DNA from: Microlunatus sagamiharensis
GTDB lineage: Bacteria > Actinomycetota > Actinomycetes > Propionibacteriales > Propionibacteriaceae
Direction of reading: 5' to 3'
Assembly: GCF_900105785.1 (NCBI RefSeq)
Contig: NZ_LT629799.1
Coordinates: forward strand, 4,154,001-4,218,000
Length of the DNA: 64,000 nucleotides
Shown here: positions 1-64,000 of the stretch, in pieces
Layout: each line of letters starts with the position of its first letter
Numbering within the stretch: the stretch's first letter is position 1
Notes under the pieces: generated by a model
The model's input: only the letters and a program-made list of their open reading frames with translations
What the model was told of the DNA's origin: nothing
The model's database searches: none
Program-made: the position numbers and the translations under genes

Positions 1-330
1 GGGGTGCCGGTCGCGGTGGGCTGGTCGATCAGGGTCACGGGCTGGTGCCTCCGTCGGTGAGCTGGGTGCGGCGTCGCGCACCGGGTGCGGACGCTCCCGC
101 GCTGTTACCCGAGCGGGCGTCTCCGCACACCGGCGGGCGCGCCGCGGGCGATGTTTCGTGTGTGAACAGACTGCCGCAGGGTAAGGAGGAGGCATGCCAG
201 GCCCGTCGGGACTGGCGCGGAGGGCGACGACGCCCAGCACCGGGGTGCCGACTCGGTCTCGGGCGCGTCGCCCTTCGCTGCACGGCTGCCGCACCTCGCA
301 GGGCCCCGCGCGAGCTCCTGGAGGTCCTCG
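1..330. other. Non-coding edge region with a doubtful small ORF
   Basis: No gene is assigned with confidence. The one notable signal is a strong Shine-Dalgarno run (AAGGAGG near 182-188) placed correctly before an ATG at 194. That frame shows high third-position G+C for about 35 codons and then loses it, while another plus frame becomes codon-biased up to a stop at 347. This could be a small or broken gene, or chance. The region lies downstream of the minus-strand methyltransferase, whose 3' end the small frame overlaps. Confidence 0.35.
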
Positions 331-1098
331 TCAGACCGCGATCGTGAGCCCTGGGTCGTCGTCGATCGCGAGCCCCGCGTGGTCCACGACCGCTCGCCAG
401 CAGGTGGTGCGGAACGGCAGCAGCAACGGTTCGGGAGCACGGGCGGACGAGTCGTAGAGCCCGCCCACCTCGGCCAGGACCGCCTCGCGCTCGGCGGGGG
501 GCAGCGCGGCGACCGCGCTGCGCCGCGCGGCCATGGACACCAGGCCCGCGCGGGTCGTCGGCACCCAGGTGCGGAAGTCGCGCCGCTCGAGGTCGGTGAA
601 GTAGGGGCTCGCGGCCAGGTCGGCGACCGACGCGTCGCCGTACGCGCCCTGCATGGCCGAGGGGTCGACCCGCTGCAGGATGCCCATCAGCCGGCGCACC
701 CAGGGGACCGTGTCGTCACGGGTCTGGTAGAGCACGGCCAGGTGGCCACCGGGGCGCAGCACCCGCGCGATCTCGGTCGCGGCGAGGCCGGGGGCGAAGC
801 GGTGCAGCGTCTGGGACGCGGTGACCACGTCGAAGTGGCACGACAGGTAGGGCATCGACTCGACCTGGCCCGCGACGTGCAGCCGCGTGCCGAGCCGACC
901 GGGCAGGGTGGCCACCCGCTCGGGGTCGTGGTCGAGGCAGAAGACCTCGTGGCCGGCCTCCACGAGCGCCGCCGCGAAGCCCCCGCGGCCCGAGCCCAGG
1001 TCCAGCACGCGCGCGGGGTGCTCACCGACCATCCAGTCGACGGTCGCGGGCTGCACGGCACCGGGCCGGCGTGCGCCGGGGACGGGGGCGGCGGGCAT
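331..1098 (-). CDS. Class I SAM-dependent methyltransferase
   Basis: This predicts a 255-residue cytosolic class I methyltransferase. Residues 33-40 read DLGSGRGG, the glycine-rich SAM-binding motif I. It is followed by an acidic motif II (CLDHD), and VLRPGGHLAVLYQ is the usual post-motif segment before the last strands. The frame stays open upstream to 1296, but the ATG at 1098 is preferred because a TAGGTT hexamer ends 8 nt before it, as expected for a leaderless transcript, and the protein starts just before the fold. The substrate cannot be read from the sequence; the family methylates small molecules, quinones or proteins. It is divergent from the tad pilus operon. Confidence 0.8.
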   Translation of the reverse strand: MPAAPVPGARRPGAVQPATVDWMVGEHPARVLDLGSGRGGFAAALVEAGHEVFCLDHDPERVATLPGRLGTRLHVAGQVESMPYLSCHFDVVTASQTLHRFAPGLAATEIARVLRPGGHLAVLYQTRDDTVPWVRRLMGILQRVDPSAMQGAYGDASVADLAASPYFTDLERRDFRTWVPTTRAGLVSMAARRSAVAALPPAEREAVLAEVGGLYDSSARAPEPLLLPFRTTCWRAVVDHAGLAIDDDPGLTIAV

Positions 1099-1399
1099 GG
1101 CGAACAACCTAGTCGCGCGCAGCGGCGGGAAGGGTCCACCGCGTCGGCGTGCCCGATGTCCTCGGCGCGGGTCGGCGGTGCCGGTCGTCCTGCCGGTCGT
1201 GCCCGCGCTCCCGGGAGGTGGGGTGGTCCGGCGCCGTGTGACCAAGGCGTGCGCGTCGTACGTCGGCCCCGGTCCAGCCGGGGACGCGACTCCCATCGCG
1301 ATGGGTGATCGCCGCGTGGGTGCGCGACGCCGGACCCAGATCCTCGGGTCGTCTCCGGCCCGGATCTTCTACGTCCTGTGTACCTCCTCCAGCGCCTGC

Positions 1400-1415
1400 T
1401 GTGAAGTGGCTCACA
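1400..1415. promoter_or_regulatory. CRP/GlxR-like palindromic site
   Basis: The sequence TGTGA-AGTGGC-TCACA is a perfect match to the two half-sites recognised by CRP-family regulators (TGTGA-N6-TCACA), including actinobacterial CRP/GlxR. It lies in the 434-bp gap between the methyltransferase (start 1098) and the pilus operon (start 1533), about 118 bp before the latter. Apart from this site and divergent promoters I see no gene in the gap. Binding and direction of regulation are inferred. Confidence 0.55.
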
Positions 1416-1532
1416 CGAATCTTCAGGTTCGGGTGTGCCACCCGTCCACAGGTCCCGCTCGACGAGGAGGCCGTCCTCCACAGCCGCGCCGCGCACCGGC
1501 ACGCGGGTCGCCCGCGTACGGAGGCTCTCGAC

Positions 1533-2621
1533 GTGCCCCGCCCCTCGACCCCTCCCTCCCGCCCAGCCGCACCGGACGGTTCCGTCCTGGTGCTGACCAC
1601 CGACCCGCTGCTCGCCCGGCACGTGCTGTCGGTCGTCGCGGCCGTCGGGCGCGCCGCGCGGGAGCCGGCGTCGGACGACGAGCTGCGGCGGGCGTGGCGC
1701 TCGGCCGGCGCCGTGCTGGTGGGCGCCGACAGCGCCGCCCGGGTCGCCGACCTCGTGCTGCCGCCGCGCACGGAGGTGTGGGTCGTCGGGCGCGACGACG
1801 AGCAGGCGGCCACCGCCGCATGGTCGAGCCGCCTGCGGGCCGCCGTGACGACCCTGCCCGACGGGGCACCCGACCTCGCCGCCGCGCTGGCCGGCCCGGG
1901 CCCCGGATCCGGCCGGGCCGAGGTCGTGGCGCTCGTCGGGGGCTCGGGCGGCGTCGGGGCCTCGACCCTGGCGGCCGGCCTGGCCGTGACGGCCGCGAGG
2001 GACGGGCGCCGGGTGCTGCTCCTCGACACCGACGTCCTCGGCGGCGGCCTGGACGTGCTGCTGGGGGCCGAGCACCTCGCGGGGTGGCGCTGGAGCCGGT
2101 TCGCGGCCGCCCGCGGCCACCTGGGCGACCTCGGCGGCCAGCTGCCGCGCTGCGACGGCGTCGACGTGCTCGCGGTCGACCGCGCCGCCCACGACGGCGC
2201 GGTGCTGCAGGCCGACCAGCTCGCGGCGGTGCTGGGCTCGGCCCTGGCCAGCCACGACCTCGTCGTCGTCGACCTGCCGCGCACGACCGGCCCCGCCCAC
2301 GACGAGGTGCTGCGGCGCGCCGGCACGGTGCTGCTGCTCGTGCGCGCCGACGTGCGGGGCGTGGCGGGGGCGGAGGCGTGCCGCCGGGAGCTGGCGCCGC
2401 GCTGCCGCGACCTGCGGGTCGTCGTGCGGACGGGGCGCGGCCTCCGGCTGGACCCCGGGCTCGTCGCCGACGCGCTCGACCTGACCCTCGCCGGCGTGCT
2501 GGAGGAGGAGGCGGGGCTCCCGGTCGCGGCGGAGCGCGGTGACCCGCCCGGCCACGCGCCACGCTCGGCCCTGGGCCGGCTCTGCGCCGGCTTGCTGCAC
2601 GCCCGGGAGGCGGTCGCGTGA
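1533..2621 (+). CDS. Ssd/CpaE-like MinD-family ATPase of the tad locus
   Basis: This is a 362-residue protein whose C-terminal two thirds form a MinD/ParA-like P-loop domain. The N-terminal ~120 residues resemble the receiver-like region of CpaE and septum-site-determining (Ssd) proteins. The Walker A region (residues 136-145) reads GGSGGVGAST, so the usual lysine is replaced, as is typical of actinobacterial Ssd/CpaE proteins. Known relatives position Flp pilus machines or affect septation. GTG 1533 was chosen because GGAG lies about 9 nt upstream; the frame is open further upstream but not codon-biased. The stop overlaps the tadA start (GTGA), so this is the first gene of the pilus operon. 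Confidence 0.8.
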   Translation: MPRPSTPPSRPAAPDGSVLVLTTDPLLARHVLSVVAAVGRAAREPASDDELRRAWRSAGAVLVGADSAARVADLVLPPRTEVWVVGRDDEQAATAAWSSRLRAAVTTLPDGAPDLAAALAGPGPGSGRAEVVALVGGSGGVGASTLAAGLAVTAARDGRRVLLLDTDVLGGGLDVLLGAEHLAGWRWSRFAAARGHLGDLGGQLPRCDGVDVLAVDRAAHDGAVLQADQLAAVLGSALASHDLVVVDLPRTTGPAHDEVLRRAGTVLLLVRADVRGVAGAEACRRELAPRCRDLRVVVRTGRGLRLDPGLVADALDLTLAGVLEEEAGLPVAAERGDPPGHAPRSALGRLCAGLLHAREAVA

Positions 2622-3769
2622 GCACCGTGGAGGACCTCGAGCCGATCCGCTCCCGGCTCGCCCGGCTGCGCCGCGCGCACACTCCGGCCGACGTCGCCGA
2701 GGCGATGCGGGCCGAGGGCCGGGTCGTGAGTGACGCCGCCCTCGTCGACACGCTCGAGCAGCTGCACCGGCACAGCGTCGGTGCCGGGCCGCTCGAGGTG
2801 CTCCTTGCCGAGCCCGGCGTCACCGACGTGGTCGTCAACGGCGCGGAGCAGGTGTTCGTCGACCGCGGCCACGGCCTGGAGCGCACCTCGGTGCGCTTCT
2901 CCTCCGAGGCCGAGGTGCGCCGCCTCGCGCAGCGCCTGGCCGCCTCCGTCGGCCGCCGGCTGGACGACGCGGTGCCCTTCGTCGACGCCCGGCTCGCCGA
3001 CGGCAGCCGGGTCCACGCCGTGCTCGGCACGCTCGCCGACCCGGGCACCTGCATCAGCCTCCGCGTGCCGGCCCGCCGGTCCTTCTCCCTGGCCGACTGC
3101 GTGCGGTCGGGCTCGCTGACCCCGGGTGCGGCCGAGCTGCTCGCGCGCGTCGTGGAGTCGCGGCTCGCCTTCCTCGTGAGCGGAGGGACGGGCAGCGGCA
3201 AGACGACGCTGCTCGCCGCGCTGCTGGCGCTCGTGCCGCCGCACGAGCGGATCGTCGTCGTGGAGGACTCCCGCGAGCTCGCGCCGGCCCACCCGCACGT
3301 CGTCCGGATGGAGGGGCGCCCGGCCAACTCCGAGCTGGCCGGGGCGGTCACCCTCACCGACCTCGTCCGCCAGTCGCTGCGGATGCGGCCCGACCGCCTG
3401 GTGGTCGGCGAGGTGCGCGGTCCCGAGATCGCCGACCTCCTGACCGCGATGAACACCGGTCACGAGGGCGGCTGCGGGACGGTGCACGCGAACTCCTCCG
3501 CCGACGTGCCGGCCCGGCTCGAGGCGCTCGCCGCCCTCGGCGGCCTCCCGCGGCTCGCCGTCCACGCGCAGATCGCCTCGGCGCTGCACGCCTCCGTCCA
3601 CATCACGCGGGACGGGCAGGGGCGCCGGCGGGTCAGCGAGATCTCGGTCTTCACCCGGGACCCGGCGACCGGCATCACGCGGACCGAGCAGGCGGTGGCC
3701 TTCGACGCCGACGGGACGACGCGCCTGGGACCGGGCGGGCCCCGCCTCGAGCGGATGCTCGAACGGTGA
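2618..3769 (+). CDS. tadA: TadA/CpaF-type pilus secretion ATPase
   Basis: This is a 383-residue hexameric secretion ATPase that powers Flp (type IVc) pilus assembly at the inner face of the membrane. The N-terminal domain carries the family pattern PLE.LL..PGVTDV.VNG. The ATPase domain has Walker A SGGTGSGKTT at residues 188-197, an Asp box (VVVEDSRELA), a Walker B-like region with VVGEVRGPE, and the His box HEGGCGTVHANS. It starts with GTG overlapping the previous stop and overlaps the next gene, so it is translationally coupled on both sides. No residue expected to be essential is missing. Confidence 0.93.
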   Translation: MSTVEDLEPIRSRLARLRRAHTPADVAEAMRAEGRVVSDAALVDTLEQLHRHSVGAGPLEVLLAEPGVTDVVVNGAEQVFVDRGHGLERTSVRFSSEAEVRRLAQRLAASVGRRLDDAVPFVDARLADGSRVHAVLGTLADPGTCISLRVPARRSFSLADCVRSGSLTPGAAELLARVVESRLAFLVSGGTGSGKTTLLAALLALVPPHERIVVVEDSRELAPAHPHVVRMEGRPANSELAGAVTLTDLVRQSLRMRPDRLVVGEVRGPEIADLLTAMNTGHEGGCGTVHANSSADVPARLEALAALGGLPRLAVHAQIASALHASVHITRDGQGRRRVSEISVFTRDPATGITRTEQAVAFDADGTTRLGPGGPRLERMLER

Positions 3770-4608
3770 GCGGCAGCCTCGCGGCCGTCTTGCCGCTGCT
3801 CACCCTCGTCCTGGCCATGGTGACGGTGCTGCTCGCCGTGCCGCCGGCCCCGCAGGGCGTGGCCAGTGCCCGGTTGAGCTCGCGGGCGGTCGACCCGGTC
3901 GGGCCGGCCCCGCGCCGCCGGTCCGCCCCGGCGCTGGCCGTCGCGACGTCCGTCGTCGTGGTGGCGACCGGGACCTTCGCCGGCGGGGCGCGGGGCGCCG
4001 TCCTGGCCGCCGCCCTCGTGGTCGCGGCCGGGACGGTCACCCGGGTGGCTCTCGCGCACGCGGCCGACGGGCGTGCCCGGCGTGCGCAGGCCGACGTCGC
4101 CCGGGCCTGCGGGGTCCTGGCCTCCTACGTCCGCGTCGGCCAGGTGCCCGCCGACGCGCTCGTCCTGGTGGCCCGGGACACCCCGGTGCTGGCCGAGGCG
4201 GCGGCGGTGCAGCAGATCGGCGGCGACGTCCCCGACGCCCTGCACGCCCGCGCCGCCCGGCCCGGCCACGGCGGTCTGAGCGACCTCGCCCGCGCCTGGC
4301 GGGTCTCCTCCTCGACGGGCGCGCCGATGGCCCCCGCCCTCGAGGAGGTCGCGGCCGGGCTGGCGTCGGACGAGTCGCTGCGGTCGGTCGTGTCGGCCGA
4401 GCTCTCGGCACCGCGCTCGACCGGCAAGGTCATGGCCGTGCTGCCCCTGGTCGGCATCGGGCTCGGCTACCTGCTCGGTGGTCGTCCCCTGGACTGGCTG
4501 GTCGCCGGACCGCTCGGCTGGGCCTGCCTGCTGCTCGGGCTGCTCCTGGCCGCGGGGGGCGTGCTCTGGATCGAGCGGCTCGCCCGTGCGGCCGCGGCGG
4601 GGACCTGA
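3766..4608 (+). CDS. tadB: TadB-like pilus platform membrane protein
   Basis: This is a 280-residue polytopic membrane protein of the type II secretion F family. Hydrophobic segments at the N-terminus (about residues 5-30 and 50-80) and a C-terminal pair (about 220-275) flank a soluble central T2SSF domain (about 95-215) with an SSSTGAPMAPALEEVA-like segment. In tad systems TadB and TadC form the inner-membrane platform driven by TadA. The GTG start overlaps tadA by 4 nt (GTGA), and tadC begins one base after its stop. The family call rests on size, topology and position more than on sharp motifs. Confidence 0.82.
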   Translation: MSGSLAAVLPLLTLVLAMVTVLLAVPPAPQGVASARLSSRAVDPVGPAPRRRSAPALAVATSVVVVATGTFAGGARGAVLAAALVVAAGTVTRVALAHAADGRARRAQADVARACGVLASYVRVGQVPADALVLVARDTPVLAEAAAVQQIGGDVPDALHARAARPGHGGLSDLARAWRVSSSTGAPMAPALEEVAAGLASDESLRSVVSAELSAPRSTGKVMAVLPLVGIGLGYLLGGRPLDWLVAGPLGWACLLLGLLLAAGGVLWIERLARAAAAGT

Positions 4609-4609
4609 C

Positions 4610-5395
4610 GTGGTCCCCGACCTGGCGGCCGCGTCGCCGTGGGCGTACGCCGCCGCCGTGTCGACCGGGCTGTGCGTGCTCGCCCTCCTGCCGCCGCGGC
4701 GTCGCCTGCATGCCCCCGACGACGGTCTGATCGACCGGCGTCCGCGCCGGACCTGGTGGCAGGGACGGGCGGACGCGGTCCCCGTCCGGCGGCGCCTGGT
4801 GCCGGGCGCGGCGCTCGGCCTGGTGCTCGCCGTGCTCGCCGCCCGCCTCGGCGTGCCCGGCTGGCTGGCCCCGGTGCTCGCGACCCTCGTCGCCCTGGCG
4901 GCGGTCGTGCTGCTCGGGCGGGTGGAGCCGGCGGCCGCACGTCGCCGGCGCCAGGGCCTGGTGCTCCAGACGCCCCAGGCCCTCGAGCTGATGGCGTCCT
5001 GCCTCGCCGCCGGGCTGCCCGTGCGGGGTGCGTGCGCCGTCGTGGCCGACGCCTTCGACGGGCCGGTCGCGGAGGACCTCGGCCGCGTCCGCGCCGCCAC
5101 CGACCTCGGCGTCGCCGACGCCGACGCGTGGCTGGCGCTCGCCGACCACGCCCAGCTCGGCCCGGCGGCGGCCGACCTGGCGCGCTCGGTCGAGTCCGGG
5201 ACGCTGCTCGTGACCACGCTGCGTCACCACGCGGTCCAGGCCCGCGAGCGCCGGCAGGCCGCGCTCCAGGTCGTCGCCCGCAGCGTCGGCGTACGCAGCG
5301 TCATGCCGTTGATGACGTGCTTCATCCCCGCCTTCCTGCTCCTGGGCGTGGTGCCGACCGTGGCGTCGGCGCTGTCGCGCGCGCTGTCCCTCTGA
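4610..5395 (+). CDS. tadC: TadC-like pilus platform membrane protein
   Basis: This 261-residue T2SSF-domain membrane protein is the second platform subunit of the Flp pilus machine. Hydrophobic stretches are visible near residues 8-28 and 65-105 and at the C-terminus (about 228-258). Between them lies a conserved T2SSF segment (LELMASCLAAGLPVRGA...). GTG 4610 lies a single base after the tadB stop, and the frame upstream of it is only the shadow of tadB. After its stop there is a 373-bp gap before the pilin-like gene, so a separate promoter for the small genes is possible. Confidence 0.82.
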   Translation: MVPDLAAASPWAYAAAVSTGLCVLALLPPRRRLHAPDDGLIDRRPRRTWWQGRADAVPVRRRLVPGAALGLVLAVLAARLGVPGWLAPVLATLVALAAVVLLGRVEPAAARRRRQGLVLQTPQALELMASCLAAGLPVRGACAVVADAFDGPVAEDLGRVRAATDLGVADADAWLALADHAQLGPAAADLARSVESGTLLVTTLRHHAVQARERRQAALQVVARSVGVRSVMPLMTCFIPAFLLLGVVPTVASALSRALSL

Positions 5396-5768
5396 GCCGG
5401 TCCGGGCGCCCCGAGGGCTCGCGCCAGGCGCGCCGGCCCGGCCTGCGCGCGCCGGCCGACGGCCTGCGCCTCTCCGTCGTCGTCACGCCGAGCCGGGTGC
5501 AGGGCTGCGCCCTGCAGCGCGAGCCGGAGGGGGCCGGCGTGTCTCGGCGTCTCCTCGCCGCCCTTCCTCCGCCGCGCCGCCGTCCACGGGAGCCCCGGGG
5601 CTCGTGCGGTCCCTGCCGGTTGTCCACACCGGCGCTCGCCGCCGGCCGCACCCGTGCACAGCCGGCCCAGGGACCGGCTCGTCCGCGACGTCGGTGAGAA
5701 CACTCCCGGTGCGTCCGCGCGGGCGCGACACCCCCGGTGAGGGGGTGGGAGACCTGAGGAGGTCCGAG
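5396..5768. other. Intergenic region before the pilin-like genes
   Basis: I see no convincing gene in this 373-bp gap. It contains a single actinobacterial DnaA-box match, TTGTCCACA, at 5620-5628, and near the end a strong ribosome-binding site (GAGGAGG, 5756-5762). Arg/Pro-rich open frames here lack initiation signals. A promoter raising pilin-like gene expression relative to the machine genes is plausible, but I cannot identify it reliably. Confidence 0.5.
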
Positions 5769-6053
5769 ATGGAGCAGGTGCAGGACGCGGGCACGGCGGA
5801 GGGGACGTGCGCGGCGATGGTCGAGGAAGCCGGGGAGGTGCGCTGGGCGCCGAGCGTGCCGCTGCCGGGCCGGGCCGGGCGGCACGCCCGTGGTGAGCGC
5901 GGGATGGTGAGCGCGGAGTGGGCGGTCGGCATCGTCGCGGCCGTCGCGATCGCGGGGGTGCTGCTCGCGGTGGTGACGACCGGGGCGGTGAAGGCCGCGC
6001 TCCTGGGCATCGTGCTGAAGGTGCTGAGCACCTTCCTCAAGTTCGCCCACTGA
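5769..6053 (+). CDS. DUF4244 family pilin-like peptide
   Basis: This 94-residue protein has a long charged leader (about 52 residues) and then GERGMVSAEWAVGIVAAVAIAG. That is a prepilin-like arrangement: a Gly before the cleavage point, a Glu at position 5 after it, and one hydrophobic helix. Such DUF4244 proteins sit in actinobacterial tad loci in the place of the Flp major pilin. The start is fixed by GAGGAGG six bases upstream of ATG 5769. The tail (KAALLGIVLKVLSTFLKFAH) is hydrophobic with lysines. That it is the structural pilin is inferred from position, size and motif. Confidence 0.75.
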   Translation: MEQVQDAGTAEGTCAAMVEEAGEVRWAPSVPLPGRAGRHARGERGMVSAEWAVGIVAAVAIAGVLLAVVTTGAVKAALLGIVLKVLSTFLKFAH

Positions 6054-6055
6054 GC

Positions 6056-6451
6056 GTGGGGCGTCGCGCGGGTGCCGGGCCGCAGCGGCCCGGCACGCCG
6101 GTGCGGCGCCGGGGGGAGCGGGGGATGGTGACGGCCGAGCTGGCCGTCGCCACCCTCGCGGCCCTGGTGCTGCTCGGGATGATGCTCTGGGGGATCTTCC
6201 TGGTCGTCGTCGAGCTGCGCTGCGTCGACACGGCCTCGGCCGTGGCGCGCCAGGAGGCCCGCGGGGACGCCCGGGGTGTGCGGATGGCGCGCGCCGCGGC
6301 CCCACCCGGCGCGAGCGTGACCACGAGCACCCGGGCCGGCGTCGTCACCGTCGTCGTGCGGGTCCGTGCCCGGCCGCTGGTCCAGGGCATGCCGTCGGTG
6401 CCGCTCTCGGCGCGGGCGCGGGTGGCCGAGGAGCCGGGAGGCGACTGGTGA
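6056..6451 (+). CDS. TadE-like pseudopilin
   Basis: This 131-residue protein has the GERGMVTAELAVATLAALVLLGMMLWG motif region, a type IV prepilin-like cleavage site followed by a hydrophobic helix. The soluble C-terminal part contains CVDTASAVARQEARG, typical of TadE-like minor pilins. The start is uncertain. GTG 6056, two bases after the DUF4244 stop, is used here; ATG 6125, preceded by GGGGGAG, lies so close to the processing site that it would leave almost no leader. The stop overlaps the next GTG. It probably acts as a minor pilin or anchor at the membrane. Confidence 0.72.
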   Translation: MGRRAGAGPQRPGTPVRRRGERGMVTAELAVATLAALVLLGMMLWGIFLVVVELRCVDTASAVARQEARGDARGVRMARAAAPPGASVTTSTRAGVVTVVVRVRARPLVQGMPSVPLSARARVAEEPGGDW

Positions 6452-6858
6452 GCGGGCCCCGTGGCGCCGTTCGCGACGTCGTCCGCGGGACGGTTCGTGG
6501 CGCTGCCGACGAGCGGGGGAGCGGCACGCTCCTGGTCGTGGGCCTCATGGCCGTCGTCGGGGTGGTGGCCGTGGTCGCCACCGTCGCGGCGGCCTACCTG
6601 GTCGCCGGGCACCAGGCCCGTGGCGCGGCCGACCTCGCGGCCCTGAGCGGGGCGGCCGCCTTCGCGGAAGGGCGGGCGCCCTGCCCGGCCGCGACCCGGC
6701 TGGCGCGGGCGAACGGGGCCCGGGTCACGAGCTGCGACCAGGTCGGCGACGACGTCGACTACGTGGTCAGCGTGGCGGTCGTCGTCGAGGTCGGCGTGCG
6801 GGTCCCGGGCCTGCCACGGACGCTGCCCGGACGGGCGCACGCCGGTCCCGTGCGCTGA
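6448..6858 (+). CDS. Rv3654c-like TadE/TadG-family pseudopilin
   Basis: This is a 136-residue secreted or membrane protein. After a short basic leader, DERGSGTLLVVGLMAVVGVVAVVA forms a single hydrophobic helix with a Gly-Ser processing region. HQARGAADLAALSGAAAFAEG is the signature segment of the Flp-assembly TadE/G-like family, which includes Rv3654c. Two cysteines (PCPAAT and TSCDQ) could pair. GTG 6448 overlaps the TadE stop. It is the last gene of the tad cluster. No prepilin peptidase or secretin gene is present in the window. Confidence 0.75.
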   Translation: MSGPRGAVRDVVRGTVRGAADERGSGTLLVVGLMAVVGVVAVVATVAAAYLVAGHQARGAADLAALSGAAAFAEGRAPCPAATRLARANGARVTSCDQVGDDVDYVVSVAVVVEVGVRVPGLPRTLPGRAHAGPVR

Positions 6859-6940
6859 GCCGGGGTGCGCCCGGACCGGGCGGCGGGAGCGGCGTGCGCC
6901 GCCCCGCCTGCTGCGGCACCGAACCAGTGCGTCCTGTGGT

Positions 6941-6946
6941 TACACT
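6941..6946 (+). promoter_or_regulatory. Probable -10 element of hppA
   Basis: TACACT preceded by TGTGGT looks like an extended -10 hexamer about 100 bp before hppA. It predicts a leader of roughly 90 nt that contains a small palindrome, CCTGTG-C-CACAGG (6968-6980), and ends in an AGGAGG ribosome-binding site (7033-7038). I cannot see a convincing -35. Confidence 0.35.
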
Positions 6947-7045
6947 CCTCGCGTCTGAACCCGAGGACCTGTGCCACAGGCTGGCCATCGCCGCCACCGC
7001 GACGTGCGCCCGTGTCCCCCGTCAATGCTCGTAGGAGGACCCCCG

Positions 7046-9397
7046 ATGCCCGTGACGACGCTGTCCGGCGGCAACCTGACGCTGGTCGCCATCGTCGGAG
7101 TGATCGCGATCGTGGCCCTGCTCATGGCGTACGTCTTCCGGCGCGAGGTCCTCGCCGCCGGTGACGGCACCGTGAACATGCAGAACATCGCCCAGGCCGT
7201 GCAGGAGGGCGCCAGCGCGTTCCTCAGCCGGCAGTTCCGCACCCTGGGGATCTTCGCCGTCGTCGCCTTCCTCCTGCTCCTGGCGCTGCCCGCCCACACC
7301 GACGAGGCCGGGGCCCACTGGGGCCTGCGCATCGCGCGGTCCATCGCCTTCCTGGCCGGTGCGGTCTTCTCCGGCCTGATCGGCTACCTCGGCATGTGGC
7401 TGGCCACCCGGGCCAACCTCCGGGTCGCCGCGGCCGCCCGCGTGGGCGCCGAGGGCCGCAGCCCGGCGATGAAGATCGCCTTCCGCACCGGCGCGCACGT
7501 GGGCATGGCCACCGTCGGCCTCGGCCTGCTCGGCGCCGCGCTCGTCGTCTTCCTCTTCCAGGGCGACGCCCCGGTGATCCTCGAGGGCTTCGGCTTCGGC
7601 GCGGCCATGCTCGCCATGTTCATGCGCGTGGGCGGCGGCATCTTCACCAAGGCCGCCGACGTGGGTGCGGACCTGGTCGGCAAGGTCGAGCAGGGCATCC
7701 CCGAGGACGACCCCCGCAACGCCGCGACCATCGCCGACAACGTCGGCGACAACGTGGGCGACTGCGCCGGCATGGCCGCTGACCTCTTCGAGTCCTACGC
7801 GGTGACCCTGGTCGCCTCGCTCATCCTCGGCAAGGCCGCCTTCGGCGAGGCCGGCCTGGTCTTCCCGCTGATCATCCCGGCCATCGGCGTCATCACCGCG
7901 ATGATCGGCATCTTCCTCACCAAGCCCCGCGACGGCGAGAACGGCCTGACGACGATCAACCGGGCCTTCTACCTCTCGGCCGGCATCAGCGCCGTCCTGA
8001 GCGTGATCGCCAGCCTCGTCTACCTGCCGGCGACCTTCGCCGAGCTCGGCGTCGACAACAGCGCCCCGGTCGGCAGCCCGCGCCTCGTCGCGATCATCTC
8101 GGTGATCATCGGCATCGTCCTGGCGGCCGCCATCCTCAGGCTGACGGGCTACTACACCGGCACCGAGGACAAGCCGGTCAAGACCGTCGGCCGCACCGCG
8201 CTGACCGGCGCCGCGACCGTCGTGCTGTCGGGCATCTCGCTCGGCCTCGAGTCGGCGGTCTACACCGCGCTCGTCATCGGCGCCGCCGTCTACGGCGCGT
8301 TCCTCGTGGGCGGTTCCGGCGTGGTCGGGCTCTTCGCCATCGCGCTCGCCGGCTGCGGGCTGCTGACCACGGTCGGCGTCATCGTGGCCATGGACACCTT
8401 CGGCCCGGTCTCCGACAACGCGCAGGGCATCGCCGAGATGTCGGGCGACGTGCACGGCGAGGGCGCGCAGATCCTCACCGAGCTCGACGCGGTCGGCAAC
8501 ACCACCAAGGCCATCACCAAGGGCATCGCGATCGCCACGGCCGTCCTCGCGGCGACCGCGCTCTTCGGCTCCTACACCGACTCCATCCGCGGCGTGCTCC
8601 TCGAGCGCTACCAGAGCTTCGTCGACGAGTCCGTGGTCTTCTCCCCGCAGACCCTCGTGGGCCTGATCATCGGCGCGGCGGTCGTCTTCCTCTTCTCCGG
8701 CCTGGCCATCAACGCGGTCAGCCGCGCGGCCGGCGCCGTGGTCTACGAGGTGCGCCGCCAGTTCCGCGAGATCCCCGGGATCATGGAGGGCACCGGCAAG
8801 CCCGAGTACGGCCGCGTCGTCGACATCGTCACGCGCGACTCGCAGCGCGAGCTGGCCACGCCCGGCCTGCTGGCCATCTGCGCGCCGATCGCCGTCGGCT
8901 TCGGCCTCGGCGCCCCGGCGCTCGCCGGCTACCTCGCCGGCGCCATCGCCTGTGGCACCCTGATGGCCGTCTTCCTGGCCAACTCCGGTGGCGCCTGGGA
9001 CAACGCGAAGAAGCTCGTCGAGGACGGCAACCACGGCGGCAAGGGCTCCGCGGCGCACGAGGCGACGATCATCGGCGACACCGTCGGCGACCCGTTCAAG
9101 GACACCGCCGGCCCGGCCATCAACCCGCTGATCAAGGTGATGAACCTCGTCGCCCTGCTCATCGCCCCGGCCGTCGTCGCGATGTCGCCGCTCAGCAGCT
9201 CCCCGAGCGCGGTCCGCTTCCTCATCGCCCTCGCGGCCGTCGCCGTCATCGTCGTCATGCTCGTCATCAGCGCCCGTCGCGGCGACTCGGGCATGCACGA
9301 CGACGGCTCCTCCTCGGGTACGCCGGCGGTCGGCACCGGCACCCAGGAGCAGGCCCAGACCGGCGTCACCGCGCCGGTGCAGGACCACCAGCACTGA
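7046..9397 (+). CDS. hppA: K+-independent H+-translocating pyrophosphatase
   Basis: This 783-residue membrane-bound pyrophosphatase couples pyrophosphate hydrolysis to proton export across the cytoplasmic membrane. It shows many hydrophobic segments (family standard about 16) and the substrate motifs DVGADLVGKVE (residues 205-215) and DNVGDNVGDCAGMAADLFESY. The segment GNTTKAITKG carries Lys488 where K+-dependent enzymes have alanine; this substitution is established as the marker of the K+-independent H+-pumping class. ATG 7046 follows AGGAGG at 7033-7038. The C-terminus adds a soluble Ser/Thr/Gln-rich tail. A strong hairpin follows the gene. Confidence 0.96.
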   Translation: MPVTTLSGGNLTLVAIVGVIAIVALLMAYVFRREVLAAGDGTVNMQNIAQAVQEGASAFLSRQFRTLGIFAVVAFLLLLALPAHTDEAGAHWGLRIARSIAFLAGAVFSGLIGYLGMWLATRANLRVAAAARVGAEGRSPAMKIAFRTGAHVGMATVGLGLLGAALVVFLFQGDAPVILEGFGFGAAMLAMFMRVGGGIFTKAADVGADLVGKVEQGIPEDDPRNAATIADNVGDNVGDCAGMAADLFESYAVTLVASLILGKAAFGEAGLVFPLIIPAIGVITAMIGIFLTKPRDGENGLTTINRAFYLSAGISAVLSVIASLVYLPATFAELGVDNSAPVGSPRLVAIISVIIGIVLAAAILRLTGYYTGTEDKPVKTVGRTALTGAATVVLSGISLGLESAVYTALVIGAAVYGAFLVGGSGVVGLFAIALAGCGLLTTVGVIVAMDTFGPVSDNAQGIAEMSGDVHGEGAQILTELDAVGNTTKAITKGIAIATAVLAATALFGSYTDSIRGVLLERYQSFVDESVVFSPQTLVGLIIGAAVVFLFSGLAINAVSRAAGAVVYEVRRQFREIPGIMEGTGKPEYGRVVDIVTRDSQRELATPGLLAICAPIAVGFGLGAPALAGYLAGAIACGTLMAVFLANSGGAWDNAKKLVEDGNHGGKGSAAHEATIIGDTVGDPFKDTAGPAINPLIKVMNLVALLIAPAVVAMSPLSSSPSAVRFLIALAAVAVIVVMLVISARRGDSGMHDDGSSSGTPAVGTGTQEQAQTGVTAPVQDHQH

Positions 9398-9416
9398 GCC
9401 CCACCCGCACCACCCC

Positions 9417-9447
9417 GAAGGGGCCGCTCCGTCGGAGCGGTCCCTTC
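9417..9447 (+). terminator. Hairpin terminator after hppA
   Basis: An inverted repeat (GAAGGGGCCGCTCC pairing with GGAGCGGTCCCTTC, one G-T pair, loop of 3) begins 19 bp after the hppA stop. Only a weak T-containing tail follows, as is common in high-G+C actinobacteria. Confidence 0.7.
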
Positions 9448-9561
9448 GTGCTTCACCGGCCCGGCAGACTTCCCGTCGGCCGACCCACCGGCCGACCGAC
9501 GACCGAGACCGTGACCGACCGCCCGGTCCAGCCGCACGCACCCGACCCGAGGAGCCCTCTC

Positions 9562-10377
9562 GTGACCCCGAGCGACCCGGCCGCCGACCGCGGCCCCGCG
9601 ACCGACTGGTTCACCCGGCCCTCGGCGACGTCGACCGGCTCCCTGAACCTTGCGTACAACGCCCTCGACCGCCACGTCGTGCGCGGCCGGGCCGACGAGC
9701 CCGCGCTGCTGCACCCCTTCGCCGCGGCCGGCCGGCGCTCCTCCTACTCCTACGCCGAGCTGCTCGAGCGGGTCGCGCAGCTGGGCGGGGCGTTCCGCGA
9801 GCTCGGCGTGCGCCCCGGCCGGCAGGTCGTGCTCGCCCTGCCGCTGGTGCCCGAGCTGGTCATCGGCCTGCTCGCCTGCGCCCGGGTCGGCGCGGTCGCC
9901 GTCCCCGTCCTCGACGACGCACCCGGAGCCGTACGCCGGCTGGGGTCCGACCCGGCGCTCGACCGGCCGGCGGTCGTCCTCGTCGACGCGCCCCGCAGGG
10001 CGGCGGTCCAGAGCGTCCTCCTCGCCGCGGGCCGCACGCCCGACCACCAGGTCGTGCTGCGCCCCGAGCCCGGGACCATGGACGCCACGATCGGCGACTT
10101 CGACATGGCCGTCGTCATGAAGCCGGGGTCGTTCGAGCCGGCGTGGGCCGAGGACCTGCCGGCGGAGACGGGCCTGCTCGTGCGGCTTGGCGAGGGCGAC
10201 GCCGACCCGGCCCGGACCTACGACCACCGCTGGACCGTCGACCTGACCGCCCGGGCGGCACGAGCCGGCTGGGCCCCCGGGAGCTTCGTCGCCCCCGCCG
10301 ACGACCCGACCGACGCCTCGCCGTACGGCGCCCTGCTCGGGCCGCTGCTGGTCGGCGCGACCGTCGAGCTGCGCTGA
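9562..10377 (+). CDS. Truncated acyl-CoA synthetase-like (AMP-binding N-terminal) protein
   Basis: This 271-residue protein matches only the N-terminal part of acetyl/propionyl-CoA synthetases: NLAYNALDRHV near the start, YSYAELLERVAQLGGAFRELGVRPGRQVVLALPLVPELVIGLLACARVGAVAVPV, then a divergent tail. The family's adenylation signatures (the YTSGTTG-type phosphate loop, the C-terminal hinge and the catalytic lysine) are absent, so ligase activity is unlikely. Actinobacterial short AMP-binding-like proteins such as TIGR03089 are a possible family. GTG 9562 was chosen for GAGGAG just upstream. It is coupled to the next methyltransferase gene through TGATG. The role is unknown. Confidence 0.68.
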   Translation: MTPSDPAADRGPATDWFTRPSATSTGSLNLAYNALDRHVVRGRADEPALLHPFAAAGRRSSYSYAELLERVAQLGGAFRELGVRPGRQVVLALPLVPELVIGLLACARVGAVAVPVLDDAPGAVRRLGSDPALDRPAVVLVDAPRRAAVQSVLLAAGRTPDHQVVLRPEPGTMDATIGDFDMAVVMKPGSFEPAWAEDLPAETGLLVRLGEGDADPARTYDHRWTVDLTARAARAGWAPGSFVAPADDPTDASPYGALLGPLLVGATVELR

Positions 10378-11969
10378 TGGCCTCCGACGCGAACGCCCCC
10401 GCCGGCCTGCGGCCCGGCGCGGACGACCGGCTGCTCACGCGCGAGCAGTGCGCCGAGCTGACCGAGACCTTCACCGCGCACCGCTACGAGGTCGACGCCG
10501 TCGTCGACGCCGTGGGGGAGCGGGCCCACGCCGCCCTCGGCCGCAACGCGACCGTCCCGTCGCGACTCGCCCTCGCCGGGCGCGACGACCCGCTCGCCAC
10601 GCTGACCCGGCTCTGGCTGCTGCAGGACACGGTGCCGCGCCGCGACCTCGACCGCGCGCTGCCCGGTCTCGTCCCGGTGCTCGTGGGCGCTGGCGTCCTC
10701 GCCGCCGACGACACCTCCGCGCGGGCGCTCGTCGACCTGCGCCCCTACTCCTCCGACGACTCCGGCACGGGCCACGACGCCTGGATCGCCTCCGACCTCA
10801 CGCCCGGCCTCGACACCCGGGTCACCCCGATGCGGCCCGACTTCGTCCTCGGGGTGTCGTCGGCCTCCTCGACGCTGGCGCAGCTGACCGTGCGCCGGCC
10901 GGTCGGGCGGGCGCTCGACCTCGGCACCGGCTGCGGCGTGCAGAGCCTGCACCTCGCCCACCACGCCCGCGAGGTCGTCGCCACCGACCTCAACCCGCGC
11001 GCGCTGACCCTCGCCCGGCTGACGGCCGACCTCAACGGCCTCGACGTCGACCTGCGCCACGGCGACCTGTACGCGCCCGTGGCCGGCGAGCGCTTCGACC
11101 TGGTCGTGACCAACCCGCCGTACGTGCTGTCGCCGCCGACCGGCGAGCGCCTCACCTACCGCGAGGGGACCCGCACGTCCGACGGGCTGGTCGAGGCCGT
11201 GGTCCGCCAGGGCGTCGACCACCTCGCCGACGGCGGCCTGCTCCAGGTGCTGGCCAACTGGGCGCACGTGCGTGGTCAGGACTGGCGCGACCGGGTCTCG
11301 GGCTGGGTGCCCGACGAGGTGGACCTGCACGTCGTCGAGCGGGAGGTCCTCGACCCGTACGCCTACGTCGAGCTCTGGCTGGCCGACGCGGGGCTCACCG
11401 GCGCGCCGGACTACGCCGAGCGCTACGCCGCCTGGTGCGCCTACTTCGACGACCTCGGGATCGAGGGCGTGGGGATGGGCTGGGTCGTCGCGCGTCGGCA
11501 CGGCGGGTCGGAACCGCACCGGACGCTGGAGAGCTGGCCGTACGCGGTGGAGCAGCCGGTCGCCCCGGCGCTCGCCCGCGAGCTCGACGTCGTCGGACGC
11601 TGGCGCGGGCGCAGCGCCGACGAGGTCCTCGGCACCGCCTGGCGCCTCGCGCCCGACGTCGTCGAGGAGACGACGGGAGCGCCCGGGGCGGCCGACCCGT
11701 CCTCGATCGTGCTGCGCCAGCAGCGGGGGCTGCGCCGCGCCGTCGCGCTCGACACCGCGGAGGCCGGCGTGCTGGGGGCCTGCGACGGGGACCTGTCGCT
11801 GCGCACCCTGGTCGACACCGTCGCCGGGCTGCTCGACGTGGACGCGGGGGCGCTGGCCACCGAGCTCGTCGCCCGCGTCCGGGTCCTCGCGGTGGACGGA
11901 GTGCTCGAGGAGGCCGGCCCGCCGGCGGGAGCCCCGGCAGGAGGGGCGGCGCCGCTGTCGGCCCGGTGA
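10377..11969 (+). CDS. PrmC/HemK-like class I methyltransferase
   Basis: This is a 530-residue protein with three parts: a helical N-terminal region (about 1-170), a Rossmann methyltransferase core with DLGTGCGVQ at about residue 181, and NPPY at 246-249, followed by a long C-terminal region (about 330-530). NPPY is the substrate motif of enzymes that methylate a planar nitrogen, such as the release-factor glutamine methyltransferase PrmC, or adenine in DNA. The short linker between motif I and NPPY without a DNA-recognition domain favours a PrmC-like protein methyltransferase. ATG 10377 overlaps the preceding stop. The real substrate is not evident; prmC itself is normally near prfA, which is not here. 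Confidence 0.78.
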   Translation: MASDANAPAGLRPGADDRLLTREQCAELTETFTAHRYEVDAVVDAVGERAHAALGRNATVPSRLALAGRDDPLATLTRLWLLQDTVPRRDLDRALPGLVPVLVGAGVLAADDTSARALVDLRPYSSDDSGTGHDAWIASDLTPGLDTRVTPMRPDFVLGVSSASSTLAQLTVRRPVGRALDLGTGCGVQSLHLAHHAREVVATDLNPRALTLARLTADLNGLDVDLRHGDLYAPVAGERFDLVVTNPPYVLSPPTGERLTYREGTRTSDGLVEAVVRQGVDHLADGGLLQVLANWAHVRGQDWRDRVSGWVPDEVDLHVVEREVLDPYAYVELWLADAGLTGAPDYAERYAAWCAYFDDLGIEGVGMGWVVARRHGGSEPHRTLESWPYAVEQPVAPALARELDVVGRWRGRSADEVLGTAWRLAPDVVEETTGAPGAADPSSIVLRQQRGLRRAVALDTAEAGVLGACDGDLSLRTLVDTVAGLLDVDAGALATELVARVRVLAVDGVLEEAGPPAGAPAGGAAPLSAR

Positions 11970-12037
11970 GGCAGGATCGCGGCGAGGAATGGTCGTCGCG
12001 CGCGGATCGTTGCGGCCGGCAGGGGTAGACAGGGCCG

Positions 12038-12043
12038 TAGAGT
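12038..12043 (+). promoter_or_regulatory. Probable -10 element of topA
   Basis: TAGAGT lies about 46 bp before the GTG start chosen for topA and would give a leader of about 40 nt carrying the GGAGGA ribosome-binding site at 12080-12085. I cannot assign a -35 with confidence. Confidence 0.4.
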
Positions 12044-12089
12044 GTGCCCGCCCACGCCCGAGGGGCGCGAGCACCAGATGGAGGAACAG

Positions 12090-14945
12090 GTGGCCAAGGC
12101 TGCAGCAGGTCGGCCGAAGACCGGCGGAGGCGGGCGGAGCCTCGTCATCGTCGAGTCGCCGACCAAGGTCGCGAGCATCGCGAGCTACCTCGGCGACGGC
12201 TACATCGTCGAGTCCAGCCGCGGTCACGTGCGCGACCTGCCCACCGGTGCCGCCGAGGTCCCCGCCAAGTACAAGGGTGAGAAGTGGGCCCGCACCGGCG
12301 TCGACGTCGAGCACGACTTCGAGCCGCTCTACGTGGTCAACCCCGACAAGAAGTCGACGATGCGCTCCCTCAAGGACGCGCTGGCCCAGGTCGACCAGCT
12401 CCTGCTGGCGACCGACGACGACCGCGAGGGCGAGGCCATCGCCTGGCACCTGCTGCAGGAGCTCAAGCCCAAGGTCCCGGCCCGGCGGATGGTGTTCCGC
12501 GAGATCACCCCCAAGGCCATCGCCGAGGCCGTCGCCAACCCGCGCGACCTCGACACCGACCTGGTGGACGCGCAGGAGACCCGTCGGATCCTCGACCGCC
12601 TCTACGGCTACGAGGTCTCCCCGGTGCTGTGGAAGAAGGTCATGCCCCGGCTCTCGGCCGGGCGCGTGCAGTCGGTCGCCACCCGCCTCGTGGTCGAGCG
12701 CGAGCGCGAGCGGATCGCCTTCCGCACCGCCTCCTACTGGGACCTCGACGCCGTGCTCGACGCCGGTGCCGAGGCCGAGCCCCCGCACTTCCCCGCCCGC
12801 CTGACGCGGGTCGGTGAGCGCCGCGTCGCGCAGGGCCGCGACTTCGACAGCCACGGCCAGCTCGTGAACCGGCCGAACGAGGTGCTGGTGCACCTCGACG
12901 AGGCCCAGACCCGGGCGCTCGCGGCCTCGCTGGAGACCGCGCCGTTCCGGGTGGCCGGGGTCGACTCCAAGCCCTACACGCGCAAGCCGTACGCGCCCTT
13001 CCGCACGACGACGCTGCAGCAGGAGGCCGGCCGCAAGCTCGGCTTCACCGCGCAGCGCACGATGTCGGTCGCGCAGGACCTCTACGAGGGCGGCTTCATC
13101 ACCTACATGCGTACGGACTCCTCCGTGCTGTCCGACACGGCGATCAACGCGGCACGGGCGCAGGTGACGCAGCTGTTCGGCAGCGACTACCTGCCGAGCG
13201 CCCCGCGCGTCTACGCCTCCAAGGTCAAGAACGCCCAGGAGGCGCACGAGGCGGTCCGCCCGGCGGGCGACACCTTCCGCACCCCGGCGCAGACCGGCCT
13301 GCGCGGCGACCAGTTCCGTCTCTACGAGCTGATCTGGATGCGCACCATCGCCTCGCAGATGAAGGACGCCGAGGGCTTCTCCACCACCGTCCGCATCGAG
13401 GCGACCCCGGCCGACGGCGAGCGCTGCACCTTCGTGGCGTCGGGCCGCACGATCACCTTCCACGGCTTCCTCAAGGCCTACGTCGAGTCCACCGACGAGC
13501 CCGGCGGCAGCGGCGACGACGCGCAGGCGCGCCTGCCGCAGCTGCGCGAGGACCAGGAGCTGCGCGCGGAGTCGCTGACCCCTGCCGGCCACGAGACCCG
13601 GCCGCCGGCCCGCTACACCGAACCGTCGCTGGTCGCGAAGCTCGAGGAGCTCGAGATCGGGCGTCCCTCGACGTACGCCTCGATCATCCGCACGATCACC
13701 AGCCGCGACTACGTGTTCAAGAAGGGCTCGGCGCTCGTCCCGACGTGGCTGGCGTTCGCGGTCACGCGGCTGCTGGAGGAGCACTTCCCGGGGCTGGTGG
13801 ACTACAAGTTCACCGCGCAGATGGAGGACACCCTCGACGAGATCGCGAGCGGCAACGCCGAGCGCGTCGCGGTGCTCACCGACTTCTACTTCGGCGCCGG
13901 CGGCAAGCCCGCGCCGGTCGACGCGAGCGGACCGGACGCACCAGCCGCGCCCGCCGCGCCGGTCGAGGTGCCCAGCGGCCACGAGGGCCTGCAGCGCCTC
14001 GTCTCCGAGCTGGGGGACATCGACGCCCGACGGCTGTCGACCTTCCCGATCGGCGACCTCGGCTCCGACGTCGTCGTCCGGGTCGGGCGCTACGGCACCT
14101 ACGTCGAGGACTCCGAGGGCCGCCGCGCCAACGTCGACGACGAGCTGCCGCCCGACGAGCTCACCCTCGAGCTGGCGACCGAGCTGCTCAGCAAGCCGAT
14201 GGGCGAGGAGCGCGAGCTCGGCACCGACCCCGAGACCCACCGCACGGTGGTGGCCAAGCAGGGCCGCTTCGGGCCGTACGTGACCGAGGTCCTCGAGGAG
14301 GGCGCGCCCAAGAACGCGAAGCCGCGCACCGGCTCGCTGTTCGCCTCGATGAGCGTCGACACCGTGACCCTCGAGGACGCGCTCAAGCTCATGAGCCTGC
14401 CGCGCGTGGTCGGCGTGGGTGCCGACGGCGAGGAGATCACCGCGCAGAACGGCCGCTACGGCCCGTACCTGAAGAAGGGCACGGACTCGCGCTCGCTGAC
14501 CAGCGAGGACGAGATCTTCGACATCACCCTCGAGCAGGCCGAGGCGATCTACGCCCAGCCCAAGCAGCGCGGGCGGGCCGCGGCCAAGCCGCCGCTGGCC
14601 GAGCTGGGCCCCGACCCGGTGTCGGGCAGGCCGATGGTGGTCAAGGACGGGCGCTTCGGCGCGTACGTCACCGACGGCGAGGTCAACGCGACCCTGCGCC
14701 GCGACGACGAGGTGGCGACGCTGACCGCGGAGCGCGCGGCCGAGCTGCTCGCGGAGAAGCGGGCCAAGGGTCCGGCGCCGAAGAAGACCACGCGTCGGGC
14801 GCCGGCGAAGAAGACCGCGACCAAGTCGGCGGCCAAGACCACGACGGCCAAGAAGGCCGCCGCCAAGAAGGCGCCGGCCGCGAAGTCCGCTGCCGCCAAG
14901 ACGGCGGCCAAGCCCCGCGCGGCGGCGTCCTCCTCGCCCTCCTGA
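12090..14945 (+). CDS. topA: DNA topoisomerase I
   Basis: This is a 951-residue type IA topoisomerase that relaxes negative supercoils. The Toprim domain begins at LVIVESPTK, and its metal motif DDDREGEAIAWH is at residues 109-120. The active-site tyrosine is Y339 in FITYMRTDS. The C-terminal half holds repeated actinobacterial topoisomerase I domains (several GRYG/GRFGPYV units). The last ~60 residues are a Lys/Ala-rich tail, known in actinobacteria to promote strand passage. GTG 12090 is preferred over ATG 12078 because GGAGGA sits 4-5 nt before it. It overlaps the next gene by one base (TGATG). Confidence 0.96.
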   Translation: MAKAAAGRPKTGGGGRSLVIVESPTKVASIASYLGDGYIVESSRGHVRDLPTGAAEVPAKYKGEKWARTGVDVEHDFEPLYVVNPDKKSTMRSLKDALAQVDQLLLATDDDREGEAIAWHLLQELKPKVPARRMVFREITPKAIAEAVANPRDLDTDLVDAQETRRILDRLYGYEVSPVLWKKVMPRLSAGRVQSVATRLVVERERERIAFRTASYWDLDAVLDAGAEAEPPHFPARLTRVGERRVAQGRDFDSHGQLVNRPNEVLVHLDEAQTRALAASLETAPFRVAGVDSKPYTRKPYAPFRTTTLQQEAGRKLGFTAQRTMSVAQDLYEGGFITYMRTDSSVLSDTAINAARAQVTQLFGSDYLPSAPRVYASKVKNAQEAHEAVRPAGDTFRTPAQTGLRGDQFRLYELIWMRTIASQMKDAEGFSTTVRIEATPADGERCTFVASGRTITFHGFLKAYVESTDEPGGSGDDAQARLPQLREDQELRAESLTPAGHETRPPARYTEPSLVAKLEELEIGRPSTYASIIRTITSRDYVFKKGSALVPTWLAFAVTRLLEEHFPGLVDYKFTAQMEDTLDEIASGNAERVAVLTDFYFGAGGKPAPVDASGPDAPAAPAAPVEVPSGHEGLQRLVSELGDIDARRLSTFPIGDLGSDVVVRVGRYGTYVEDSEGRRANVDDELPPDELTLELATELLSKPMGEERELGTDPETHRTVVAKQGRFGPYVTEVLEEGAPKNAKPRTGSLFASMSVDTVTLEDALKLMSLPRVVGVGADGEEITAQNGRYGPYLKKGTDSRSLTSEDEIFDITLEQAEAIYAQPKQRGRAAAKPPLAELGPDPVSGRPMVVKDGRFGAYVTDGEVNATLRRDDEVATLTAERAAELLAEKRAKGPAPKKTTRRAPAKKTATKSAAKTTTAKKAAAKKAPAAKSAAAKTAAKPRAAASSSPS

Positions 14946-16465
14946 TGGCGAAGGGCTCCACGAGGAAGGGCGGTCCCGGCACGGCCGGGCCTCTCAAGGC
15001 GGGCAAGCTGGGTAAGGCGGGCAAGGCCGGCAAAGTGGGCAAGGCCCGCACGCCGGGCGGCCCGGAGGTACGTCTCCTCGTCGAGGACACGCCGGAACCG
15101 TCACGGCCCGGACGCCCTCCGGGCCAACGGCTCTACGACGTGCCCTTCAGCTCGCCGGAGCCGCGGCTGGTCAACCGCGAGGTCGGGCTGCACAACGTCG
15201 TCGCACGGGCGGGGCACAACGCCGCGTACACGATCGACGTCACCCTCCTCGACGCGCCCGACCACCGCCTCAGCCGCTCCGGCGTGCTGCTGGCGCACCG
15301 GGTGCTGGACGGGCGGGGGGAGTGGTTCCTCACCGCGCCCGACTGGCGGCCGCTGCTGCCGAAGGACCACGTCGAGCCGATGGGCGACGCCGACCTGCCC
15401 GAGGAGCTGACCTCGCTCATCCGGCCGCTGCGGCGCCGGGCGACGCTCGGCCCGGTCGCGGCGCTGAACTGCGACCGCCGCGAGTTCGCGCTGCGCGACG
15501 ACGCCGGCTCGACCCTCGCCCTGCTCCGCGACGACAAGGTGACGGTGCGCCGCGGCGGCCTCACCACCGCCCGCTACCGCGAGGTCACCGTGACGCCGGT
15601 CGGGCCCGGGCTCACCGCCGACCAGCGCGCCTCGGTCGAGCGGGCCTTCCGCCTCGTCGGCGCCAACCGCGTCCCGCGCTTCCCGCGCCTCGTCACCCGG
15701 CTCGGCGCGCCGGCGACCGGACCGTCCGACATCCCCGACGAGCAGGCGCTCGACCCGGCGATGCCCTTCCGCGCCTTCGTCGCGGCCGCGGTGGGCAACC
15801 GGCTGCGCGAGATCGTGCGCTGCGACCTGGCCCTGCGCCACGGCGACGACGACGCCCTCGTCCGCCTGACGGCGGAGGCGGCGGCGCTGCGCCGAGAGCT
15901 CGCCGGTCTGGCGCCGGCCCTCGAGGGGCCCTGGGAGGAGGACCTGCGCGACGACCTCGACTGGCTCGTGGCGGCCGGGGTCAGCCCGGGCGTGCTGCGG
16001 TCCGAGCGCTACCTCTCCGTGCTCGAGCGGCTCGTCTCGGCCGCCCGCTCGCCCCAGCTGGTCGTCGACGGCGGCGAGCCGACGGCCGCGCTGCTGGCCG
16101 GGCTGCTGCAGGCGGAGACGAAGCGTCTGCGCGAGGTCGCCGACCCGCTGCGCACCGACTCCGGCGACGCCGCCTGGCGCCAGGTCGGCGGCGTGGTCGC
16201 CCGCCTGCGCGGGCTCGCCACCGCCTCGTCGGTCGTGCTGCCGGAGGAGTCGGCCGCCGCGCTCGCGCTGCTCCGCAAGCCCGCGCGGCTGCTCGAGGCC
16301 GTCCGCCTGGGCGACGTGCCCGCGCCGCCCGCCGTCGCCGGGCTCTCCCCGGCCGACGCCTTCGCCGCGGGCCGCGAGTACGAGCGCACCCGGCAGCGCG
16401 ACCGCCGGGCGCGCCAGGACTTCGTCGAGCGCTGGGCGAAGACGGTCCGGAGGCGGAGCGCGTGA
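14945..16465 (+). CDS. Degenerate CYTH-CHAD domain protein
   Basis: This 506-residue protein starts with a Lys/Gly-rich low-complexity tail (KAG/KVG repeats, residues 18-35). The region ~65-245 resembles a CYTH (triphosphate tunnel) domain: LLDAPDHRLSRSGVLLAHRV matches the D-T-PD-RL--G--LR strand pair, and LGPVAALNCDRREFALRDDAGSTLALLRDDKV matches its middle strands. The remainder is a helical CHAD-like domain ending in a basic stretch. The N-terminal ExExK catalytic motif of CYTH phosphatases is not visible, so activity may be lost. It starts within the topA stop and overlaps tmk, so it is expressed with DNA replication genes. CHAD domains are known to bind polyphosphate; that role here is inference. 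Confidence 0.62.
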   Translation: MAKGSTRKGGPGTAGPLKAGKLGKAGKAGKVGKARTPGGPEVRLLVEDTPEPSRPGRPPGQRLYDVPFSSPEPRLVNREVGLHNVVARAGHNAAYTIDVTLLDAPDHRLSRSGVLLAHRVLDGRGEWFLTAPDWRPLLPKDHVEPMGDADLPEELTSLIRPLRRRATLGPVAALNCDRREFALRDDAGSTLALLRDDKVTVRRGGLTTARYREVTVTPVGPGLTADQRASVERAFRLVGANRVPRFPRLVTRLGAPATGPSDIPDEQALDPAMPFRAFVAAAVGNRLREIVRCDLALRHGDDDALVRLTAEAAALRRELAGLAPALEGPWEEDLRDDLDWLVAAGVSPGVLRSERYLSVLERLVSAARSPQLVVDGGEPTAALLAGLLQAETKRLREVADPLRTDSGDAAWRQVGGVVARLRGLATASSVVLPEESAAALALLRKPARLLEAVRLGDVPAPPAVAGLSPADAFAAGREYERTRQRDRRARQDFVERWAKTVRRRSA

Positions 16466-17112
16466 GCGGCGCGGGCACCCGGGGCGCGTTCGTCGTCTTC
16501 GAGGGCGGCGACGGGGTCGGCAAGTCGACCCAGGTCGAGCTGCTCGTGCGCCGCCTCGAGGGCGCGGGCCACGAGGTCGTCCGGACGCTGGAGCCGGGCG
16601 GGACGCGCCTCGGCGCGGTGCTGCGCGGACTGCTCCTGCACGGCGACGGGGGCGAGGTGGGTCCGCGGACCGAGGCCCTGCTGTACGCGGCCGACAAGGC
16701 CGAGCACCTCCACCAGGTCGTCTCGCCCGCGCTGGAGCGCGGCGCCGTCGTCGTCTGCGACCGCTACGTCGACTCGATGGTCGCCTACCAGGGCGCGGGG
16801 CGCGTCCTCGACGGCGACGAGGTCGAGCGGGTGGCGCGCTGGGCGACCGGTGACCTGCGTCCCGACCTCACCGTGCTGCTCGACCTCGACCCGGAGGCCG
16901 GCCTCGAGACGTTGACCGACCCCGACCGGCTGGAGTCGGCCGGGCTGGACTTCCACCGCCGCGCCCGCGCCTCCTTCCTGGCCCTCGCCGGGCGTGACCC
17001 GGGCCGCTACCTCGTGCTGCCCGCCCGCCGGTCCCGCGACGAGCTGGCCGAGGCCGTCGGCGTACGCGTGGAGCGGCTCCTGTCGGAGGGCCCTGCCAAG
17101 GTGTCCTCGTGA
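16462..17112 (+). CDS. tmk: Thymidylate kinase
   Basis: This 216-residue cytosolic kinase converts dTMP to dTDP with ATP, an essential step in dTTP synthesis. The P-loop FEGGDGVGKST occupies residues 13-23. The DRY-type substrate motif is present (CDRYVDSMVAYQG), as is the DLTVLLDLDPEAGL segment of the core strand. The GTG start overlaps the preceding stop (GTGA) and GGAGGCGGAG lies upstream. The stop overlaps holB, so tmk and holB are translationally coupled, an order also found in Bacillus and many actinobacteria. Length and motifs are normal. Confidence 0.95.
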   Translation: MSGAGTRGAFVVFEGGDGVGKSTQVELLVRRLEGAGHEVVRTLEPGGTRLGAVLRGLLLHGDGGEVGPRTEALLYAADKAEHLHQVVSPALERGAVVVCDRYVDSMVAYQGAGRVLDGDEVERVARWATGDLRPDLTVLLDLDPEAGLETLTDPDRLESAGLDFHRRARASFLALAGRDPGRYLVLPARRSRDELAEAVGVRVERLLSEGPAKVSS

Positions 17113-18281
17113 GCACCGCCGCCCCCGAGAAGACCGTGTGGGACGACCTCGTGGGGCAGGACGCCGCGGTCGAGGTGCTGCGCCGTGCGGCGCGCGGCGA
17201 GGACCACGCCATGACCCACGCCTGGCTCGTGGTCGGGCCGCCGGGGTCGGGCCGGTCGAACGCCGCGCGCGCCTTCGCCGCCGCGCTGCAGTGCGAGCGT
17301 CCCGGCGGCGTCGAGGCGGGCTGCGGGAGGTGCGGCGGGTGCCGTACGGCGCTGAGCGGCGCCCACCCTGACGTCACCCTCGTGCGCACCGAGCAGCTCT
17401 CCATCGGCGTCGACGAGGTCCGCGACCTCGTGCGCCGGGCCGCCATGAGCCCGACCCTGCGGCACCGGCAGGTGATCGTCGTCGAGGACGCGGACCGGGT
17501 CACCGAGCGCGGTGCCGACGCGCTGCTCAAGAGCGTGGAGGAGCCGGCCCCCGGGACGGTCTGGATCCTCTGCGCGCCGACGCCCGACGACGTCGTGATC
17601 ACCATCCGCTCCCGCTGCCGGCTGCTCTCGCTGGCCACGCCGACCACCGACGCGGTCGCCCGCCTGCTGGTGAGCCGCGACGGGGTGGAGCCCGCGCTGG
17701 CCGCCGAGGCGGCGCGGGCCGCGCAGGGCCACGTGGGGCGGGCCCGGGTGCTCGCCCGCGACGAGGGCGCGCGCGAACGGCGCCGCGAGATCTTGATGAT
17801 CCCCTTCGGCCTGACGAGCCTGTCGGCCTGCCTGACCGCCGCCGCCCGCCTGGTCGAGATGTGCTCCGCGGAGTCCACGGCGGCGACGGAGACGGTCGAC
17901 GCCCGCGAGCGTGCGGCGCTGGAGGAGGCGCTGGGCTTCGGGACGCGGGGCGCCCGGCCCCGCCAGGCGGCGGCCGCGGTCAAGGAGCTCGACGAGCAGC
18001 AGCGGGCCAGGGCCAAGCGCTTCCAGCGTGACGCCATCGACCGGGCGCTGACCGAGCTCACCACCTTCTACCGCGACCTGCTCAGCCTGCAGACGCGCTC
18101 GGGGGCGGCCCTGGTCAACGAGGCGCTGGCCACCCGGCTCACCAAGCTGGCGCAGCGCTCCACCCCGGAGGCCACGCTGCGCCGCATCGACGCCCTGCTC
18201 GCGTGCCGCACCGCGCTCGAGGGCAACGTCGCGCCGCTCCTGGCGCTGGAGTCGACGATGATCGCGCTCGTCGAGCCCTGA
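17109..18281 (+). CDS. holB: DNA polymerase III delta' subunit
   Basis: This 390-residue clamp-loader subunit works with the tau/gamma and delta subunits to load the sliding clamp. The AAA+ core shows VVGPPGSGRS (residues 42-50), where the P-loop lysine is arginine, consistent with delta' being a non-hydrolysing subunit. Zinc-module cysteines are at C62, C72, C75 and C78. SSx/sensor regions read as DADRVTERGADALLKSVEEP. GTG start 17109 overlaps tmk. The next gene is the BLUF photoreceptor, which interrupts the otherwise familiar tmk-holB-ricT order. Confidence 0.94.
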   Translation: MSTAAPEKTVWDDLVGQDAAVEVLRRAARGEDHAMTHAWLVVGPPGSGRSNAARAFAAALQCERPGGVEAGCGRCGGCRTALSGAHPDVTLVRTEQLSIGVDEVRDLVRRAAMSPTLRHRQVIVVEDADRVTERGADALLKSVEEPAPGTVWILCAPTPDDVVITIRSRCRLLSLATPTTDAVARLLVSRDGVEPALAAEAARAAQGHVGRARVLARDEGARERRREILMIPFGLTSLSACLTAAARLVEMCSAESTAATETVDARERAALEEALGFGTRGARPRQAAAAVKELDEQQRARAKRFQRDAIDRALTELTTFYRDLLSLQTRSGAALVNEALATRLTKLAQRSTPEATLRRIDALLACRTALEGNVAPLLALESTMIALVEP

Positions 18282-18325
18282 GCACCGGGACGCTCCAGGG
18301 GCTCCCCGCGCAGGGTCGGAACGTC

Positions 18326-18331
18326 TACTGT
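18326..18331 (+). promoter_or_regulatory. -10 element for a leaderless BLUF transcript
   Basis: TACTGT ends 7 nt before GTG 18339. This spacing recurs before several other starts in the window and suggests transcription begins at or next to the start codon. It supports GTG 18339 over the in-frame GTG 18330, which overlaps the hexamer. Confidence 0.5.
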
Positions 18332-18338
18332 GCTGCCC

Positions 18339-18752
18339 GTGCTCTTCTCGTTGGTGTACACGAGCCGGGCCGTCGCGCCGATGACGCGTGACGACCTCAG
18401 GGGACTGCTGCACCAGGCCCGGACCCACAACACGTCGGCACGCCTGACCGGCATCCTGCTGTACCGCAACCAGACCTTCGTGCAGCTGCTCGAGGGCCAG
18501 CGCAACCGCGTGGAGCCGCTGTACGAGGCGATCCGGCGCGACCCCCGCCACCACGAGGTGACCACGGTCTCCACCCACGAGCAGCTGGACCGGCAGTTCC
18601 CCGACTGGAGCATGGCCTTCGACAACCTCGACGAGGAACCGGTGGGCCTCCCGGGGTACAGCGACCTGCTCCAGGCGCCGCGGAGCAGCCCGTCGAGCGC
18701 CGAGGCCGGCCTCGTGCGTGAGCTCCTCGAGCTCTTCGACCGCGGACGCTGA
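18339..18752 (+). CDS. BLUF-domain blue-light photoreceptor
   Basis: This 137-residue protein is essentially a single BLUF (FAD-binding blue-light sensing) domain. All photocycle residues are present: Tyr7 (LVYTSRA), Asn31 (HNTSARLTG), Gln49 (FVQLLEG), Trp90 and Met92 (DWSMAF). Their spacing is exactly that of AppA Y21, N45, Q63, W104 and M106. After the domain there is only a ~35-residue tail with a helical end (AGLVRELLELFDRGR), so no enzymatic output domain; it presumably signals by protein interaction, as in short BLUF proteins. It sits between holB and ricT with its own promoter signal. Light sensing is well supported; partner and output are unknown. Confidence 0.92.
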   Translation: MLFSLVYTSRAVAPMTRDDLRGLLHQARTHNTSARLTGILLYRNQTFVQLLEGQRNRVEPLYEAIRRDPRHHEVTTVSTHEQLDRQFPDWSMAFDNLDEEPVGLPGYSDLLQAPRSSPSSAEAGLVRELLELFDRGR

Positions 18753-19034
18753 CCCTGGTCCCGCGAGGCGCTCGCGCAACTCCGAGGTTCGGCCGAGCCG
18801 GAGCCTCTCAGACCTGTGGTGTGACTGAGTTCACCGCCCCGAAACGCGACGGAGGCAGCGAACCGGCTCCCTGCTGCAAGCGCTTGCGGCACGATGGGCG
18901 CAGACGTTTCTGGCGCGGGTGGGCACCTGCCCCCCAGTTCGCCCACCCGAGGAAGCCCGGCAGACCCGCATCTGCCGGGCTTCCGTGCACGTGGGACGTG
19001 CCCGGCCTTCGCCCGCCCTCGTACGCTGGCGCCC
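18753..19034. promoter_or_regulatory. Signal-rich leader region upstream of ricT
   Basis: This 282-bp gap holds several separate signals. There is a CRP-like site TGTGA-CTGAGT-TCACC at 18820-18835. A perfect 12-bp palindrome GCAAGCGCTTGC at 18876-18887 is of LacI-family operator type. A GGGTGGGC/GCCCACCC inverted repeat follows, then a perfect 14-bp stem with a 6-nt loop at 18951-18984 (GGAAGCCCGGCAGA pairing with TCTGCCGGGCTTCC). TACGCT at 19022-19027, 7 nt before the ricT ATG, is a leaderless -10. If so, the 14-bp hairpin is a terminator of the upstream transcript rather than part of the ricT leader. Confidence 0.5.
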
Positions 19035-19922
19035 ATGTCCCGCGTGATGGCGGTGTCGTTCGAGCGCTACGGACGCCTGCACTACCTCGACCCCGGCGAG
19101 CAGAGCTATGCCGTCGGGGACCGCGTGCTGGTGCCCACCGAGTCCGGCCCCGAGGTCGCGGAGTGCGTGTGGGCGCCGGAGTGGGTCGACCCGGGCGACG
19201 CGCGCGGGTTCGTCGGCCTGCCGGTCTGCGCGGGCCTGGCCGCCGACGCCGACCTGGAGCGCGACGCGGAGCACCGCCGCCGCCGCGCCGAGGCCAAGCT
19301 GGTCGCCCGGCGGCTGATCAAGCGTCACGGGCTGGCGATGAAGATCGTCGGCATCGACTACCTCGACCCCGCGACGGCGCCCGAGCAGCTCGTGGTCGTC
19401 TACTTCACCGCACCGCACCGCGTCGACTTCCGCAACCTGGTCGGCGAGCTCGCGCGCAGCCTCGACTCCCGCGTCGACCTGCGCCAGGTCGGGTCGCGCG
19501 ACGCCGCCCGGCTGACGGGCGGCATCGGCAGCTGCGGGCGGGACCTGTGCTGCGCGACGTTCCTCAAGGACTTCGAGCCGGTGACCCTGCGGATGGCCAA
19601 GGCGCAGGACCTGCCGCCGAACCCGCTCAAGATCTCCGGGGCCTGCGGTCGCCTGCTCTGCTGCCTCAAGTACGAGCACCCCCTCTACGCCGACTTCGCG
19701 CGCGACGTCCCGGGCGTGGGCTCCCGCGTCGAGGTCGACGGGGAGGAGGGCACCGTCGTCGCCCACCAGGTGCCCGCCGACGCGGTCCTCGTACGGATGA
19801 AGGACAGCGGGGCGGTGAGCAGGTGCAGCGCGGCGAGCGTCTGCGGCTCGCGCCAGGCGTACGAGGGCCGCGGCTCCGGCCGGTCGAAGGGCGCACGCCG
19901 CACGGGCGACCCGGGCGCGTGA
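19035..19922 (+). CDS. ricT: RicT/YaaT-like PSP1-domain protein
   Basis: This is a 295-residue PSP1 (YaaT/RicT) family protein. The conserved cysteine motifs are intact: SCGRDLCC (C167, C172, C173) and ACGRLLCC (C204, C209, C210). In Bacillus, RicT is a subunit of the iron-sulfur-containing RicAFT complex that affects RNA processing and development. Actinobacteria have the protein but usually lack obvious partners, so its role here is less clear. ATG 19035 has no ribosome-binding site but is preceded by TACGCT at 7 nt, fitting a leaderless message. It overlaps the next gene by 4 nt. Its place after holB matches Bacillus. Confidence 0.88.
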   Translation: MSRVMAVSFERYGRLHYLDPGEQSYAVGDRVLVPTESGPEVAECVWAPEWVDPGDARGFVGLPVCAGLAADADLERDAEHRRRRAEAKLVARRLIKRHGLAMKIVGIDYLDPATAPEQLVVVYFTAPHRVDFRNLVGELARSLDSRVDLRQVGSRDAARLTGGIGSCGRDLCCATFLKDFEPVTLRMAKAQDLPPNPLKISGACGRLLCCLKYEHPLYADFARDVPGVGSRVEVDGEEGTVVAHQVPADAVLVRMKDSGAVSRCSAASVCGSRQAYEGRGSGRSKGARRTGDPGA

Positions 19923-21562
19923 GGTCGGAGCACACCGCCCGACGGGGCCGGCCGACCGCTTCGGCGGTCCTGGTCCTCGGCGTGCTGGTGGTCGTGGCCG
20001 TCCTGCTCGCGGGGTGCGGCGTGCTGCCGGTCCCGACACGGTCCCCGGCGTCCCCGGACACCGGGTCCTCGGCCCCCTCGGCACCCTCCGCCTCGACCGC
20101 GCCCTCGTCGGTCGCCCCGACCCCGGCGGACGGCCGTCCGCTCGAACCGGTGCCCGCGGTCGTCCCGCCCGGCGTCACCGACCCGCCCGCCGGCTCCGGC
20201 CCGGCCCGCTACACCGGGCAGCGGCTCGACTGGCAGCCCTGCTCGCAGCGCGCCGAGTGCGCCTCCGTCTCCGCCCCGCTCGACTGGTCGGCGCCCGACG
20301 GGCGCGCCCTGACCCTCGTCGTCGGCCGCATCCGGGCCACAGCGTCGCCCCGGCTCGGGACGCTGTTCATCAACCCCGGCGGGCCGGGCGGCTCGGGGCT
20401 CTCGCTGCTCGGCGGCTTCCCGACCCAGGGGCTCGAGCACTACGACGTGGCGAGCTGGGACCCGCGCGGCGTCGGCCGGTCCACCCCGGTCCGCTGCTCG
20501 GGCGGCGCCGACCTCGACCGGCTCTTCTCCCTCGACGTCTCGCCCGACGACGACGCGGAGGCCTCGGTCCTGAACACCGCCGCCCGCGACCTCGGCCGCT
20601 CCTGCCTGGCCGGCTCGGGGGCGCTGCTCGAGCACATCTCCACCGCCGACACCGTGCGCGACCTCGACCTGCTCCGGGGCCTGGTCGGCGACGAGCGGCT
20701 GCACTACCTCGGCTTCTCCTACGGCACGCAGATCGGGGCGCAGTACGCGGACACGTTCCCCGCGCGGACCGGTCCGATGGTGCTCGACGGGGCCGTGGAC
20801 CTGGACGACGCGTCGAAGGTCAGCCAGATCCAGGGCTTCGAGCGGGCCCTCGGCCACTTCGCCACCTGGTGCGCGGACCAACGCTGCGGCCTGGGCGACG
20901 ACCGCGCCGCCGTCCTCGACACCGTCAAGCGGCTCCTCACCCGTCTCGACGCGTCCCCGCTGCCCGGGAGCGGCGACCGGGTGCTCACCCAGCAGCTGGG
21001 GCTGTCCGGCGTGCTCACCCCGCTCTACGACGGCACGAGCGGCTGGCCGCGTCTCGCCGAGGCGCTCGGGCAGGCGGTCCGTGGCCAGGGCGCCGGCCTG
21101 CTCGCCCTCGCCGACCGCGGCAACGAGCGCGACCGAGACGGGAGCTACGGCTCCATCGCCACCGCGTTCCCCGCGATCCGCTGCCTCGACAGCCAGGCGA
21201 CGAGCGTCGCCGACGCCGACCGCAAGGCCCGCGCGCTCGTGTCGGCGGCGCCGGTGCTCGGACCCTTCAGCGGGCCCGACGTCTTCTGCCCGCTCTGGCC
21301 CGTGGCCCCCGCGCCCGAGGCCCGGAACCTGCACCGCGTGGGCGACCGGCCCGTCCTCGTCGTGGGCACGACCGGCGACCCGGCGACGCCGTACGAGTAC
21401 GCGGTCGCCATGGCCCGCCGGCTCGACTCGGCCGTGCTGCTGACCAACGAGGGGGAGGGCCACACCGGCTACGGCTCCAGCGCGTGCGTGCAGCGGGTCG
21501 TGCAGGCCTACCTGAACGAGGGGCGGGTGCCCGCTTCAGGCGCCCGGTGCACCGCAGGCTGA
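19919..21562 (+). CDS. Lipoprotein TAP-type alpha/beta-hydrolase (tripeptidyl aminopeptidase-like)
   Basis: This is a 547-residue exported lipoprotein. A basic N-terminus and hydrophobic stretch end in the lipobox LLAGC with Cys33, followed by a Ser/Pro-rich linker to about residue 80. The hydrolase domain shows the oxyanion motif NPGGPGGSG, the nucleophile Ser267 in GFSYGT, Asp487 in GTTGDPATP and His515 in GEGHTGYG. It ends with the cysteine-containing TAP C-terminal domain. Relatives include Streptomyces SlpD/SlpE and mycobacterial Hip1/CaeA, which are serine peptidases or esterases at the cell surface. GTG 19919 overlaps the ricT stop (GTGA). Confidence 0.9.
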   Translation: MRSEHTARRGRPTASAVLVLGVLVVVAVLLAGCGVLPVPTRSPASPDTGSSAPSAPSASTAPSSVAPTPADGRPLEPVPAVVPPGVTDPPAGSGPARYTGQRLDWQPCSQRAECASVSAPLDWSAPDGRALTLVVGRIRATASPRLGTLFINPGGPGGSGLSLLGGFPTQGLEHYDVASWDPRGVGRSTPVRCSGGADLDRLFSLDVSPDDDAEASVLNTAARDLGRSCLAGSGALLEHISTADTVRDLDLLRGLVGDERLHYLGFSYGTQIGAQYADTFPARTGPMVLDGAVDLDDASKVSQIQGFERALGHFATWCADQRCGLGDDRAAVLDTVKRLLTRLDASPLPGSGDRVLTQQLGLSGVLTPLYDGTSGWPRLAEALGQAVRGQGAGLLALADRGNERDRDGSYGSIATAFPAIRCLDSQATSVADADRKARALVSAAPVLGPFSGPDVFCPLWPVAPAPEARNLHRVGDRPVLVVGTTGDPATPYEYAVAMARRLDSAVLLTNEGEGHTGYGSSACVQRVVQAYLNEGRVPASGARCTAG

Positions 21563-21581
21563 TCCGCGCGGCCGACGGCGC

Positions 21582-22004
21582 TCAGCCGCGCAGCGCCTGC
21601 ACCGTGTCGTGCACGCACAGGAAGGCGCCCTGCACCGCGATCCCCGCACCGGCCCCGGCCCGGGCGGGGGCGTCCGGGCTCGCGCGCCAGAGCCAGGCGC
21701 CGCCCGCGACGTACGCCGCGTCGGCCGCCGCGTTGACCAGCAGCACCCGACGCAGCGTCCGCCGCTCCCGCGCGAGCACCGCCGGGGCGTACGGGTTGCC
21801 GGAACGTCGCATCCGCCGCCGCCGCAGCGCCCCGGCCACCACGACCACGCCGACGTCGACCGCGGCCCAGCCGACCTGCTGGCGCCCGAAGGCGCGCCAC
21901 CAGGGGTCCGTGCGCACCGCGAGCGGGAGGCCGACCGCGGTGCTGAGCGCGCTCCACGCCACGGTCGCCCGGGCCAGCGAGACCTGTCGTCGCCAGGGAT
22001 CCAT
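21582..22004 (-). CDS. Small integral membrane protein, unknown function
   Basis: This 140-residue hydrophobic protein starts MDPWRRQVSLARATVAWSAL and has about four predicted membrane segments (around residues 12-28, 40-58, 75-95 and 105-135). The frame continues upstream as Arg/Pro-rich shadow sequence, so ATG 22004 (or GTG 22007) is preferred. I do not recognise the family with certainty; similar small proteins with a conserved W..FGRQQ.GWA..D segment are common in actinobacteria. It is convergent with the TAP hydrolase, with only 19 bp between stops. Confidence 0.65.
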   Translation of the reverse strand: MDPWRRQVSLARATVAWSALSTAVGLPLAVRTDPWWRAFGRQQVGWAAVDVGVVVVAGALRRRRMRRSGNPYAPAVLARERRTLRRVLLVNAAADAAYVAGGAWLWRASPDAPARAGAGAGIAVQGAFLCVHDTVQALRG

Positions 22005-22062
22005 CACGGCATCACAGCACGACCGGGCGACGGGGTCCGGGCGGGCGGTGCGCGGAGCCCGG

Positions 22063-22452
22063 TCAGGTCGGCTCGGTCGTGCCGCCCCCGCTGCCCGCGG
22101 AACCGTCTGTCGAGGGCTGGGCGCCGGGCGCCTGGCCCTGGGGCGCCGTCGCGTCCGGCGGGGCGCCGAGCGCACCGCGCCCGCCCGGCGCACCGCTGCC
22201 GTCCGGACCGGTCTGGCCCGTCCGGTCGGCCTGGCTCGTCACGACCGACGTGGGGGCGGCGGTCGAGACGACGGCGTAGGTGACCCCGCTGCCCGCGAGC
22301 ACGCCGGCGGCGGCGAGCGTCGCGCCGTACGCCCAGCGGCGCCCGCGCAGCGTGAAGCCCTGCCGTGCCGGGGCGGCAGCGGCGTCGCTGCTGGGGGAGG
22401 TCGGGTTCGCGGCCTGCTCGGCGGCGGTCGTCGGGGTGGTCCGGTCGTCCAC
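22063..22452 (-). CDS. Single-pass membrane protein with disordered tail
   Basis: This 129-residue protein is low in complexity. It has a Ser/Ala/Thr-rich N-terminus, then GRRWAYGATLAAAGVLAGSGVTYAVVSTAA (one membrane helix, about residues 38-65) and a Gly/Pro/Gln/Asp-rich extracytoplasmic tail. The start is GTG 22452, supported by GAGGAG about 6 nt upstream. No domain or catalytic motif can be seen. It may be a small surface protein; function unknown. Confidence 0.6.
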   Translation of the reverse strand: MDDRTTPTTAAEQAANPTSPSSDAAAAPARQGFTLRGRRWAYGATLAAAGVLAGSGVTYAVVSTAAPTSVVTSQADRTGQTGPDGSGAPGGRGALGAPPDATAPQGQAPGAQPSTDGSAGSGGGTTEPT

Positions 22453-22649
22453 GGGGTGCTCCTCGGTCGTCGTCGGTGGTCAGCCGGTGCGGCTGCTGGT
22501 CACGACGATCCGGGGCGGCCCTGTGCGGGCGCTGCGGCGGCGCTGTCGCGCGCCTGATGATCACGAGGGGGTGGGCGTCCCGCCCGCGGCTTCCGCTTCG
22601 ACGCGACCGCGTCTGGACGCTATTGTTGGTCCCCGCGCCTCGCGCGCGT

Positions 22650-22722
22650 GCCGCCTTAGCTCAGTTGGTAGAGCGACGCTCTCGTAAAGCGTAGGTCGTC
22701 GGTTCGAATCCGACAGGTGGCT
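22650..22722 (+). tRNA. tRNA-Thr (anticodon CGT)
   Basis: A complete cloverleaf can be folded. The acceptor stem is GCCGCCT/AGGTGGC (one G-U pair), the D-loop is AGTTGGTA, the anticodon stem is ACGCT/AGCGT around loop CTCGTAA (anticodon CGT, reading ACG), and the T-arm is GTCGG-TTCGAAT-CCGAC. The discriminator base is T and CCA is not encoded. It lies about 200 bp after the start of the upstream divergent membrane-protein gene; a tRNA-Thr downstream of the holB region is seen in other actinobacteria. Confidence 0.97.
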
Positions 22723-22767
22723 CCCCGGCCCCGGTCGTCGACCGCGCGTGCCAGACCCGACCTCGAC

Positions 22768-23322
22768 TCAGACGCTCGCCGCACCCACGGCCGCGTACGT
22801 CTCGTCGAAGACCTCGCCCATCGGGCGGTCCTCCTCCAGCCAGCGGCCGAAGCCCACGCGGAACACCAGCACGCCGACCTCGGCGGCGAGGGTCGCGGCC
22901 GGTTCGGCGACGCCACGCCCGCGCAGGGCGCCGGCCAGGGCGTCGGTCAGCGTCGCCATCTTCATGAGCTCGCGCTCCAGGAGCACCGGGTTGCCCGCCA
23001 CCACGGCCTGGCGCCGACCCGCGTGGGCCCGCCGGTCGTCGAAGAACGACGCGCTCGCGGCCAGGCCGGCCCGCACCGCCTCCGAGGGCGTCGCGTCGGC
23101 CGGGGCCTCGGCGACGGCCTGGCTCATCACCTCGGCCAGCACGGTCGAGCCGCTGAACAGCACCTCGCGCTTGTCGGCGAAGTGGCGGAAGAAGGTGCGC
23201 TCGGTCAGCCCGGCCACGGCGGCGATGTCGGCGACGGTCGTGGCCTCGTAGCCGCGCTCCTCGAACAGCTCGAGCCCGGCCCGCTCCAGGCGCGTCCGCG
23301 CGTCCGGCTGCCAGCGACCCAT
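22768..23322 (-). CDS. TetR-family transcriptional regulator
   Basis: This is a 184-residue repressor. The N-terminal helix-turn-helix (residues ~10-55: LELFEERGYEATTVADIAAVAGLTERTFFRHFADKREVLF) is a textbook TetR DNA-binding domain. The rest is a divergent helical ligand-binding domain. ATG 23322 is preceded by TAGGAT at 6 nt, fitting a leaderless transcript. It is divergent from the epimerase-like gene at 23410. The 87-bp gap carries two copies of a 13-bp palindromic element that is the likely operator for both genes. The ligand is unknown. Confidence 0.9.
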   Translation of the reverse strand: MGRWQPDARTRLERAGLELFEERGYEATTVADIAAVAGLTERTFFRHFADKREVLFSGSTVLAEVMSQAVAEAPADATPSEAVRAGLAASASFFDDRRAHAGRRQAVVAGNPVLLERELMKMATLTDALAGALRGRGVAEPAATLAAEVGVLVFRVGFGRWLEEDRPMGEVFDETYAAVGAASV

Positions 23323-23341
23323 GCGCCGATCCTACTGACGG

Positions 23342-23397
23342 CAGTCACTGACATGGCGGTGCTACGGTGGCGGCACCACCACGTCAGTCACTGACAT
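23342..23397. promoter_or_regulatory. Paired palindromic operators of the divergent TetR
   Basis: The 13-mer CAGTCACTGACAT occurs exactly twice (23342-23354 and 23385-23397). The second copy lies in GTCAGT-C-ACTGAC (23383-23395), a perfect palindrome around one base; the first is the same with one mismatch. One copy lies near the TetR start, the other just upstream of the epimerase ribosome-binding site, so the repressor could control both directions. Confidence 0.7.
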
Positions 23398-23409
23398 CAA
23401 GGAGAGACC

Positions 23410-24288
23410 ATGCACGTCTTCGTCACCGGCGCGACCGGCTTCATCGGCTCGGCCGTCGTCCCCGAGCTGCTCGCCGCCGGCCACACGGTCACCGGCCTGG
23501 CGCGCTCGGACACCTCTGCCGCCCGGCTCGAGGAGGCCGGTGCGGCGGTGATCCGCGGCGACCTCGCCGACCTCGACGCCCTGCGCCGTGGCGCGACCGG
23601 TGCGGACGGGACCATCCACCTCGGCTTCGTCCACGACTTCGCGAACTTCGCCGCCGCCGGCGTCACCGACGCCACGGCCATCACCGCCATGGCCGATTCG
23701 CTGGAGGGCACCGGCAAGGCCCTCGTCACGGCGTCCGGCACGCTCGGGCTGCCGGCCGGCCGCGTCGTCACCGAGCGCGACGTGCCGGCGCAGCCCTACC
23801 GCGCGACCGCCCTGGCGCACGCGGACCGCGGCGTCCGGGCGGTCGAGCTCCGGCTGGCGCCGAGCGTGCACGGCCCGGGCGACGGCGGCTTCGTCCCTGC
23901 GTTGATCGGCATCGCGCGCGAGCGCGGCACGTCGGCGTACGTCGGGGACGGCTCGGGCACCTGGCCGGCGGTCCACCGCCTCGACGCCGCCCGGCTCTTC
24001 CGGCTTGCGGTCGAGTCGGCGCCGGCCGGGTCGGTGCTGCACGGCGCGGCCGAGGAGGGCATCGCGACGCGGGCGATCGCCGAGACCATCGCGCGGCATC
24101 TGGGCGTAGGTGTCACCGCGGTGGAGCCGGGGGAGGCGGCCCAGCAGCACTTCGGCTGGATGGGCCCGTTCTTCTCCATGGACGTCCGGGCCTCGCACGC
24201 CCTCACCACCGAGCTGCTCGGCTGGGAACCGACGCACCCGGGCCTGCTCGCCGACCTCGACGAGGGTTCGTACTTCGGTGGGCGCTGA
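23410..24288 (+). CDS. Extended SDR NAD(P)-dependent epimerase/reductase-like protein
   Basis: This 292-residue protein has an N-terminal Rossmann motif TGATGFIG (residues 7-14) typical of atypical/extended short-chain dehydrogenases. The classic YxxxK active-site pair is not clearly present; the corresponding region reads VTERDVPAQPYRATALAHAD. Such sequences occur in NAD-dependent epimerase-like proteins of unclear substrate. ATG 23410 follows AAGGAGAG. It is divergent from, and probably repressed by, the TetR regulator, so it is likely induced by a small molecule. Confidence 0.8.
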   Translation: MHVFVTGATGFIGSAVVPELLAAGHTVTGLARSDTSAARLEEAGAAVIRGDLADLDALRRGATGADGTIHLGFVHDFANFAAAGVTDATAITAMADSLEGTGKALVTASGTLGLPAGRVVTERDVPAQPYRATALAHADRGVRAVELRLAPSVHGPGDGGFVPALIGIARERGTSAYVGDGSGTWPAVHRLDAARLFRLAVESAPAGSVLHGAAEEGIATRAIAETIARHLGVGVTAVEPGEAAQQHFGWMGPFFSMDVRASHALTTELLGWEPTHPGLLADLDEGSYFGGR

Positions 24289-24293
24289 GCCGC

Positions 24294-25079
24294 TCAGACG
24301 ACGACGGTCATGCCGCCGTCGACGAAGATCGTCTGCCCCTGGACGAAGTCGGAGGCGGGGGAGGCGAGCCAGACGGTGGGGCCGACGAGGTCGGCGGTCG
24401 TGCCCCACCGGGCGGCCGGGGTGCGGCCGACGACCCAGGCCGTGAACTGTTCGTCGTCGACGAGGGCCTGCGTCATCTCCGTCGCGAGGTAGCCGGGGGC
24501 GAGCGCGTTCACCTGCAGCCCGGCGCCGGCCCACTCCGCGGCCATCGCCCGGGTGAGGTTGCGCAGGCCGCCCTTGGCCGCGGTGTAGGGCGCGATGCCG
24601 GGCCGGGCGAGGTCGGACTGGACTGACGCGATGTTGACGATCTTGCCCCGGCCGCGGCTGATCATGCCCCGGGCGACCGCGCGGCCGACGAGGAACGCCG
24701 CGGTGAGGTCGGTGTCGATCACCCGTCGCCAGTCGGCCACGTCGAGGTCGACGAGCGGGACGCGGTGCTGCACCCCGGCGTTGTTGACCAGCACGCCGAT
24801 CGCGCCCACGCCCGTCTCCACCTCGGCGACGGCGGCGTCGACCGCGGCGGCGTCGGTGACGTCGAAGGCGTACGCGCGCACGCGGTCCTCTCCGAAGCGG
24901 TCCGCGAGCTCGGCGCGGGTCCGCTCCAGCCGCACGGTGTCGCGGCCGTTGAGGACGACGGTCGCGCCGGCCCCCGCGAGGCCCTCGGCCAGCGCCCGCC
25001 CGATGCCCCGGCTCGAGCCGGTCACCAGCGCGGTCGTGCCGGTGAGGTCGAACAGGGCGGCGACGCTGGGCTCGGGCAC
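24294..25079 (-). CDS. SDR-family oxidoreductase (gluconate 5-dehydrogenase-like)
   Basis: This 261-residue classical short-chain dehydrogenase has the cofactor motif TGSSRGIG (residues ~20-27), NNAG at about 98-101, a catalytic serine in NIASVQS, and YTAAK (Tyr and Lys of the active site). The C-terminal FVDGG is typical of the gluconate 5-dehydrogenase/3-oxoacyl reductase-like group. The start is GTG 25079; the ribosome-binding site is weak. It is convergent with the previous gene (6 bp apart) and divergent from the next. The exact substrate cannot be assigned from sequence alone. Confidence 0.82.
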   Translation of the reverse strand: MPEPSVAALFDLTGTTALVTGSSRGIGRALAEGLAGAGATVVLNGRDTVRLERTRAELADRFGEDRVRAYAFDVTDAAAVDAAVAEVETGVGAIGVLVNNAGVQHRVPLVDLDVADWRRVIDTDLTAAFLVGRAVARGMISRGRGKIVNIASVQSDLARPGIAPYTAAKGGLRNLTRAMAAEWAGAGLQVNALAPGYLATEMTQALVDDEQFTAWVVGRTPAARWGTTADLVGPTVWLASPASDFVQGQTIFVDGGMTVVV

Positions 25080-25132
25080 CCGCCCATCCCACCACCCGCC
25101 TCAGGTCGCGGTGCGGGCCGTACGCTCCGCCC

Positions 25133-26020
25133 GTGCCCACGCTGACCACCGAGGTCCTCGAGCTCGCCTACACCGAGGCCGGCCCGGCCGACGGGGCCCC
25201 GGTCCTGCTCCTGCACGGCTGGCCCGACGCCGCCCGGGGCTGGACCCCGGTCGCGGCACGCCTGGCCGACGCCGGCCACCGGGTGCTGCTGCCCGAGTGG
25301 CGGGGCACCGGCGGCACGCGGTTCCGCTCGGCCGGGACCGTCCGCGACGCGACCGCGTACGCCCTGGCCGCCGACGTGCTCGACCTGGCCGACGGGCTGG
25401 GGCTCGAGCGGTTCGCGGTGGTCGGCCACGACTGGGGCGCCCGGGTCGCCTACGTGCTCGCCGCGCTGGTGCCGGAGCGGCTGAGCAGCATCGCCGGGCT
25501 GGCGCTGGCCTACCAGCCGCGCGGGGAGTTCCGCTTTCCCTCGTGGGCGCAGGCGCAGAACTTCTGGTACCAGTGGCTGATGTACGTCGACGCGGGCGCG
25601 CAGGCCGTGCGCGCGGACCCGGTCGGCTTCGCTCGGCGGCAGTGGGAGACGTGGAGCCCGCCGGGCTGGTGGGACGAGGCCGAGCTGGAGGCGACGGCGG
25701 AGGTCGCGTTCCGGCACCCGGACTGGCCCGCCACCACGCTGAACGGCTACCGCTCACGCTTCCTCGCCGACGAGCCCGTCGACCCTCGGTACGACGACCT
25801 GCGCCGCCGCGTCGCGGCGGTCGACCACCTCGGCGTCCCGACGCTGATGATCCAGGGCGGCGCGGACGCCTGCGACCCGCCGTCGGAGTCGGAGGGGCTG
25901 GAGGGCTGCTTCGACGCGTACCGGCGGGTGGTGCTCGACGGCGTCGGCCACTTCCCCCAGCGCGAGGCCCCCGAGGCGGTGGCCGACCTGGTGCTCGCCC
26001 ACCTGGCCGCGCACCCGTGA
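25133..26020 (+). CDS. Alpha/beta-hydrolase, epoxide hydrolase-like
   Basis: This is a 295-residue soluble hydrolase. HGWPD (residues 28-32) is the oxyanion-hole motif, and GHDWGA carries an aspartate nucleophile, which places it with epoxide hydrolases and haloalkane dehalogenases rather than serine esterases. The region GGADACDPP likely supplies the acid, and DGVGHFPQREAPE the catalytic histidine. GTG 25133 is 6 nt after TACGCT, a leaderless arrangement. Family membership is firm; the substrate is unknown. Confidence 0.85.
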   Translation: MPTLTTEVLELAYTEAGPADGAPVLLLHGWPDAARGWTPVAARLADAGHRVLLPEWRGTGGTRFRSAGTVRDATAYALAADVLDLADGLGLERFAVVGHDWGARVAYVLAALVPERLSSIAGLALAYQPRGEFRFPSWAQAQNFWYQWLMYVDAGAQAVRADPVGFARRQWETWSPPGWWDEAELEATAEVAFRHPDWPATTLNGYRSRFLADEPVDPRYDDLRRRVAAVDHLGVPTLMIQGGADACDPPSESEGLEGCFDAYRRVVLDGVGHFPQREAPEAVADLVLAHLAAHP

Positions 26021-26035
26021 CGGGCGGGCGTCCGC

Positions 26036-26554
26036 TCAGCGCGGCTGGGTGAGGGCGTCCAGGTAGCGGTCCGTCATCGTGCGCTGCAGGCCGCGCCCGA
26101 CCGGACCGGCCAGCCGGGTGAACCACCGCCCGGGCCGCGAGAAGGCCCGGACCCTCGCCTCCACGGCACCGTCCTCGCGCAGCGCGACCTCGAAGCGCTC
26201 CTCGCCGAGCTCGGGGTGCCCGGCGAGCGTCCCGTACGCGAAGCCGACGCGGTCCTGCTCGCTCGTGACCACCACGACCTCGACGGGGGCGCGGACCAGC
26301 AGCGGCCCGACGCCGAGGCCGAGGACGGCCCGGACGCCGAGCGCCACCTCGCGCTCCGCGTCCACCCGGATGCCGGCCCGGCGCTGCACCTGCCAGGTCA
26401 GCACCCGCGCGGCGGCCACGTCGAACCAGTCGCGGCCCTGCCCGACCACGCGCGTCACGTCGAGGTGGTGGTAGCCGTCCGGCAGCGCGCCACCGGTCGA
26501 GCCGACCTCGGCGTAGGACAGGGGCAGCCCCGCCAGGTCCCGCGCCCCGCTCAC
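26036..26554 (-). CDS. DUF1990 family protein
   Basis: This 172-residue protein matches the DUF1990 pattern: LSYAEVGST near the N-terminus, GYHHLDVTRVVGQGRDWFDVAAARVLTWQVQRRAG in the middle, and VGFAYGTLAGHPELGEERFEV with a final FSRPGRWFTRLAGP. No biochemical function is established for the family. The GTG start overlaps the stop of the Mut7-C gene by 4 nt (GTGA), so the two are co-translated. Confidence 0.85.
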   Translation of the reverse strand: MSGARDLAGLPLSYAEVGSTGGALPDGYHHLDVTRVVGQGRDWFDVAAARVLTWQVQRRAGIRVDAEREVALGVRAVLGLGVGPLLVRAPVEVVVVTSEQDRVGFAYGTLAGHPELGEERFEVALREDGAVEARVRAFSRPGRWFTRLAGPVGRGLQRTMTDRYLDALTQPR

Positions 26555-27240
26555 GCCTGCTCCCCGACGGCGAGGGCGACGACGCGCGCGAGGCGCTCGG
26601 TGTGGGCGCCGGGCCAGTAGACGCGGCCGCAGCCCGGGCACCGGGCGAAGGTGTCCTGCGAGCGGAGCGTCCCCGGCTCGAGCAGGTGTGCGACCTCGGC
26701 CTTGGTCGCGTCGACGAGGACCCCGTTGCAGGCGGTGCAGCGCGACCACGGGCGCAGGGCCGGGCGGAAGCGGTCGAGCACGTCGGTCAGCTGGTCGTCG
26801 GGGTCGGAGCCCCGCACGTACGCCCCGGCCCACAACGCGCGCCGCTTGAGCAGCCCGCGATCCTGGGTCAGCAGGACCCGGCGCTCCGCATTGGCCAGCT
26901 CGACCAGGGCGGGGTCGCCCGCCTCCTCGGGCCACGCGGTGTCGAGGCCGAGCAGCCGCAGCCGGCGCGCAAGCGCGCCGAGGTGGACGTCGAGCACGAA
27001 GCCGCCGAGCCAGCCGTCGGGCCGTTGGGGTCGCGCGACGGGGGAGACGTGGACCTCCTCGGAGCCCTCGGCCCGCGTCACCGCGCCGACCTCGGTCAGC
27101 GGGACGCCCGCCGCCTCGACGACGTGGCCGAGCGAGGACGTGCCGTCCCAGGCCACCTCGGCCCGCGGACGCCGCCGCGCCGCCGGCAGGAGCACCCACA
27201 GCCCGGGGTCGACCACGAGGGTGAGTCGGTCGCTGGTCAC
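26551..27240 (-). CDS. Mut7-C RNAse domain protein with ubiquitin-like N-terminus
   Basis: This 229-residue protein has two parts. Residues ~1-80 form the Mut7-C ubiquitin-like/ThiS-like domain. From FVLDVHLGALARRLRLLGLDT onward is the PIN-fold Mut7-C domain, with acidic residues in DVHLG and LTQDRGLLKR. It ends in a zinc ribbon (CTACNG ... CPGCGRVYW). The family is predicted to be RNases; the bacterial two-domain proteins are not well characterised. GTG 27240 follows GGAGGGG. It overlaps and precedes the DUF1990 gene. Confidence 0.86.
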   Translation of the reverse strand: MTSDRLTLVVDPGLWVLLPAARRRPRAEVAWDGTSSLGHVVEAAGVPLTEVGAVTRAEGSEEVHVSPVARPQRPDGWLGGFVLDVHLGALARRLRLLGLDTAWPEEAGDPALVELANAERRVLLTQDRGLLKRRALWAGAYVRGSDPDDQLTDVLDRFRPALRPWSRCTACNGVLVDATKAEVAHLLEPGTLRSQDTFARCPGCGRVYWPGAHTERLARVVALAVGEQA

Positions 27241-27354
27241 CCCTCCATCCTGCGTGCCCGGCCGGCGTGCGGTGGCGACGGCGGCACGGCGCAGGGCTCG
27301 CTGAGAATGTTCTGAATCCCGTAGAGATCTCCGGCGGCTCGTCCGGCCCGGTGG

Positions 27355-28599
27355 TTGAGTTCCGGCATCGACACGTCAGGCCTCGGGGGCCAGGGGTGGC
27401 GGCGCAGGGAAGGGTCCCGAGACGCCGCTGGTGCTCGTGCGCGCCGCTGGGCGCTGCGGGCCGGACTGGTCCTGGCCGCGGGTGCGGCGGGTCTGGCGGT
27501 CACCGCGGGCTCCGCGTCGGCCGACACCGGCCTCGGCGGCACGCTCGACCAGGTGTCGAGCACCGTGAAGAAGGTCACCGGCGGTTCGTCGCACGCCTCC
27601 TCCGCACCGAAGCACTCATCGGGCTCGAAGGCCTCCGCGCCTCGCCCGGCCACGCACTCCTCGCCGCGGGCGTCGGTCCGCACCGTCGTCAAGCCGGTCG
27701 CCCGCACCGTCCACCGCGCCGCGAAGCCCGTGATCCGGGTGGAGCGGGCGCACTCCACGCCCGCCGTGAAGCCGGTGCCGGCGAGGACGAGCCCGGCCAA
27801 GACCGTCGTGACGAAGGCGACCAAGGCGACCAAGGCGACCAAGCAGACGACCCGGAGGGCGTCGGCGCCCGCCGTACGCCTCGACCGCGCGGCGAGCACC
27901 GTGGCCTCCGACCTCCTGCGCGCGAGCGTGCGGCCCGCCGCCGTGGCCGCGCAGGTCGGTCCGGCCAGGGTGTCGACGACGGTCCTCGCCGACGTCACCG
28001 CCGCCGTGCTGCCCTCCTCGCTCGACCTGACCTCGGTGCTGCCGCGTCTGGACGTGGCCGTGGACGTGCCGGTCGTCGACCTCGGCCGTGTGACGCTGCC
28101 GGTCGTCGCGGTCGAGGTGGGGCTGCCGCCGGTCCTCGCTCCCGTCGACCTGCCCGTGCCGTCCGCCCTGCCGGCCGTGCCGGCACCGACCTCCGCGTCG
28201 GCCACCGCTCCCGACCTCGCGTCGACCGCGACCGCGGTCCGGCCGTCCGGCTCGTCCGCGACGAGCAGCCCGACCCCGGCCGGCCTGGTCGGCCCCCGGG
28301 TCCTGAGCCCCGCCGCCGACGGCGTCACCGCGTCCCGCAGCGGCGGCACCGCGGTCCGTCCCGTGGCGGCTGCCGCGGACGCCGGCCTCTCGCTGCTCAC
28401 CGGGCTCGGCGCCGCCGGCGCCGGTCTGGGCGCGGCTCCCGGCGGCTCGGCGAGCACCGCCGGCCTCGGCCTCGCGCTGCTCGCCCTCCTCGCGGTCGCC
28501 GGCCCGGCCGGCCTGACCGCCCTCCGCCCGTCCCCCGTCCCCGGGCGCCACGGGCACACGTCGCGGCTGCTGCGCCAGCCCGGCTTCGCTCCTGACTGA
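27355..28599 (+). CDS. Secreted low-complexity surface protein
   Basis: This is a 414-residue exported protein with a twin-Arg-rich N-terminus, a hydrophobic stretch (LRAGLVLAAGAAGLAVTAGSASA, about residues 34-56) and an AxA-type cleavage site. The mature part is Ser/Thr/Val/Pro-rich, with KATKATKATKQTTRR repeats at about residue 145. The C-terminus has a hydrophobic helix (about 360-385) and a basic tail but no visible sorting motif. The start appears to be TTG 27355, since no other start lies in frame nearby; this is uncertain. The next gene is also a surface protein, and both are preceded by a CCCGTAGAGA element. Function unknown. Confidence 0.62.
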   Translation: MSSGIDTSGLGGQGWRRREGSRDAAGARARRWALRAGLVLAAGAAGLAVTAGSASADTGLGGTLDQVSSTVKKVTGGSSHASSAPKHSSGSKASAPRPATHSSPRASVRTVVKPVARTVHRAAKPVIRVERAHSTPAVKPVPARTSPAKTVVTKATKATKATKQTTRRASAPAVRLDRAASTVASDLLRASVRPAAVAAQVGPARVSTTVLADVTAAVLPSSLDLTSVLPRLDVAVDVPVVDLGRVTLPVVAVEVGLPPVLAPVDLPVPSALPAVPAPTSASATAPDLASTATAVRPSGSSATSSPTPAGLVGPRVLSPAADGVTASRSGGTAVRPVAAAADAGLSLLTGLGAAGAGLGAAPGGSASTAGLGLALLALLAVAGPAGLTALRPSPVPGRHGHTSRLLRQPGFAPD

Positions 28600-28743
28600 G
28601 CTCTCTCCCTGCACCCAGGTGCCCACCCCGCCCCCGGGCGGTGCGTCGGCACGGCGTCCCTTGCGCGCCGGTCCCTGGGCCCCACCCGCCTCCTGGTCGA
28701 GGTGCGGGCCCGTCCCCTGAACCCGTAGAGAGAAGCAACCCCC

Positions 28744-30731
28744 ATGAACCCATGGCTCACCCGCCTGCTCGCCGGAGCAGCCTGCACCGTCGGGGCCCTC
28801 GCCCTGACCACCGGTGCCGCCCAGGCCGACGACCACGGTCTCGACCTCGGCGTCGTCAAGGTCTCCACTCACACCGACCACAAGAGCTCGTCCACCACGA
28901 GCTCCGCATCGACGTCGACGTCGGCCCACCGCTCGGGCGGGCTGAAGGTGTCCCTGCGCACGCCGGTCAAGGTCCGTGCGGACGTCGACCTCACGCCCCG
29001 GCGTACGGCGGTCCGCGTCGACGCCGGTACGCACCGGTCCAGCAGCACGACCCGCCCCAACCGGTCGACGGCGCACGTCGGCGCCCGCGCCACCGTCGGG
29101 CAGAGCCAGCACGCGACGAGCACCCTGACGGCCCGGGCGAAGGCGGCCGAGGTGAAGGCCGATCGGGCTGCGGCGCGCTGGTCGTCCGCGCCGACGTGCG
29201 GCTGCTGGACGAGCTTCTCCCCGCTGCCCGCATCCTCGCCGACGCGAGCGTGGTGGACCTGCCGGTGCAGGCGTGCGTGCTGGTCAACGCGGACGGCTGC
29301 TCCGAGGGCTCGGCCGGCTCGGCCGGCTCCGGCACCTCCGTCGGTGGTTCTGCTGGTGGTCCCACCGACGGCTCGACGGGCGCCTCCACGGGCGGCGCGG
29401 GCACGCTGATCAGCTCCGTCGTGACCGCGACCGCGGACGACGTCCCCGTGGTCGGCGACCTCGACGCGTGCGTCCTGGTGGACGCGACCGGCTGCACCAC
29501 CCACGGCGGCACGGGCTCGGACGGCTCGGGCACGAACGGGTCGGCCTCGAACGGGTCGGGCTCCGGCTCGGATGACGCCGCGGCCGTCGTGACCGCGATC
29601 GCCGAGGCCACCGCCGACCTGCCGGTCGTCGGCGACGTCGACGCCTGCGTCCTCGTGAACGCGGCGGCCTGCGGGGGCGTCACGGACGGCACCGGCACGA
29701 CGCCGGTGCTGCCGGTGCTGCTGCCCCCGGTCGTCGGCCAGGTCGACACCGACCTCCCGCTCGTCGGCGGCGTGGACGCCTGCGTCCTGGTGAACGCCCT
29801 CGGCTGCGCCGACGGGACCGACGGGACCGGCAGCGGGACCCCGACCGGCCCGGTCGTCCCCGTGGTGCCGGTCGTCGTCGGGACCGTCGACGGCACCGTC
29901 CCCGGCGTCGGCTCGGTCGACGCCTGCGTCCTGGTGAACGCGCTCGGCTGCAACACCGGCACGTCGACCACGCCCACCACGCCGACCACCCCCGGTGACG
30001 GCGACGGCAACGGCGGTGACAACGGCAACGGCGCCGGCAACGGGTCGGACGTCCGCCGCGGTGCGGACGACACGCTGCTCCTGTCCGGGCCGCGTGGCTC
30101 GGCCGGCTCGGGGCAGGGGAGCGACCACCTGGCGCAGACCGGGGCGGCCGCCGGCCTCACCGGGCTCGCGGGGGCCGCGCTGCTCCTGCTGCTGGCCGGT
30201 CTGACCCTCCTGCGCCGCGCTCAGGCCGCCCAGCGCGCGAGCGTCACCTCGAGGAGGTGCTCGAAGAGCTCGAGCAGGTCGACGCGCGGGTCGAGGAGCC
30301 ACTGCAGCTCGATGCCGTCCATCGCCGCGACGAAGAGCCGGGCCTCGTGCTCGGCCCGCTCCGCGCTCATCGCGCCCACCTCGCCGTCCTCGACCGCCTC
30401 GAGCAGGTGCCCGGCGTGCTCGCCGACCACGGTCGCGTACCGCTCCTGCACGAAGGCCCGGGCCGGGTGGTCCGGGCTGGTGGCCTCCGCGGACAGGGTG
30501 AGGAAGAGCTCGATGAGCCCGGGGTGGACGGCGTTGTACGCCATCGCCTCGCGCATGCTGCGGATCCAGGCCAGGCCGCGCAGCCCGTCGAGGCCGGCGG
30601 GCCGGCTGGCGCGTCCCCACTCGGAGAGGACGGCGGCGAGCAGGCCCTCCTTCGTGCCGAAGTACTGCACGAGCGAGGCGGAGGAGACCCCGACGCGCTC
30701 GGCGATCGTCCGCAGCGAGCCGCCGTGGTAG
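28744..30731 (+). pseudogene. Frameshifted LAXTG-anchored repeat protein
   Basis: A signal peptide (MNPWLTRLLAGAACTVGALALTTGAAQA) and a Ser/Thr-rich region lie in the frame of ATG 28744. Around 29160-29170 sensible coding passes to the frame one base back, reading LVVRADVRLLDELLPAARILADASVVDLPVQACVLVNADGC. That frame carries five CX7C repeats, an Asn/Gly spacer and a C-terminal LAQTG-AAAG motif, hydrophobic helix and RR tail: a class E-type sortase signal. A one-base deletion, sequencing error or -1 frameshifting would explain the switch. The first frame ends at 29409. The sorting-signal frame has no stop until 30731 and runs antisense through the TetR gene, so its natural end (near 30230) has also been lost. 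Confidence 0.7.
29265..29951 (+). repeat. Five CX7C tandem protein repeats
   Basis: Five 12-residue units of pattern [VL]-[DQ]-A-C-V-L-V-[ND]-A-x-x-C occur at 29265-29300, 29460-29495, 29637-29672, 29772-29807 and 29916-29951, all in one frame. From the second on, each is preceded by a V-x-G-[DGS]-[LV]-type lead-in, and they are separated by Gly/Ser/Thr-rich linkers. Each unit could form its own disulfide outside the cell. Confidence 0.85.
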
Positions 30732-30877
30732 CCGCGCTCGGCGAAGACCTGGGTCGCGGCCCGCACGATGGCGGAGCGCCGCTCGAGGCCCTTGCGGTAG
30801 GGCCCTCGGCCGGAGCGGGGCGCGACCAGGTCGGCGTCCGGGACCGGTCCCGTCGTCTCTCTCGGCCCCGTCTGCAC
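30221..30877 (-). CDS. TetR-family transcriptional regulator
   Basis: This is a 218-residue repressor with an N-terminal TetR helix-turn-helix (RSAIVRAATQVFAERGYHGGSLRTIAERVGVSSASLVQYFGTKEGLL, residues ~34-80) and a C-terminal TetR_C domain with SMREAMAYNAVHPGLIELFLTLSAEATSPDHPA. The start is GTG 30877 with GAGGAGG upstream. It is divergent from the Gfo/Idh/MocA gene, and repeats in the gap are the probable operator. Its 3' end lies antisense to the run-off of the LAXTG protein frame. Confidence 0.88.
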   Translation of the reverse strand: MQTGPRETTGPVPDADLVAPRSGRGPYRKGLERRSAIVRAATQVFAERGYHGGSLRTIAERVGVSSASLVQYFGTKEGLLAAVLSEWGRASRPAGLDGLRGLAWIRSMREAMAYNAVHPGLIELFLTLSAEATSPDHPARAFVQERYATVVGEHAGHLLEAVEDGEVGAMSAERAEHEARLFVAAMDGIELQWLLDPRVDLLELFEHLLEVTLARWAA

Positions 30878-30910
30878 CGCCCACCTCCTCGGACCCGCGC
30901 CGGCCGAAAA

Positions 30911-30928
30911 GTTAGCACTTGGTTAGCA
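30911..30928. promoter_or_regulatory. Direct-repeat operator candidate
   Basis: GTTAGCA occurs twice, 11 bp apart (30911-30917 and 30922-30928), in an unusually A+T-rich patch between the divergent TetR gene (start 30877) and the oxidoreductase (start 30981). One-turn spacing on the same face of the helix suits a regulator site, probably for the adjacent TetR protein. Confidence 0.5.
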
Positions 30929-30980
30929 TTCGGACGAAGCGGCGGCCGGGACGGCCGTGCACCTGCGGACGAGGAGAACG

Positions 30981-32138
30981 ATGGCTTCCAGCGGTCCCGT
31001 CGGCGTCGGGTTCATCGGCACCGGCATGATCAGCAGCACCTACCTGGAGAACCTCGGCCGGTTCCCCGACCTGCGGGTGGTCGTGCTCGGCGACCTCAAC
31101 CCCGAGGTGGCGCGGGCCCAGGCCGAGCGGTTCGGGGTCCCCGCCTGGGGCAGCCCCAACGACGTGCTCTCGCACCCCGACGTCGAGCTGGTCGTCAACC
31201 TGACACTGCCCGCCTTCCACGCCGAGGTGTCCTCCCGCGCGGTCGCCGCCGGCAAGCACGTCTGGTCGGAGAAGCCGATCAGCACCGACCGCGAGAGCGG
31301 GCGCGAGCTGCTGGCCCGCGCCGCGGAGGCCGGCCTGCTCGTCGGCTGCGCCCCCGACACGGTCCTCGGCCCGGGCGTCCAGTCGGCCCGGCGCGCCATC
31401 GCCCGCGGCGACATCGGCGAGCCGTTGTCGGCCCAGACCGTCATGCAGTACATCGGGCCGGACATCTTCCACCCGAACCCCGACTTCTACTACGCCCCCG
31501 GCGGCGGCCCGCTCTTCGACATGGGCCCCTACTACCTGACGACGCTCGTGCAGGTCTTCGGCTCGGTCAAGAACGTCGCCGCGTTCGGCTCCACCGGCCG
31601 TACGGAGCGCTCGGTCCAGGTCGGTCCGCGGCGCGGCGAGACCTACCCGGTGCAGGTTCCGACGCTCGTCTCCGCGATCGCCTCGTACGTCGACGGCGGC
31701 GTCAGCCAGAGCCTGTTCAGCTTCGACTCCCCGCTCAAGCGGCAGGGCGTCGTCGAGGTCACCGGCACCGAGGGGACCCTCGTGATCCCCGACCCGAACC
31801 GCTTCACCGGTGAGGTCCGGATCGCGCGCGGCCCGGTCCTCGGCGACGCGCGCACGCCCGAGGAGGTCCGGGCCGTCAACCAGGGCCCGCAGACCTGGGA
31901 GGACGTCCCCGTCACCGGCGCGTACGCCGAGCGCGGCCTCGGCGTCCTCGACCTGGCGCGCGCCGCGCGCACGGGCGGGCGCCCGCTCGCCTCCGGCGAC
32001 CTCGCCTACCACGTGCTCGACACCATGGTCGCGATCGACGACTCGGTCCGCGACGGGCAGGTGGTCGAGGTCGAGAGCCGCGTCGAGCGGGTGCCGCTCG
32101 TCGACGAGGCGTTCGACCCGTTCGCCGCCACCCTCTAG
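30981..32138 (+). CDS. Gfo/Idh/MocA family oxidoreductase
   Basis: This 385-residue NAD(P)-dependent sugar or polyol oxidoreductase has an N-terminal Rossmann domain with GFIGTGMIS (about residues 10-18) and the family motif SEKPIS (EKP, the catalytic-lysine region) near residue 97. The C-terminal alpha/beta domain contains GGGPLFDMGPYYL. ATG 30981 follows GAGGAG and is preferred over an upstream in-frame start. The next gene is a TIM-barrel sugar isomerase/epimerase, a common partner in inositol-like or keto-sugar pathways. It is divergent from a TetR regulator. Confidence 0.9.
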   Translation: MASSGPVGVGFIGTGMISSTYLENLGRFPDLRVVVLGDLNPEVARAQAERFGVPAWGSPNDVLSHPDVELVVNLTLPAFHAEVSSRAVAAGKHVWSEKPISTDRESGRELLARAAEAGLLVGCAPDTVLGPGVQSARRAIARGDIGEPLSAQTVMQYIGPDIFHPNPDFYYAPGGGPLFDMGPYYLTTLVQVFGSVKNVAAFGSTGRTERSVQVGPRRGETYPVQVPTLVSAIASYVDGGVSQSLFSFDSPLKRQGVVEVTGTEGTLVIPDPNRFTGEVRIARGPVLGDARTPEEVRAVNQGPQTWEDVPVTGAYAERGLGVLDLARAARTGGRPLASGDLAYHVLDTMVAIDDSVRDGQVVEVESRVERVPLVDEAFDPFAATL

Positions 32139-32205
32139 CAGCAGCCCGGTCCGACCCGGACCGAGCCCGGCCCACCCCTCGCAGCGACGCAGAAGGAGCA
32201 CGCCC

Positions 32206-33006
32206 ATGCCCACGCCCGAGATCTCGGCCCAGCTCTACTCGATCCACGACGAGCTCGACGCCGACCTGGACGGTTCGCTGGCCCGTCTCGCCGAAACCGG
32301 CCTGACCACGGTCGAGGCCTTCGACTTCGTCCGCCGGGCCGACGCGCTCAAGGCGTCCTTCGACAAGCACGGGCTGCACTCGCCGACCGCGCACGCGGTG
32401 CTCGTCGAGAAGACGGCGAACACCCCCGACGGCCTGCTCACCCGGCCGCCGGCGGAGGAGGTCTTCGCCGCGGCGAAGGTCCTCGGGGTCGAGACCGTCA
32501 TCGACCCGCACGTGCGGGCGGCCAAGTGGCAGACCCGAGAGGACGTGGAGCGCACCGCCGCCCGGCTCAACGAGGTCGCGGTCCAGGCGGCCGAGCAGGG
32601 CCTCCGCGTCGGCTACCACAACCACGACCACGAGCTCTCGTCGCTGATCGACGGCACCGCGGCGCTCGAGGTCTTCGCCGGCCTGCTCGACGACTCCGTG
32701 CTCCTCGAGGTCGACCTCTACTGGGCGACCGCGGGCGGCGTCGACCCCGCCGGCCTCCTGCAGCGCCTCGGCGACCGGGTGGTCGCCGTGCACGTCAAGG
32801 ACGGGCCCATGCGCCCGGGGATCACGTCTCGGCAGCTGCCGAAGGACCAGGCGGTCGCCGGCACCGGGGACGTCCCGCTGGCCGACGCCCTGTGCGCGGC
32901 GACCTCCGCGCGCTACGCCGTGCTGGAGTTCGACCACTACGAGGGCGACACCTTCGAGGCCATCGCCCAGAGCCACGCGTGGCTGAAGGCCCAGCTCGGG
33001 GGCTGA
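32206..33006 (+). CDS. TIM-barrel sugar phosphate isomerase/epimerase family protein
   Basis: This 266-residue protein is of the AP-endonuclease family 2 (IolE/IolI-like) TIM-barrel type. Visible metal-site segments are VGYHNHDHE (His and Glu), LEVDLYWA (Glu/Asp), VAVHVKDG and VLEFDHYEGD. ATG 32206 is preceded by AGAAGGAG. It is co-directional with the Gfo/Idh/MocA gene 67 bp upstream; together they suggest oxidation and isomerisation of a cyclitol or sugar. The substrate is not evident. Confidence 0.88.
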   Translation: MPTPEISAQLYSIHDELDADLDGSLARLAETGLTTVEAFDFVRRADALKASFDKHGLHSPTAHAVLVEKTANTPDGLLTRPPAEEVFAAAKVLGVETVIDPHVRAAKWQTREDVERTAARLNEVAVQAAEQGLRVGYHNHDHELSSLIDGTAALEVFAGLLDDSVLLEVDLYWATAGGVDPAGLLQRLGDRVVAVHVKDGPMRPGITSRQLPKDQAVAGTGDVPLADALCAATSARYAVLEFDHYEGDTFEAIAQSHAWLKAQLGG

Positions 33007-33297
33007 CGCCGGCGTACGAGACCAGCGTCGGGCCCGTGCGGCCGGTCGGGCCCGGCGTGCTCCACCGCCGTACGCGTCGGGCGGCACGCTCGCGGACGGC
33101 CCGCCACCTCGTACGAGCACCGCGGCTCCCTCACGCCCCGCTTCGGCACGGCACGGCACGGCACCGGACTCACACCCGTCCGGACCTCACGCACCACGTC
33201 GTCAGGAACCTGTGCGCGCACAGGTTCCCGCACCTGGGTGGCCGCACTCCGCGTCGACGGAGGTGGGCGCTGGGGCCGGTCGCCTACGCTGACCGCC
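33007..33297. other. Non-coding stretch with palindromes and a short tandem repeat
   Basis: No gene is seen. The stretch holds four exact copies of GGCAC in tandem (33145-33164), a perfect 24-bp palindrome (33205-33228, half-site GGAACCTGTGCG) and the hexamer TACGCT (33285-33290), which sits 7 nt before a GTG at 33298. The palindrome could be an operator for the lipoprotein gene or a terminator for the isomerase gene. Confidence 0.55.
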
Positions 33298-33324
33298 GTG
33301 ACGACGGTGGTGGTGGGGTGCTGA
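33298..33324 (+). CDS. Possible leaderless 8-codon upstream ORF
   Basis: GTG 33298 lies 7 nt after TACGCT, the spacing seen at other likely leaderless starts here. It encodes eight residues, (M)TTVVVGC, and its stop TGA overlaps the ATG of the lipoprotein gene (TGATG). This would couple translation of the lipoprotein to reading of the short peptide. It is a prediction from spacing only. Confidence 0.4.
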   Translation: MTTVVVGC

Positions 33325-33884
33325 TGGTGACCAGGTTCGGGCTGCTCGCGGCGGGTGCCGCGGTGCTCGTGGCGTCGGCCTGCTCGTCGAGCCCGACCAC
33401 GCCGGCGCCGTCGCCCGCCCCGTCGAGCGAGACGTCGTCCGCAGCGCCCACCGCACCGGCCGGCGCGTGCCCCGACGGCGCGTACCGCGTCACCGCGCTG
33501 GAGGGCCGCGGCAGCGCGTCCGCCCTGGGCAAGGGCAGCGGCGGCGACATCGACGCCTCGTTCTCCGACGGCGACTTCACCATCAGCTCCGACGGCGCCG
33601 ACCCGGTCAAGGTCGACCTCGGCCCGGTCAACGCCGACATGCGCTTCAACGGCAAGATCACCGGCACGTACGAGGGCGACTCAGATGCGCTGAGGCTCAC
33701 CACCACGAGCGCCGACGGCGAGGTGACGGTTAAGGGCTTCGGCTTCACCCGCTCCCGCTCCGCGAGCGCGCTCTCCGGACAGCTCCTCGGCCAGGGCGTG
33801 ACCGCCCAGGTCGTCTGCGACGACGCCGCGGGCACCGCCGTCGTGACCCTGCCCAACGCCGCCCTCACGCTCACGCGCGCCTGA
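33324..33884 (+). CDS. Secreted lipoprotein, unknown function
   Basis: This 186-residue lipoprotein has a short basic start (MVTRFG), a hydrophobic core and the lipobox LVASAC (Cys ~20), followed by a Ser/Pro/Thr-rich linker. The mature domain (about residues 50-186) is Gly/Asp-rich with alternating beta-like segments (GDIDASFSDGDFTISSDGADPVKVDLGPVNADMRFNGKITGTYEG) and a final cysteine (VVCDDAAG). No family is recognised. The start has no clean ribosome-binding site but overlaps a possible leaderless 8-codon ORF. It converges on the EltD-like gene across a large hairpin. Confidence 0.72.
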   Translation: MVTRFGLLAAGAAVLVASACSSSPTTPAPSPAPSSETSSAAPTAPAGACPDGAYRVTALEGRGSASALGKGSGGDIDASFSDGDFTISSDGADPVKVDLGPVNADMRFNGKITGTYEGDSDALRLTTTSADGEVTVKGFGFTRSRSASALSGQLLGQGVTAQVVCDDAAGTAVVTLPNAALTLTRA

Positions 33885-33936
33885 CGGCCTCCGCCTCCGT
33901 ACCCACCCCGGACTCGCTCCCGGGACTCGCCCTCGC

Positions 33937-34002
33937 GTTCGCTCGATCTTGCGTCGTTCGCGCGTGTTGCAACACGCGCGAACACCACAAGATCGAGCGA
34001 AC
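33937..34002. terminator. Nested 66-nt inverted repeat between convergent genes
   Basis: An outer 15-bp stem (33937-33951 with 33988-34002, GTTCGCTCGATCTTG and its complement) encloses a 4/4 internal loop and an inner palindrome of 14-bp arms (33956-33983, half GTTCGCGCGTGTTG). A smaller palindrome ACACTC-TC-GAGTGT follows at 34001-34014. Its place between converging genes suggests a bidirectional terminator, but its size and symmetry also fit a repeated extragenic element. Confidence 0.65.
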
Positions 34003-34028
34003 ACTCTCGAGTGTGAGAGTGGACAGAG

Positions 34029-35141
34029 TCAGGGGATCAGGCTGACCTTGATCGACTCCTTGCCGCTCCCCACGAGGTCGAGGCCGCGCTGGAAGTCCGC
34101 GAGCGGCAGCTGGTGGGTGCAGATGTCGTCGAGGGGGAGCGCGCCGGACTCGATCAGGCGGATCGCGGCGCCCCAGGTGTGCGGGCCGAGGTGGGCTCCG
34201 AGGACGTTCAGCTCCTTGTCGTCGCTGATGATCGTCCAGTCGACGCTGGCCTCGGCGCCGAAGACGCTGTACTCGACGTAGCGGCCCATCTTGCGCAGCA
34301 GGTTGAGGCCCTGGCCGACGGCCGACGGGTGCCCGCTGCCCTCGAGGTAGACGTCGGCGCCCCAGCCGCCGGTGAGCTCCAGGACGCGGGCGACGACGTC
34401 CTCCGAGGCGATGTTGATCGTGATGTCCGCGCCGGTGGCCCGCGCGATGCCGAGCTTGGTGTCGTCCATGTCGAGGCCGACGACGAGCTTGGGGTTCTTG
34501 GCCCTGGCGCCGGCGATCATGCCCAGCCCGATCGGCCCGCAGCCGGCGACGACGACCACGTCGTCGAAGGTCAGCTGCGCCCGCTCGACGGCGTGCAGCG
34601 CGCAGGAGAGGGGCTCGGCGAAGGCGGCGTGGGCCGGCGGCAGGTCCTTGCTGACCCGGTGGACCAGCGAGCCCGCCGGGAAGATCATGTACGGCGCCAT
34701 CGCGCCCGGGGTCGCGTGCCGGAAGCCGAAGATGTCGTGCGTCGCGCACATGTGGTACGCACCGTCGAGGCAGTAGCGGCACGTCCAGTCCGGCACGATC
34801 TGCTCCGCGACGACCCGGTCTCCCGCTCCCACGCCCCACTTCGAGGAGGCGGCGGCGTCGAGCTCGACGATGGTGCCGACGAACTCGTGGCCCGGGATGA
34901 CGGGCGTCTCGACGTACGCGGTCCGCTGCTCGTCGCCCCAGAACTTGACCGCGCCGTGGTAGCACTTCAGGTCGCTGGCGCAGATGCCGACGGCCTCGAC
35001 CTTGACCAGGGCCTCGCCCGGTCTGGGCTTCGGGACGGGCACCTCCTCGAGCCGGTAGTCCTCGGGGCCGTGGCAGACGACGGCCTGCATCGTCTCGGGG
35101 AGCGGGGCGCCGGTCTGGGTGGGCGCGGTCTCGGACGTCAT
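34029..35141 (-). CDS. Zinc-dependent erythritol/L-threitol dehydrogenase-like protein (paralogue 2)
   Basis: This 370-residue medium-chain alcohol dehydrogenase would oxidise a tetritol to L-erythrulose with NAD+. Zinc ligands are visible in GICASDLKCYHG and PGHEFVG, a cysteine cluster in DWTCRYCLDGAYHMC, and the cofactor fold at VVVAGCGPIGLGMIAG. By eye most residues match the paralogue at 43144, including the identical ending GKESIKVSLIP, and both resemble EltD of Mycobacterium smegmatis. It is the last gene of the operon, 134 bp after the RpiB-type gene, with its own good ribosome-binding site (AGGAAGG). Two paralogues may differ in stereospecificity; that is inference. Confidence 0.82.
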   Translation of the reverse strand: MTSETAPTQTGAPLPETMQAVVCHGPEDYRLEEVPVPKPRPGEALVKVEAVGICASDLKCYHGAVKFWGDEQRTAYVETPVIPGHEFVGTIVELDAAASSKWGVGAGDRVVAEQIVPDWTCRYCLDGAYHMCATHDIFGFRHATPGAMAPYMIFPAGSLVHRVSKDLPPAHAAFAEPLSCALHAVERAQLTFDDVVVVAGCGPIGLGMIAGARAKNPKLVVGLDMDDTKLGIARATGADITINIASEDVVARVLELTGGWGADVYLEGSGHPSAVGQGLNLLRKMGRYVEYSVFGAEASVDWTIISDDKELNVLGAHLGPHTWGAAIRLIESGALPLDDICTHQLPLADFQRGLDLVGSGKESIKVSLIP

Positions 35142-35275
35142 CGACGGACCTTCCTGCTGGGTGCACGCCGCAGGTCGGACCTCGGCGTGGGGACGGAGCC
35201 CCACGCTAACCACCGGGCCGGCGCCGGCCCCGGGTGGATGTCCCGGCGCCGGCGGTCCGCCCGGTGCGACCGACG

Positions 35276-35752
35276 TCAGTCGGTGAGGCTGTCCTCGTAG
35301 TCGACGATCTCGTCGACGTTGGCCTTGGAGTGGCTGGTCGGGTCGAAGGCGTAGCCGAGCCACTCCTTCGCCAGGCGCCGCGCGAGCTGGAGCCCGATGA
35401 CCCGCTCGCCCATGGTCAGGATCTGGCAGTCGTTGGACAGGATCGAGCGCTCGACGCTGAACGAGTCGTGGGCGACCGTGGCGCGGATGCCCTTGACCTT
35501 GTTCGCCGAGATGGCGACGCCGATGCCGGTGCCGCAGACGAGGATCGCGCGGTCGGCCTCGCCGTTGGCGATCTTGGTCGCCGCGGCGATGGCGACGGAG
35601 GGGTAGGTGCCGGCCGTGGGGTCGGACTCGTTCACCCCCAGGTCCTCGACGCTGGCCACGCGCGGGTCCTCGCGGGCGTCGGCCAGCAGCGCGTCCTTGT
35701 AGTGGTAGCCGGCGCTGTCGCCGCCGAGCAGCAGACGGATGCCCTCGGGCAT
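35276..35752 (-). CDS. derI: RpiB-family isomerase, probable D-erythrulose 4-phosphate isomerase
   Basis: This 158-residue RpiB/LacA-family enzyme has the phosphate/substrate motif GGDSAGYHYK (residues 10-19), the active-site Cys73 in CGTGIG, and the His95-Asp96 pair in VAHDSFSVERS. In the erythritol pathway this family (EryI/DerI) converts D-erythrulose 4-phosphate to D-erythrose 4-phosphate, which enters the pentose phosphate pathway. It lies 57 bp downstream of the kinase gene. The specific role comes from context; ribose-5-phosphate isomerase B is the alternative. Confidence 0.83.
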   Translation of the reverse strand: MPEGIRLLLGGDSAGYHYKDALLADAREDPRVASVEDLGVNESDPTAGTYPSVAIAAATKIANGEADRAILVCGTGIGVAISANKVKGIRATVAHDSFSVERSILSNDCQILTMGERVIGLQLARRLAKEWLGYAFDPTSHSKANVDEIVDYEDSLTD

Positions 35753-35809
35753 GGGATCGACCTTCTTTCCTGGGCTTCCTGGGGGGATGTCTTCGAGCGT
35801 ACGAGGGGC

Positions 35810-37540
35810 TCAGGCGCCCGGACCGGCCAGCACCTCGCCGACCGCCGTGACGATGAGGCCGAGCGAGACGGCGCCCGGGTCGGGCGTGCCGACGCTGCGT
35901 TCGGCGAGCGGGCGCGCGCGGCCGATCCTCGGCGTCAGCGACGCGGTCTCCTGCGCCGCGTCGGTCGCGGCCCGCGCGGCGTCGCCCCACGCGTCGGCGA
36001 GCGGGCGGCCCGCGTCGACGCCCTGGCGCAGCGCCTCGACGAACGGGAAGAGCGCGTCGAGCATCGTCTTGTCGCCCAGGCTCGCCTTGCTGAACTCCTG
36101 CAGCCGCTCGGCGGAGGTCGTGACGGCGGCCGCGAGCCGCGGGCCGTCGACGGCGTCGTCGTTGCCGAGCTCGGTGCCCATCTGGGAGAGCAGCAGGCCC
36201 CACAGGATGCCGCTCGTGCCTCCGGCCTTGTCGCCGAACGCCGCCCCGGCCGCCGCGAGCACGGTCTGCGCCCCGCCGCCGGCCCCGGCCGCACGGTCCG
36301 CAGCCTCGGTCGCGGCGAGCGCGCCGCGGCTCATCCCGATGCCGTGGTCGCCGTCCCCGGCGACGGAGTCGAGCCGTCCGAGCTCCTCCTTGTGCTCCTC
36401 GACGCTCGCGCTGAGCGCGGCGACGGCACGCTGGGCGACGCGCCCGGCCGTGCGCGACTCCTCGCTCGCCTCGGGCACGGCGTCGTCCTCGCCCGCCGCC
36501 CTCACCTCGCGGCGCTCGGTGAAGCGGTTGTTCGCCACGGCGGCGCCGCGGCGGAAGGCGGGGGTGTCGGCCGGGGCGGTCCAGTAGGTCTCGAGCTCGT
36601 CGTCCAGCCAGGTCACCGACAGCGAGCAGCCGGCCATGTCGAGGCTGGTGACCAGCTCGCCGACCTCGGGCTGCACGAGGGTCACGCCGGCCTCGACGAG
36701 GAGGCGGTGCACGGGGCCGAAGAGCGCGAAGAGCTCCTCGTACTTGGTCGCGCCGAGGCCGTTGAGCAGGACGGCCGCGCGCCCGTCGGCGTCGGCGGGC
36801 CGCTCGGCCAGGACGGTCTCGACCAGCTTGGCGGCGAGCGCGGGGGCGGGCATCCAGTCGTCGGAGGTGATGCCGGGCTCGCCGTGGATGCCGAGGCCGA
36901 AGTCCATCCGGCCGGGCTCGACGTGGAACAGCGGCTCGTCGGCACCCGGCATGGTGCAGCCGTCGAAGGCCACGCCGAAGGAGAAGGTGCGGGCGTTGGC
37001 GAGGCGCATGACCCGCTCGACCCCGTCGAGGTCGAGGCCGGCCTCGGCCGCGGCGCCGGCGACCTTGTAGACGGTGAACGTCCCGGCGATGCCGCGCCGC
37101 TCGCCGACCTTGTCGGCCCCGGCGGAGGCGATGTCGTCGGTGACGTAGACGATCCGGGTGTCGATGCCCTCGGCGACCAGACGGTCGGCGGCGACCTTGA
37201 AGTTGAGGCGGTCCCCGGCGTAGTTGCCGAAGCCCATGACCACGCCCGCACCGCCGTCGGCGGCGCGGCACACCCGGTAGACCTGCTCGGCCGACGGGGA
37301 GGCGAAGAGGTCGCCGAGCACGGCGCCGTCGGCGAAGCCGGTGCCGACGACCCCGCTGTAGGAGGGGTAGTGGCCCGAGCCGCCGCCGAAGACGGTGCTG
37401 ACCTTGCCCTCGAGCGGCCCACCGGCGCGGACGAAGCCGGACGCCTCGGGCACCCGCTGCACGTGGCCGGGGTAGGCGGCGGCGAAGCCGACCAGGACGT
37501 CGTCCTTGAAGGTGGCCGGGTCGTCGTAGACGTGGGTCAT
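35810..37540 (-). CDS. lerK: DhaK-DhaL fusion kinase, probable L-erythrulose kinase
   Basis: This 576-residue ATP-dependent kinase joins a DhaK domain (residues 1-~330) and a DhaL domain (~370-576). The DhaK domain has GGGSGHYPSYSG (52-63) and His219 in GLGIHGEPG, which forms the hemiaminal with the keto-sugar. The DhaL domain has VAGDGDHGIGMSRG for ADP/Mg binding. In M. smegmatis such kinases (LerK, DerK) phosphorylate L- or D-erythrulose; glycerone kinase is the general family function. The neighbouring tetritol dehydrogenases, TIM-type and RpiB-type isomerases support L-erythrulose 1-kinase, though D-erythrulose is possible. ATG 37540 follows AGGAG. Confidence 0.85.
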   Translation of the reverse strand: MTHVYDDPATFKDDVLVGFAAAYPGHVQRVPEASGFVRAGGPLEGKVSTVFGGGSGHYPSYSGVVGTGFADGAVLGDLFASPSAEQVYRVCRAADGGAGVVMGFGNYAGDRLNFKVAADRLVAEGIDTRIVYVTDDIASAGADKVGERRGIAGTFTVYKVAGAAAEAGLDLDGVERVMRLANARTFSFGVAFDGCTMPGADEPLFHVEPGRMDFGLGIHGEPGITSDDWMPAPALAAKLVETVLAERPADADGRAAVLLNGLGATKYEELFALFGPVHRLLVEAGVTLVQPEVGELVTSLDMAGCSLSVTWLDDELETYWTAPADTPAFRRGAAVANNRFTERREVRAAGEDDAVPEASEESRTAGRVAQRAVAALSASVEEHKEELGRLDSVAGDGDHGIGMSRGALAATEAADRAAGAGGGAQTVLAAAGAAFGDKAGGTSGILWGLLLSQMGTELGNDDAVDGPRLAAAVTTSAERLQEFSKASLGDKTMLDALFPFVEALRQGVDAGRPLADAWGDAARAATDAAQETASLTPRIGRARPLAERSVGTPDPGAVSLGLIVTAVGEVLAGPGA

Positions 37541-37659
37541 GAGGGCTCCTGCGGATCGGCGACGGTGCGCGTACGGGGGCTGCTGGTGCGGACGCTATCG
37601 GGTGCGACCCGCACCGGCCGGAGGAGTGCCCCCGACCGGTGCGGACGTCGCTCCGGGGA

Positions 37660-38661
37660 CTAGCTGCTGAGCTGGAAGTTGTTCACCTGGTCGGCGTTGT
37701 CCTTGTTGATCAGCGTGCAGTCGAGCGCCTGCTTCTCGTCCGGGACACCGGTGTTGCCGGTCTTGATCGCGCTGTCGAGCTCGGTGATCGCCTTGTTGGT
37801 GCCCTCGACGATGGGCTGGAGGACGGTCGCGACCATCTCGCCCTTCTTGACCGCGTCGACCGCGTCCTGGTTGCCGTCGAAGCCGAGCACCTTGACCTGG
37901 TCGAGCTTGCCCTTCTCCTTGAGCGCGTTGATCGCGCCGAGCGCCATCTCGTCGTTGCCGGCCACGACGCCCTTGACGTCGGGGTTCTTGCTCAGGAGGG
38001 ACTCCATCTTCTCCTGGCCCGTCTGGCGGTCCCAGTTGGCGATCTCCTTGCCGACCAGCTTGAGGTCGGGGTACTGCGAGATGACCGACTTGTAGCCGTC
38101 GGAGCGCACCTGGGCGTTGTTGTCGCTCGGCTTGCCGAACAGCTCGACGTAGGTGCCCTTGTAGTCCATCGCCTCGGCCCAGGCCTCGGCGCCGAGGTTC
38201 GCGCCCTGCGCGTTGTTCGACACGATCTGCGCCTTGGCCAGACCGGCCTTGGAGATCTCGGCGTTGATCAGGACGACCGGGATCTTCGCGTCCACGGCCT
38301 TCTGGACGGCCGCCACGCTCTCGTCGGCACCGGCCGGGTCGAGCAGGATGCCGGCGACCTTGTCGTTGATGGCGGTCTCGATCAGCTGGTTCTGCGTCTC
38401 GGGGTCGTTGTTGTTGGCGTTGACCGTGGACTTGTAGCCGAGCTTCTCCACCGCGGCCTTGGCGGTGTCGGCCTCGGCCTTCCAGTACGGGTTGCTCGGG
38501 TCGACGGTGATGATGGCGATCGTCCCGCCGGCGGCGCCGCCGCCGGAGGAGGCCGCGCCGGAGGCGGCCGGCTGGGCGTCGCCGCCCCCGCCGCAGGCGG
38601 CGAGGGAGAGGAGGAGGGCGGCGCCGGCGAGGAGCGGGCGGCTCTTGCGGAGGCTGAACAT
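37660..38661 (-). CDS. Sugar/polyol ABC transporter substrate-binding lipoprotein
   Basis: This 333-residue RbsB-like (Peripla_BP_4) binding protein has a signal peptide with lipobox LSLAAC (Cys23) and a Gly/Ala linker. Two Rossmann-like lobes carry the family segments ITVDPSNPYWKAEADTAKAAVEKLG, GILLDPAGADESVAAVQKAVDAKIPVVLINAEI and GVVAGNDEMALGAINALKEKG. It delivers the substrate, probably erythritol or threitol, to the permease encoded upstream. ATG 38661 follows AAAGGAAC. The 97-bp spacer between permease and this gene has a tandem repeat. Confidence 0.9.
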   Translation of the reverse strand: MFSLRKSRPLLAGAALLLSLAACGGGGDAQPAASGAASSGGGAAGGTIAIITVDPSNPYWKAEADTAKAAVEKLGYKSTVNANNNDPETQNQLIETAINDKVAGILLDPAGADESVAAVQKAVDAKIPVVLINAEISKAGLAKAQIVSNNAQGANLGAEAWAEAMDYKGTYVELFGKPSDNNAQVRSDGYKSVISQYPDLKLVGKEIANWDRQTGQEKMESLLSKNPDVKGVVAGNDEMALGAINALKEKGKLDQVKVLGFDGNQDAVDAVKKGEMVATVLQPIVEGTNKAITELDSAIKTGNTGVPDEKQALDCTLINKDNADQVNNFQLSS

Positions 38662-38674
38662 CGGTGTTCCTTTC

Positions 38675-38721
38675 GGTGGTGCTGGTGGGTGGTGCGTGCG
38701 GGTGGTGCTGGTGGGTGGTGC
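38675..38721. repeat. Two tandem copies of a 21-bp G/T-rich unit
   Basis: The 21-mer beginning GGTGGTGCTGGTGGGTGG and ending TGC is present exactly at 38675-38695 and 38701-38721 (26-bp period). It lies between the permease stop and the binding-protein start. On the transcribed strand it is a CACC-rich stretch directly before the binding protein's ribosome-binding site. Confidence 0.8.
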
Positions 38722-38758
38722 AGTCGGGCGCGGCGCGGGGGAACCGGCGCCCGGACGG

Positions 38759-39880
38759 TCAGGCAGCGGTGGTCGCCCCGCCCTGCCGGGCCGCGGCGAC
38801 GGCGCGGCGGGCGTTGCGGCGCCGGCCGATGATCTGCTGGATCTGGTCCACCGCGACGGCGAGGATGATCACGGCTCCGGTGATCACCTTCTGCCAGAAG
38901 GGGGAGACGCCGACGATGACCAGCCCGTTGGCGAGGAAGCCGATCACGAAGGCGCCGATGATCGTGCCGCGCACGGTGCCGCGCCCGCCCGAGAGCGCCG
39001 CGCCGCCGATGACGACGGCGGCGATCGCGTTCAGCTCGTAGTAGGTGCCGAGGTCGGCGGTCGAGGAGCTGATGTTGGCCATCTGCAGGATGCCGACGAC
39101 GCCGGCGCACAGCCCGGACAGGACGTAGATGCGGGTCTGCACGCGCTTGACCGGGACGCCGGAGAGCTGGGCGGCGCGCTCGTTGCTGCCGGTCGCGTAC
39201 AGCCAGCGGCCGAACGGCGTGCGGGTCAGCACGATGGAGAAGACCACCGCGAACAGGATCATCACCCAGGCGGAGATCGGGAGCCCGAGCGGCCGGCTGG
39301 CGAAGACGGTGAAGAAGCCGGTGTTGTTCAGGTACGGCTGGCCGCTGAGCTCGTTGGTGATGTTCTGGCCGTTCAGCAGCACCTCCGTGAGGCCGCGGGC
39401 GACGTAGAGCATGCCGAGCGTGGTGATGAACGGCGCGAGGTTGAGCCGCGCCACCAGCAACCCGTTGACCCAGCCGACGAGCATCCCCACCGCGACGGAG
39501 AGCACGACGATCACCCACACCTGCGGGAACATGATCGCCTCCGTCAGCGGGAGGTTCAGCCCGCGGAAGAGGTTGCCCGCGACCGCGGCGGTGAGGCCCA
39601 CGGTGGAGCCGACCGAGAGGTCGATGCCGCCGTTGAGGATGACCATCAGCATCCCGAGCGCCACGATCGCGTTGAAGGCGACCTGCTTGGTGATCGTGGT
39701 CAGGTTGCCCGCGGTCAGGTAGTTGTCGCTCAGCGCCGCGAAGATCGCGATGATGATCAGCAGGGCGATGAGCGCACGGCCCTCGACGAGGACGGAGTTC
39801 CAGTTGAAGCGGCGCCGGCCCGGCGTGGCGCCGGCCGGACCGGTGGCGGGCGGGGCGGGGGCGGTGGTGGTGGCGGTCAT
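38759..39880 (-). CDS. Sugar/polyol ABC transporter permease
   Basis: This is a 373-residue RbsC/AraH-type inner-membrane permease (BPD_transp_2). About eight to ten hydrophobic segments are visible, with the family signatures VALGMLMVILNGGIDLSVGS and NAIAAVVIGGAALSGGRGTVRGTIIGA. The N-terminal ~40 residues are a cytoplasmic Thr/Ala/Pro-rich tail. It overlaps the ATPase gene upstream by 4 nt, so subunits are made together. Confidence 0.92.
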   Translation of the reverse strand: MTATTTAPAPPATGPAGATPGRRRFNWNSVLVEGRALIALLIIIAIFAALSDNYLTAGNLTTITKQVAFNAIVALGMLMVILNGGIDLSVGSTVGLTAAVAGNLFRGLNLPLTEAIMFPQVWVIVVLSVAVGMLVGWVNGLLVARLNLAPFITTLGMLYVARGLTEVLLNGQNITNELSGQPYLNNTGFFTVFASRPLGLPISAWVMILFAVVFSIVLTRTPFGRWLYATGSNERAAQLSGVPVKRVQTRIYVLSGLCAGVVGILQMANISSSTADLGTYYELNAIAAVVIGGAALSGGRGTVRGTIIGAFVIGFLANGLVIVGVSPFWQKVITGAVIILAVAVDQIQQIIGRRRNARRAVAAARQGGATTAA

Positions 39881-41523
39881 GACGCTCCGTTCCGGTCGGT
39901 CTCGGCGTGGGTGGCGGCCGGGACGTGGTCCTCGGTCCGGGGGTGGTGGGGTGCGGCCTCGTCGGTCGTCTCCTGCTCGCCGGAGGCGGCCATGACCTCG
40001 TCACGCGTGCACGTGCGGGGGTCGAGCTCGCGGACGAGGCGGCCACGGCTCATGACGACGAGCCGGTGCGACGCGGTCAGCGCCTCGCCCACCTCGGAGG
40101 TGACGTAGAGGACGGCGAGGCCCTTGCGTGCCTCGCGGAACAGCAGGGAGAAGATCTCGCCCTTGGCGCCGACGTCGATGCCGCGCGTGGGCTCGTCCAG
40201 CAGCAGCACCTTCGGCCGGGTCAGCAGCATCTTGCCGATGACGACCTTCTGCTGGTTGCCGCCGGACAGGGAGGTGATCAGGGCGCCGGGGCCGGCGGTC
40301 TTGACCTTGACGTCGGCGATCTCCTGCTCGACGTCGGCCCGCTCCACCCGGCGCGAGATGAACGTCCGGCGCACCATCGACAGCAGGCTGGGCAGCGACA
40401 GGTTCGCCCCGACGCTCATCATCTGCACGAGGCCGTCGCGCTGCCGGTCCTCCGGCACCAGCCCGAGGCCGAGGGCGATCCGCTCGCGGACCGAGCGGGT
40501 GCCGAGGTCCGTCTGCCCGAGCAGGACCCGCCCGCCCGAGATCGGGTCGCGGCCGGCGATCGCCTCCATGAGCTCCGTACGACCGGCGCCCATCAGCCCG
40601 TAGAGGCAGACGATCTCGCCGGCGCGCACGTCGAGCGACACGTCGTTCACCACGACCCGGCCCGTGTCGGGCTCGGCCACGGTGACGCCCTGGATCGAGA
40701 GGGCCACGTCGCCGAACTCGCGGGGCTCGTCGCGGAAGTCGTAGTCGGCCTCGCGCCCGACCATCTGGCGCACGACCCAGGGCAGGTCGATGTCCGCCGC
40801 CTCGGCGGTGGCGACGAGGTCGCCGTCGCGGAAGACCACCGCGTGGTCGGCGATCTCGATCGCCTCCTCCAGGTGGTGGGAGATGTAGACGATCGCCACG
40901 CCCTGGCTGGTGAGCTCGCGGATGACCTTGAAGAGCACCTCGACCTCGGCCGCGCTGAGCGCCGACGTCGGCTCGTCCATGATCAGGATGCGGGTGTCGG
41001 TCTGCAGCGCCCGCGCGATCTCCACGATCTGCTGCTGGCCGACGCGCAGGTCCTGCACCAGCGTCGTGGGCCGGATCGGCTCCTCGAGGCGGTCCATGAG
41101 CCCGCGCGTGATCTCGGCCTCGCGGGCGTAGTCGATGCCGCCGAGGCGCGTGCGCAGCTCGCGGCCGATGAAGACGTTGTCGCGCACGCTGAGGTTGGCG
41201 CAGAGGTTCAGCTCCTGGTGGATGATCGAGATCCCCCGGTCCACCGCGTCGCTCGTCGAGGCCAGGGTCACGGGCTCGCCGTCGAGCTCGAGCCGGCCGC
41301 CGGTCGGCTGCTCGACGCCGGACAGGATCTTCATCAGCGTCGACTTGCCGGCGCCGTTCTCGCCGAAGAGGACGGTGACCTTGCCGCGGCGGACCTCGAA
41401 GTTGACGCCCTTGAGGGCCCGCGTGACGCCGTAGGTCTTGCTGATGTCGATGGCCCGCAGGACGACCTCGTCGTCGGCGCGCCCGGCCACCGCGGTCGCG
41501 CCACGGCTCTCGGTCCCCGCCAT
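39877..41523 (-). CDS. Sugar/polyol ABC transporter ATPase with two nucleotide-binding domains
   Basis: This is a 548-residue RbsA-like ATPase. The first ABC domain has Walker A GENGAGKST and signature-like DLRVGQQQIVEIARAL with ILIMDEPTSAL. The second has the family's variant LYGLMGAGRTELMEAIAG in the Walker A position, then SLSGGNQQKVVIGK and VLLLDEPTRGIDVGAK. It powers uptake with the adjacent permease and binding protein. The ATG start overlaps the DUF2291 stop (TGATG), and the stop overlaps the permease start. A long in-frame upstream extension is shadow sequence. Confidence 0.93.
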   Translation of the reverse strand: MAGTESRGATAVAGRADDEVVLRAIDISKTYGVTRALKGVNFEVRRGKVTVLFGENGAGKSTLMKILSGVEQPTGGRLELDGEPVTLASTSDAVDRGISIIHQELNLCANLSVRDNVFIGRELRTRLGGIDYAREAEITRGLMDRLEEPIRPTTLVQDLRVGQQQIVEIARALQTDTRILIMDEPTSALSAAEVEVLFKVIRELTSQGVAIVYISHHLEEAIEIADHAVVFRDGDLVATAEAADIDLPWVVRQMVGREADYDFRDEPREFGDVALSIQGVTVAEPDTGRVVVNDVSLDVRAGEIVCLYGLMGAGRTELMEAIAGRDPISGGRVLLGQTDLGTRSVRERIALGLGLVPEDRQRDGLVQMMSVGANLSLPSLLSMVRRTFISRRVERADVEQEIADVKVKTAGPGALITSLSGGNQQKVVIGKMLLTRPKVLLLDEPTRGIDVGAKGEIFSLLFREARKGLAVLYVTSEVGEALTASHRLVVMSRGRLVRELDPRTCTRDEVMAASGEQETTDEAAPHHPRTEDHVPAATHAETDRNGAS

Positions 41524-42206
41524 CAGGCGGCCTTGACGCTGAGCGGCTGGACGTTGACCGGCTTGGCCCGCGGCACCCCGGAGGCGCCGGTGGTCGTCAC
41601 CGCGACGACGCCGACGACCTCGACCTCCTTGCCCTCGAGGCTCGCGGGGTCGTTGACCGAGGACTCCAGGTCGGCGAGGACGAGTTTCTTCATCTCGTCG
41701 GCCACGTACTGGTACTGCGTCTGGCTCGGGGCGTCGGCGAACTTGAAGCCCATCGCGTCGCGCAGCGGGCTGCCGTTCACCGCCGTCGTCAGGGGCACGA
41801 GCACCGGGGTCTGGCTGGGCACGCCGTCCACCTGCAGCCGCAGCGAGGCGTCGGTGGCCGAGACGACCTTGGCGGTGGTCCGCACCGGGAAGACGTAGGA
41901 GTTCTCGCCCGGCGAGACCGCCTTGTACGTGTCCGCGGCGCTCTTCGGGTCCTCCTGGAGAGCGGGGACGACCTTGCCGAGGTCCGACGCCTCGCCGGGC
42001 AGCTCGGACTGCGCGCGGGAGTAGAGGTCCTCCGCCGTCGCGGCCGGGTCGAACGGCTTGGGGGCGATCGAGGCGAGCTCGGTCGGGGTCAGGAACTTGG
42101 TGCACAGCACCATCGCGACGACGAGGACGACCAGCGCGAGCGCCAGCACGAGACGTCGGGGCGAGAAGCGGCGGGGGAGGGCGGGTGCCTGGGCCGAGGC
42201 CATCAT
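41523..42206 (-). CDS. DUF2291 family secreted/membrane-anchored protein
   Basis: This protein of about 227 residues has a basic N-terminus, one hydrophobic segment (LVLALALVVLVVAMVLCTKF, about residues 19-38) and an extracytoplasmic domain containing KKLVLADLESSVNDPASLEGKEVEVVGVVAV. It matches DUF2291, predicted periplasmic proteins found beside RbsABC-type transporters; the function is not established, but a transport accessory role is likely. Two adjacent ATG codons (42206 and 42203) are possible; AAGGAG spacing fits the second slightly better. It overlaps neighbours at both ends. Confidence 0.8.
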   Translation of the reverse strand: MMASAQAPALPRRFSPRRLVLALALVVLVVAMVLCTKFLTPTELASIAPKPFDPAATAEDLYSRAQSELPGEASDLGKVVPALQEDPKSAADTYKAVSPGENSYVFPVRTTAKVVSATDASLRLQVDGVPSQTPVLVPLTTAVNGSPLRDAMGFKFADAPSQTQYQYVADEMKKLVLADLESSVNDPASLEGKEVEVVGVVAVTTTGASGVPRAKPVNVQPLSVKAA

Positions 42207-43147
42207 CGGCTCCTTCGGGTGGGCGTGGGTGCGAGGAGGTGGTCGGAGGTGACGTCCGCGGTCACGGGGCGGGCCTCCGAGGGGCGGGCGGGGTGGGCGG
42301 TCGTACGCCTCGCGGCGACGTCGCCGCAGGTCCGCAGCAGGGCGGCGAGCCCGTCCGCGGTCCACGCGGCCCGTCCCACGAAGAGGCCGTCGAGGTCGTC
42401 GAGGTCCAGGAGGGCCCCGGCGTTGGCGGCGGTGACGCTGCCGCCGTAGAGGAGGCCCCGCAGCCCGACGCCGGGAGCCAGCTCGTCGACCACGCTGCGG
42501 ACGCGGTCGAGCACGCCGACGATGTGGCCGGGGGCCGCGGCGCGGCCGCTGTCACCGATCGCCCAGACGGGCTCGTAGGTGACGAGCACCCGCGCGAGGT
42601 CGTGGGGCGCGACCCCGGAGAGGGCCGTGCGGACCTGCTCGCCGACGTGCGCGGCGGCTCGGCCGGACGCCCGCACCGACCAGGGCTCGCCCACGCAGAC
42701 CAGCGGCACGAGGTGCTGGTCGAGCGCGGCGGTGACCTTGGCCGCGACGACCTGGTCGGTCTCGCCGAACTGCGCCCTCCGGTCGGAGTGGCCGATCTCG
42801 ACGATCTCGGCGCCGGCGTCGCGCAGCTGGCGCATCGACACCTCGCCGGTGACCGGCCCGTCCTGCGCCCAGTGGCCGTTCTGCGCGCCGACGCGCAGGA
42901 CGGAGCCGTCGGGGCGGGCGTCGAGCACGGCGTGCAGCGCGGTGAGGGGCGGGAGGACGAAGAGCTCGACCCCGTCGGGGACCGGCTCGCGGTGGAGGTC
43001 GGACACGTACGCCCGGGCCTCCGCCAGCGTCTTGGTCATCTTCCAGCTCGTGCCGAGCCAGAGGTGACGACCCGCGCCCTCCGGAGCCGGACCGGGCGAA
43101 CCGGCCGGGCTGGGGAGGTCGGCGGCCCGCAGGAGCGGGACGGTCAC
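42203..43147 (-). CDS. lerI: TpiA-family isomerase, probable L-erythrulose 1-phosphate isomerase
   Basis: This 314-residue triose-phosphate-isomerase-like TIM barrel keeps the catalytic lysine (GTSWKMTKT), histidine in IGHSDRRAQFGE (classic TIM has IGHSERR) and glutamate (VTYEPVWAIGDS), with the phosphate loop LLYGGSV. The changes and a ~45-residue C-terminal extension suggest a non-glycolytic paralogue such as LerI, which converts L-erythrulose 1-phosphate to D-erythrulose 4-phosphate in M. smegmatis. GTG 43147 overlaps the dehydrogenase stop, and its stop overlaps DUF2291, placing it firmly in the operon. Confidence 0.83.
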   Translation of the reverse strand: MTVPLLRAADLPSPAGSPGPAPEGAGRHLWLGTSWKMTKTLAEARAYVSDLHREPVPDGVELFVLPPLTALHAVLDARPDGSVLRVGAQNGHWAQDGPVTGEVSMRQLRDAGAEIVEIGHSDRRAQFGETDQVVAAKVTAALDQHLVPLVCVGEPWSVRASGRAAAHVGEQVRTALSGVAPHDLARVLVTYEPVWAIGDSGRAAAPGHIVGVLDRVRSVVDELAPGVGLRGLLYGGSVTAANAGALLDLDDLDGLFVGRAAWTADGLAALLRTCGDVAARRTTAHPARPSEARPVTADVTSDHLLAPTPTRRSR

Positions 43148-44268
43148 GGGATCAGCGAGACCTTGATCGACTCCTTGCCGCTGGCCACGAGGTCGAGGCC
43201 CTTCTGGAAGTCCGCGAGCGGCAGCTGGTGCGTGCAGATGTCGTCCATCGGCAGGGCGCCGGACTCGATCATGCGGATGGCGGCCGGCCAGCAGTGCGGG
43301 CCGAGGTGCGCGCCGCGGACGTCGAGCTCCTTGTCGTCGCTGATGATCGACCAGTCGACGGTGACGTCGCTGCCGAAGACGCTGTACTCGACGTAGCGGC
43401 CGAGCTTGCGCAGCAGATTCAGGCCCTGGCCGACCGCCGAGGGGTGACCGGCGCTCTCGATGTAGACGTCGGCGCCCCAGCCGTCGGTCAGCTCCTTCAC
43501 CCGCGCGACGGCGTCCTCGCGGGCGATGTTGATCGTGACGTCGGCGCCGGTGCGGCGGGCGATGTCGAGCTTGGCGTCGTCCATGTCGAGGGCGACGACG
43601 AGCCGCGGGTTCTTGGCCCTGGAGCCGGCGATCATGCCGAGACCGATCGGGCCGCAGCCGGCGACGACGACGACGTCGTCGAAGGTGAGCTCGGCCCGCT
43701 CGACGCCGTGCAGCGCGCACGACAGCGGCTCGGCGAAGGCGGCGTGCGCCGGCGGCAGGTCGGCGTCCACCTTGTGCACGAGCGAGTCGGTCGTGAGGAC
43801 CATGTAGGAGGCCATGGCGCCGGGGGTCGCGCGCTTGAAGCCGTACATGTCGTGGCGCGCGCACATGTGGTACGCGCCGAGCAGGCAGTAGCGGCAGGTC
43901 CAGTCGGGGACGATCTGCTCGGCCACCACGCGGTCGCCGACCGCGATGCCCCAGTGGGCGGCGGCCTCGTCGTCGAGCTCGACGACCCGGCCGACGAACT
44001 CGTGGCCCGGGATGACCTCGGTCTCGGCCCAGGCCGGACGGTTCTCGTCGCCCCAGAACTTGGCCGCGCCGTGGTAGCACTTCAGGTCGCTCGCGCAGAT
44101 GCCCACCGCCTCGACGGCGAGCAGGACCTGGCCCGCGCCGCGCGTCGGGACCGGGACCTCCTCGAGCCGGTAGTCCTCGGGGCCGTGGCAGACGACGGCC
44201 TGCATCGTGGCGGGGACCTGCTCGGTGCTGCGGGGGGACGCGCTGGCGGCGCTGGTGTCGTCGACCAT
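43144..44268 (-). CDS. eltD: Erythritol/L-threitol dehydrogenase
   Basis: This 374-residue zinc-dependent medium-chain dehydrogenase is the first gene of the minus-strand operon. It shows the zinc-site segments GICASDLKCYHGAAKFWGD and PGHEFVGRVVELDDEAA, a cysteine cluster (WTCRYCLLGAYHMC), the Rossmann core VVVAGCGPIGLGMIAG and the ending GKESIKVSLIP. From memory, these stretches closely resemble M. smegmatis EltD, which oxidises erythritol and L-threitol to L-erythrulose. A close paralogue ends the same operon (34029-35141). ATG 44268 follows AGAGAGG. Divergent regulation with the SorC-type gene is likely. Confidence 0.87.
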   Translation of the reverse strand: MVDDTSAASASPRSTEQVPATMQAVVCHGPEDYRLEEVPVPTRGAGQVLLAVEAVGICASDLKCYHGAAKFWGDENRPAWAETEVIPGHEFVGRVVELDDEAAAHWGIAVGDRVVAEQIVPDWTCRYCLLGAYHMCARHDMYGFKRATPGAMASYMVLTTDSLVHKVDADLPPAHAAFAEPLSCALHGVERAELTFDDVVVVAGCGPIGLGMIAGSRAKNPRLVVALDMDDAKLDIARRTGADVTINIAREDAVARVKELTDGWGADVYIESAGHPSAVGQGLNLLRKLGRYVEYSVFGSDVTVDWSIISDDKELDVRGAHLGPHCWPAAIRMIESGALPMDDICTHQLPLADFQKGLDLVASGKESIKVSLIP

Positions 44269-44374
44269 CGACGAGCCTCTCTGCTCGGGACCGGGGGAGC
44301 GTGCAGGCCTGTTCCGACCCGGCCGCTCCGCTGCGGGCGTCACGCTAGCGCTCGGCTGCACACCTGTCCAGCAC

Positions 44375-44414
44375 GAATGTTCATTCAACTTCGGACGCTG
44401 CACCGCTGTTCAGC
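44375..44414. promoter_or_regulatory. Operator and promoter region of the divergent polyol locus
   Basis: Two palindromes lie in the 172-bp gap: GAATG-TT-CATTC (44375-44386) and GCTG-TT-CAGC (44405-44414), the first in an A+T-richer patch. GATACT (44428-44433), 7 nt before GTG 44441, is a probable -10 for a leaderless regulator transcript. SorC-family proteins bind such palindromes and respond to phosphorylated sugars, so this is the likely control point for the operon. Confidence 0.55.
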
Positions 44415-44440
44415 AGCGGGTGGCTGCGATACTCCCTGAC

Positions 44441-45439
44441 GTGGCGGCACCCCGACCGGAGACGGCGACGGGCTACCGGGTCGGCGGTGCGGACGGCAGC
44501 CGCTTCGACCCGGCGGTCCTCTACGCCGCCGCGAAGCTCTACTACCTCGAGGACGCGACGCAGGCCGACGTGGCCGCGCAGCTCGGCACCAGCCGGGCGA
44601 CCGTCTCCCGGCTGCTGTCGGAGGCCCGCCGGCAGGGGATCGTCAAGATCCAGGTCTTCGCCCCCGACACCACGGGCGGCGACGACCTCGCCGGCCGGCT
44701 GGCCGCCGCCCTGGGGCTCGCCTCGGTCGAGCTCTCGGCCGCCGTGCCCCCCGCCCCGGCGGGCACGGGCGACGTGATGGGCAGCGTCCTCGCGCCCGCC
44801 GTCGGACGGGTGCTCGCCGGCGTCGGGCTCGCGCCCGGCGACATCCTGCTGGTCTCCTCGGGCCGCACGGTCTACGAGGTCTCGCGCTTCGAGCTGCCCC
44901 GGCTGCCCGGCGTCGTCGTCGCGCCCACCGTGGGCGGGACCGACCAGCCGGAGGCCTGGTACCAGACGAACGAGATCACCCGGCTGGTCGCCGAGCGCAT
45001 CGGCGGCCGGGCGATGTACCTCTTCGCCCCGGCGCTGCCGGGCCCCGAGCTCTACCAGACGCTCCAGCACGACCCGAGCATCCAGCGCGTGCTGCACCTG
45101 TGGCCCCACGCCCGCTGCGTGCTGACCGGGGTGGGTGCGCCGCCGCTGCTGCGCGCGCAGGCACCGCAGTTCATCGACACCTCCTCGGCCGCTCTCGTGG
45201 AGGCGGTGGGCGACATCTGCTCGCGCTTCTTCTCCCGCTCCGGCGAGCCGGTGACCTTCCCGGGCAGCGAGCGCCTGATCGCGCTCGACCTCGAGACGCT
45301 CAAGCAGGTGCCGGTCGTCGTGGCCGTCGCCTCCGGCGCGGACAAGGTCGCCCCCGTGGTCGCCGGGGCCCGGGCCGGCTTCTTCGACCACCTGGTGACC
45401 GACCCCCAGACGGCGCGGCTGATCCTGGACCGGGCGTGA
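44441..45439 (+). CDS. SorC/DeoR-type sugar-binding transcriptional regulator
   Basis: This 332-residue regulator has an N-terminal helix-turn-helix (AAKLYYLEDATQADVAAQLGTSRATVSRLLSEARRQGIV, residues ~28-66) and a C-terminal sugar-binding (SorC/CggR-like) domain with LLVSSGRTVYEV and VVVAVASGADKVAPVVAGARAGFFDHLVTDPQTARLIL. The effector is usually a phosphorylated sugar; here a tetrulose phosphate is likely. GTG 44441 is chosen because GATACT ends 7 nt before it. It is coupled to the FGGY kinase by a 4-nt overlap and divergent from the catabolic operon. Confidence 0.9.
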   Translation: MAAPRPETATGYRVGGADGSRFDPAVLYAAAKLYYLEDATQADVAAQLGTSRATVSRLLSEARRQGIVKIQVFAPDTTGGDDLAGRLAAALGLASVELSAAVPPAPAGTGDVMGSVLAPAVGRVLAGVGLAPGDILLVSSGRTVYEVSRFELPRLPGVVVAPTVGGTDQPEAWYQTNEITRLVAERIGGRAMYLFAPALPGPELYQTLQHDPSIQRVLHLWPHARCVLTGVGAPPLLRAQAPQFIDTSSAALVEAVGDICSRFFSRSGEPVTFPGSERLIALDLETLKQVPVVVAVASGADKVAPVVAGARAGFFDHLVTDPQTARLILDRA

Positions 45440-46971
45440 GCGCGGGGCCCTCGGGGCGGAGCGGCGGACCACTCCTGGTCGGCATCGACATGGGCACGGC
45501 CAGCAGCAAGGGCGTGCTCGTCACCACCGACGGGGTCGTGCTCGCCACGGCCGTCCGGGAGCGGCCGCACTCGATGAGCCTGCCCCGCCCGACCTGGGCC
45601 GAGGTCGACGCCGAGGCGGTCTGGTGGGCCGACGTCGTCTCGATCAGCGCCGAGCTGGTCGCGGCCGCGGGCGGTGCGCCGCTGGCCGCGGTCTGCGTGA
45701 GCGGCGTCGGCCCGTGCCTGGTGCTGTGCGACGCCGACGACCGGCCGGTCCGACCGGCGGTGCTCTACGGCATCGACATGCGCGCCCAGGCCGAGATCGA
45801 GGAGCTCACCGACGAGCTCGGTGCTGAACAGATTCTCACCCGGTGCGGCAAGGCCCTCACCAGCCAGGCCGTGGGCCCCAAGCTGGTCTGGGTCTCCCGG
45901 CACGAGCCGGAGCGGTTCGCCCGGGCCCGGCGGTGGTTCGGGTCGAGCTCGTGGGTCGTGCGGCGGCTCTGCGGCGCGTACGTGCTCGACCACCAGACCG
46001 CGAGCCAGTGCGACCCGCTCTACGACGTGCACGCCTTCGACTGGGCGCAGCCCTGGGCCGACCGGGTGCTGGAGCACCTGGAGAAGCCGCGGCTCGTGTG
46101 GCCGTCCGAGGTCGTCGGGACGGTGACGGCCGCCGCGTCGGTGCAGACCGGGCTGCCGGTCGGCACGCCGGTCTGCGCGGGGACGGTCGACGCCTGGGCC
46201 GAGTCCTTCGGGGCGGGCGTGCGCTCGCCGGGGGACACGATGCTCATGTACGGCTCGACGATGTTCCTGGTGCAGGCGCAGCGGCGACCGCTCGCGCACC
46301 CGGTGCTGTGGAGCACGGCCGGGGTCGACCCCGGGTCCTGGACGCTGGCCGCCGGGACCGCGACGGCGGGGCTGCTGACCGCGTGGGTGCGCGAGCTGGT
46401 CGGCGCGGCCGACTTCGCCACCCTCGCCCGGGAGGCGGCCGCGGTGCCGGCCGGCTCGGGCGGCCTGCTCGTGCTGCCGTACTTCGCCGGCGAGCGGTCG
46501 CCGGTCTTCGACCCGCGGGCGCGCGGCGTCGTCGCCGGGCTCACGCTCAGCCACACCCGGGGCCACCTCTACCGCGCGGTCTACGAGGGGGTCGCGTACG
46601 GCGTCCGCCAGGTCACCGAGCTGCTGGCGCAGGCGGGCGCGCCGGTCGGGAGGCTGGTAGCCGTCGGCGGGGGGACGCGGACCGGGCTGTGGCCGCAGGT
46701 CGTCAGCGACGTCACCGGGCTGACGCAGGTGGTGCCGCGCGAGACGATCGGCGCCAGCTACGGCGACGCGCTGCTCGCCGCGATCGGCGCGGGGCTGGTC
46801 CCGCCGGAGACCGACTGGAGCCGGCCGGCGGCCACCGTCGAGCCCGACGTCGGCGTGCGGCCGGTCTACGACGAGCTCTACGGGCACTTCCTCGGGCTCT
46901 ACCCGGCGACGGTCCCGGTGGTCCACCCGCTCGCGCGCCTCCAGGAGCGCCAGGCCGGGTCCGTGGGCTGA
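45436..46971 (+). CDS. FGGY-family carbohydrate kinase
   Basis: This 511-residue kinase has the N-terminal ATPase-fold motif GIDMGTASSKGVLV (residues ~17-30), a substrate-domain segment (YGIDMRAQAEIEEL) and the C-terminal FGGY signature region GHLYRAVYEGVAYGVRQVTELL followed by VGGGTRTGLWPQVVSDVTGL. FGGY kinases phosphorylate xylulose, ribulose, glycerol, erythritol and others. A role on a tetritol or ketose of this pathway is plausible, but the DhaK-type kinase already fills the erythrulose step. GTG 45436 overlaps the regulator stop. Confidence 0.88.
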   Translation: MSAGPSGRSGGPLLVGIDMGTASSKGVLVTTDGVVLATAVRERPHSMSLPRPTWAEVDAEAVWWADVVSISAELVAAAGGAPLAAVCVSGVGPCLVLCDADDRPVRPAVLYGIDMRAQAEIEELTDELGAEQILTRCGKALTSQAVGPKLVWVSRHEPERFARARRWFGSSSWVVRRLCGAYVLDHQTASQCDPLYDVHAFDWAQPWADRVLEHLEKPRLVWPSEVVGTVTAAASVQTGLPVGTPVCAGTVDAWAESFGAGVRSPGDTMLMYGSTMFLVQAQRRPLAHPVLWSTAGVDPGSWTLAAGTATAGLLTAWVRELVGAADFATLAREAAAVPAGSGGLLVLPYFAGERSPVFDPRARGVVAGLTLSHTRGHLYRAVYEGVAYGVRQVTELLAQAGAPVGRLVAVGGGTRTGLWPQVVSDVTGLTQVVPRETIGASYGDALLAAIGAGLVPPETDWSRPAATVEPDVGVRPVYDELYGHFLGLYPATVPVVHPLARLQERQAGSVG

Positions 46972-46984
46972 GGGACGGGCGGCC

Positions 46985-47012
46985 GGGCCCGGTCGGTCGC
47001 CCGACCGGGCCC
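46985..47012. terminator. Bidirectional hairpin terminator
   Basis: A perfect 12-bp stem (GGGCCCGGTCGG pairing with CCGACCGGGCCC) with a TCGC loop sits in the 52-bp gap between the convergent FGGY kinase and PadR genes. There is no T-run, so function as a terminator is inferred from position and strength. Confidence 0.7.
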
Positions 47013-47023
47013 ACGCCCCCGGC

Positions 47024-47701
47024 TCACTCGGCGAGGATGCCGTACAGCTCGCGGCGGAGCTGGTCGACCTTGTCCTTGGCGCGGGCCTGCTGCTCGGCGC
47101 TGGCGCCGTGGAACTGCTGCAGGCTGCCCATGAGCTTGCGCGCCGCGTCGCGCAGGTCGCTGCCGGCCCCGCCCTCGCGGGCGTTGTCGAGCGCGGCGTC
47201 GATGGACTCACGGTGCTCGGTCACGTGGGCCGAGCCCTCCTCGGTCAGGGAGTACGCGCCGCGGGGGCCGTCCTCCTTGGTCACGAGGCCCTCGTCGACG
47301 AGCTGGGCGAGCGTCGGGTAGACCGAGCCGGGGCTCGGCTTCCAGGCGCCGTCGGTCTTCTCGGCGATGGCCTTGATCAGGCCGTAGCCGTTGGACGGGC
47401 CCTCGGCCAGGAGGCCGAGGATCGCGCTGCGGACGTCGCCGCGGCGGGCGCGGGGACCGCCGGGGCCGAAGCCGCGGCCGGGACCGAAGCCCCGGTGGCC
47501 GCCGCCGAAGCCGCGGCCCGGACCGAAGCCGGGGCCGAAGCCCGGCCCGCCCTCGGCGCCGGCCTCGCGACCGGGTCCGAAGCCGGGACCGAAGCCGCGG
47601 CCGGGTCCGAAGCCCTCGCCCGCGGCCGCCATGGCGGCCATCCGTCGGAAGGCCTTCGGGGGGACGAATCCCTGCGGGGGTGCGTTGAAGTGGTGTCGCA
47701 C
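47024..47701 (-). CDS. PadR-family regulator with FGPG-repeat N-terminus
   Basis: This is a 225-residue protein. Residues 31-81 are a low-complexity segment with seven FGPG units (FGPGRGFGPGFGPG and variants). The PadR winged helix follows (about 88-170: RSAILGLLAEGPSNGYGLIKAIAEKTDGAWKPSPGSVYPTLAQLVDEGLV), then a C-terminal helical dimerisation region. GTG 47701 is supported by GAGGAG about 7 nt upstream. PadR proteins are usually autoregulated repressors of efflux or stress genes; here no obvious transporter target is adjacent. The A+T-rich palindrome upstream is a likely own operator. Confidence 0.87.
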   Translation of the reverse strand: MRHHFNAPPQGFVPPKAFRRMAAMAAAGEGFGPGRGFGPGFGPGREAGAEGGPGFGPGFGPGRGFGGGHRGFGPGRGFGPGGPRARRGDVRSAILGLLAEGPSNGYGLIKAIAEKTDGAWKPSPGSVYPTLAQLVDEGLVTKEDGPRGAYSLTEEGSAHVTEHRESIDAALDNAREGGAGSDLRDAARKLMGSLQQFHGASAEQQARAKDKVDQLRRELYGILAE

Positions 47702-47748
47702 GGTGGTGCTCCTCTGAGTTGTCGGCGCGACCTCCGTGATCGCGTCAC

Positions 47749-47758
47749 CGATATATCG
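47749..47758. promoter_or_regulatory. A+T-rich palindrome upstream of padR
   Basis: CGATATATCG is a perfect palindrome 48 bp upstream of the PadR start, followed by a related GATAT at 47773-47777. Such ATAT-containing palindromes are typical PadR operators and stand out against the G+C-rich surroundings. It also lies about 65 bp beyond the end of zwf. Confidence 0.5.
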
Positions 47759-47822
47759 CCGACAGTCTAGAAGATATTCCGAGTGTTCTACAAGACCCTG
47801 CACCGAGGCCGGGTCCGCGGGG

Positions 47823-49292
47823 CTAGAGGGGCCAGCCCGCCGGGCCCTGGGTGCCGGCGGCGTACTCCTCCATGGGCGTCTCGTCGGCGGCCCACGCCCC
47901 GAGCACCGAGTCGACGATGCGCCAGCACTCCACGGCGGTGTCCCCGCGGACCGCGAGCAGCGGGTCGCCGTCGAGCACGCCCGCCAGCACCTCCCCGTAC
48001 GCGGGCAGCCGCCCGGGGTGGAGGTCGGTGTCGAGCGTGACGTGGTCGAGCCCCAGCGGGTCGTCCTCGCCGTTGACGTTGAGGTCGAGCGCCATCGCGT
48101 CGGGGCCCATCGAGAGCCGGAGGCGGTCCGGCTCGCACTCCCCGGTCAGGCCGGTCGGCAGGTGGGGGACGGGCTTGAAGGTCACCACGACCTCCTTGCG
48201 CAGCGCGCCGACCGCCTTGCCCGAGCGCAGCCGGAAGGGCACGCCCGCCCAGCGCCAGCTGTCGATCTCGAGGGTGACCTCGGCGAGCGTCTCGGTCCCG
48301 CGCGCCGGGTCGACGCCGGGCTCGGCCACGTAGTCGGGCACGGTGCGGTCGTCGATGGTCCCCGTCGTGTAGCGGGCCCGGCGCGAGGCCTTGGCGGGGT
48401 CGTCGCCCCAGGCCCGGCAGGCGCGCAGCACCGCGGCCTTGGCCTCGCGCAGGTCGAAGGCCGACACCTCGCCAATCGGGTCCATGGCCACGAGGGCCAT
48501 CACCTGCAGCAGGTGGCTCTGGATCATGTCGACCAGGGCGCCGGCGCGGTCGTAGTAGCCGGCGCGGCCCTCGAGCGTCAGCTGCTCGTCGAAGACGATG
48601 TCGACGCTGGCCACGTGCTCGGCGTTCCAGACCGGCTCGAAGATGCGGTTGGCGAAGCGGACGCCGAGCAGGTTCAGCACGGTGGAGCGGCCGAGGAAGT
48701 GGTCGACCCGGAAGATGCGCTCCTCGGGCACGAGGACGGCGAGGGTGGCGTTCAGCGCGCGGGCGCTGGCCGCGTCGGTGCCGAAGGGCTTCTCCAGCAC
48801 GAGGACGGTGCCCTCGGGCAGGTCGACCTCGCGCAGCGCCTCGCAGGCCCGCGCGGTCACCGCGGGCGGCAGCGCGAAGTACAGCGCCGGGGCCGGCTCG
48901 CCCGCCGCGACGAGAGCGGCGAGGTCCTCGGCCCTGGTGACGTCGGCGCGGTGGTAGGACGTGGTCGCCAGCAGCGCGTCGACGGTCTCCCGCGACACCC
49001 CGCCCGAGGTCAGCGAACCCTCCAGCCGGTCTCGCCAGGTCTGCTCGTCCCAGTCCTCCGCGCCGGCACCGACCAGCACCAGGTCGCGGCGCTGCGGCTC
49101 CACGTCGAGCAGCTTGCCGAGCGCCGGCATCAGCAGCCGGTTGGCCAGGTCCCCGCTGGCGCCGAGGAGCACGAGCCTGCGGATCGGGGTCGAGGGCAGC
49201 GGGGCCCCGTCGACCGAGAGGTCCTGGTCCGGGGTGGCGGTCGAGATGCTCAAGGCGGGCTCCGAGGGTCGACGGTGCAGCCCGCGGGCCAC
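47823..49292 (-). CDS. zwf: Glucose-6-phosphate dehydrogenase
   Basis: This 489-residue enzyme oxidises glucose 6-phosphate with NADP+ or NAD+ to 6-phosphogluconolactone, the first step of the oxidative pentose phosphate pathway. The cofactor motif GASGDLA is near residue 45, and the active-site segment is RVDHFLGR (usual RIDHYLGK), with EKPFG upstream. The last third contains the G6PD C-terminal domain (RWAGVPFRLRSGKA). The start is uncertain: GTG 49292 has no ribosome-binding site but a TAGCGT hexamer upstream; TTG 49253 follows CGGAGCC and gives a 476-residue protein. It stands alone rather than with tal/gnd/opcA, so it may be an accessory copy. Confidence 0.9.
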   Translation of the reverse strand: MARGLHRRPSEPALSISTATPDQDLSVDGAPLPSTPIRRLVLLGASGDLANRLLMPALGKLLDVEPQRRDLVLVGAGAEDWDEQTWRDRLEGSLTSGGVSRETVDALLATTSYHRADVTRAEDLAALVAAGEPAPALYFALPPAVTARACEALREVDLPEGTVLVLEKPFGTDAASARALNATLAVLVPEERIFRVDHFLGRSTVLNLLGVRFANRIFEPVWNAEHVASVDIVFDEQLTLEGRAGYYDRAGALVDMIQSHLLQVMALVAMDPIGEVSAFDLREAKAAVLRACRAWGDDPAKASRRARYTTGTIDDRTVPDYVAEPGVDPARGTETLAEVTLEIDSWRWAGVPFRLRSGKAVGALRKEVVVTFKPVPHLPTGLTGECEPDRLRLSMGPDAMALDLNVNGEDDPLGLDHVTLDTDLHPGRLPAYGEVLAGVLDGDPLLAVRGDTAVECWRIVDSVLGAWAADETPMEEYAAGTQGPAGWPL

Positions 49293-49350
49293 GGGTGCAC
49301 GCTCACGCTAGGGCCAGCGGTGCTCCGCGGCGGGTGACCCCCGCCGGGCG

Positions 49351-49845
49351 TCAGCGGCGGCGCAGCGTCGAGCGGGCCAGGGTCGTGACGCAGCCGCCTG
49401 CGACCGCGGTGGCCGTGCCGCCGACCAGCGCGGCGACGAACAGCGCCGGGCTGTACGCGCCCAGCACCAGCAGCATCCCGCCCGCCAGCAGCAGGCTGAG
49501 CACCACGACGGTGGCCAGGACCGGGGCGAGGTCGCTGCCGGGGCGTGCCTCCGGGCGGGCAGCCGGAGCGGCTTCGGGTTCGGCCGCGGGCGTGCGCCGC
49601 GGGCCGAGGTCGGCGAACAGCGCGCGCAGGTCGTCGCGGGAGCGCGCGGCCATGGCCCGGGCGAGGCGGTCGTCGAGCTCGGCGGGGTCGAGGCGCCCGG
49701 CGGCGAAGTGCTCGGCGAGCGCGTCGCAGGCGGTCGCCCGCTCGAGGTCCCCGACGCGGAGGGCGGGCGCGGGCTCGACCGCGCGCAGCGGGGTCACGGG
49801 GCGGCCGGACGAGGGGCGGCCGGGGTACGGCGTGAGGTGGTCCAC
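49351..49845 (-). CDS. DUF1707 domain membrane protein
   Basis: This 164-residue protein has the DUF1707 motif LRVGDLERATACDALAEHFAAGRLDPAELDDRLARAMAARSRDDLRALFADL at about residues 28-78. A Pro/Ala linker and a hydrophobic C-terminal pair of membrane segments (about 110-155) follow. DUF1707 is a small SHOCT-like actinobacterial domain of unknown function, often linked to membrane anchors. GTG 49845 is preferred over GTG 49797 because GAGG precedes it at a proper distance. It is in the same direction as the GNAT gene. Confidence 0.8.
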   Translation of the reverse strand: MDHLTPYPGRPSSGRPVTPLRAVEPAPALRVGDLERATACDALAEHFAAGRLDPAELDDRLARAMAARSRDDLRALFADLGPRRTPAAEPEAAPAARPEARPGSDLAPVLATVVVLSLLLAGGMLLVLGAYSPALFVAALVGGTATAVAGGCVTTLARSTLRRR

Positions 49846-49966
49846 GCCGCGAGCCTCGTCCCCGCCGCCCGGTCCCGGGAAGGGCTCGCGGGCGTGCGGG
49901 GACGGGGGTCGGAGCAGGCCGAGACCCCGGTCGTACGCGACCGGGCCGCGGGTCGTCCCGCGGAGG

Positions 49967-50449
49967 TCAGAGCGCCCGGAGCGTCGCGGGCGCGAGGCCG
50001 ATGCGGTAGCGCACGGCGGTGAAGGGCCAGTCCCCGAGGAGCCAGTCGCCCACCACCTGGGTGAGCGGGCCGTCCAGCTCGGCGCGGTCCGCCCGCACCC
50101 ACGAGAGGACCCGCACGGCGAGCGGCTCACGCGTCGGCTTGAGATAGACGCAGCCGACCAGGGTGCCCTCGAGGTGGTCGAGGACCGCGTACGCGAGGTC
50201 GACGCGGCGGGCCGAGCGGTCCGCGTGGCTCACCAGGTCGGCGAGGTTCTCCTCCAGGGTCATCCCGGCCGCGGGCGGCCAGTGCCCGCCGAAGCCCTCG
50301 GCGATCCCGGGCGTCGCCCGGACGTGCTCGATGCTCGAGGTCCAGGCGGCGTGGTCGGCCTCGTTGTGCTGCGGACCGAGGAGCTCCAGCCGGAGGCCGC
50401 GGGCGCGGTGGACGGCCGGGACCTCGAAGCCGGCCGGGACGATCGTCAT
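49967..50449 (-). CDS. GNAT-like N-acetyltransferase
   Basis: This 160-residue protein resembles GNAT acetyltransferases: RLELLGPQHNEADHAAWTSSIEHVRATPG in the N-terminal half and DLAYAVLDHLEGTLVGCVYLKPT as the central strand pair. The acetyl-CoA loop is poorly conserved, so activity is uncertain. ATG 50449 is preceded by TAGGCT at 6 nt, a leaderless pattern. It is 20 bp from the modC stop, so it may also be read through from the mod operon. Confidence 0.7.
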   Translation of the reverse strand: MTIVPAGFEVPAVHRARGLRLELLGPQHNEADHAAWTSSIEHVRATPGIAEGFGGHWPPAAGMTLEENLADLVSHADRSARRVDLAYAVLDHLEGTLVGCVYLKPTREPLAVRVLSWVRADRAELDGPLTQVVGDWLLGDWPFTAVRYRIGLAPATLRAL

Positions 50450-50469
50450 CGTCGGAGCCTAGGCTCGCG

Positions 50470-51525
50470 TCAGAGCGCGTACACCGTCACGGCGGTGGCC
50501 TTGACCGCGAGGAAGACGTCGCGGCCGGGGTAGAGGTCGAGCTCGCCGACGGACGCCGGCGTGACGCTGGCGGTGATCGGCTCGCCCGACGTCGTCACCG
50601 TGCTGACGCGCACCGCGTCGCCGGCCGGCACGAGCTCGCCGACCCGCGCCGGCAGGACCGTGCGTGGGCTGCCGTGCGGTGCGTCGACGAAGACCGAGAC
50701 GGCGTTCGGGGCGAACACGGCGGCCGCGGCGGTCCCCGGGGTGAGGCCCGAGGTGCCGGCGCCGACGTGCAGGCCGGCCGGGGTGGTGACGCCGACCGGG
50801 TCGACCGTGCCGAGCACCAGGTTGAGCCCGGCGAGGCGGGCGGCGAAGGTCGTGCGCGGGTGGCGCAGCACCTCGGCCGTGGGCCCGGCCTCCACGACCC
50901 GGCCGCCCTCGAGGACGACGACCCGGTCGCTCAGCAGCAGGGCGTCGAGCAGGTCGTGGGTGACCAGCACGCTCGTGCGCCCGACCAGCACCTGCCGCAG
51001 CACCCGGCGCACGAGCGGGGCCAGGGTCACGTCGAGGGCGGCGAGCGGCTCGTCGAGGAGCAGCAGCCGCGGGTCGGTGGCCACCGCGCGGGCCACGGCC
51101 ACGCGCTGGGCCTGCCCGCCGGAGAGCTGGGCGGGCCGGCGGGGCGCCAGGTCCTCGGCCTCGACGTCGGCCAGGCAGCGCCGCGCAAGCTGCTCGGCCT
51201 CGCGCCGCCCGACCCCCGCCGCCCGCGGGCCGAAGGCCACGTTGGCGAGGACGTCCAGGTGCGGGAAGAGCAGCGGGTCCTGGGCGAGCAGGCCGACGCG
51301 GCGCCGGTGCGGCGGCGGCCAGTGCCCGGAGCCGAGGTCGAAGAGCGGCTCCCCGTCGAGCTCGGCGTGTCCGGAGTCGGGTCGCAGCGTCCCGGCCAGC
51401 ACGGCGAGCAGGGTGGACTTGCCGGCGCCGTTCGGGCCGAGAACGGCGAGCCGCTCGTCCTCGCCGACCTCGAGGGTGACGTCGAGGCCGCGGGCGGCGA
51501 CCTGCGCGGACAGGTGGAGACCCAC
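50470..51525 (-). CDS. modC: Molybdate ABC transporter ATPase
   Basis: This is a 351-residue ABC ATPase. Walker A is GPNGAGKST near residue 34, the signature is LSGGQAQRVAVARAV with LLLLDEPLAALD, and the C-terminal ~110 residues carry a TOBE/MopI-type oxyanion-binding domain (VRVSTVTTSGEPITASVTPASVGELDLYPGRDVFLAVKATAV). Position directly after modB and the TOBE domain support molybdate (or tungstate) import. GTG 51525 lies one base after the modB stop. A frame running the other way across it is only a shadow. Confidence 0.9.
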   Translation of the reverse strand: MGLHLSAQVAARGLDVTLEVGEDERLAVLGPNGAGKSTLLAVLAGTLRPDSGHAELDGEPLFDLGSGHWPPPHRRRVGLLAQDPLLFPHLDVLANVAFGPRAAGVGRREAEQLARRCLADVEAEDLAPRRPAQLSGGQAQRVAVARAVATDPRLLLLDEPLAALDVTLAPLVRRVLRQVLVGRTSVLVTHDLLDALLLSDRVVVLEGGRVVEAGPTAEVLRHPRTTFAARLAGLNLVLGTVDPVGVTTPAGLHVGAGTSGLTPGTAAAAVFAPNAVSVFVDAPHGSPRTVLPARVGELVPAGDAVRVSTVTTSGEPITASVTPASVGELDLYPGRDVFLAVKATAVTVYAL

Positions 51526-51526
51526 G

Positions 51527-52309
51527 TCAGAGCACCCGCTGCCCGGGGCGTCCGGCGGCGAGGCCGACGACGGCGACCGCGACGGCGACGAGGACGAGGG
51601 AGAGCGCCACGGCCGTGCCGGCGTCGGTCTCGCGCTGGAGGTAGATCTCGAGCGGCAGCGTGCGGGTGACGCCCTGCAGGCTCCCGGCGAAGGTGAGCGT
51701 CGCCCCGAACTCGCCGAGCGAGCGGGCGAAGGCGAGCACCGAGCCGGAGACCAGCCCGGGCAGCACGAGCGGCAGCGTGACGCGGCGCAGCACGAGTGTC
51801 GGGCGCCCGCCGAGCGTGGCGGCCACGGTCTCGTAGCGCTGCCCGACCGCCCGGAGCGTGCCCTCGAGGCTGACCACGAGGACGGGCAGGGAGACGAACG
51901 CCTGGGCGAGCACGACCGCGGTGGTCGAGAAGGCGACCTGCACGCCGAGGACCTCGAGCGTGCGGCCCAGCAGCCCCCGCCGCCCGAACGTGTAGAGCAG
52001 CGCGATGCCGCCGACGACCGGCGGCAGGACGAGCGGCAGCAGCATCAGCGAGCGGACCGCGCGCTGCCCGGGGAAGGACGTGCGGGCGAGCACGAGCGCC
52101 ATCGGCACCCCCAGCACGAGGCAGAGCACGGTCGACGCGAGGGAGGTGCGCAGGCTGAGCCCGAGCGCGTCGAGCGACGCCGGGCTGGTGACCAGCGACC
52201 CGAAACGCGACCAGTCGACCCGCGTGCCCATCGCCACGAGGGGCAGCACGACGAAGAGCGCCCCGAGGGCGGCGGGGGCGTACACCCAGCGGGGGAGGGT
52301 GCTCCTCAC
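51527..52309 (-). CDS. modB: Molybdate ABC transporter permease
   Basis: This is a 260-residue inner-membrane permease with about five to six membrane segments. The EAA loop reads [46 protein letters not shown], and SLGEFGAT is the ModB signature ending. It works with ModA and ModC in molybdate uptake. The start is GTG 52309, 28 bp after modA. Confidence 0.92.
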
Positions 52310-52337
52310 CCGGCGAGCGTACGGAACGGGTGCCGGC

Positions 52338-53141
52338 TCACGGCTGGGCGAAGCCGGCGTCGGCGAGGACCTGCCGGCCCTCGGAGCCGGTGACCAGCGC
52401 CACGAACTGCCCGGCGAGCTCCGACTGCCGGCTGGCCGCCAGCGTCGCGATCGGGTACGTGTTCACGGCCTCCTTCGACTCCTCGAAGGGGATGCCGAGG
52501 ACCTTGTCGCCCGCGCCCTTGACGTCGGTGACGTAGACCAGGCCGGCGTCGGCCTCTCCGGAGGTGACCTTGCCGAGCACGTCGGTGACGGCGTTCTCCT
52601 CGCTGACGGGCTTGATGTCGGTCCCCGTCGCGGTCTCGACCTTCTGCGCGGCGGCGCCGCAGGGCACCTGGGGCGCGCACACGACGACCTTCACCCCCGA
52701 CCTCGTCAGGTCCGCGAACGACGCGATCTTCGCCGGGTTGTCCGGCGGGACCGCGATCTCGAGGGTGTTGGTGGCGAAGTTCGTCGGACTCCCGGCGATC
52801 AGGCCGTCGGCGGCCGCCTTCGCCATGTTGTTGGTGTCCGCGGACGCGAAGACGTCGGCGGGCGCGCCCTGCTGGAGCTGCGTCACCAGGTCGGAGGACC
52901 CGGCGAAGCTGAAGGTGACCTTCGTGCCCGGGTGCGCCGCCTCGAAGCGCTGCCCGATCGTGGTGAACGTCGACTTCAGGGACGCGGCGGCGAACACGGT
53001 CAGCGTCTGGTCGGACGCCGAGGAGGCCGGTGCTGCAGCGGGGCTGGACGCGCCGGCCTCACCGGTCGAGCTCCCGCAGGCGGCGAGCAGCAGGGTCGCG
53101 GTGGCCGCCGCGGCGGCGGCGGTCAGCGTCGTACGGGTCAT
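52338..53141 (-). CDS. modA: Molybdate-binding lipoprotein
   Basis: This 267-residue extracytoplasmic binding protein has an Ala/Thr-rich signal peptide ending in lipobox LLLAAC (Cys ~22). The ModA pattern follows: [56 protein letters not shown], then [14 protein letters not shown] near the C-terminus. Ser and the SSDL segment are the usual oxyanion ligands. ATG 53141 overlaps the stop of the TOBE regulator (TGATG). Confidence 0.94.
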
Positions 53142-53557
53142 CAGCTCTCCTGCGGCTTGCGGTCGGAGGGGGTCTCGACGATCACGGTGGTGGCCTTCAC
53201 GACGGCGACGGCGACGGAACCGGGCTCCAGGCCCAGCTCGCCGACGGCCTCGCTGCTCATCAGCGACACGACGCGGAAGGGGCCGCACTGCAGCTCGACC
53301 TGGGCCATCACCGTGTCGGTGATGACCTCGGTGACGAGGCCGACGAAGCGGTTGCGGGCGGAGCGGTCGACCCGCGAGGGGTCGGCCACGGGGTTGGCGT
53401 GCTCGCGCGCGAACTCGGCGAGGGCGCGTCCGTCGACCACCTTGCGGTTGCTCGCGTCGGTCTCCACCGGCAGCGTCCCGGCCTCGATCCAGCGGCGGAC
53501 GGTGTCGTCGCTGACGCTCAGGAACTGCGCGGCGTCACGAATCCTGATCTTCGGCAC
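53141..53557 (-). CDS. HTH-TOBE molybdenum-binding regulator
   Basis: This 138-residue protein has a MerR/excisionase-like helix-turn-helix at its N-terminus (IRIRDAAQFLSVSDDTVRRWIEAGTLPVETDASNRKVVDGRALAEFA, residues ~3-50). A C-terminal Mop/TOBE domain (ARNRFVGLVTEVITDTVMAQVELQCGPFRVVSLMSSEAV) binds molybdate in known relatives. It is first in the mod operon and probably regulates it according to molybdate level. GTG 53557 is 7 nt after TACGCT, fitting a leaderless transcript; the upstream in-frame sequence is not coding-like. Confidence 0.87.
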   Translation of the reverse strand: MPKIRIRDAAQFLSVSDDTVRRWIEAGTLPVETDASNRKVVDGRALAEFAREHANPVADPSRVDRSARNRFVGLVTEVITDTVMAQVELQCGPFRVVSLMSSEAVGELGLEPGSVAVAVVKATTVIVETPSDRKPQES

Positions 53558-53715
53558 ACGGAGCAGCGTACGTGAGCAGGTGCGGGCCTGCCGACCGCGT
53601 TGATCCGCACGAGCGGAAACGTCCGCTCGGTCCGCGTGCGGCCCCCCGATGAGCCGGGGGTGTTGACGTGGTCCCATCCGCTTGACGCAGGTCCCCACGA
53701 CGACGGAGGACGACC

Positions 53716-54096
53716 ATGATCACCGGCTCGAACGCGTTCCACGGCTTCTCGGTGGACGACATCCCGACCGCCCGCGCCTTCTACGCCGACACCCTCGGGC
53801 TGGAGGTGACCGAGGAGAACGGGATGCTCTGGCTGCACCTCGCCCAGGGCACCCGCACGCTGCTCTACCCGAAGGCCGACCACGTGCCGGCGACGTACAC
53901 GGTCCTGAACTTCGGCGTCCCGGACGTGGACGCCGCGGTCGACGAGCTCGTCGGGCGCGGGGTGCGCTTCGAGCGCTACCCGGGCGTGGAGGACCCCAAG
54001 GGCATCCAGCGCGGGTGGGGCCCGACGATCGCGTGGTTCACCGACCCCGCCGGGAACGTCCTCTCGGTGATCGAGGACGCGTCGAGCCGGCGGTGA
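53716..54096 (+). CDS. VOC (glyoxalase/bleomycin-resistance) family protein
   Basis: This 126-residue single VOC domain has paired beta-alpha-beta-beta-beta units: [20 protein letters not shown]...[18 protein letters not shown] and [20 protein letters not shown]...[17 protein letters not shown]. Likely metal ligands are His in AFHGFSV, the ending Glu and residues between. Such proteins include isomerases, lyases and dioxygenases, so the reaction is not assigned. ATG 53716 follows ACGGAGGAC. Its 3' end overlaps the nei gene on the other strand by 59 bp. Confidence 0.88.
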
Positions 54097-54961
54097 GCGG
54101 CCGGTCCCAGGCCACGGCGGCGACGACGGGTCCACTCCGGTCCGGGTCGGGACCCGGACCGGGCTGGCAGGTCGGGCACCACCACGTGCGACGGCGCTCG
54201 GCGTCGCCGGGCACCTCGTCGACGACCTGGACCACGGTGCCGCAGCGCAGGCACGCCTTGCCCGCCCGGCCCGCGACCCAGTGCGAGCGACCGTCGCGGG
54301 TGTCGCCCGTCGTCACCTGGTAGGCGCCGGGCACGAGGGCCGAGTGGCGCAGGCACCGCCGCGAGAGGGCCACGAGCGCCGGCACGTCGAGCTCGCCGAC
54401 CGGGGTCCACGGGCTCGTGCCGCGCAGGAAGCACAGCTCGTTGACCCACAGGTTGCCGAGCCCGGCGAGATTGCGCTGGTCGAGCAGCGCGGCCGCGACG
54501 GGACGCCCGGGCGCCGACTCGAGGCGGCGGACGGCCTCGGGCGCGTCCCAGTCCTCGCGCAGCGGGTCCGGGCCGAGGTGGCCGATCGCGTCGGCCTCGC
54601 GGGAGGTGGGCAGCACCTCCACGACCGGCAGGTCGAGGCCGTACGCCGTCGAGCCGCTGTCGAGCTCCAGCAGCACCCGCACCGCGTCCATGAGCCGGGT
54701 CGGCAGCCGCTTGCCCGGCCCCACCACCGTCCAGCTGCCCGTCATCTTGAGGTGCGTGTGCAACGTCAGCGCCTCGTTCTCCCGGCTGCGCAGCCGGGTG
54801 AGCTGGTGCTTGCCGTGCGTGACGATCTCGGTGATCGCGGCGCCGGCCAGGTCGAGCGTGGCGAGGGCGGGCACGCGCAGCTCGGCGCGCGCGACCTGCC
54901 GCCCGACGAGCGCGGGACGCAGCTTGCGCGCGAGCACGTAGATGCTGTCTCCCTCGGGCAC
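54038..54961 (-). CDS. nei: Fpg/Nei-family DNA glycosylase (endonuclease VIII-like)
   Basis: This 307-residue base-excision-repair glycosylase/AP lyase starts (M)PEGDSIY, supplying the catalytic Pro2 and Glu3. The helix-two-turn-helix region is [21 protein letters not shown]. It has a zinc finger with CLRCGT and CPTC. The family removes oxidised pyrimidines and nicks the site. A ~35-residue Arg/Pro-rich tail follows the finger and overlaps the VOC gene antisense. GTG 54961 is fixed by the need for Pro at position 2; the long upstream frame is shadow. Confidence 0.93.
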
Positions 54962-54997
54962 GTCCCCAGTGTCCCCGGAGCGCACTAGCCTCAGCAC

Positions 54998-56410
54998 GTG
55001 ACGGTCGCGGCGGTGCTCCCGGGCGCGGCCCCGGTGCGTCTCGCGCCCGGGCCGGCGCTGCTGCGCCGGCTGCCGAGGCCGCTGACGCTCGGCCTGTGCC
55101 TCGCCCTGCTGCTCACGGCCGGCGGTGTGGTCCTCGCCCGGGTCGCCCCGCAGGACGCCGACGTGGCGCTGTTCAGCGGGACGGTCGGGGTGGGCGCGGA
55201 CGGCGCGCTGGTGCAGGTCGCGGGCGTCGACGGGACGGCCGGCGCCGCGGTGGTGCCCGGTACGCGGGTGCTCGAGGGTCCGGGCAGCGCCCAGGGTGTG
55301 GCCGACGAGCAGGCCTGGCTCGACGCCGGGACCGTGCCCGTCGTCCCCGGGCTGGGCGCCGACGCCGACCTCGTCCGCGGTGCGCTGCTCGACCTGCACG
55401 CGCTGACGCAGACCCACGGGGTGCCCGTCGCCGGCTGGACCGGGGCGTGGCGCTACGTCTGGCCGCGCGACGCCGCCTTCGCCGCCGTCGCCTTCGCCCG
55501 CACCGGCCACCTCGACGACGCGGAGCGGGTGCTCGACTTCCTCGGCCGCGTGCAGCCGGCCTCCGGCGTCTTCCAGGCGCGCTACCTGCCCGACGGCAGC
55601 GGCGTGCCCGACGACCGCGGCGCTCAGCTCGACGGCGTCGGCTGGGCGCTGTGGGCGACCGCGGGGGTCGCCGAGGTGCTGCCGCCGGGGCAGCGGGCGG
55701 CGTTCGTCGCCCGGCACCGCGCGCTCGTCGACCGCTCCACGGAGGCGGCGCTGTCCGCGACGGCCGGGTCGAGCGGGTTGCCGCCCGCCTCGCCGGACTA
55801 CTGGGAGGTGCCCGAGCGGCGCACGACCCTGGCCACGGCGGCGGTGCTGCGGGCCGGCCTCGAGGCGTCCGCCCGGCTCGCGACGTGGTCGGGCGACGCG
55901 ACCGGCGCCGACCGCGCGAGCACGGGGGAGCAGCGCCTCGGTGACGCGATCACCCGCGACTTCGCCGGGCGGGGCTACCCGCGCCGGCTGGGGGGACGGG
56001 CCGGCAGCGTCGACCTCGGCGTCGCCTTCCTGCTGCCGCCCTTCTCCGCGAGCCGCGACGAGACGGCGTACGCACGGTTCGAGCAGGCGCCCCCGCTCCT
56101 CGCGCGCCCGGCCGGCGGCCTCGCCCCGGGCGGCTCGTGGAAGCGCGACGGCATCAGCTGGACCCCGACGACCGCGACCTGGGCGCTCGTGGCCGCGGCC
56201 AGCGGCGACCCCGACCAGGCGCTCGAGCGGCTGCGGTGGCTCGCCGAGCACCGCACGGCGGAGGGTTCGCTGCCGGAGAAGGTGCTGGCCGACGGGCGGC
56301 CCGCGGCCGTCGCGCCGCTGGCCTGGACCGCCGCCGCCGTCGTCCTGGCGGCGGACGAGCTGGCCCGCGGGCCGGTGGGGAGCTCGACGGCGGAGGTCAG
56401 CGGGCGCTGA
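54998..56410 (+). CDS. Membrane-anchored GH15-like glycoside hydrolase
   Basis: This is a 470-residue protein with a basic N-terminus and one hydrophobic anchor (LTLGLCLALLLTAGGVVLA, about residues 29-47). A six-hairpin (alpha/alpha) toroid like GH15 glucoamylases follows. Diagnostic segments are WRYVWPRDAAFAAVAFARTGHLDDA, QLDGVGWALWA, SPDYWEVPERRTTLATAAVL with Glu270 (candidate acid) and GSLPEKV with Glu427 (candidate base). It may trim alpha-glucans or trehalose-like sugars at the cell surface. GTG 54998 is 6 nt after TAGCCT, a leaderless pattern, and divergent from nei. The domain is shorter than typical GH15 enzymes. Confidence 0.78.
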   Translation: MTVAAVLPGAAPVRLAPGPALLRRLPRPLTLGLCLALLLTAGGVVLARVAPQDADVALFSGTVGVGADGALVQVAGVDGTAGAAVVPGTRVLEGPGSAQGVADEQAWLDAGTVPVVPGLGADADLVRGALLDLHALTQTHGVPVAGWTGAWRYVWPRDAAFAAVAFARTGHLDDAERVLDFLGRVQPASGVFQARYLPDGSGVPDDRGAQLDGVGWALWATAGVAEVLPPGQRAAFVARHRALVDRSTEAALSATAGSSGLPPASPDYWEVPERRTTLATAAVLRAGLEASARLATWSGDATGADRASTGEQRLGDAITRDFAGRGYPRRLGGRAGSVDLGVAFLLPPFSASRDETAYARFEQAPPLLARPAGGLAPGGSWKRDGISWTPTTATWALVAAASGDPDQALERLRWLAEHRTAEGSLPEKVLADGRPAAVAPLAWTAAAVVLAADELARGPVGSSTAEVSGR

Positions 56411-56711
56411 CGATGCCCCAGACGAGCAGCAGGACGAGGGCGGCGACGCCGGCCACGGCCAGCAGCACGACGACGTCGGGGCCGCCCTTGTCGTCCGTCG
56501 GCTTCTTGACCACCGGCGGGAGCCCGCGGCGGGCGCGGTGCAGGTCGCGCCGACGCTCGTAGTCGTGCTCCACGGCCTTGCGGGGGTCGCGGTGGCCGTC
56601 CAGCTGGGCGGGGCCGGCGACGTACAGCAGGTTGAACACGACCAGCGTCCGGAAGCGGTACCAGAGCCCGAAGCGGTCCTCGGCCGGGATGTCGTCCTGG
56701 GTGCGTGCCAT
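56397..56711 (-). CDS. Small membrane protein under divergent OhrR-like control
   Basis: This 104-residue protein has a charged N-terminal half (MARTQDDIPAEDRFGLWYRFRTLVVFNLLYVAGPAQL), an Arg-rich region and a C-terminal membrane helix (VVVLLAVAGVAALVLLLVWGIV, about residues 78-100). The family is not recognised. ATG 56711 lies directly next to an inverted repeat that probably binds the divergently encoded OhrR-like repressor. Its 3' end overlaps the GH15-like gene by 14 bp. Confidence 0.7.
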   Translation of the reverse strand: MARTQDDIPAEDRFGLWYRFRTLVVFNLLYVAGPAQLDGHRDPRKAVEHDYERRRDLHRARRGLPPVVKKPTDDKGGPDVVVLLAVAGVAALVLLLVWGIVSAR

Positions 56712-56733
56712 AACAGTTAGGGTACGAACTGTT
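56712..56733. promoter_or_regulatory. Inverted-repeat operator for the OhrR-like regulator
   Basis: AACAGTT (56712-56718) and its exact complement AACTGTT (56727-56733) are separated by 8 bp, in an A+T-richer patch between divergent genes. The regulator's -10 (TAAAGT, 56744-56749) follows immediately. This is the usual layout of an autoregulated MarR/OhrR operator. Confidence 0.7.
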
Positions 56734-56756
56734 GGCGTCCGCGTAAAGTTCGGCGG

Positions 56757-57254
56757 GTGGCGGCAGCAGAGCAGCGGACCGGGGTCGAGGCCGACCCGCT
56801 GGCCCTCGAGCGACAGGTGTGCTTCGCGCTGGCCGTGGCCGCGCGCAGCGTGATCGGGGTCTACCGGCCGATCCTCGAGCGGCTGGGCCTGACGCACCCG
56901 CAGTACCTGGTGATGCTCGCCCTCTGGGAGGACTCGCCGCTCTCGGCCACCGAGATCGGACGGCTGCTGCAGCTCGACCTGCCCACCCTCTCGCCGCTGC
57001 TCAAACGGCTGGAGGCCCTCGGGCTCGTCGACCGCCGCCGCAACCCCGACGACGAGCGCAGCCTGCGGGTGACGCTGACCGAGCAGGGACTCGCGCTGCG
57101 CGAGGAGGCGCTCGCGGTCCCGGGGGCGGTGATGGAGCAGCTCGAGATCACCGAGGAGGACGCCGTCGCCCTGCACGCGGCGCTCGTCCCCCTGATCGGG
57201 AAGAGTCGGGCCGCGCTCGCCCACCGGACGGGCGCTGAGCGACCCACCGGCTGA
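56757..57254 (+). CDS. OhrR-like MarR-family redox regulator
   Basis: This 165-residue winged-helix regulator has the OhrR hallmark ERQVCFALAVAARSV with Cys22, the position whose oxidation by organic hydroperoxides releases DNA in OhrR. The tyrosines VYRP and HPQYLVMLALWE and the wing LDLPTLSPLLKRLEALGLVDRRRNPDDERSLRVTLTEQG are typical. GTG 56757 lies 7 nt after TAAAGT, suggesting a leaderless transcript. No ohr peroxidase gene is in the window; the adjacent divergent target is a small membrane protein. Confidence 0.85.
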   Translation: MAAAEQRTGVEADPLALERQVCFALAVAARSVIGVYRPILERLGLTHPQYLVMLALWEDSPLSATEIGRLLQLDLPTLSPLLKRLEALGLVDRRRNPDDERSLRVTLTEQGLALREEALAVPGAVMEQLEITEEDAVALHAALVPLIGKSRAALAHRTGAERPTG

Positions 57255-57361
57255 GAATCGGCTGTCACCCGAGCCCCTGGATCGTTCACCGGGAAGGGCC
57301 TGGGTAACAGTGGTGTGACGCCGCGCAGACCCCGTGCGGCACCGCACGTCAGGAGGAAGCC

Positions 57362-57829
57362 ATGAGCACCGTCACCAGCAGTGTCGAGGTCGACGTCCCC
57401 GTCAGCACGGCCTACAACCAGTGGACCCAGTTCGAGTCGTTCCCGCAGTTCATGGACGGGGTGGAGTCGATCACCCAGGGCACCGACACGGCCAACCACT
57501 GGAAGGTGAAGGTCGGCGGCGTCGAGCGCGAGTTCGACACCCAGATCACCGAGCAGACCCCCGACCAGGTCATCGCCTGGCGCTCGACCGGCGGTGACAC
57601 CGGCGGCCACTCCGGCCGCGTCGTCTTCACCTCGCTCGGCGCCGACCGCACCAAGGTCGACGTGGAGCTCGGCTGGGAGCCCGAGGGCATCGTCGAGAAG
57701 GCCGGCGCCGCGCTCGGCTTCGACCAGCGCCAGGTCGACAAGTCCACGCGTGACTTCAAGACCTTCATCGAGTCGCGCGGTGCCGCCACGGGCGAGTGGC
57801 GCGGCGACGTCAGCGGCGGCACGGCCTGA
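57362..57829 (+). CDS. SRPBCC-family protein (polyketide cyclase-like)
   Basis: This is a 155-residue helix-grip protein of the START/SRPBCC superfamily, COG5637-like: SSVEVDVPVSTAYNQWTQFESFPQFMDGVESITQGTDTANHWKVKVGG near the N-terminus and DRTKVDVELGWEPEGIVEKAGAALGFDQRQVDKSTRDFKTFIESRG at the C-terminus. Such proteins bind hydrophobic ligands; no reaction can be assigned. ATG 57362 has a strong AGGAGGAAG site. A terminator follows 20 bp after the stop, so it is a single-gene unit. Confidence 0.88.
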   Translation: MSTVTSSVEVDVPVSTAYNQWTQFESFPQFMDGVESITQGTDTANHWKVKVGGVEREFDTQITEQTPDQVIAWRSTGGDTGGHSGRVVFTSLGADRTKVDVELGWEPEGIVEKAGAALGFDQRQVDKSTRDFKTFIESRGAATGEWRGDVSGGTA

Positions 57830-57849
57830 GTCGCACCCGCAGCACGACC

Positions 57850-57881
57850 GACGCCCCGGACCCCTCGAGGTCCGGGGCGTC
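57850..57881 (+). terminator. Hairpin terminator after the SRPBCC gene
   Basis: GACGCCCCGGAC and GTCCGGGGCGTC form a perfect 12-bp stem with an 8-nt loop, 20 bp after the stop codon. No T-run follows. It could also serve the convergent methyltransferase, which ends at 57922. Confidence 0.75.
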
Positions 57882-57921
57882 AGTGCGTCCGGGCGTCCTC
57901 GGTCCCGCGGGCGGGAGCCGC

Positions 57922-58509
57922 TCAGCGGGCCCGGCGGGCGACGAGCGCGCCCAGCGGGTGCGAGCCGGCCTCGTGGCGCCGGTGGTCCTCGACGACGTCG
58001 AGGCCGGCCGCCGCCAGGGGACCGCTGAGCGCGTCGACCGACCAGAAGTACGCGGTGGTGACCGCGTGGTCGAAGGGCTCGCCGGGCGGGCCGGCGAAGT
58101 AGCCGAGCAGCAGGCTCCCGCCCGGCGCCAGCACCCGGCCGAGCTCGGCGAGCGCGGCGGGCAGCCGGGCCGGCTCGAGGTGGATGGTGGAGTACCAGGC
58201 GAGGACGCCGCCGACCGCGCCGTCGCGCAGCGGCAACGCCTCGAGCGACGCGCGGGCGAGGAGCAGCCCGGGCTGCGTGGCCCGGGCGTGGTCGAGGAAG
58301 GCGGTCGACACGTCCGCGCCGAGCACCGTCCGGTCGCCGTCGCGCAGCAGGCCGCCCCAGGTGCCGGGTCCGCAGCCCGCGTCCAGCAGGGCCCCGGTGG
58401 TCGTGCCGCGCCAGCGGGCGACGAGGGCGTGGTCGACCTCGGCCAGGTCGGCGAGGTCGCCGAACCGCGCCACGTACTCCTCGGCACGCGCGTCGTACGC
58501 GCGACCCAC
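57922..58509 (-). CDS. Class I SAM-dependent methyltransferase
   Basis: This 195-residue protein contains ALLDAGCGPGTWGGLLRDG (motif I, about residues 40-58), GADVSTAFLDHAR (motif II) and GRVLAPGGSLLLGYF (post-motif). It begins MGRAYDARAEEYVARFG, a common opening of UbiE-like small-molecule methyltransferases. GTG 58509 is the first start in frame; the true start could be slightly different, since homologues often have a few more residues before YDARA. The substrate is unknown. Confidence 0.85.
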   Translation of the reverse strand: MGRAYDARAEEYVARFGDLADLAEVDHALVARWRGTTTGALLDAGCGPGTWGGLLRDGDRTVLGADVSTAFLDHARATQPGLLLARASLEALPLRDGAVGGVLAWYSTIHLEPARLPAALAELGRVLAPGGSLLLGYFAGPPGEPFDHAVTTAYFWSVDALSGPLAAAGLDVVEDHRRHEAGSHPLGALVARRAR

Positions 58510-58561
58510 CGCCTCGCTCAGCCGGGGATGCTCCCACCCGCGCCGGGCGGGGCCGCGCTCC

Positions 58562-59821
58562 TCAGCGCAGCGGCGTGGTGAGCCCCAGCGGGTCGTAGAG
58601 GCAGGCGTCGCGGGCGGCCAGCACGGCCCCGGCCGCGACGGGCGGCTCGGCCTCGTCGGTGACGAGGATGCGGGTGTCGGCGTACGGGCCCTCGTGCACG
58701 CGGGCCCGCAGCTGGCGGTCGAGCGCCGGCAGCAGGAAGGGGGCCAGCCGACCGAGGTAGCCGCCGAGGACGACCGCGTGCGGGTTCACCGAGCCCACGA
58801 CGTCGTCGACCGCGCGGCCGAGGGCGGACCCGGCCTTCTCGAGGGCCTCGACCACCCGGGTGTCACCCGCGTTGGCCGCGTCCACGAGCAGCGACAGGGC
58901 CGCGTCGGGGTCGGTGACGACGAGCTCGGCCGCGGCCTCCTCGTCGTGGAGCCCGGCCTGGACCAGCAGCTCCTGGACGCGGATCACCGAGTTGAGGCAG
59001 CCGTGACGCCCGCACCAGCACCGGGTGCCGTCGAGCTGCACGTGGAGGTGGGCCAGGTCGCCCGCGCCGCCGCCGGCGCCGCGGAAGATCTCGCCGTTCA
59101 CGACGAGGGCGCTGCCGACCTCGCTGACGCCGCCGAAGTACGCGGCCACCGTGGACGACGCGTCGCTCAGCAGGCTGCGGGCGGCGAAGAGGCCGGCGAG
59201 GTGGAAGTCGGAGGAGAGCCCGACGCTGACGTCGGGCAGCCCGGCGTCGGCCAGCGCGGAGCGCACGGCCTTGCCGACGCCCACCCCGTCCCAGCCGAGG
59301 GCGCGCGAGGAGACCGACTGGCCGTCGGTGGCGACGTAGCCCGGGACGGCGATCTCGACGGCGACGAGCTGCTGACCCTCGGGCACGTTCGGGAGCTGCG
59401 CGACGATGACGTCGGCCAGCACGGCCGCGCCGTCGTGGTGCTCGGCGAAGACCGCCTCGGCGGTCTCCTGCCACAGATCGGTGCCGCCGACGGTGGCGCC
59501 GCGGACGTGGACGCGCTCGACCTCGACGTGCACGCCCATGACGCACCACGGCTCGCCGTCGAGGGCGATCGGGCGGGTGGGCCGGCCGGCACCGGGACGG
59601 CGGATCGGGTCGAGCTCGGCGACGAGGCGGCGGGCCCGGAGGTCGCCCACCAGGTCGGTCATCGTGGACACGCCCAGCCCGCACCCGCGGGCGGTGTCGT
59701 GCCGGCTGCTGGCACCGTGGTCGCGGAGGAACCGGAGGATCGCGGTGAGGTTGCTCTGCCGCAGCTCCCCCGAGCCGCCGCCGCGCGAGAGGCCGTCCTT
59801 GAACCCCGTCGCCTCGGCCAT
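58562..59821 (-). CDS. ROK-family (NagC/XylR-like) transcriptional regulator
   Basis: This is a 419-residue regulator. The N-terminal winged helix-turn-helix (LRQSNLTAILRFLRDHGASSRHDTARGCGLGVSTMTDLVGDLRARRLV, residues ~19-66) precedes a ROK sugar-kinase-like domain with the zinc motif CWCGRHGC. The ATP-phosphate motif DxGGT of true ROK kinases is replaced (MGVHVEVERVHV), so it is a regulator, not a kinase. ATG 59821 is preferred because CAGGGA lies ahead of it; ATG 59836 is possible and more upstream frame is shadow. The effector sugar is unknown. Confidence 0.88.
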   Translation of the reverse strand: MAEATGFKDGLSRGGGSGELRQSNLTAILRFLRDHGASSRHDTARGCGLGVSTMTDLVGDLRARRLVAELDPIRRPGAGRPTRPIALDGEPWCVMGVHVEVERVHVRGATVGGTDLWQETAEAVFAEHHDGAAVLADVIVAQLPNVPEGQQLVAVEIAVPGYVATDGQSVSSRALGWDGVGVGKAVRSALADAGLPDVSVGLSSDFHLAGLFAARSLLSDASSTVAAYFGGVSEVGSALVVNGEIFRGAGGGAGDLAHLHVQLDGTRCWCGRHGCLNSVIRVQELLVQAGLHDEEAAAELVVTDPDAALSLLVDAANAGDTRVVEALEKAGSALGRAVDDVVGSVNPHAVVLGGYLGRLAPFLLPALDRQLRARVHEGPYADTRILVTDEAEPPVAAGAVLAARDACLYDPLGLTTPLR

Positions 59822-60272
59822 ACGTATCCCTGCCATGAGATTGAACTTTAACCGTTGAAACAGAAACGGACGGCTGTTGGGAAACCCTGTGTGAATCTTG
59901 ACGGAACCCGAACCTGGCAACGCTTTTCTCCCGTCAGCCCGGTCGGTCGTGCGCGAGACGTCTCGCGCACCGGAACCCCTGGTCACAGCCCGATAACGAC
60001 AAATCCACGCCTGGTCTGAGAGCCCACGGTCCTGATGCTCGGCCTCCTCTCAGACTGTCTCACGTCCGCGACCCGCGGCGTGCGGAGCGGTGCGGGAGCC
60101 CGCACGGGACGACCCGCACCCGCCCGCACCGCCCGCACCCACCGACCCATCGCGTCGACCCCGGCCGGCCGGCGGCCCCCGATCCTCGTCGCCGGCCGTG
60201 CCGTTCGGTCCCCGCCACTAGGGTTCTCGTGCGCCGGCGCCGGACCGGCCCTGCAGCAGGGAGCCCGCCCCC
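59822..60272. promoter_or_regulatory. Divergent regulatory gap with a perfect 22-bp palindrome
   Basis: This 451-bp gap holds no convincing gene. It contains an A+T-rich promoter patch just before the ROK gene (around 59836-59905), a perfect 22-bp palindrome at 59949-59970 (half-site GTGCGCGAGAC), and a 9-bp inverted repeat GTCTGAGAG/CTCTCAGAC at 60014-60022 and 60047-60055. The palindrome is a good operator candidate for the ROK regulator or for the methyltransferase gene at 60273. Confidence 0.55.
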
Positions 60273-61025
60273 GTGACCGTCCTCGGTTCCGACCTCGACA
60301 CCGCCGACGTGCCCGACGCCTTCACCGAGGCCGCGTCACGCTACGACCGGATGGTGTCGCTGAACCCGGGCTACCACCGCCACCTGCGCTCCGCCGCGGA
60401 CGCGCTGCTGGAGACCCTCGACACGCACCGGCCCCTGCGCCTGGTCGACCTGGGCTGCGGCTCCGGCGCCTCCACCCGCGCGCTGCTCGCCGTCGCCCGG
60501 CGCCTGCGGGCCACGGTGCGCGTGACCGGGGTGGACGCCTCGGCCGGGATGCTCGAGCAGGCCCGGGCGAAGCGCTGGCCCGAGGGCGTCGACTTCCGCG
60601 AGGGCCTGGCCCAGGACCTCGGGGTGCACCGGGCCGCCTGGGGCCTCGAGGCCCCGGTGGACGGCGTCCTGGCCGCGTACCTCTTCCGCAACGTCGCCGA
60701 GCGCGACGAGGCGCTGGCCGACGTCGCCGACCTCGTCGCCGACGGCGGGACGCTCGTCGTGCAGGAGTACTCGGTCGCCGGCTCGCCCGTCGCCACGGCG
60801 ATCTGGACCGTGGTGTCGTGGGCCGTCGTCATCCCGCTGAGCTGGATCACCTCCCGCCAGACCCGGCTCTACCGCTACCTGTGGCGCAGCGTGCTCGAGT
60901 TCGACTCCGTGCAGACCTTCGTCGACCGGTTGTACGCGGCCGGCTTCGTCGACGTCGAGGTCCGGACGGTCCCGGGCTGGCAGCAGGGCATCCTCCACAC
61001 GTTCCGCGCGCGGAAGCCTGCGTGA
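60273..61025 (+). CDS. UbiE/COQ5-like SAM-dependent methyltransferase
   Basis: This 250-residue methyltransferase opens with DAFTEAASRYDRMVSLNPGYHRHLR and has motif I LVDLGCGSGASTRALL (about residues 56-71), VTGVDASAGMLEQAR (motif II) and LVADGGTLVVQEY (post-motif). Near the C-terminus, SWAVVIPLSWITSRQTRLYRYLWRSV may be a membrane-associating helix, suggesting a lipid or isoprenoid substrate. GTG 60273 has GGGAG upstream. Similar genes lie beside Rieske DUF5914-like proteins in actinobacteria; here one is found at 62993, with a phosphatase gene between. Confidence 0.84.
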   Translation: MTVLGSDLDTADVPDAFTEAASRYDRMVSLNPGYHRHLRSAADALLETLDTHRPLRLVDLGCGSGASTRALLAVARRLRATVRVTGVDASAGMLEQARAKRWPEGVDFREGLAQDLGVHRAAWGLEAPVDGVLAAYLFRNVAERDEALADVADLVADGGTLVVQEYSVAGSPVATAIWTVVSWAVVIPLSWITSRQTRLYRYLWRSVLEFDSVQTFVDRLYAAGFVDVEVRTVPGWQQGILHTFRARKPA

Positions 61026-61279
61026 CCTCGTCCCGCCCCTGCACCTCCTGAAGGGCCCGTTCGACCCCTGACCCGGTCCGAGGGCCTGGTCCACGCCCCC
61101 GAGCCTGTCGAAGGGCCCCGGAGTGGTCGGTGCTCCTCCGTACCGTCAGGGTGCGTGGACGCGCTTGGCGGCCCGGTGCAGGCGGGACGCAGAAGGCCCC
61201 GGAGGACCGGCACCCGGTACGGCTCGGGGCCGGCCTCTCCGAGGCCTGTCGTCAGCTCAGGGGGCGTACCCCCGGTCGG
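61026..61279. other. Intergenic stretch with a common extragenic repeat motif
   Basis: No gene is seen. GAGCCTGTCGAAGGG (61101-61115) matches a short motif that recurs between genes in many high-G+C genomes, and CCTGAAGGGCCCGTTCGAC just before it looks like a decayed copy. Inverted repeats at about 61196-61240 could be the terminator of the phosphatase gene on the minus strand. Confidence 0.45.
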
Positions 61280-62719
61280 TCAGCCCTTCGCGGGCGTCTT
61301 GAGGCCCAGCGCGCGGGCGATGGTGAAGTGCAGGTCGGTCTGGTCGGTCAGGCCGACGACGTTCGCGGCCTGCGGGCCGTAGCCGGCGATGCGCACCTGG
61401 GTGCCGGTGTGCTCCTGGCTGCCACCCTCGGGCGCGGTGCCGTAGCTCAGCGTCATCGGGGCCTGGTCGGCGGTCTCCAGGGTGACGGTGAGGCCCGGCG
61501 TGCTCGTGCCGGTCTCGACGATCTGGCTCGTGTGGCCGTGGTCGGCCGTCACGAACACGCTCGTGTTGCCGTCGCGCTTGGCGAAGTCGAGGGCGACCTT
61601 GACCGCCTGGTCGAAGGCGACGGTCTCACCGATCTGGCCGCAGGCGTTCGCGGCGTGGTCCTGCTTGTCGATGCTCGCGCCCTCGACCTGGAGGAAGAAG
61701 CCCTTCTTGTTCTTCAGCAGGTCGATCGACTTCTGCGTCATCGCGGCGAGCTGCGGCTGGGTGGCCGGCAGGTCCGGGTTCGGGGTGCAGCGCACCGCGT
61801 CCTTCGTCGCGCCGTCCTTGGTCGCAGCCGGCCCGGCCCACTGCACGGGGAGGTTGCCCGAGGCGAAGAGGCCGAGGACCGGCTTCTTCTGGTCGGCCTT
61901 CTTGATCGCGGCCAGCTCGGCGTCGGTGCGCACGACCTGGTAGCCGCGCACCTGGGCCTGCTGCGCCAGCGTCAGGTCCTTGAAGCGACCGGCGGTGGCC
62001 GTCTCGGCGAAGGTCTTCTCACCGCCGCCCATGGTGATGTCGGCGCGCGTCTTCAGCAGCTGCTCGGTGATCGAGCCGGCGCCGCCGTTCTCGAGGGCGT
62101 TGGTCGGGCAGGTCTTGGTGGTGGCGACGGGGCCGTAGCAGGAGCGGGCCGTCACGTGCGCGCCCTCGACGGCGGGCGTCGCGTCCTGGATCTCGGAGGT
62201 GGTGATGTTGCCCGTCTTGAGGCCGCGCTTCTTGGCGAGCTCGAGCAGGGAGACCTGCCGCTCACCCTTCACGTCGACGGAGATGGCGCCGTTGTAGGTC
62301 TTGGTGCCGGTCGCCCAGCCGCTCCCGCTGGCCGCGGAGTCGGTGACGTAGTCGGGCCGCCCGGTCTCCTGGTCCAGCGAGAACGTCGTGTACTGCCCCG
62401 TCAGCGGGAGCCCGTCGATGCCGGGGAAGCGGCCGTCGGCGCCGAACTGGTAGTTGCGCGCCGAGGTGATCTCGGAGTCGCCCATGCCGTCGCCGATCAG
62501 CAGGATCACGTTCTTGGCCTTGCCGCCCTCGACGGCGTTGCGCACCTTCTTCGTCTGGTCGCCGTCCAGGCGGGTGGCACCGCCGTGCGTGGCGAGCTGG
62601 GCCGGCGACGTCACGGCGGGACCGGCGACGGCGACGCCGGCGGTGAAGGCGAGGCCGGTGGTGGCCAGGCCCACGACGAGCGCGCGTGCGCCCGGCCGCG
62701 GGAGGGAGAGCTTGGGCAT
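61280..62719 (-). CDS. phoA: Secreted alkaline phosphatase
   Basis: This is a 479-residue exported phosphomonoesterase of the PhoA superfamily, releasing phosphate from organic phosphates outside the cell. It has a signal peptide ([33 protein letters not shown]), metal-binding Asp77 in [10 protein letters not shown], nucleophile Ser128 in TDSAASG, and zinc/magnesium ligands in [24 protein letters not shown] and SQEHTGTQV. Length is typical. ATG 62719 follows AAGGGG. A PHO box about 70-95 bp upstream predicts induction by PhoP under phosphate limitation. Confidence 0.94.
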
Positions 62720-62781
62720 GAGGTGCCCCTTCGTCTGGACGCTCCTGCCCCGTGCAGGAGACGCATAGCGATCTGATCCAC

Positions 62782-62814
62782 CGGCGCAGAACGCGAGGTG
62801 AACGCCGGGTGAAC
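62782..62814 (-). promoter_or_regulatory. PHO box (PhoP site) of phoA
   Basis: Read on the minus strand, three 11-nt direct repeat units occur in phase: GTTCACCCGGC, GTTCACCTCGC and GTTCTGCGCCG. The first two carry the perfect PhoP core GTTCACC known from Streptomyces. A -10 candidate TATGCG lies at 62767-62762, about 18 nt after the third core, as expected for an activating site overlapping the -35. A 7-bp hairpin (62742-62760) follows in the leader. Confidence 0.85.
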
Positions 62815-62992
62815 CCCCGGGCCCGATCGGCGCAACACTGAGAGCGCGCTGTCACGCGCCTGTGGTGACGCTGTCGATCACCGGGACCGGCCGACCCGGC
62901 GCGGGTGATCTTGGGCAGACTCAGATCAACAGGGTTGTCCACAGCCTGAGGACGAGACGCACGTCACCGATCCGGAGACCGGCGGGGAGCGG

Positions 62993-63985
62993 TCAGCCCG
63001 GGAACTCGCCCCGGCTGCGGAGCTCGTAGCGCCGCTCGGCGTAGTCGCGGTCGTCCACCCAGAGCTGGCGCGCGGTGCGCTTGATCATGGGGATGAGCAG
63101 GGGGGCGGCGAGGTTGGCGATCTTGAAGCCCTTGCGGTCGCTGTACGCGATCGTCGCCTCCGTGATCATGGTCAGCGGCCGGCCCTCGGCGTCGACCCCG
63201 AGCGGGGTCGCGTGCGTCTCCACGACGCTGCCGGCGCCCTCGCCGTCGGTGATCGTCATCACGATCGTGCGCGGGTCGGGGCAGGTGAACTCCGCGCGCA
63301 CCGGCACGCCGAAGGTCTTGTTGATCCGGAACGTCACGTCCACGACGAGGCACGCGGGCGTGCTGGCGGCGTCGTCGACGACGAGGTGGCTGAAGGCGTA
63401 CGGGTGGAACCACGCGCCGTGCCACGGGTCGAGGCGGTTGGCGATCACGTCCTGCGGCTCGCAGACCGCCGGCTCGGAGATCACCGCGGCCACCGAGCCG
63501 TCGGCCGGCGGCCGGACCGGCAGCGTCGGCCGGTCGGTCGCGGCCTCGCCCTCGGTCGGCAGCCCGACCCAGATGAGGACGCCGTCGTCGTGGGTGCGGT
63601 ACGGGCTCCAGGTGCGGTCGCCCTCGCGGGTGAGCGCGAGGCCGTGCCAGCGGCAGTACATCGTCCCGTCGATCACCGGGCAGCGGTCCATCAGGGCGCC
63701 GAGGTGCGGGCAGGAGCCCGGTCCGGCGACCAGTCCGCCGTGCTCGTCGCGCCAGAAGACGACCTCGCGGCCGGCGATCGTGCGCGTGACCGACTCCGTG
63801 CGCCCGACGTCGGCGCTGACGCCGGCGACGAACCAGCCGCCGCCGTTCTGCGTCTGGGAGAGGTCGAGGGACGCCCCGATGCGCGAGGGCCGGGCGAGGC
63901 GCCAGGTCTCGCTCATCTTGTCCTCGCGCGGCTGCGGGACCCGCTCGAGCGGGACGCGGGGCGGCGTGCGGCCGGCCACGGGCAC
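62993..63985 (-). CDS. Rieske [2Fe-2S] oxygenase-like protein (DUF5914-like), possibly partial at the window edge
   Basis: This protein has at least 330 residues. The Rieske centre ligands are in CPHLGALMDRCPVIDGTMYCRWHG (C-x-H and C-x-x-H), within residues ~88-118. The C-terminal ~200 residues form a separate domain with DPWHGAWFHPYAFSHLVVDD, resembling actinobacterial DUF5914 proteins linked to carotenoid or isoprenoid genes. No canonical 2-His-carboxylate iron motif is evident. The frame is open to the window end, so the start may be GTG 63985 or beyond; ATG 63916 with GAGGAC upstream would cut off the PRVPLERVP segment that looks native. Confidence 0.75.
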   Translation of the reverse strand: MPVAGRTPPRVPLERVPQPREDKMSETWRLARPSRIGASLDLSQTQNGGGWFVAGVSADVGRTESVTRTIAGREVVFWRDEHGGLVAGPGSCPHLGALMDRCPVIDGTMYCRWHGLALTREGDRTWSPYRTHDDGVLIWVGLPTEGEAATDRPTLPVRPPADGSVAAVISEPAVCEPQDVIANRLDPWHGAWFHPYAFSHLVVDDAASTPACLVVDVTFRINKTFGVPVRAEFTCPDPRTIVMTITDGEGAGSVVETHATPLGVDAEGRPLTMITEATIAYSDRKGFKIANLAAPLLIPMIKRTARQLWVDDRDYAERRYELRSRGEFPG

Positions 63986-64000
63986 GGCGGGCGGCGACGG

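Follow-up and report, generated by a model that had tools for sequence, protein, structure and literature searches.

Short BLUF photoreceptors signal by binding separate proteins, as described for BlsA with Fur in the dark and for PixD with PixE, and BlsA of Acinetobacter baumannii, which binds Fur in the dark, does so much less under blue light (available part of PMC5955987). The signal of the BLUF domain is carried by strand 5 and the helices that follow it, and 64% of the BLUF proteins surveyed were found to be short, with partners known in few cases (PMC4844311, in the portion accessible). RicT of Bacillus subtilis stably associates with RNase Y only when RicA and RicF are present (excerpt of PMC10470536).

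The 64,000 nucleotides of Microlunatus sagamiharensis DNA analysed here (the window) are part of a one-contig 4.4-Mb genome and hold, on the plus strand at 18339-18752, an open reading frame of 137 amino acids with a GTG start, for which a working blue-light sensor and a connection of light with the neighbouring ricT or with replication genes had been predicted. The gene very probably encodes a short sensor of the PixD/BlrB type, one of five paralogues, which would act on a separate partner and for which the place between holB and ricT would be incidental. As a further short BLUF it joins a large known class with partners that are mostly not known, and the attractive link to RicT or replication fails on comparison with relatives. 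In a survey of the order, no genome listed outside the clade of the window has as many BLUF genes, and the interval contains a double hairpin, strongly conserved and undescribed so far, a candidate small RNA or terminator. The expansion of BLUF genes in the clade and the double hairpin upstream of ricT are more unusual than the BLUF gene itself. The features are as follows.

16462-17112, tmk, upstream of holB (Pfam scan)
17109-18281, plus strand, holB, DNA polymerase III delta-prime subunit, a neighbour outside the BLUF system (Pfam scan)
18326-18331, plus strand, TACTGT, -10-like box, putative leaderless-type promoter of the BLUF gene (from sequence)
18339-18752, plus strand, short stand-alone BLUF photoreceptor gene, 137 amino acids, GTG start (Pfam, alignment, AF2 model, Foldseek)
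Within the BLUF protein, residues 2-93 BLUF domain, 113-123 low-confidence linker, 120-134 C-terminal helix
18876-18891, no strand assigned, GCAAGCGCTTGCGGCA, which contains the palindrome GCAAGCGCTTGC, between the BLUF gene and the double hairpin
18910-18985, plus strand (transcript strand uncertain), 76-nt double hairpin upstream of ricT (folding, alignment, genome search)
19022-19027, plus strand, TACGCT, -10-like box, putative promoter of ricT
19035-19922, plus strand, ricT, PSP1-domain protein, a neighbour outside the BLUF system (Pfam scan; ATG at 19035)

The BLUF protein

The profile PF04940 matches residues 2-93 of the product over positions 1-92 of its 92 with 104.9 bits (E 2.5e-30), the curated cut-off being 25 bits, and a Pfam scan of the 137-residue protein at E 0.001 found no domain besides PF04940, in line with the absence of an output domain that had been claimed. 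The five photocycle residues Y7, N31, Q49, W90 and M92 are all there, and their spacings of 24, 18, 41 and 2 are, as had been noticed in the original prediction, the same as those of AppA, in which we take the counterparts to be Tyr21, Asn45, Gln63, Trp104 and Met106. When the window's protein was aligned with 19 others of the genus and one from another genus of the family (21 BLUF proteins altogether), Y7, N31, Q49 and W90 were invariant and M92 was at least 90% conserved. An in-frame GTG at 18330 was considered as the start and rejected, the M. flavus orthologue sharing the GTG at 18339 instead.

The AF2 model has the BLUF fold at moderate confidence (mean pLDDT 77), followed by helices 107-112 and 120-134 at low confidence, the C-terminal 37 residues falling into blocks that average pLDDT 46-53. 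Foldseek aligned the whole chain with TePixD (8i98, 1x0p; E 5.2e-13, TM ~0.8 (0.81)) and with BlrB (2byc; TM 0.83, the highest among the 50 matches listed). Fold and layout thus point to the short BLUF type, with which the predicted protein agrees in having no output domain and only C-terminal helices after the BLUF domain, as in PixD, BlrB and BlsA. Judged by sequence and model, the product is most likely an FAD-binding blue-light switch.

As short BLUFs elsewhere bind separate proteins, the same is assumed here. The protein would bind FAD, and blue light would rearrange the hydrogen bonds among Tyr7, Gln49 and the flavin; strand 5 would then relay the change to the helices at the C-terminus, and these would bind or release a separate partner protein, probably not one encoded next door.

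Promoter boxes of the BLUF and ricT genes

The first base of TACTGT lies 13 nt before the GTG at 18339, and TACTCT occupies the same place in M. flavus, which fits the leaderless promoter that had been proposed for the BLUF gene. Similarly, the ricT ATG has TACGCT starting 13 nt ahead of it, and in 18 aligned Microlunatus ricT loci the first T, the A and the final T of this box are invariant. A TANNNT hexamer starting at -11 to -13 is found in 16 of the 21 BLUF genes versus 26 of the 3342 ATG/GTG codons of the same loci, an excess to be taken as a strong pattern and not as an exact probability, since the background takes in non-starts and the orthologues are not independent. Five of the 21 have no TANNNT at the counted position; one BLUF gene (L017) would become the 17th carrier if its start were moved one codon upstream, and another (L044) has a box at -14 from its ATG, outside the counted range. 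The other Microlunatus BLUF genes mostly have a GTG start with TANNNT at -12/-13. A scan of 18000-19300 for generic sigma-70 and terminator consensus sequences, which left other promoter types outside, gave no match.

The TANNNT boxes suggest that the BLUF and ricT genes have separate promoters of their own, which would argue against co-transcription of the cluster. Taken with the protein model, they support a complete stand-alone BLUF sensor with its own putative promoter box, ordinary in kind and probably working.

The holB-ricT interval in relatives

Pfam scan and coordinates agree with the described position of the BLUF gene between holB and ricT in a tmk-holB-ricT series. Among 20 Microlunatus genomes, in 18 of which ricT was detected, the sequence upstream of ricT holds the BLUF gene in two (the window and M. 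flavus), an Rpf-like gene in ten (L029-L034, L037, L040, L042, L043), just a gap to holB in three (320, 273 and 394 nt; small open reading frames unscreened) and no Rpf-like gene, BLUF or HolB within 1.5 kb in two, while at the last locus the contig ends 239 nt upstream of ricT. The one Rpf-like gene scanned in Pfam carries a PF06737 transglycosylase domain and LysM; HolB lies upstream of the Rpf-like gene in five of the ten loci, the other five ending before that point. The Rpf-like gene is absent upstream of ricT in the window, in M. flavus and in the next genome by RicT identity (G001, 82%), in which holB and ricT stand 320 nt apart with no BLUF gene between them. The holB-ricT interval is variable in Microlunatus, and the BLUF gene may have entered it in the common ancestor with M. 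flavus, its position there being incidental.

A wider comparison gave the same picture. A BLUF match was obtained in 53 of the 391 genomes of the order, for part of which neighbourhood loci were examined, and among 124 BLUF loci (the window's excluded and own paralogues included, with flanks of 1.5-4 kb, some places represented twice, and the loci on named contigs being the best 80 of 508 confirmed) HolB and RicT accompany BLUF in just two, L007 and L069, which are both the M. flavus locus. A conserved holB-BLUF-ricT cluster across relatives was therefore not found; the survey of relatives suggested in the original prediction turned out mostly against conservation, with retention in M. flavus as the part that stands. 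The open-licence literature matches listed for BLUF with neighbours and for BLUF in Actinobacteria or Microlunatus include no report of the holB-BLUF-ricT order. As the gene has its own putative promoter box, and as this placement was found in one other species alone, the neighbourhood looks accidental rather than functional, so that accidental adjacency, which had been offered as a second reading, becomes the better one. The order has outlasted the divergence from M. flavus; two species are too few genomes to argue against a recent function tied to the place.

Selection, paralogues and phylogeny

The dN/dS ratio against M. flavus (Nei-Gojobori) is 0.35 for the BLUF gene, 0.08 for HolB, 0.13 for RicT, 0.19 for Tmk, 0.11 for TopA, 0.28 for an open reading frame that is presumably alpha/beta hydrolase-like and 0.26 for the one at 14945-16465. 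With 69% identity to M. flavus versus 93% for HolB, BLUF is the fastest-evolving among the seven genes compared. A ratio of 0.35 indicates that the gene is kept, and by these ratios it is under purifying selection, yet the loosest of the seven.

BLUF genes number five in the window's genome, seven in M. flavus and four in G001, and at most three in the others listed in the 391-genome survey, in which at most 10 candidates were scored per genome. Besides the window gene they are:

Near 675, 1855, 2248 and 3685 kb, own BLUF paralogues, 40-46% identical to the window BLUF
L150:4913-5326 (~3.686 Mb), the one of these four that stands head-to-head with recF (dnaN-gnd-BLUF-recF), also a short BLUF

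The five places are unrelated: holB/ricT, dnaN-gnd-BLUF-recF and three others, of which one has an ABC permease and an FGGY kinase before the BLUF gene and an aldose epimerase after it, one is beside a 2-hydroxyacid dehydrogenase and one beside a MarR-type regulator. The recF place is kept in M. flavus with a BLUF 88% identical, as is the aldose-epimerase side of the sugar-related place, again with a BLUF 88% identical, the kinase not being seen there; in G001 both the kinase and the aldose-epimerase sides are kept. The place at the dehydrogenase is kept in M. flavus with a BLUF 72% identical. The 2248-kb paralogue (L152:4615-5262) has a C-terminal extension of ~120 amino acids with several cysteines (CRVCR ... 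C.TAKNALWALE), in which Pfam gave no match beyond the BLUF domain; similar extensions occur in M. flavus, G001 and G002.

A tree of 52 rows was computed from the window BLUF, 20 BLUFs of Microlunatus and of G046, 12 of the 24 loci of the order (L045-L068) and 19 of the 80 named loci. The window BLUF joins that of M. flavus (99/89) within a 20-row group of 19 members of the genus and one of the family (95/84), outside which one M. kandeliicorticis BLUF (L018) is placed; a tree that holds the 21 BLUFs of Microlunatus and G046 together was not rejected (p-AU 0.18). The topology fits a spread of BLUF within the genus, with L018 apart.

Alternative readings of the neighbourhood

A protein that binds RicT and makes RNA processing dependent on RicT and RNase Y responsive to light would be in keeping with the adjacency and common direction of the two genes in two species, with the way in which BlsA acts on Fur and PixD on PixE (PMC5955987, as far as available) and with the RNase Y of the genome (PF12072, 77.1 bits). 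Such a tie is nevertheless highly improbable: the two genes have separate leaderless-type promoter boxes, they are adjacent in only two of the 18 Microlunatus ricT loci, their dN/dS ratios differ (0.35 versus 0.13) and four BLUF paralogues sit elsewhere. The genome also gave no match to the RicA/RicF family (PF06133), for which the control was positive in three of 14 genomes including B. subtilis, and it is on RicA and RicF that RicT of that species depends (excerpt of PMC10470536). A Bacillus-type RicAFT complex, as defined by RicA and RicF, was accordingly not recovered, and the developmental role of RicT in Bacillus, which had been put forward as the reason for interest, is not simply transferable to a genome with RicT and RNase Y but without PF06133. 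The presence of RNase Y argues against dismissing RicT wholly, and RicT may act on RNA in the species of the window. RicT was detected in 42 of the 77 genomes of the family, a distribution that looks patchy, in part maybe through search sensitivity.

A role of the clade's BLUF proteins in DNA replication or repair would account for the two of five own BLUF genes that adjoin holB and recF, both places being kept in M. flavus. It is very unlikely, however, as the category was picked after the neighbours had been seen, the other three own genes adjoin a carbohydrate kinase and aldose epimerase, a 2-hydroxyacid dehydrogenase and a MarR-type regulator, and the promoter boxes of the BLUF genes are their own; matches to dnaN, gnd or recF among the 124 BLUF loci, many with flanks of 1.5 kb, come down to one locus, that of the window's genome and M. 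flavus. With a second BLUF gene head-to-head with recF, a link of light and replication is still a long shot, and there is hardly a chance that leaderless BLUFs of the M. flavus clade couple blue light to replication or repair, for example by pausing replication under damaging light. The connection to RicT or replication genes drawn in the original prediction is thus not supported, the neighbourhood having been found, among the loci compared, in the window and in M. flavus alone. Decay, or loss of signalling in a copy that drift has preserved, would explain why the gene evolves fastest of the seven: M. flavus shares 69% identity with it and 93% with HolB, and its BLUF genes at the recF and aldose-epimerase places are 88% identical to those of the window's genome; with the frame open, all photocycle residues in place, start and promoter box conserved and dN/dS at 0.35, this is unlikely, although less so than a tie to RicT or replication. 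The reading preferred here is still that of a working short sensor with a separate partner.

A conserved double hairpin upstream of ricT

The hairpin reported between the BLUF gene and ricT was recovered: the segment 18860-19000 folds strongly (-79.3 kcal/mol, z -4.06), and within it an 8-bp stem with a C6 loop is followed by a 14-bp stem. An alignment of the element from eight Microlunatus genomes has 62 invariant columns out of 77, those of the CCTGCCCCCCAG loop and of the second loop among them. At E 1e-5 the double hairpin is found in eight of the 391 genomes of the order, all of them Microlunatus, and in none of the other 383; the listing covered 19 Microlunatus genomes, and the remaining one (G019) gave no strong match at its ricT locus. 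Each of the eight has a single copy, in every case a short way upstream of ricT and irrespective of the presence there of the Rpf-like gene, the BLUF gene or neither (one of the eight loci is incomplete). Weak matches (18-26 bits, E 0.04-0.7) occur in four of ten other Microlunatus ricT loci, and a search of 296 genomes of the class for the first hairpin alone gave matches in two, each a Microlunatus. Rfam gave no match for 17900-19300 at E up to 1, and none for the hairpin in a search of the whole window.

None of the 25 base pairs varies on both sides, and with so little variation conservation of the structure is inseparable from plain conservation of the sequence. The ricT box lies downstream of the double hairpin, which is therefore probably outside the ricT mRNA; the element may be a terminator of whatever precedes it or a small RNA. 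Its loops are conserved like its stems, for which a plain terminator would have no need. Between the BLUF gene and the double hairpin, GCAAGCGCTTGCGGCA, which we take to resemble a LacI-type operator, has an exact match, among 20 Microlunatus genomes, in that of the window and in M. flavus alone, where it occupies the corresponding place.

Comparison with known short BLUF systems

BlsA is a short BLUF like that of the window and matches it in fold (TM 0.77), with lower structural and sequence similarity (25% identity); its partner Fur is known, whereas that of the window BLUF is putative. BlrB of Rhodobacter sphaeroides, from a different phylum, is 32% identical, and we know of no partner of BlrB. 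The PixD-PixE system differs in its partner: a search of the window's genome for PF14332, presumably the PATAN-type domain of PixE, gave no match, the control being positive in three of 14 genomes including Synechococcus elongatus, so that by PF14332 no such partner was found. In the sensor itself, close counterparts are the cyanobacterial TePixD (Tll0078) and SyPixD (Slr1694), which top the Foldseek and profile matches listed and which, at ~22-31% identity, are likewise stand-alone BLUF proteins with C-terminal helices.
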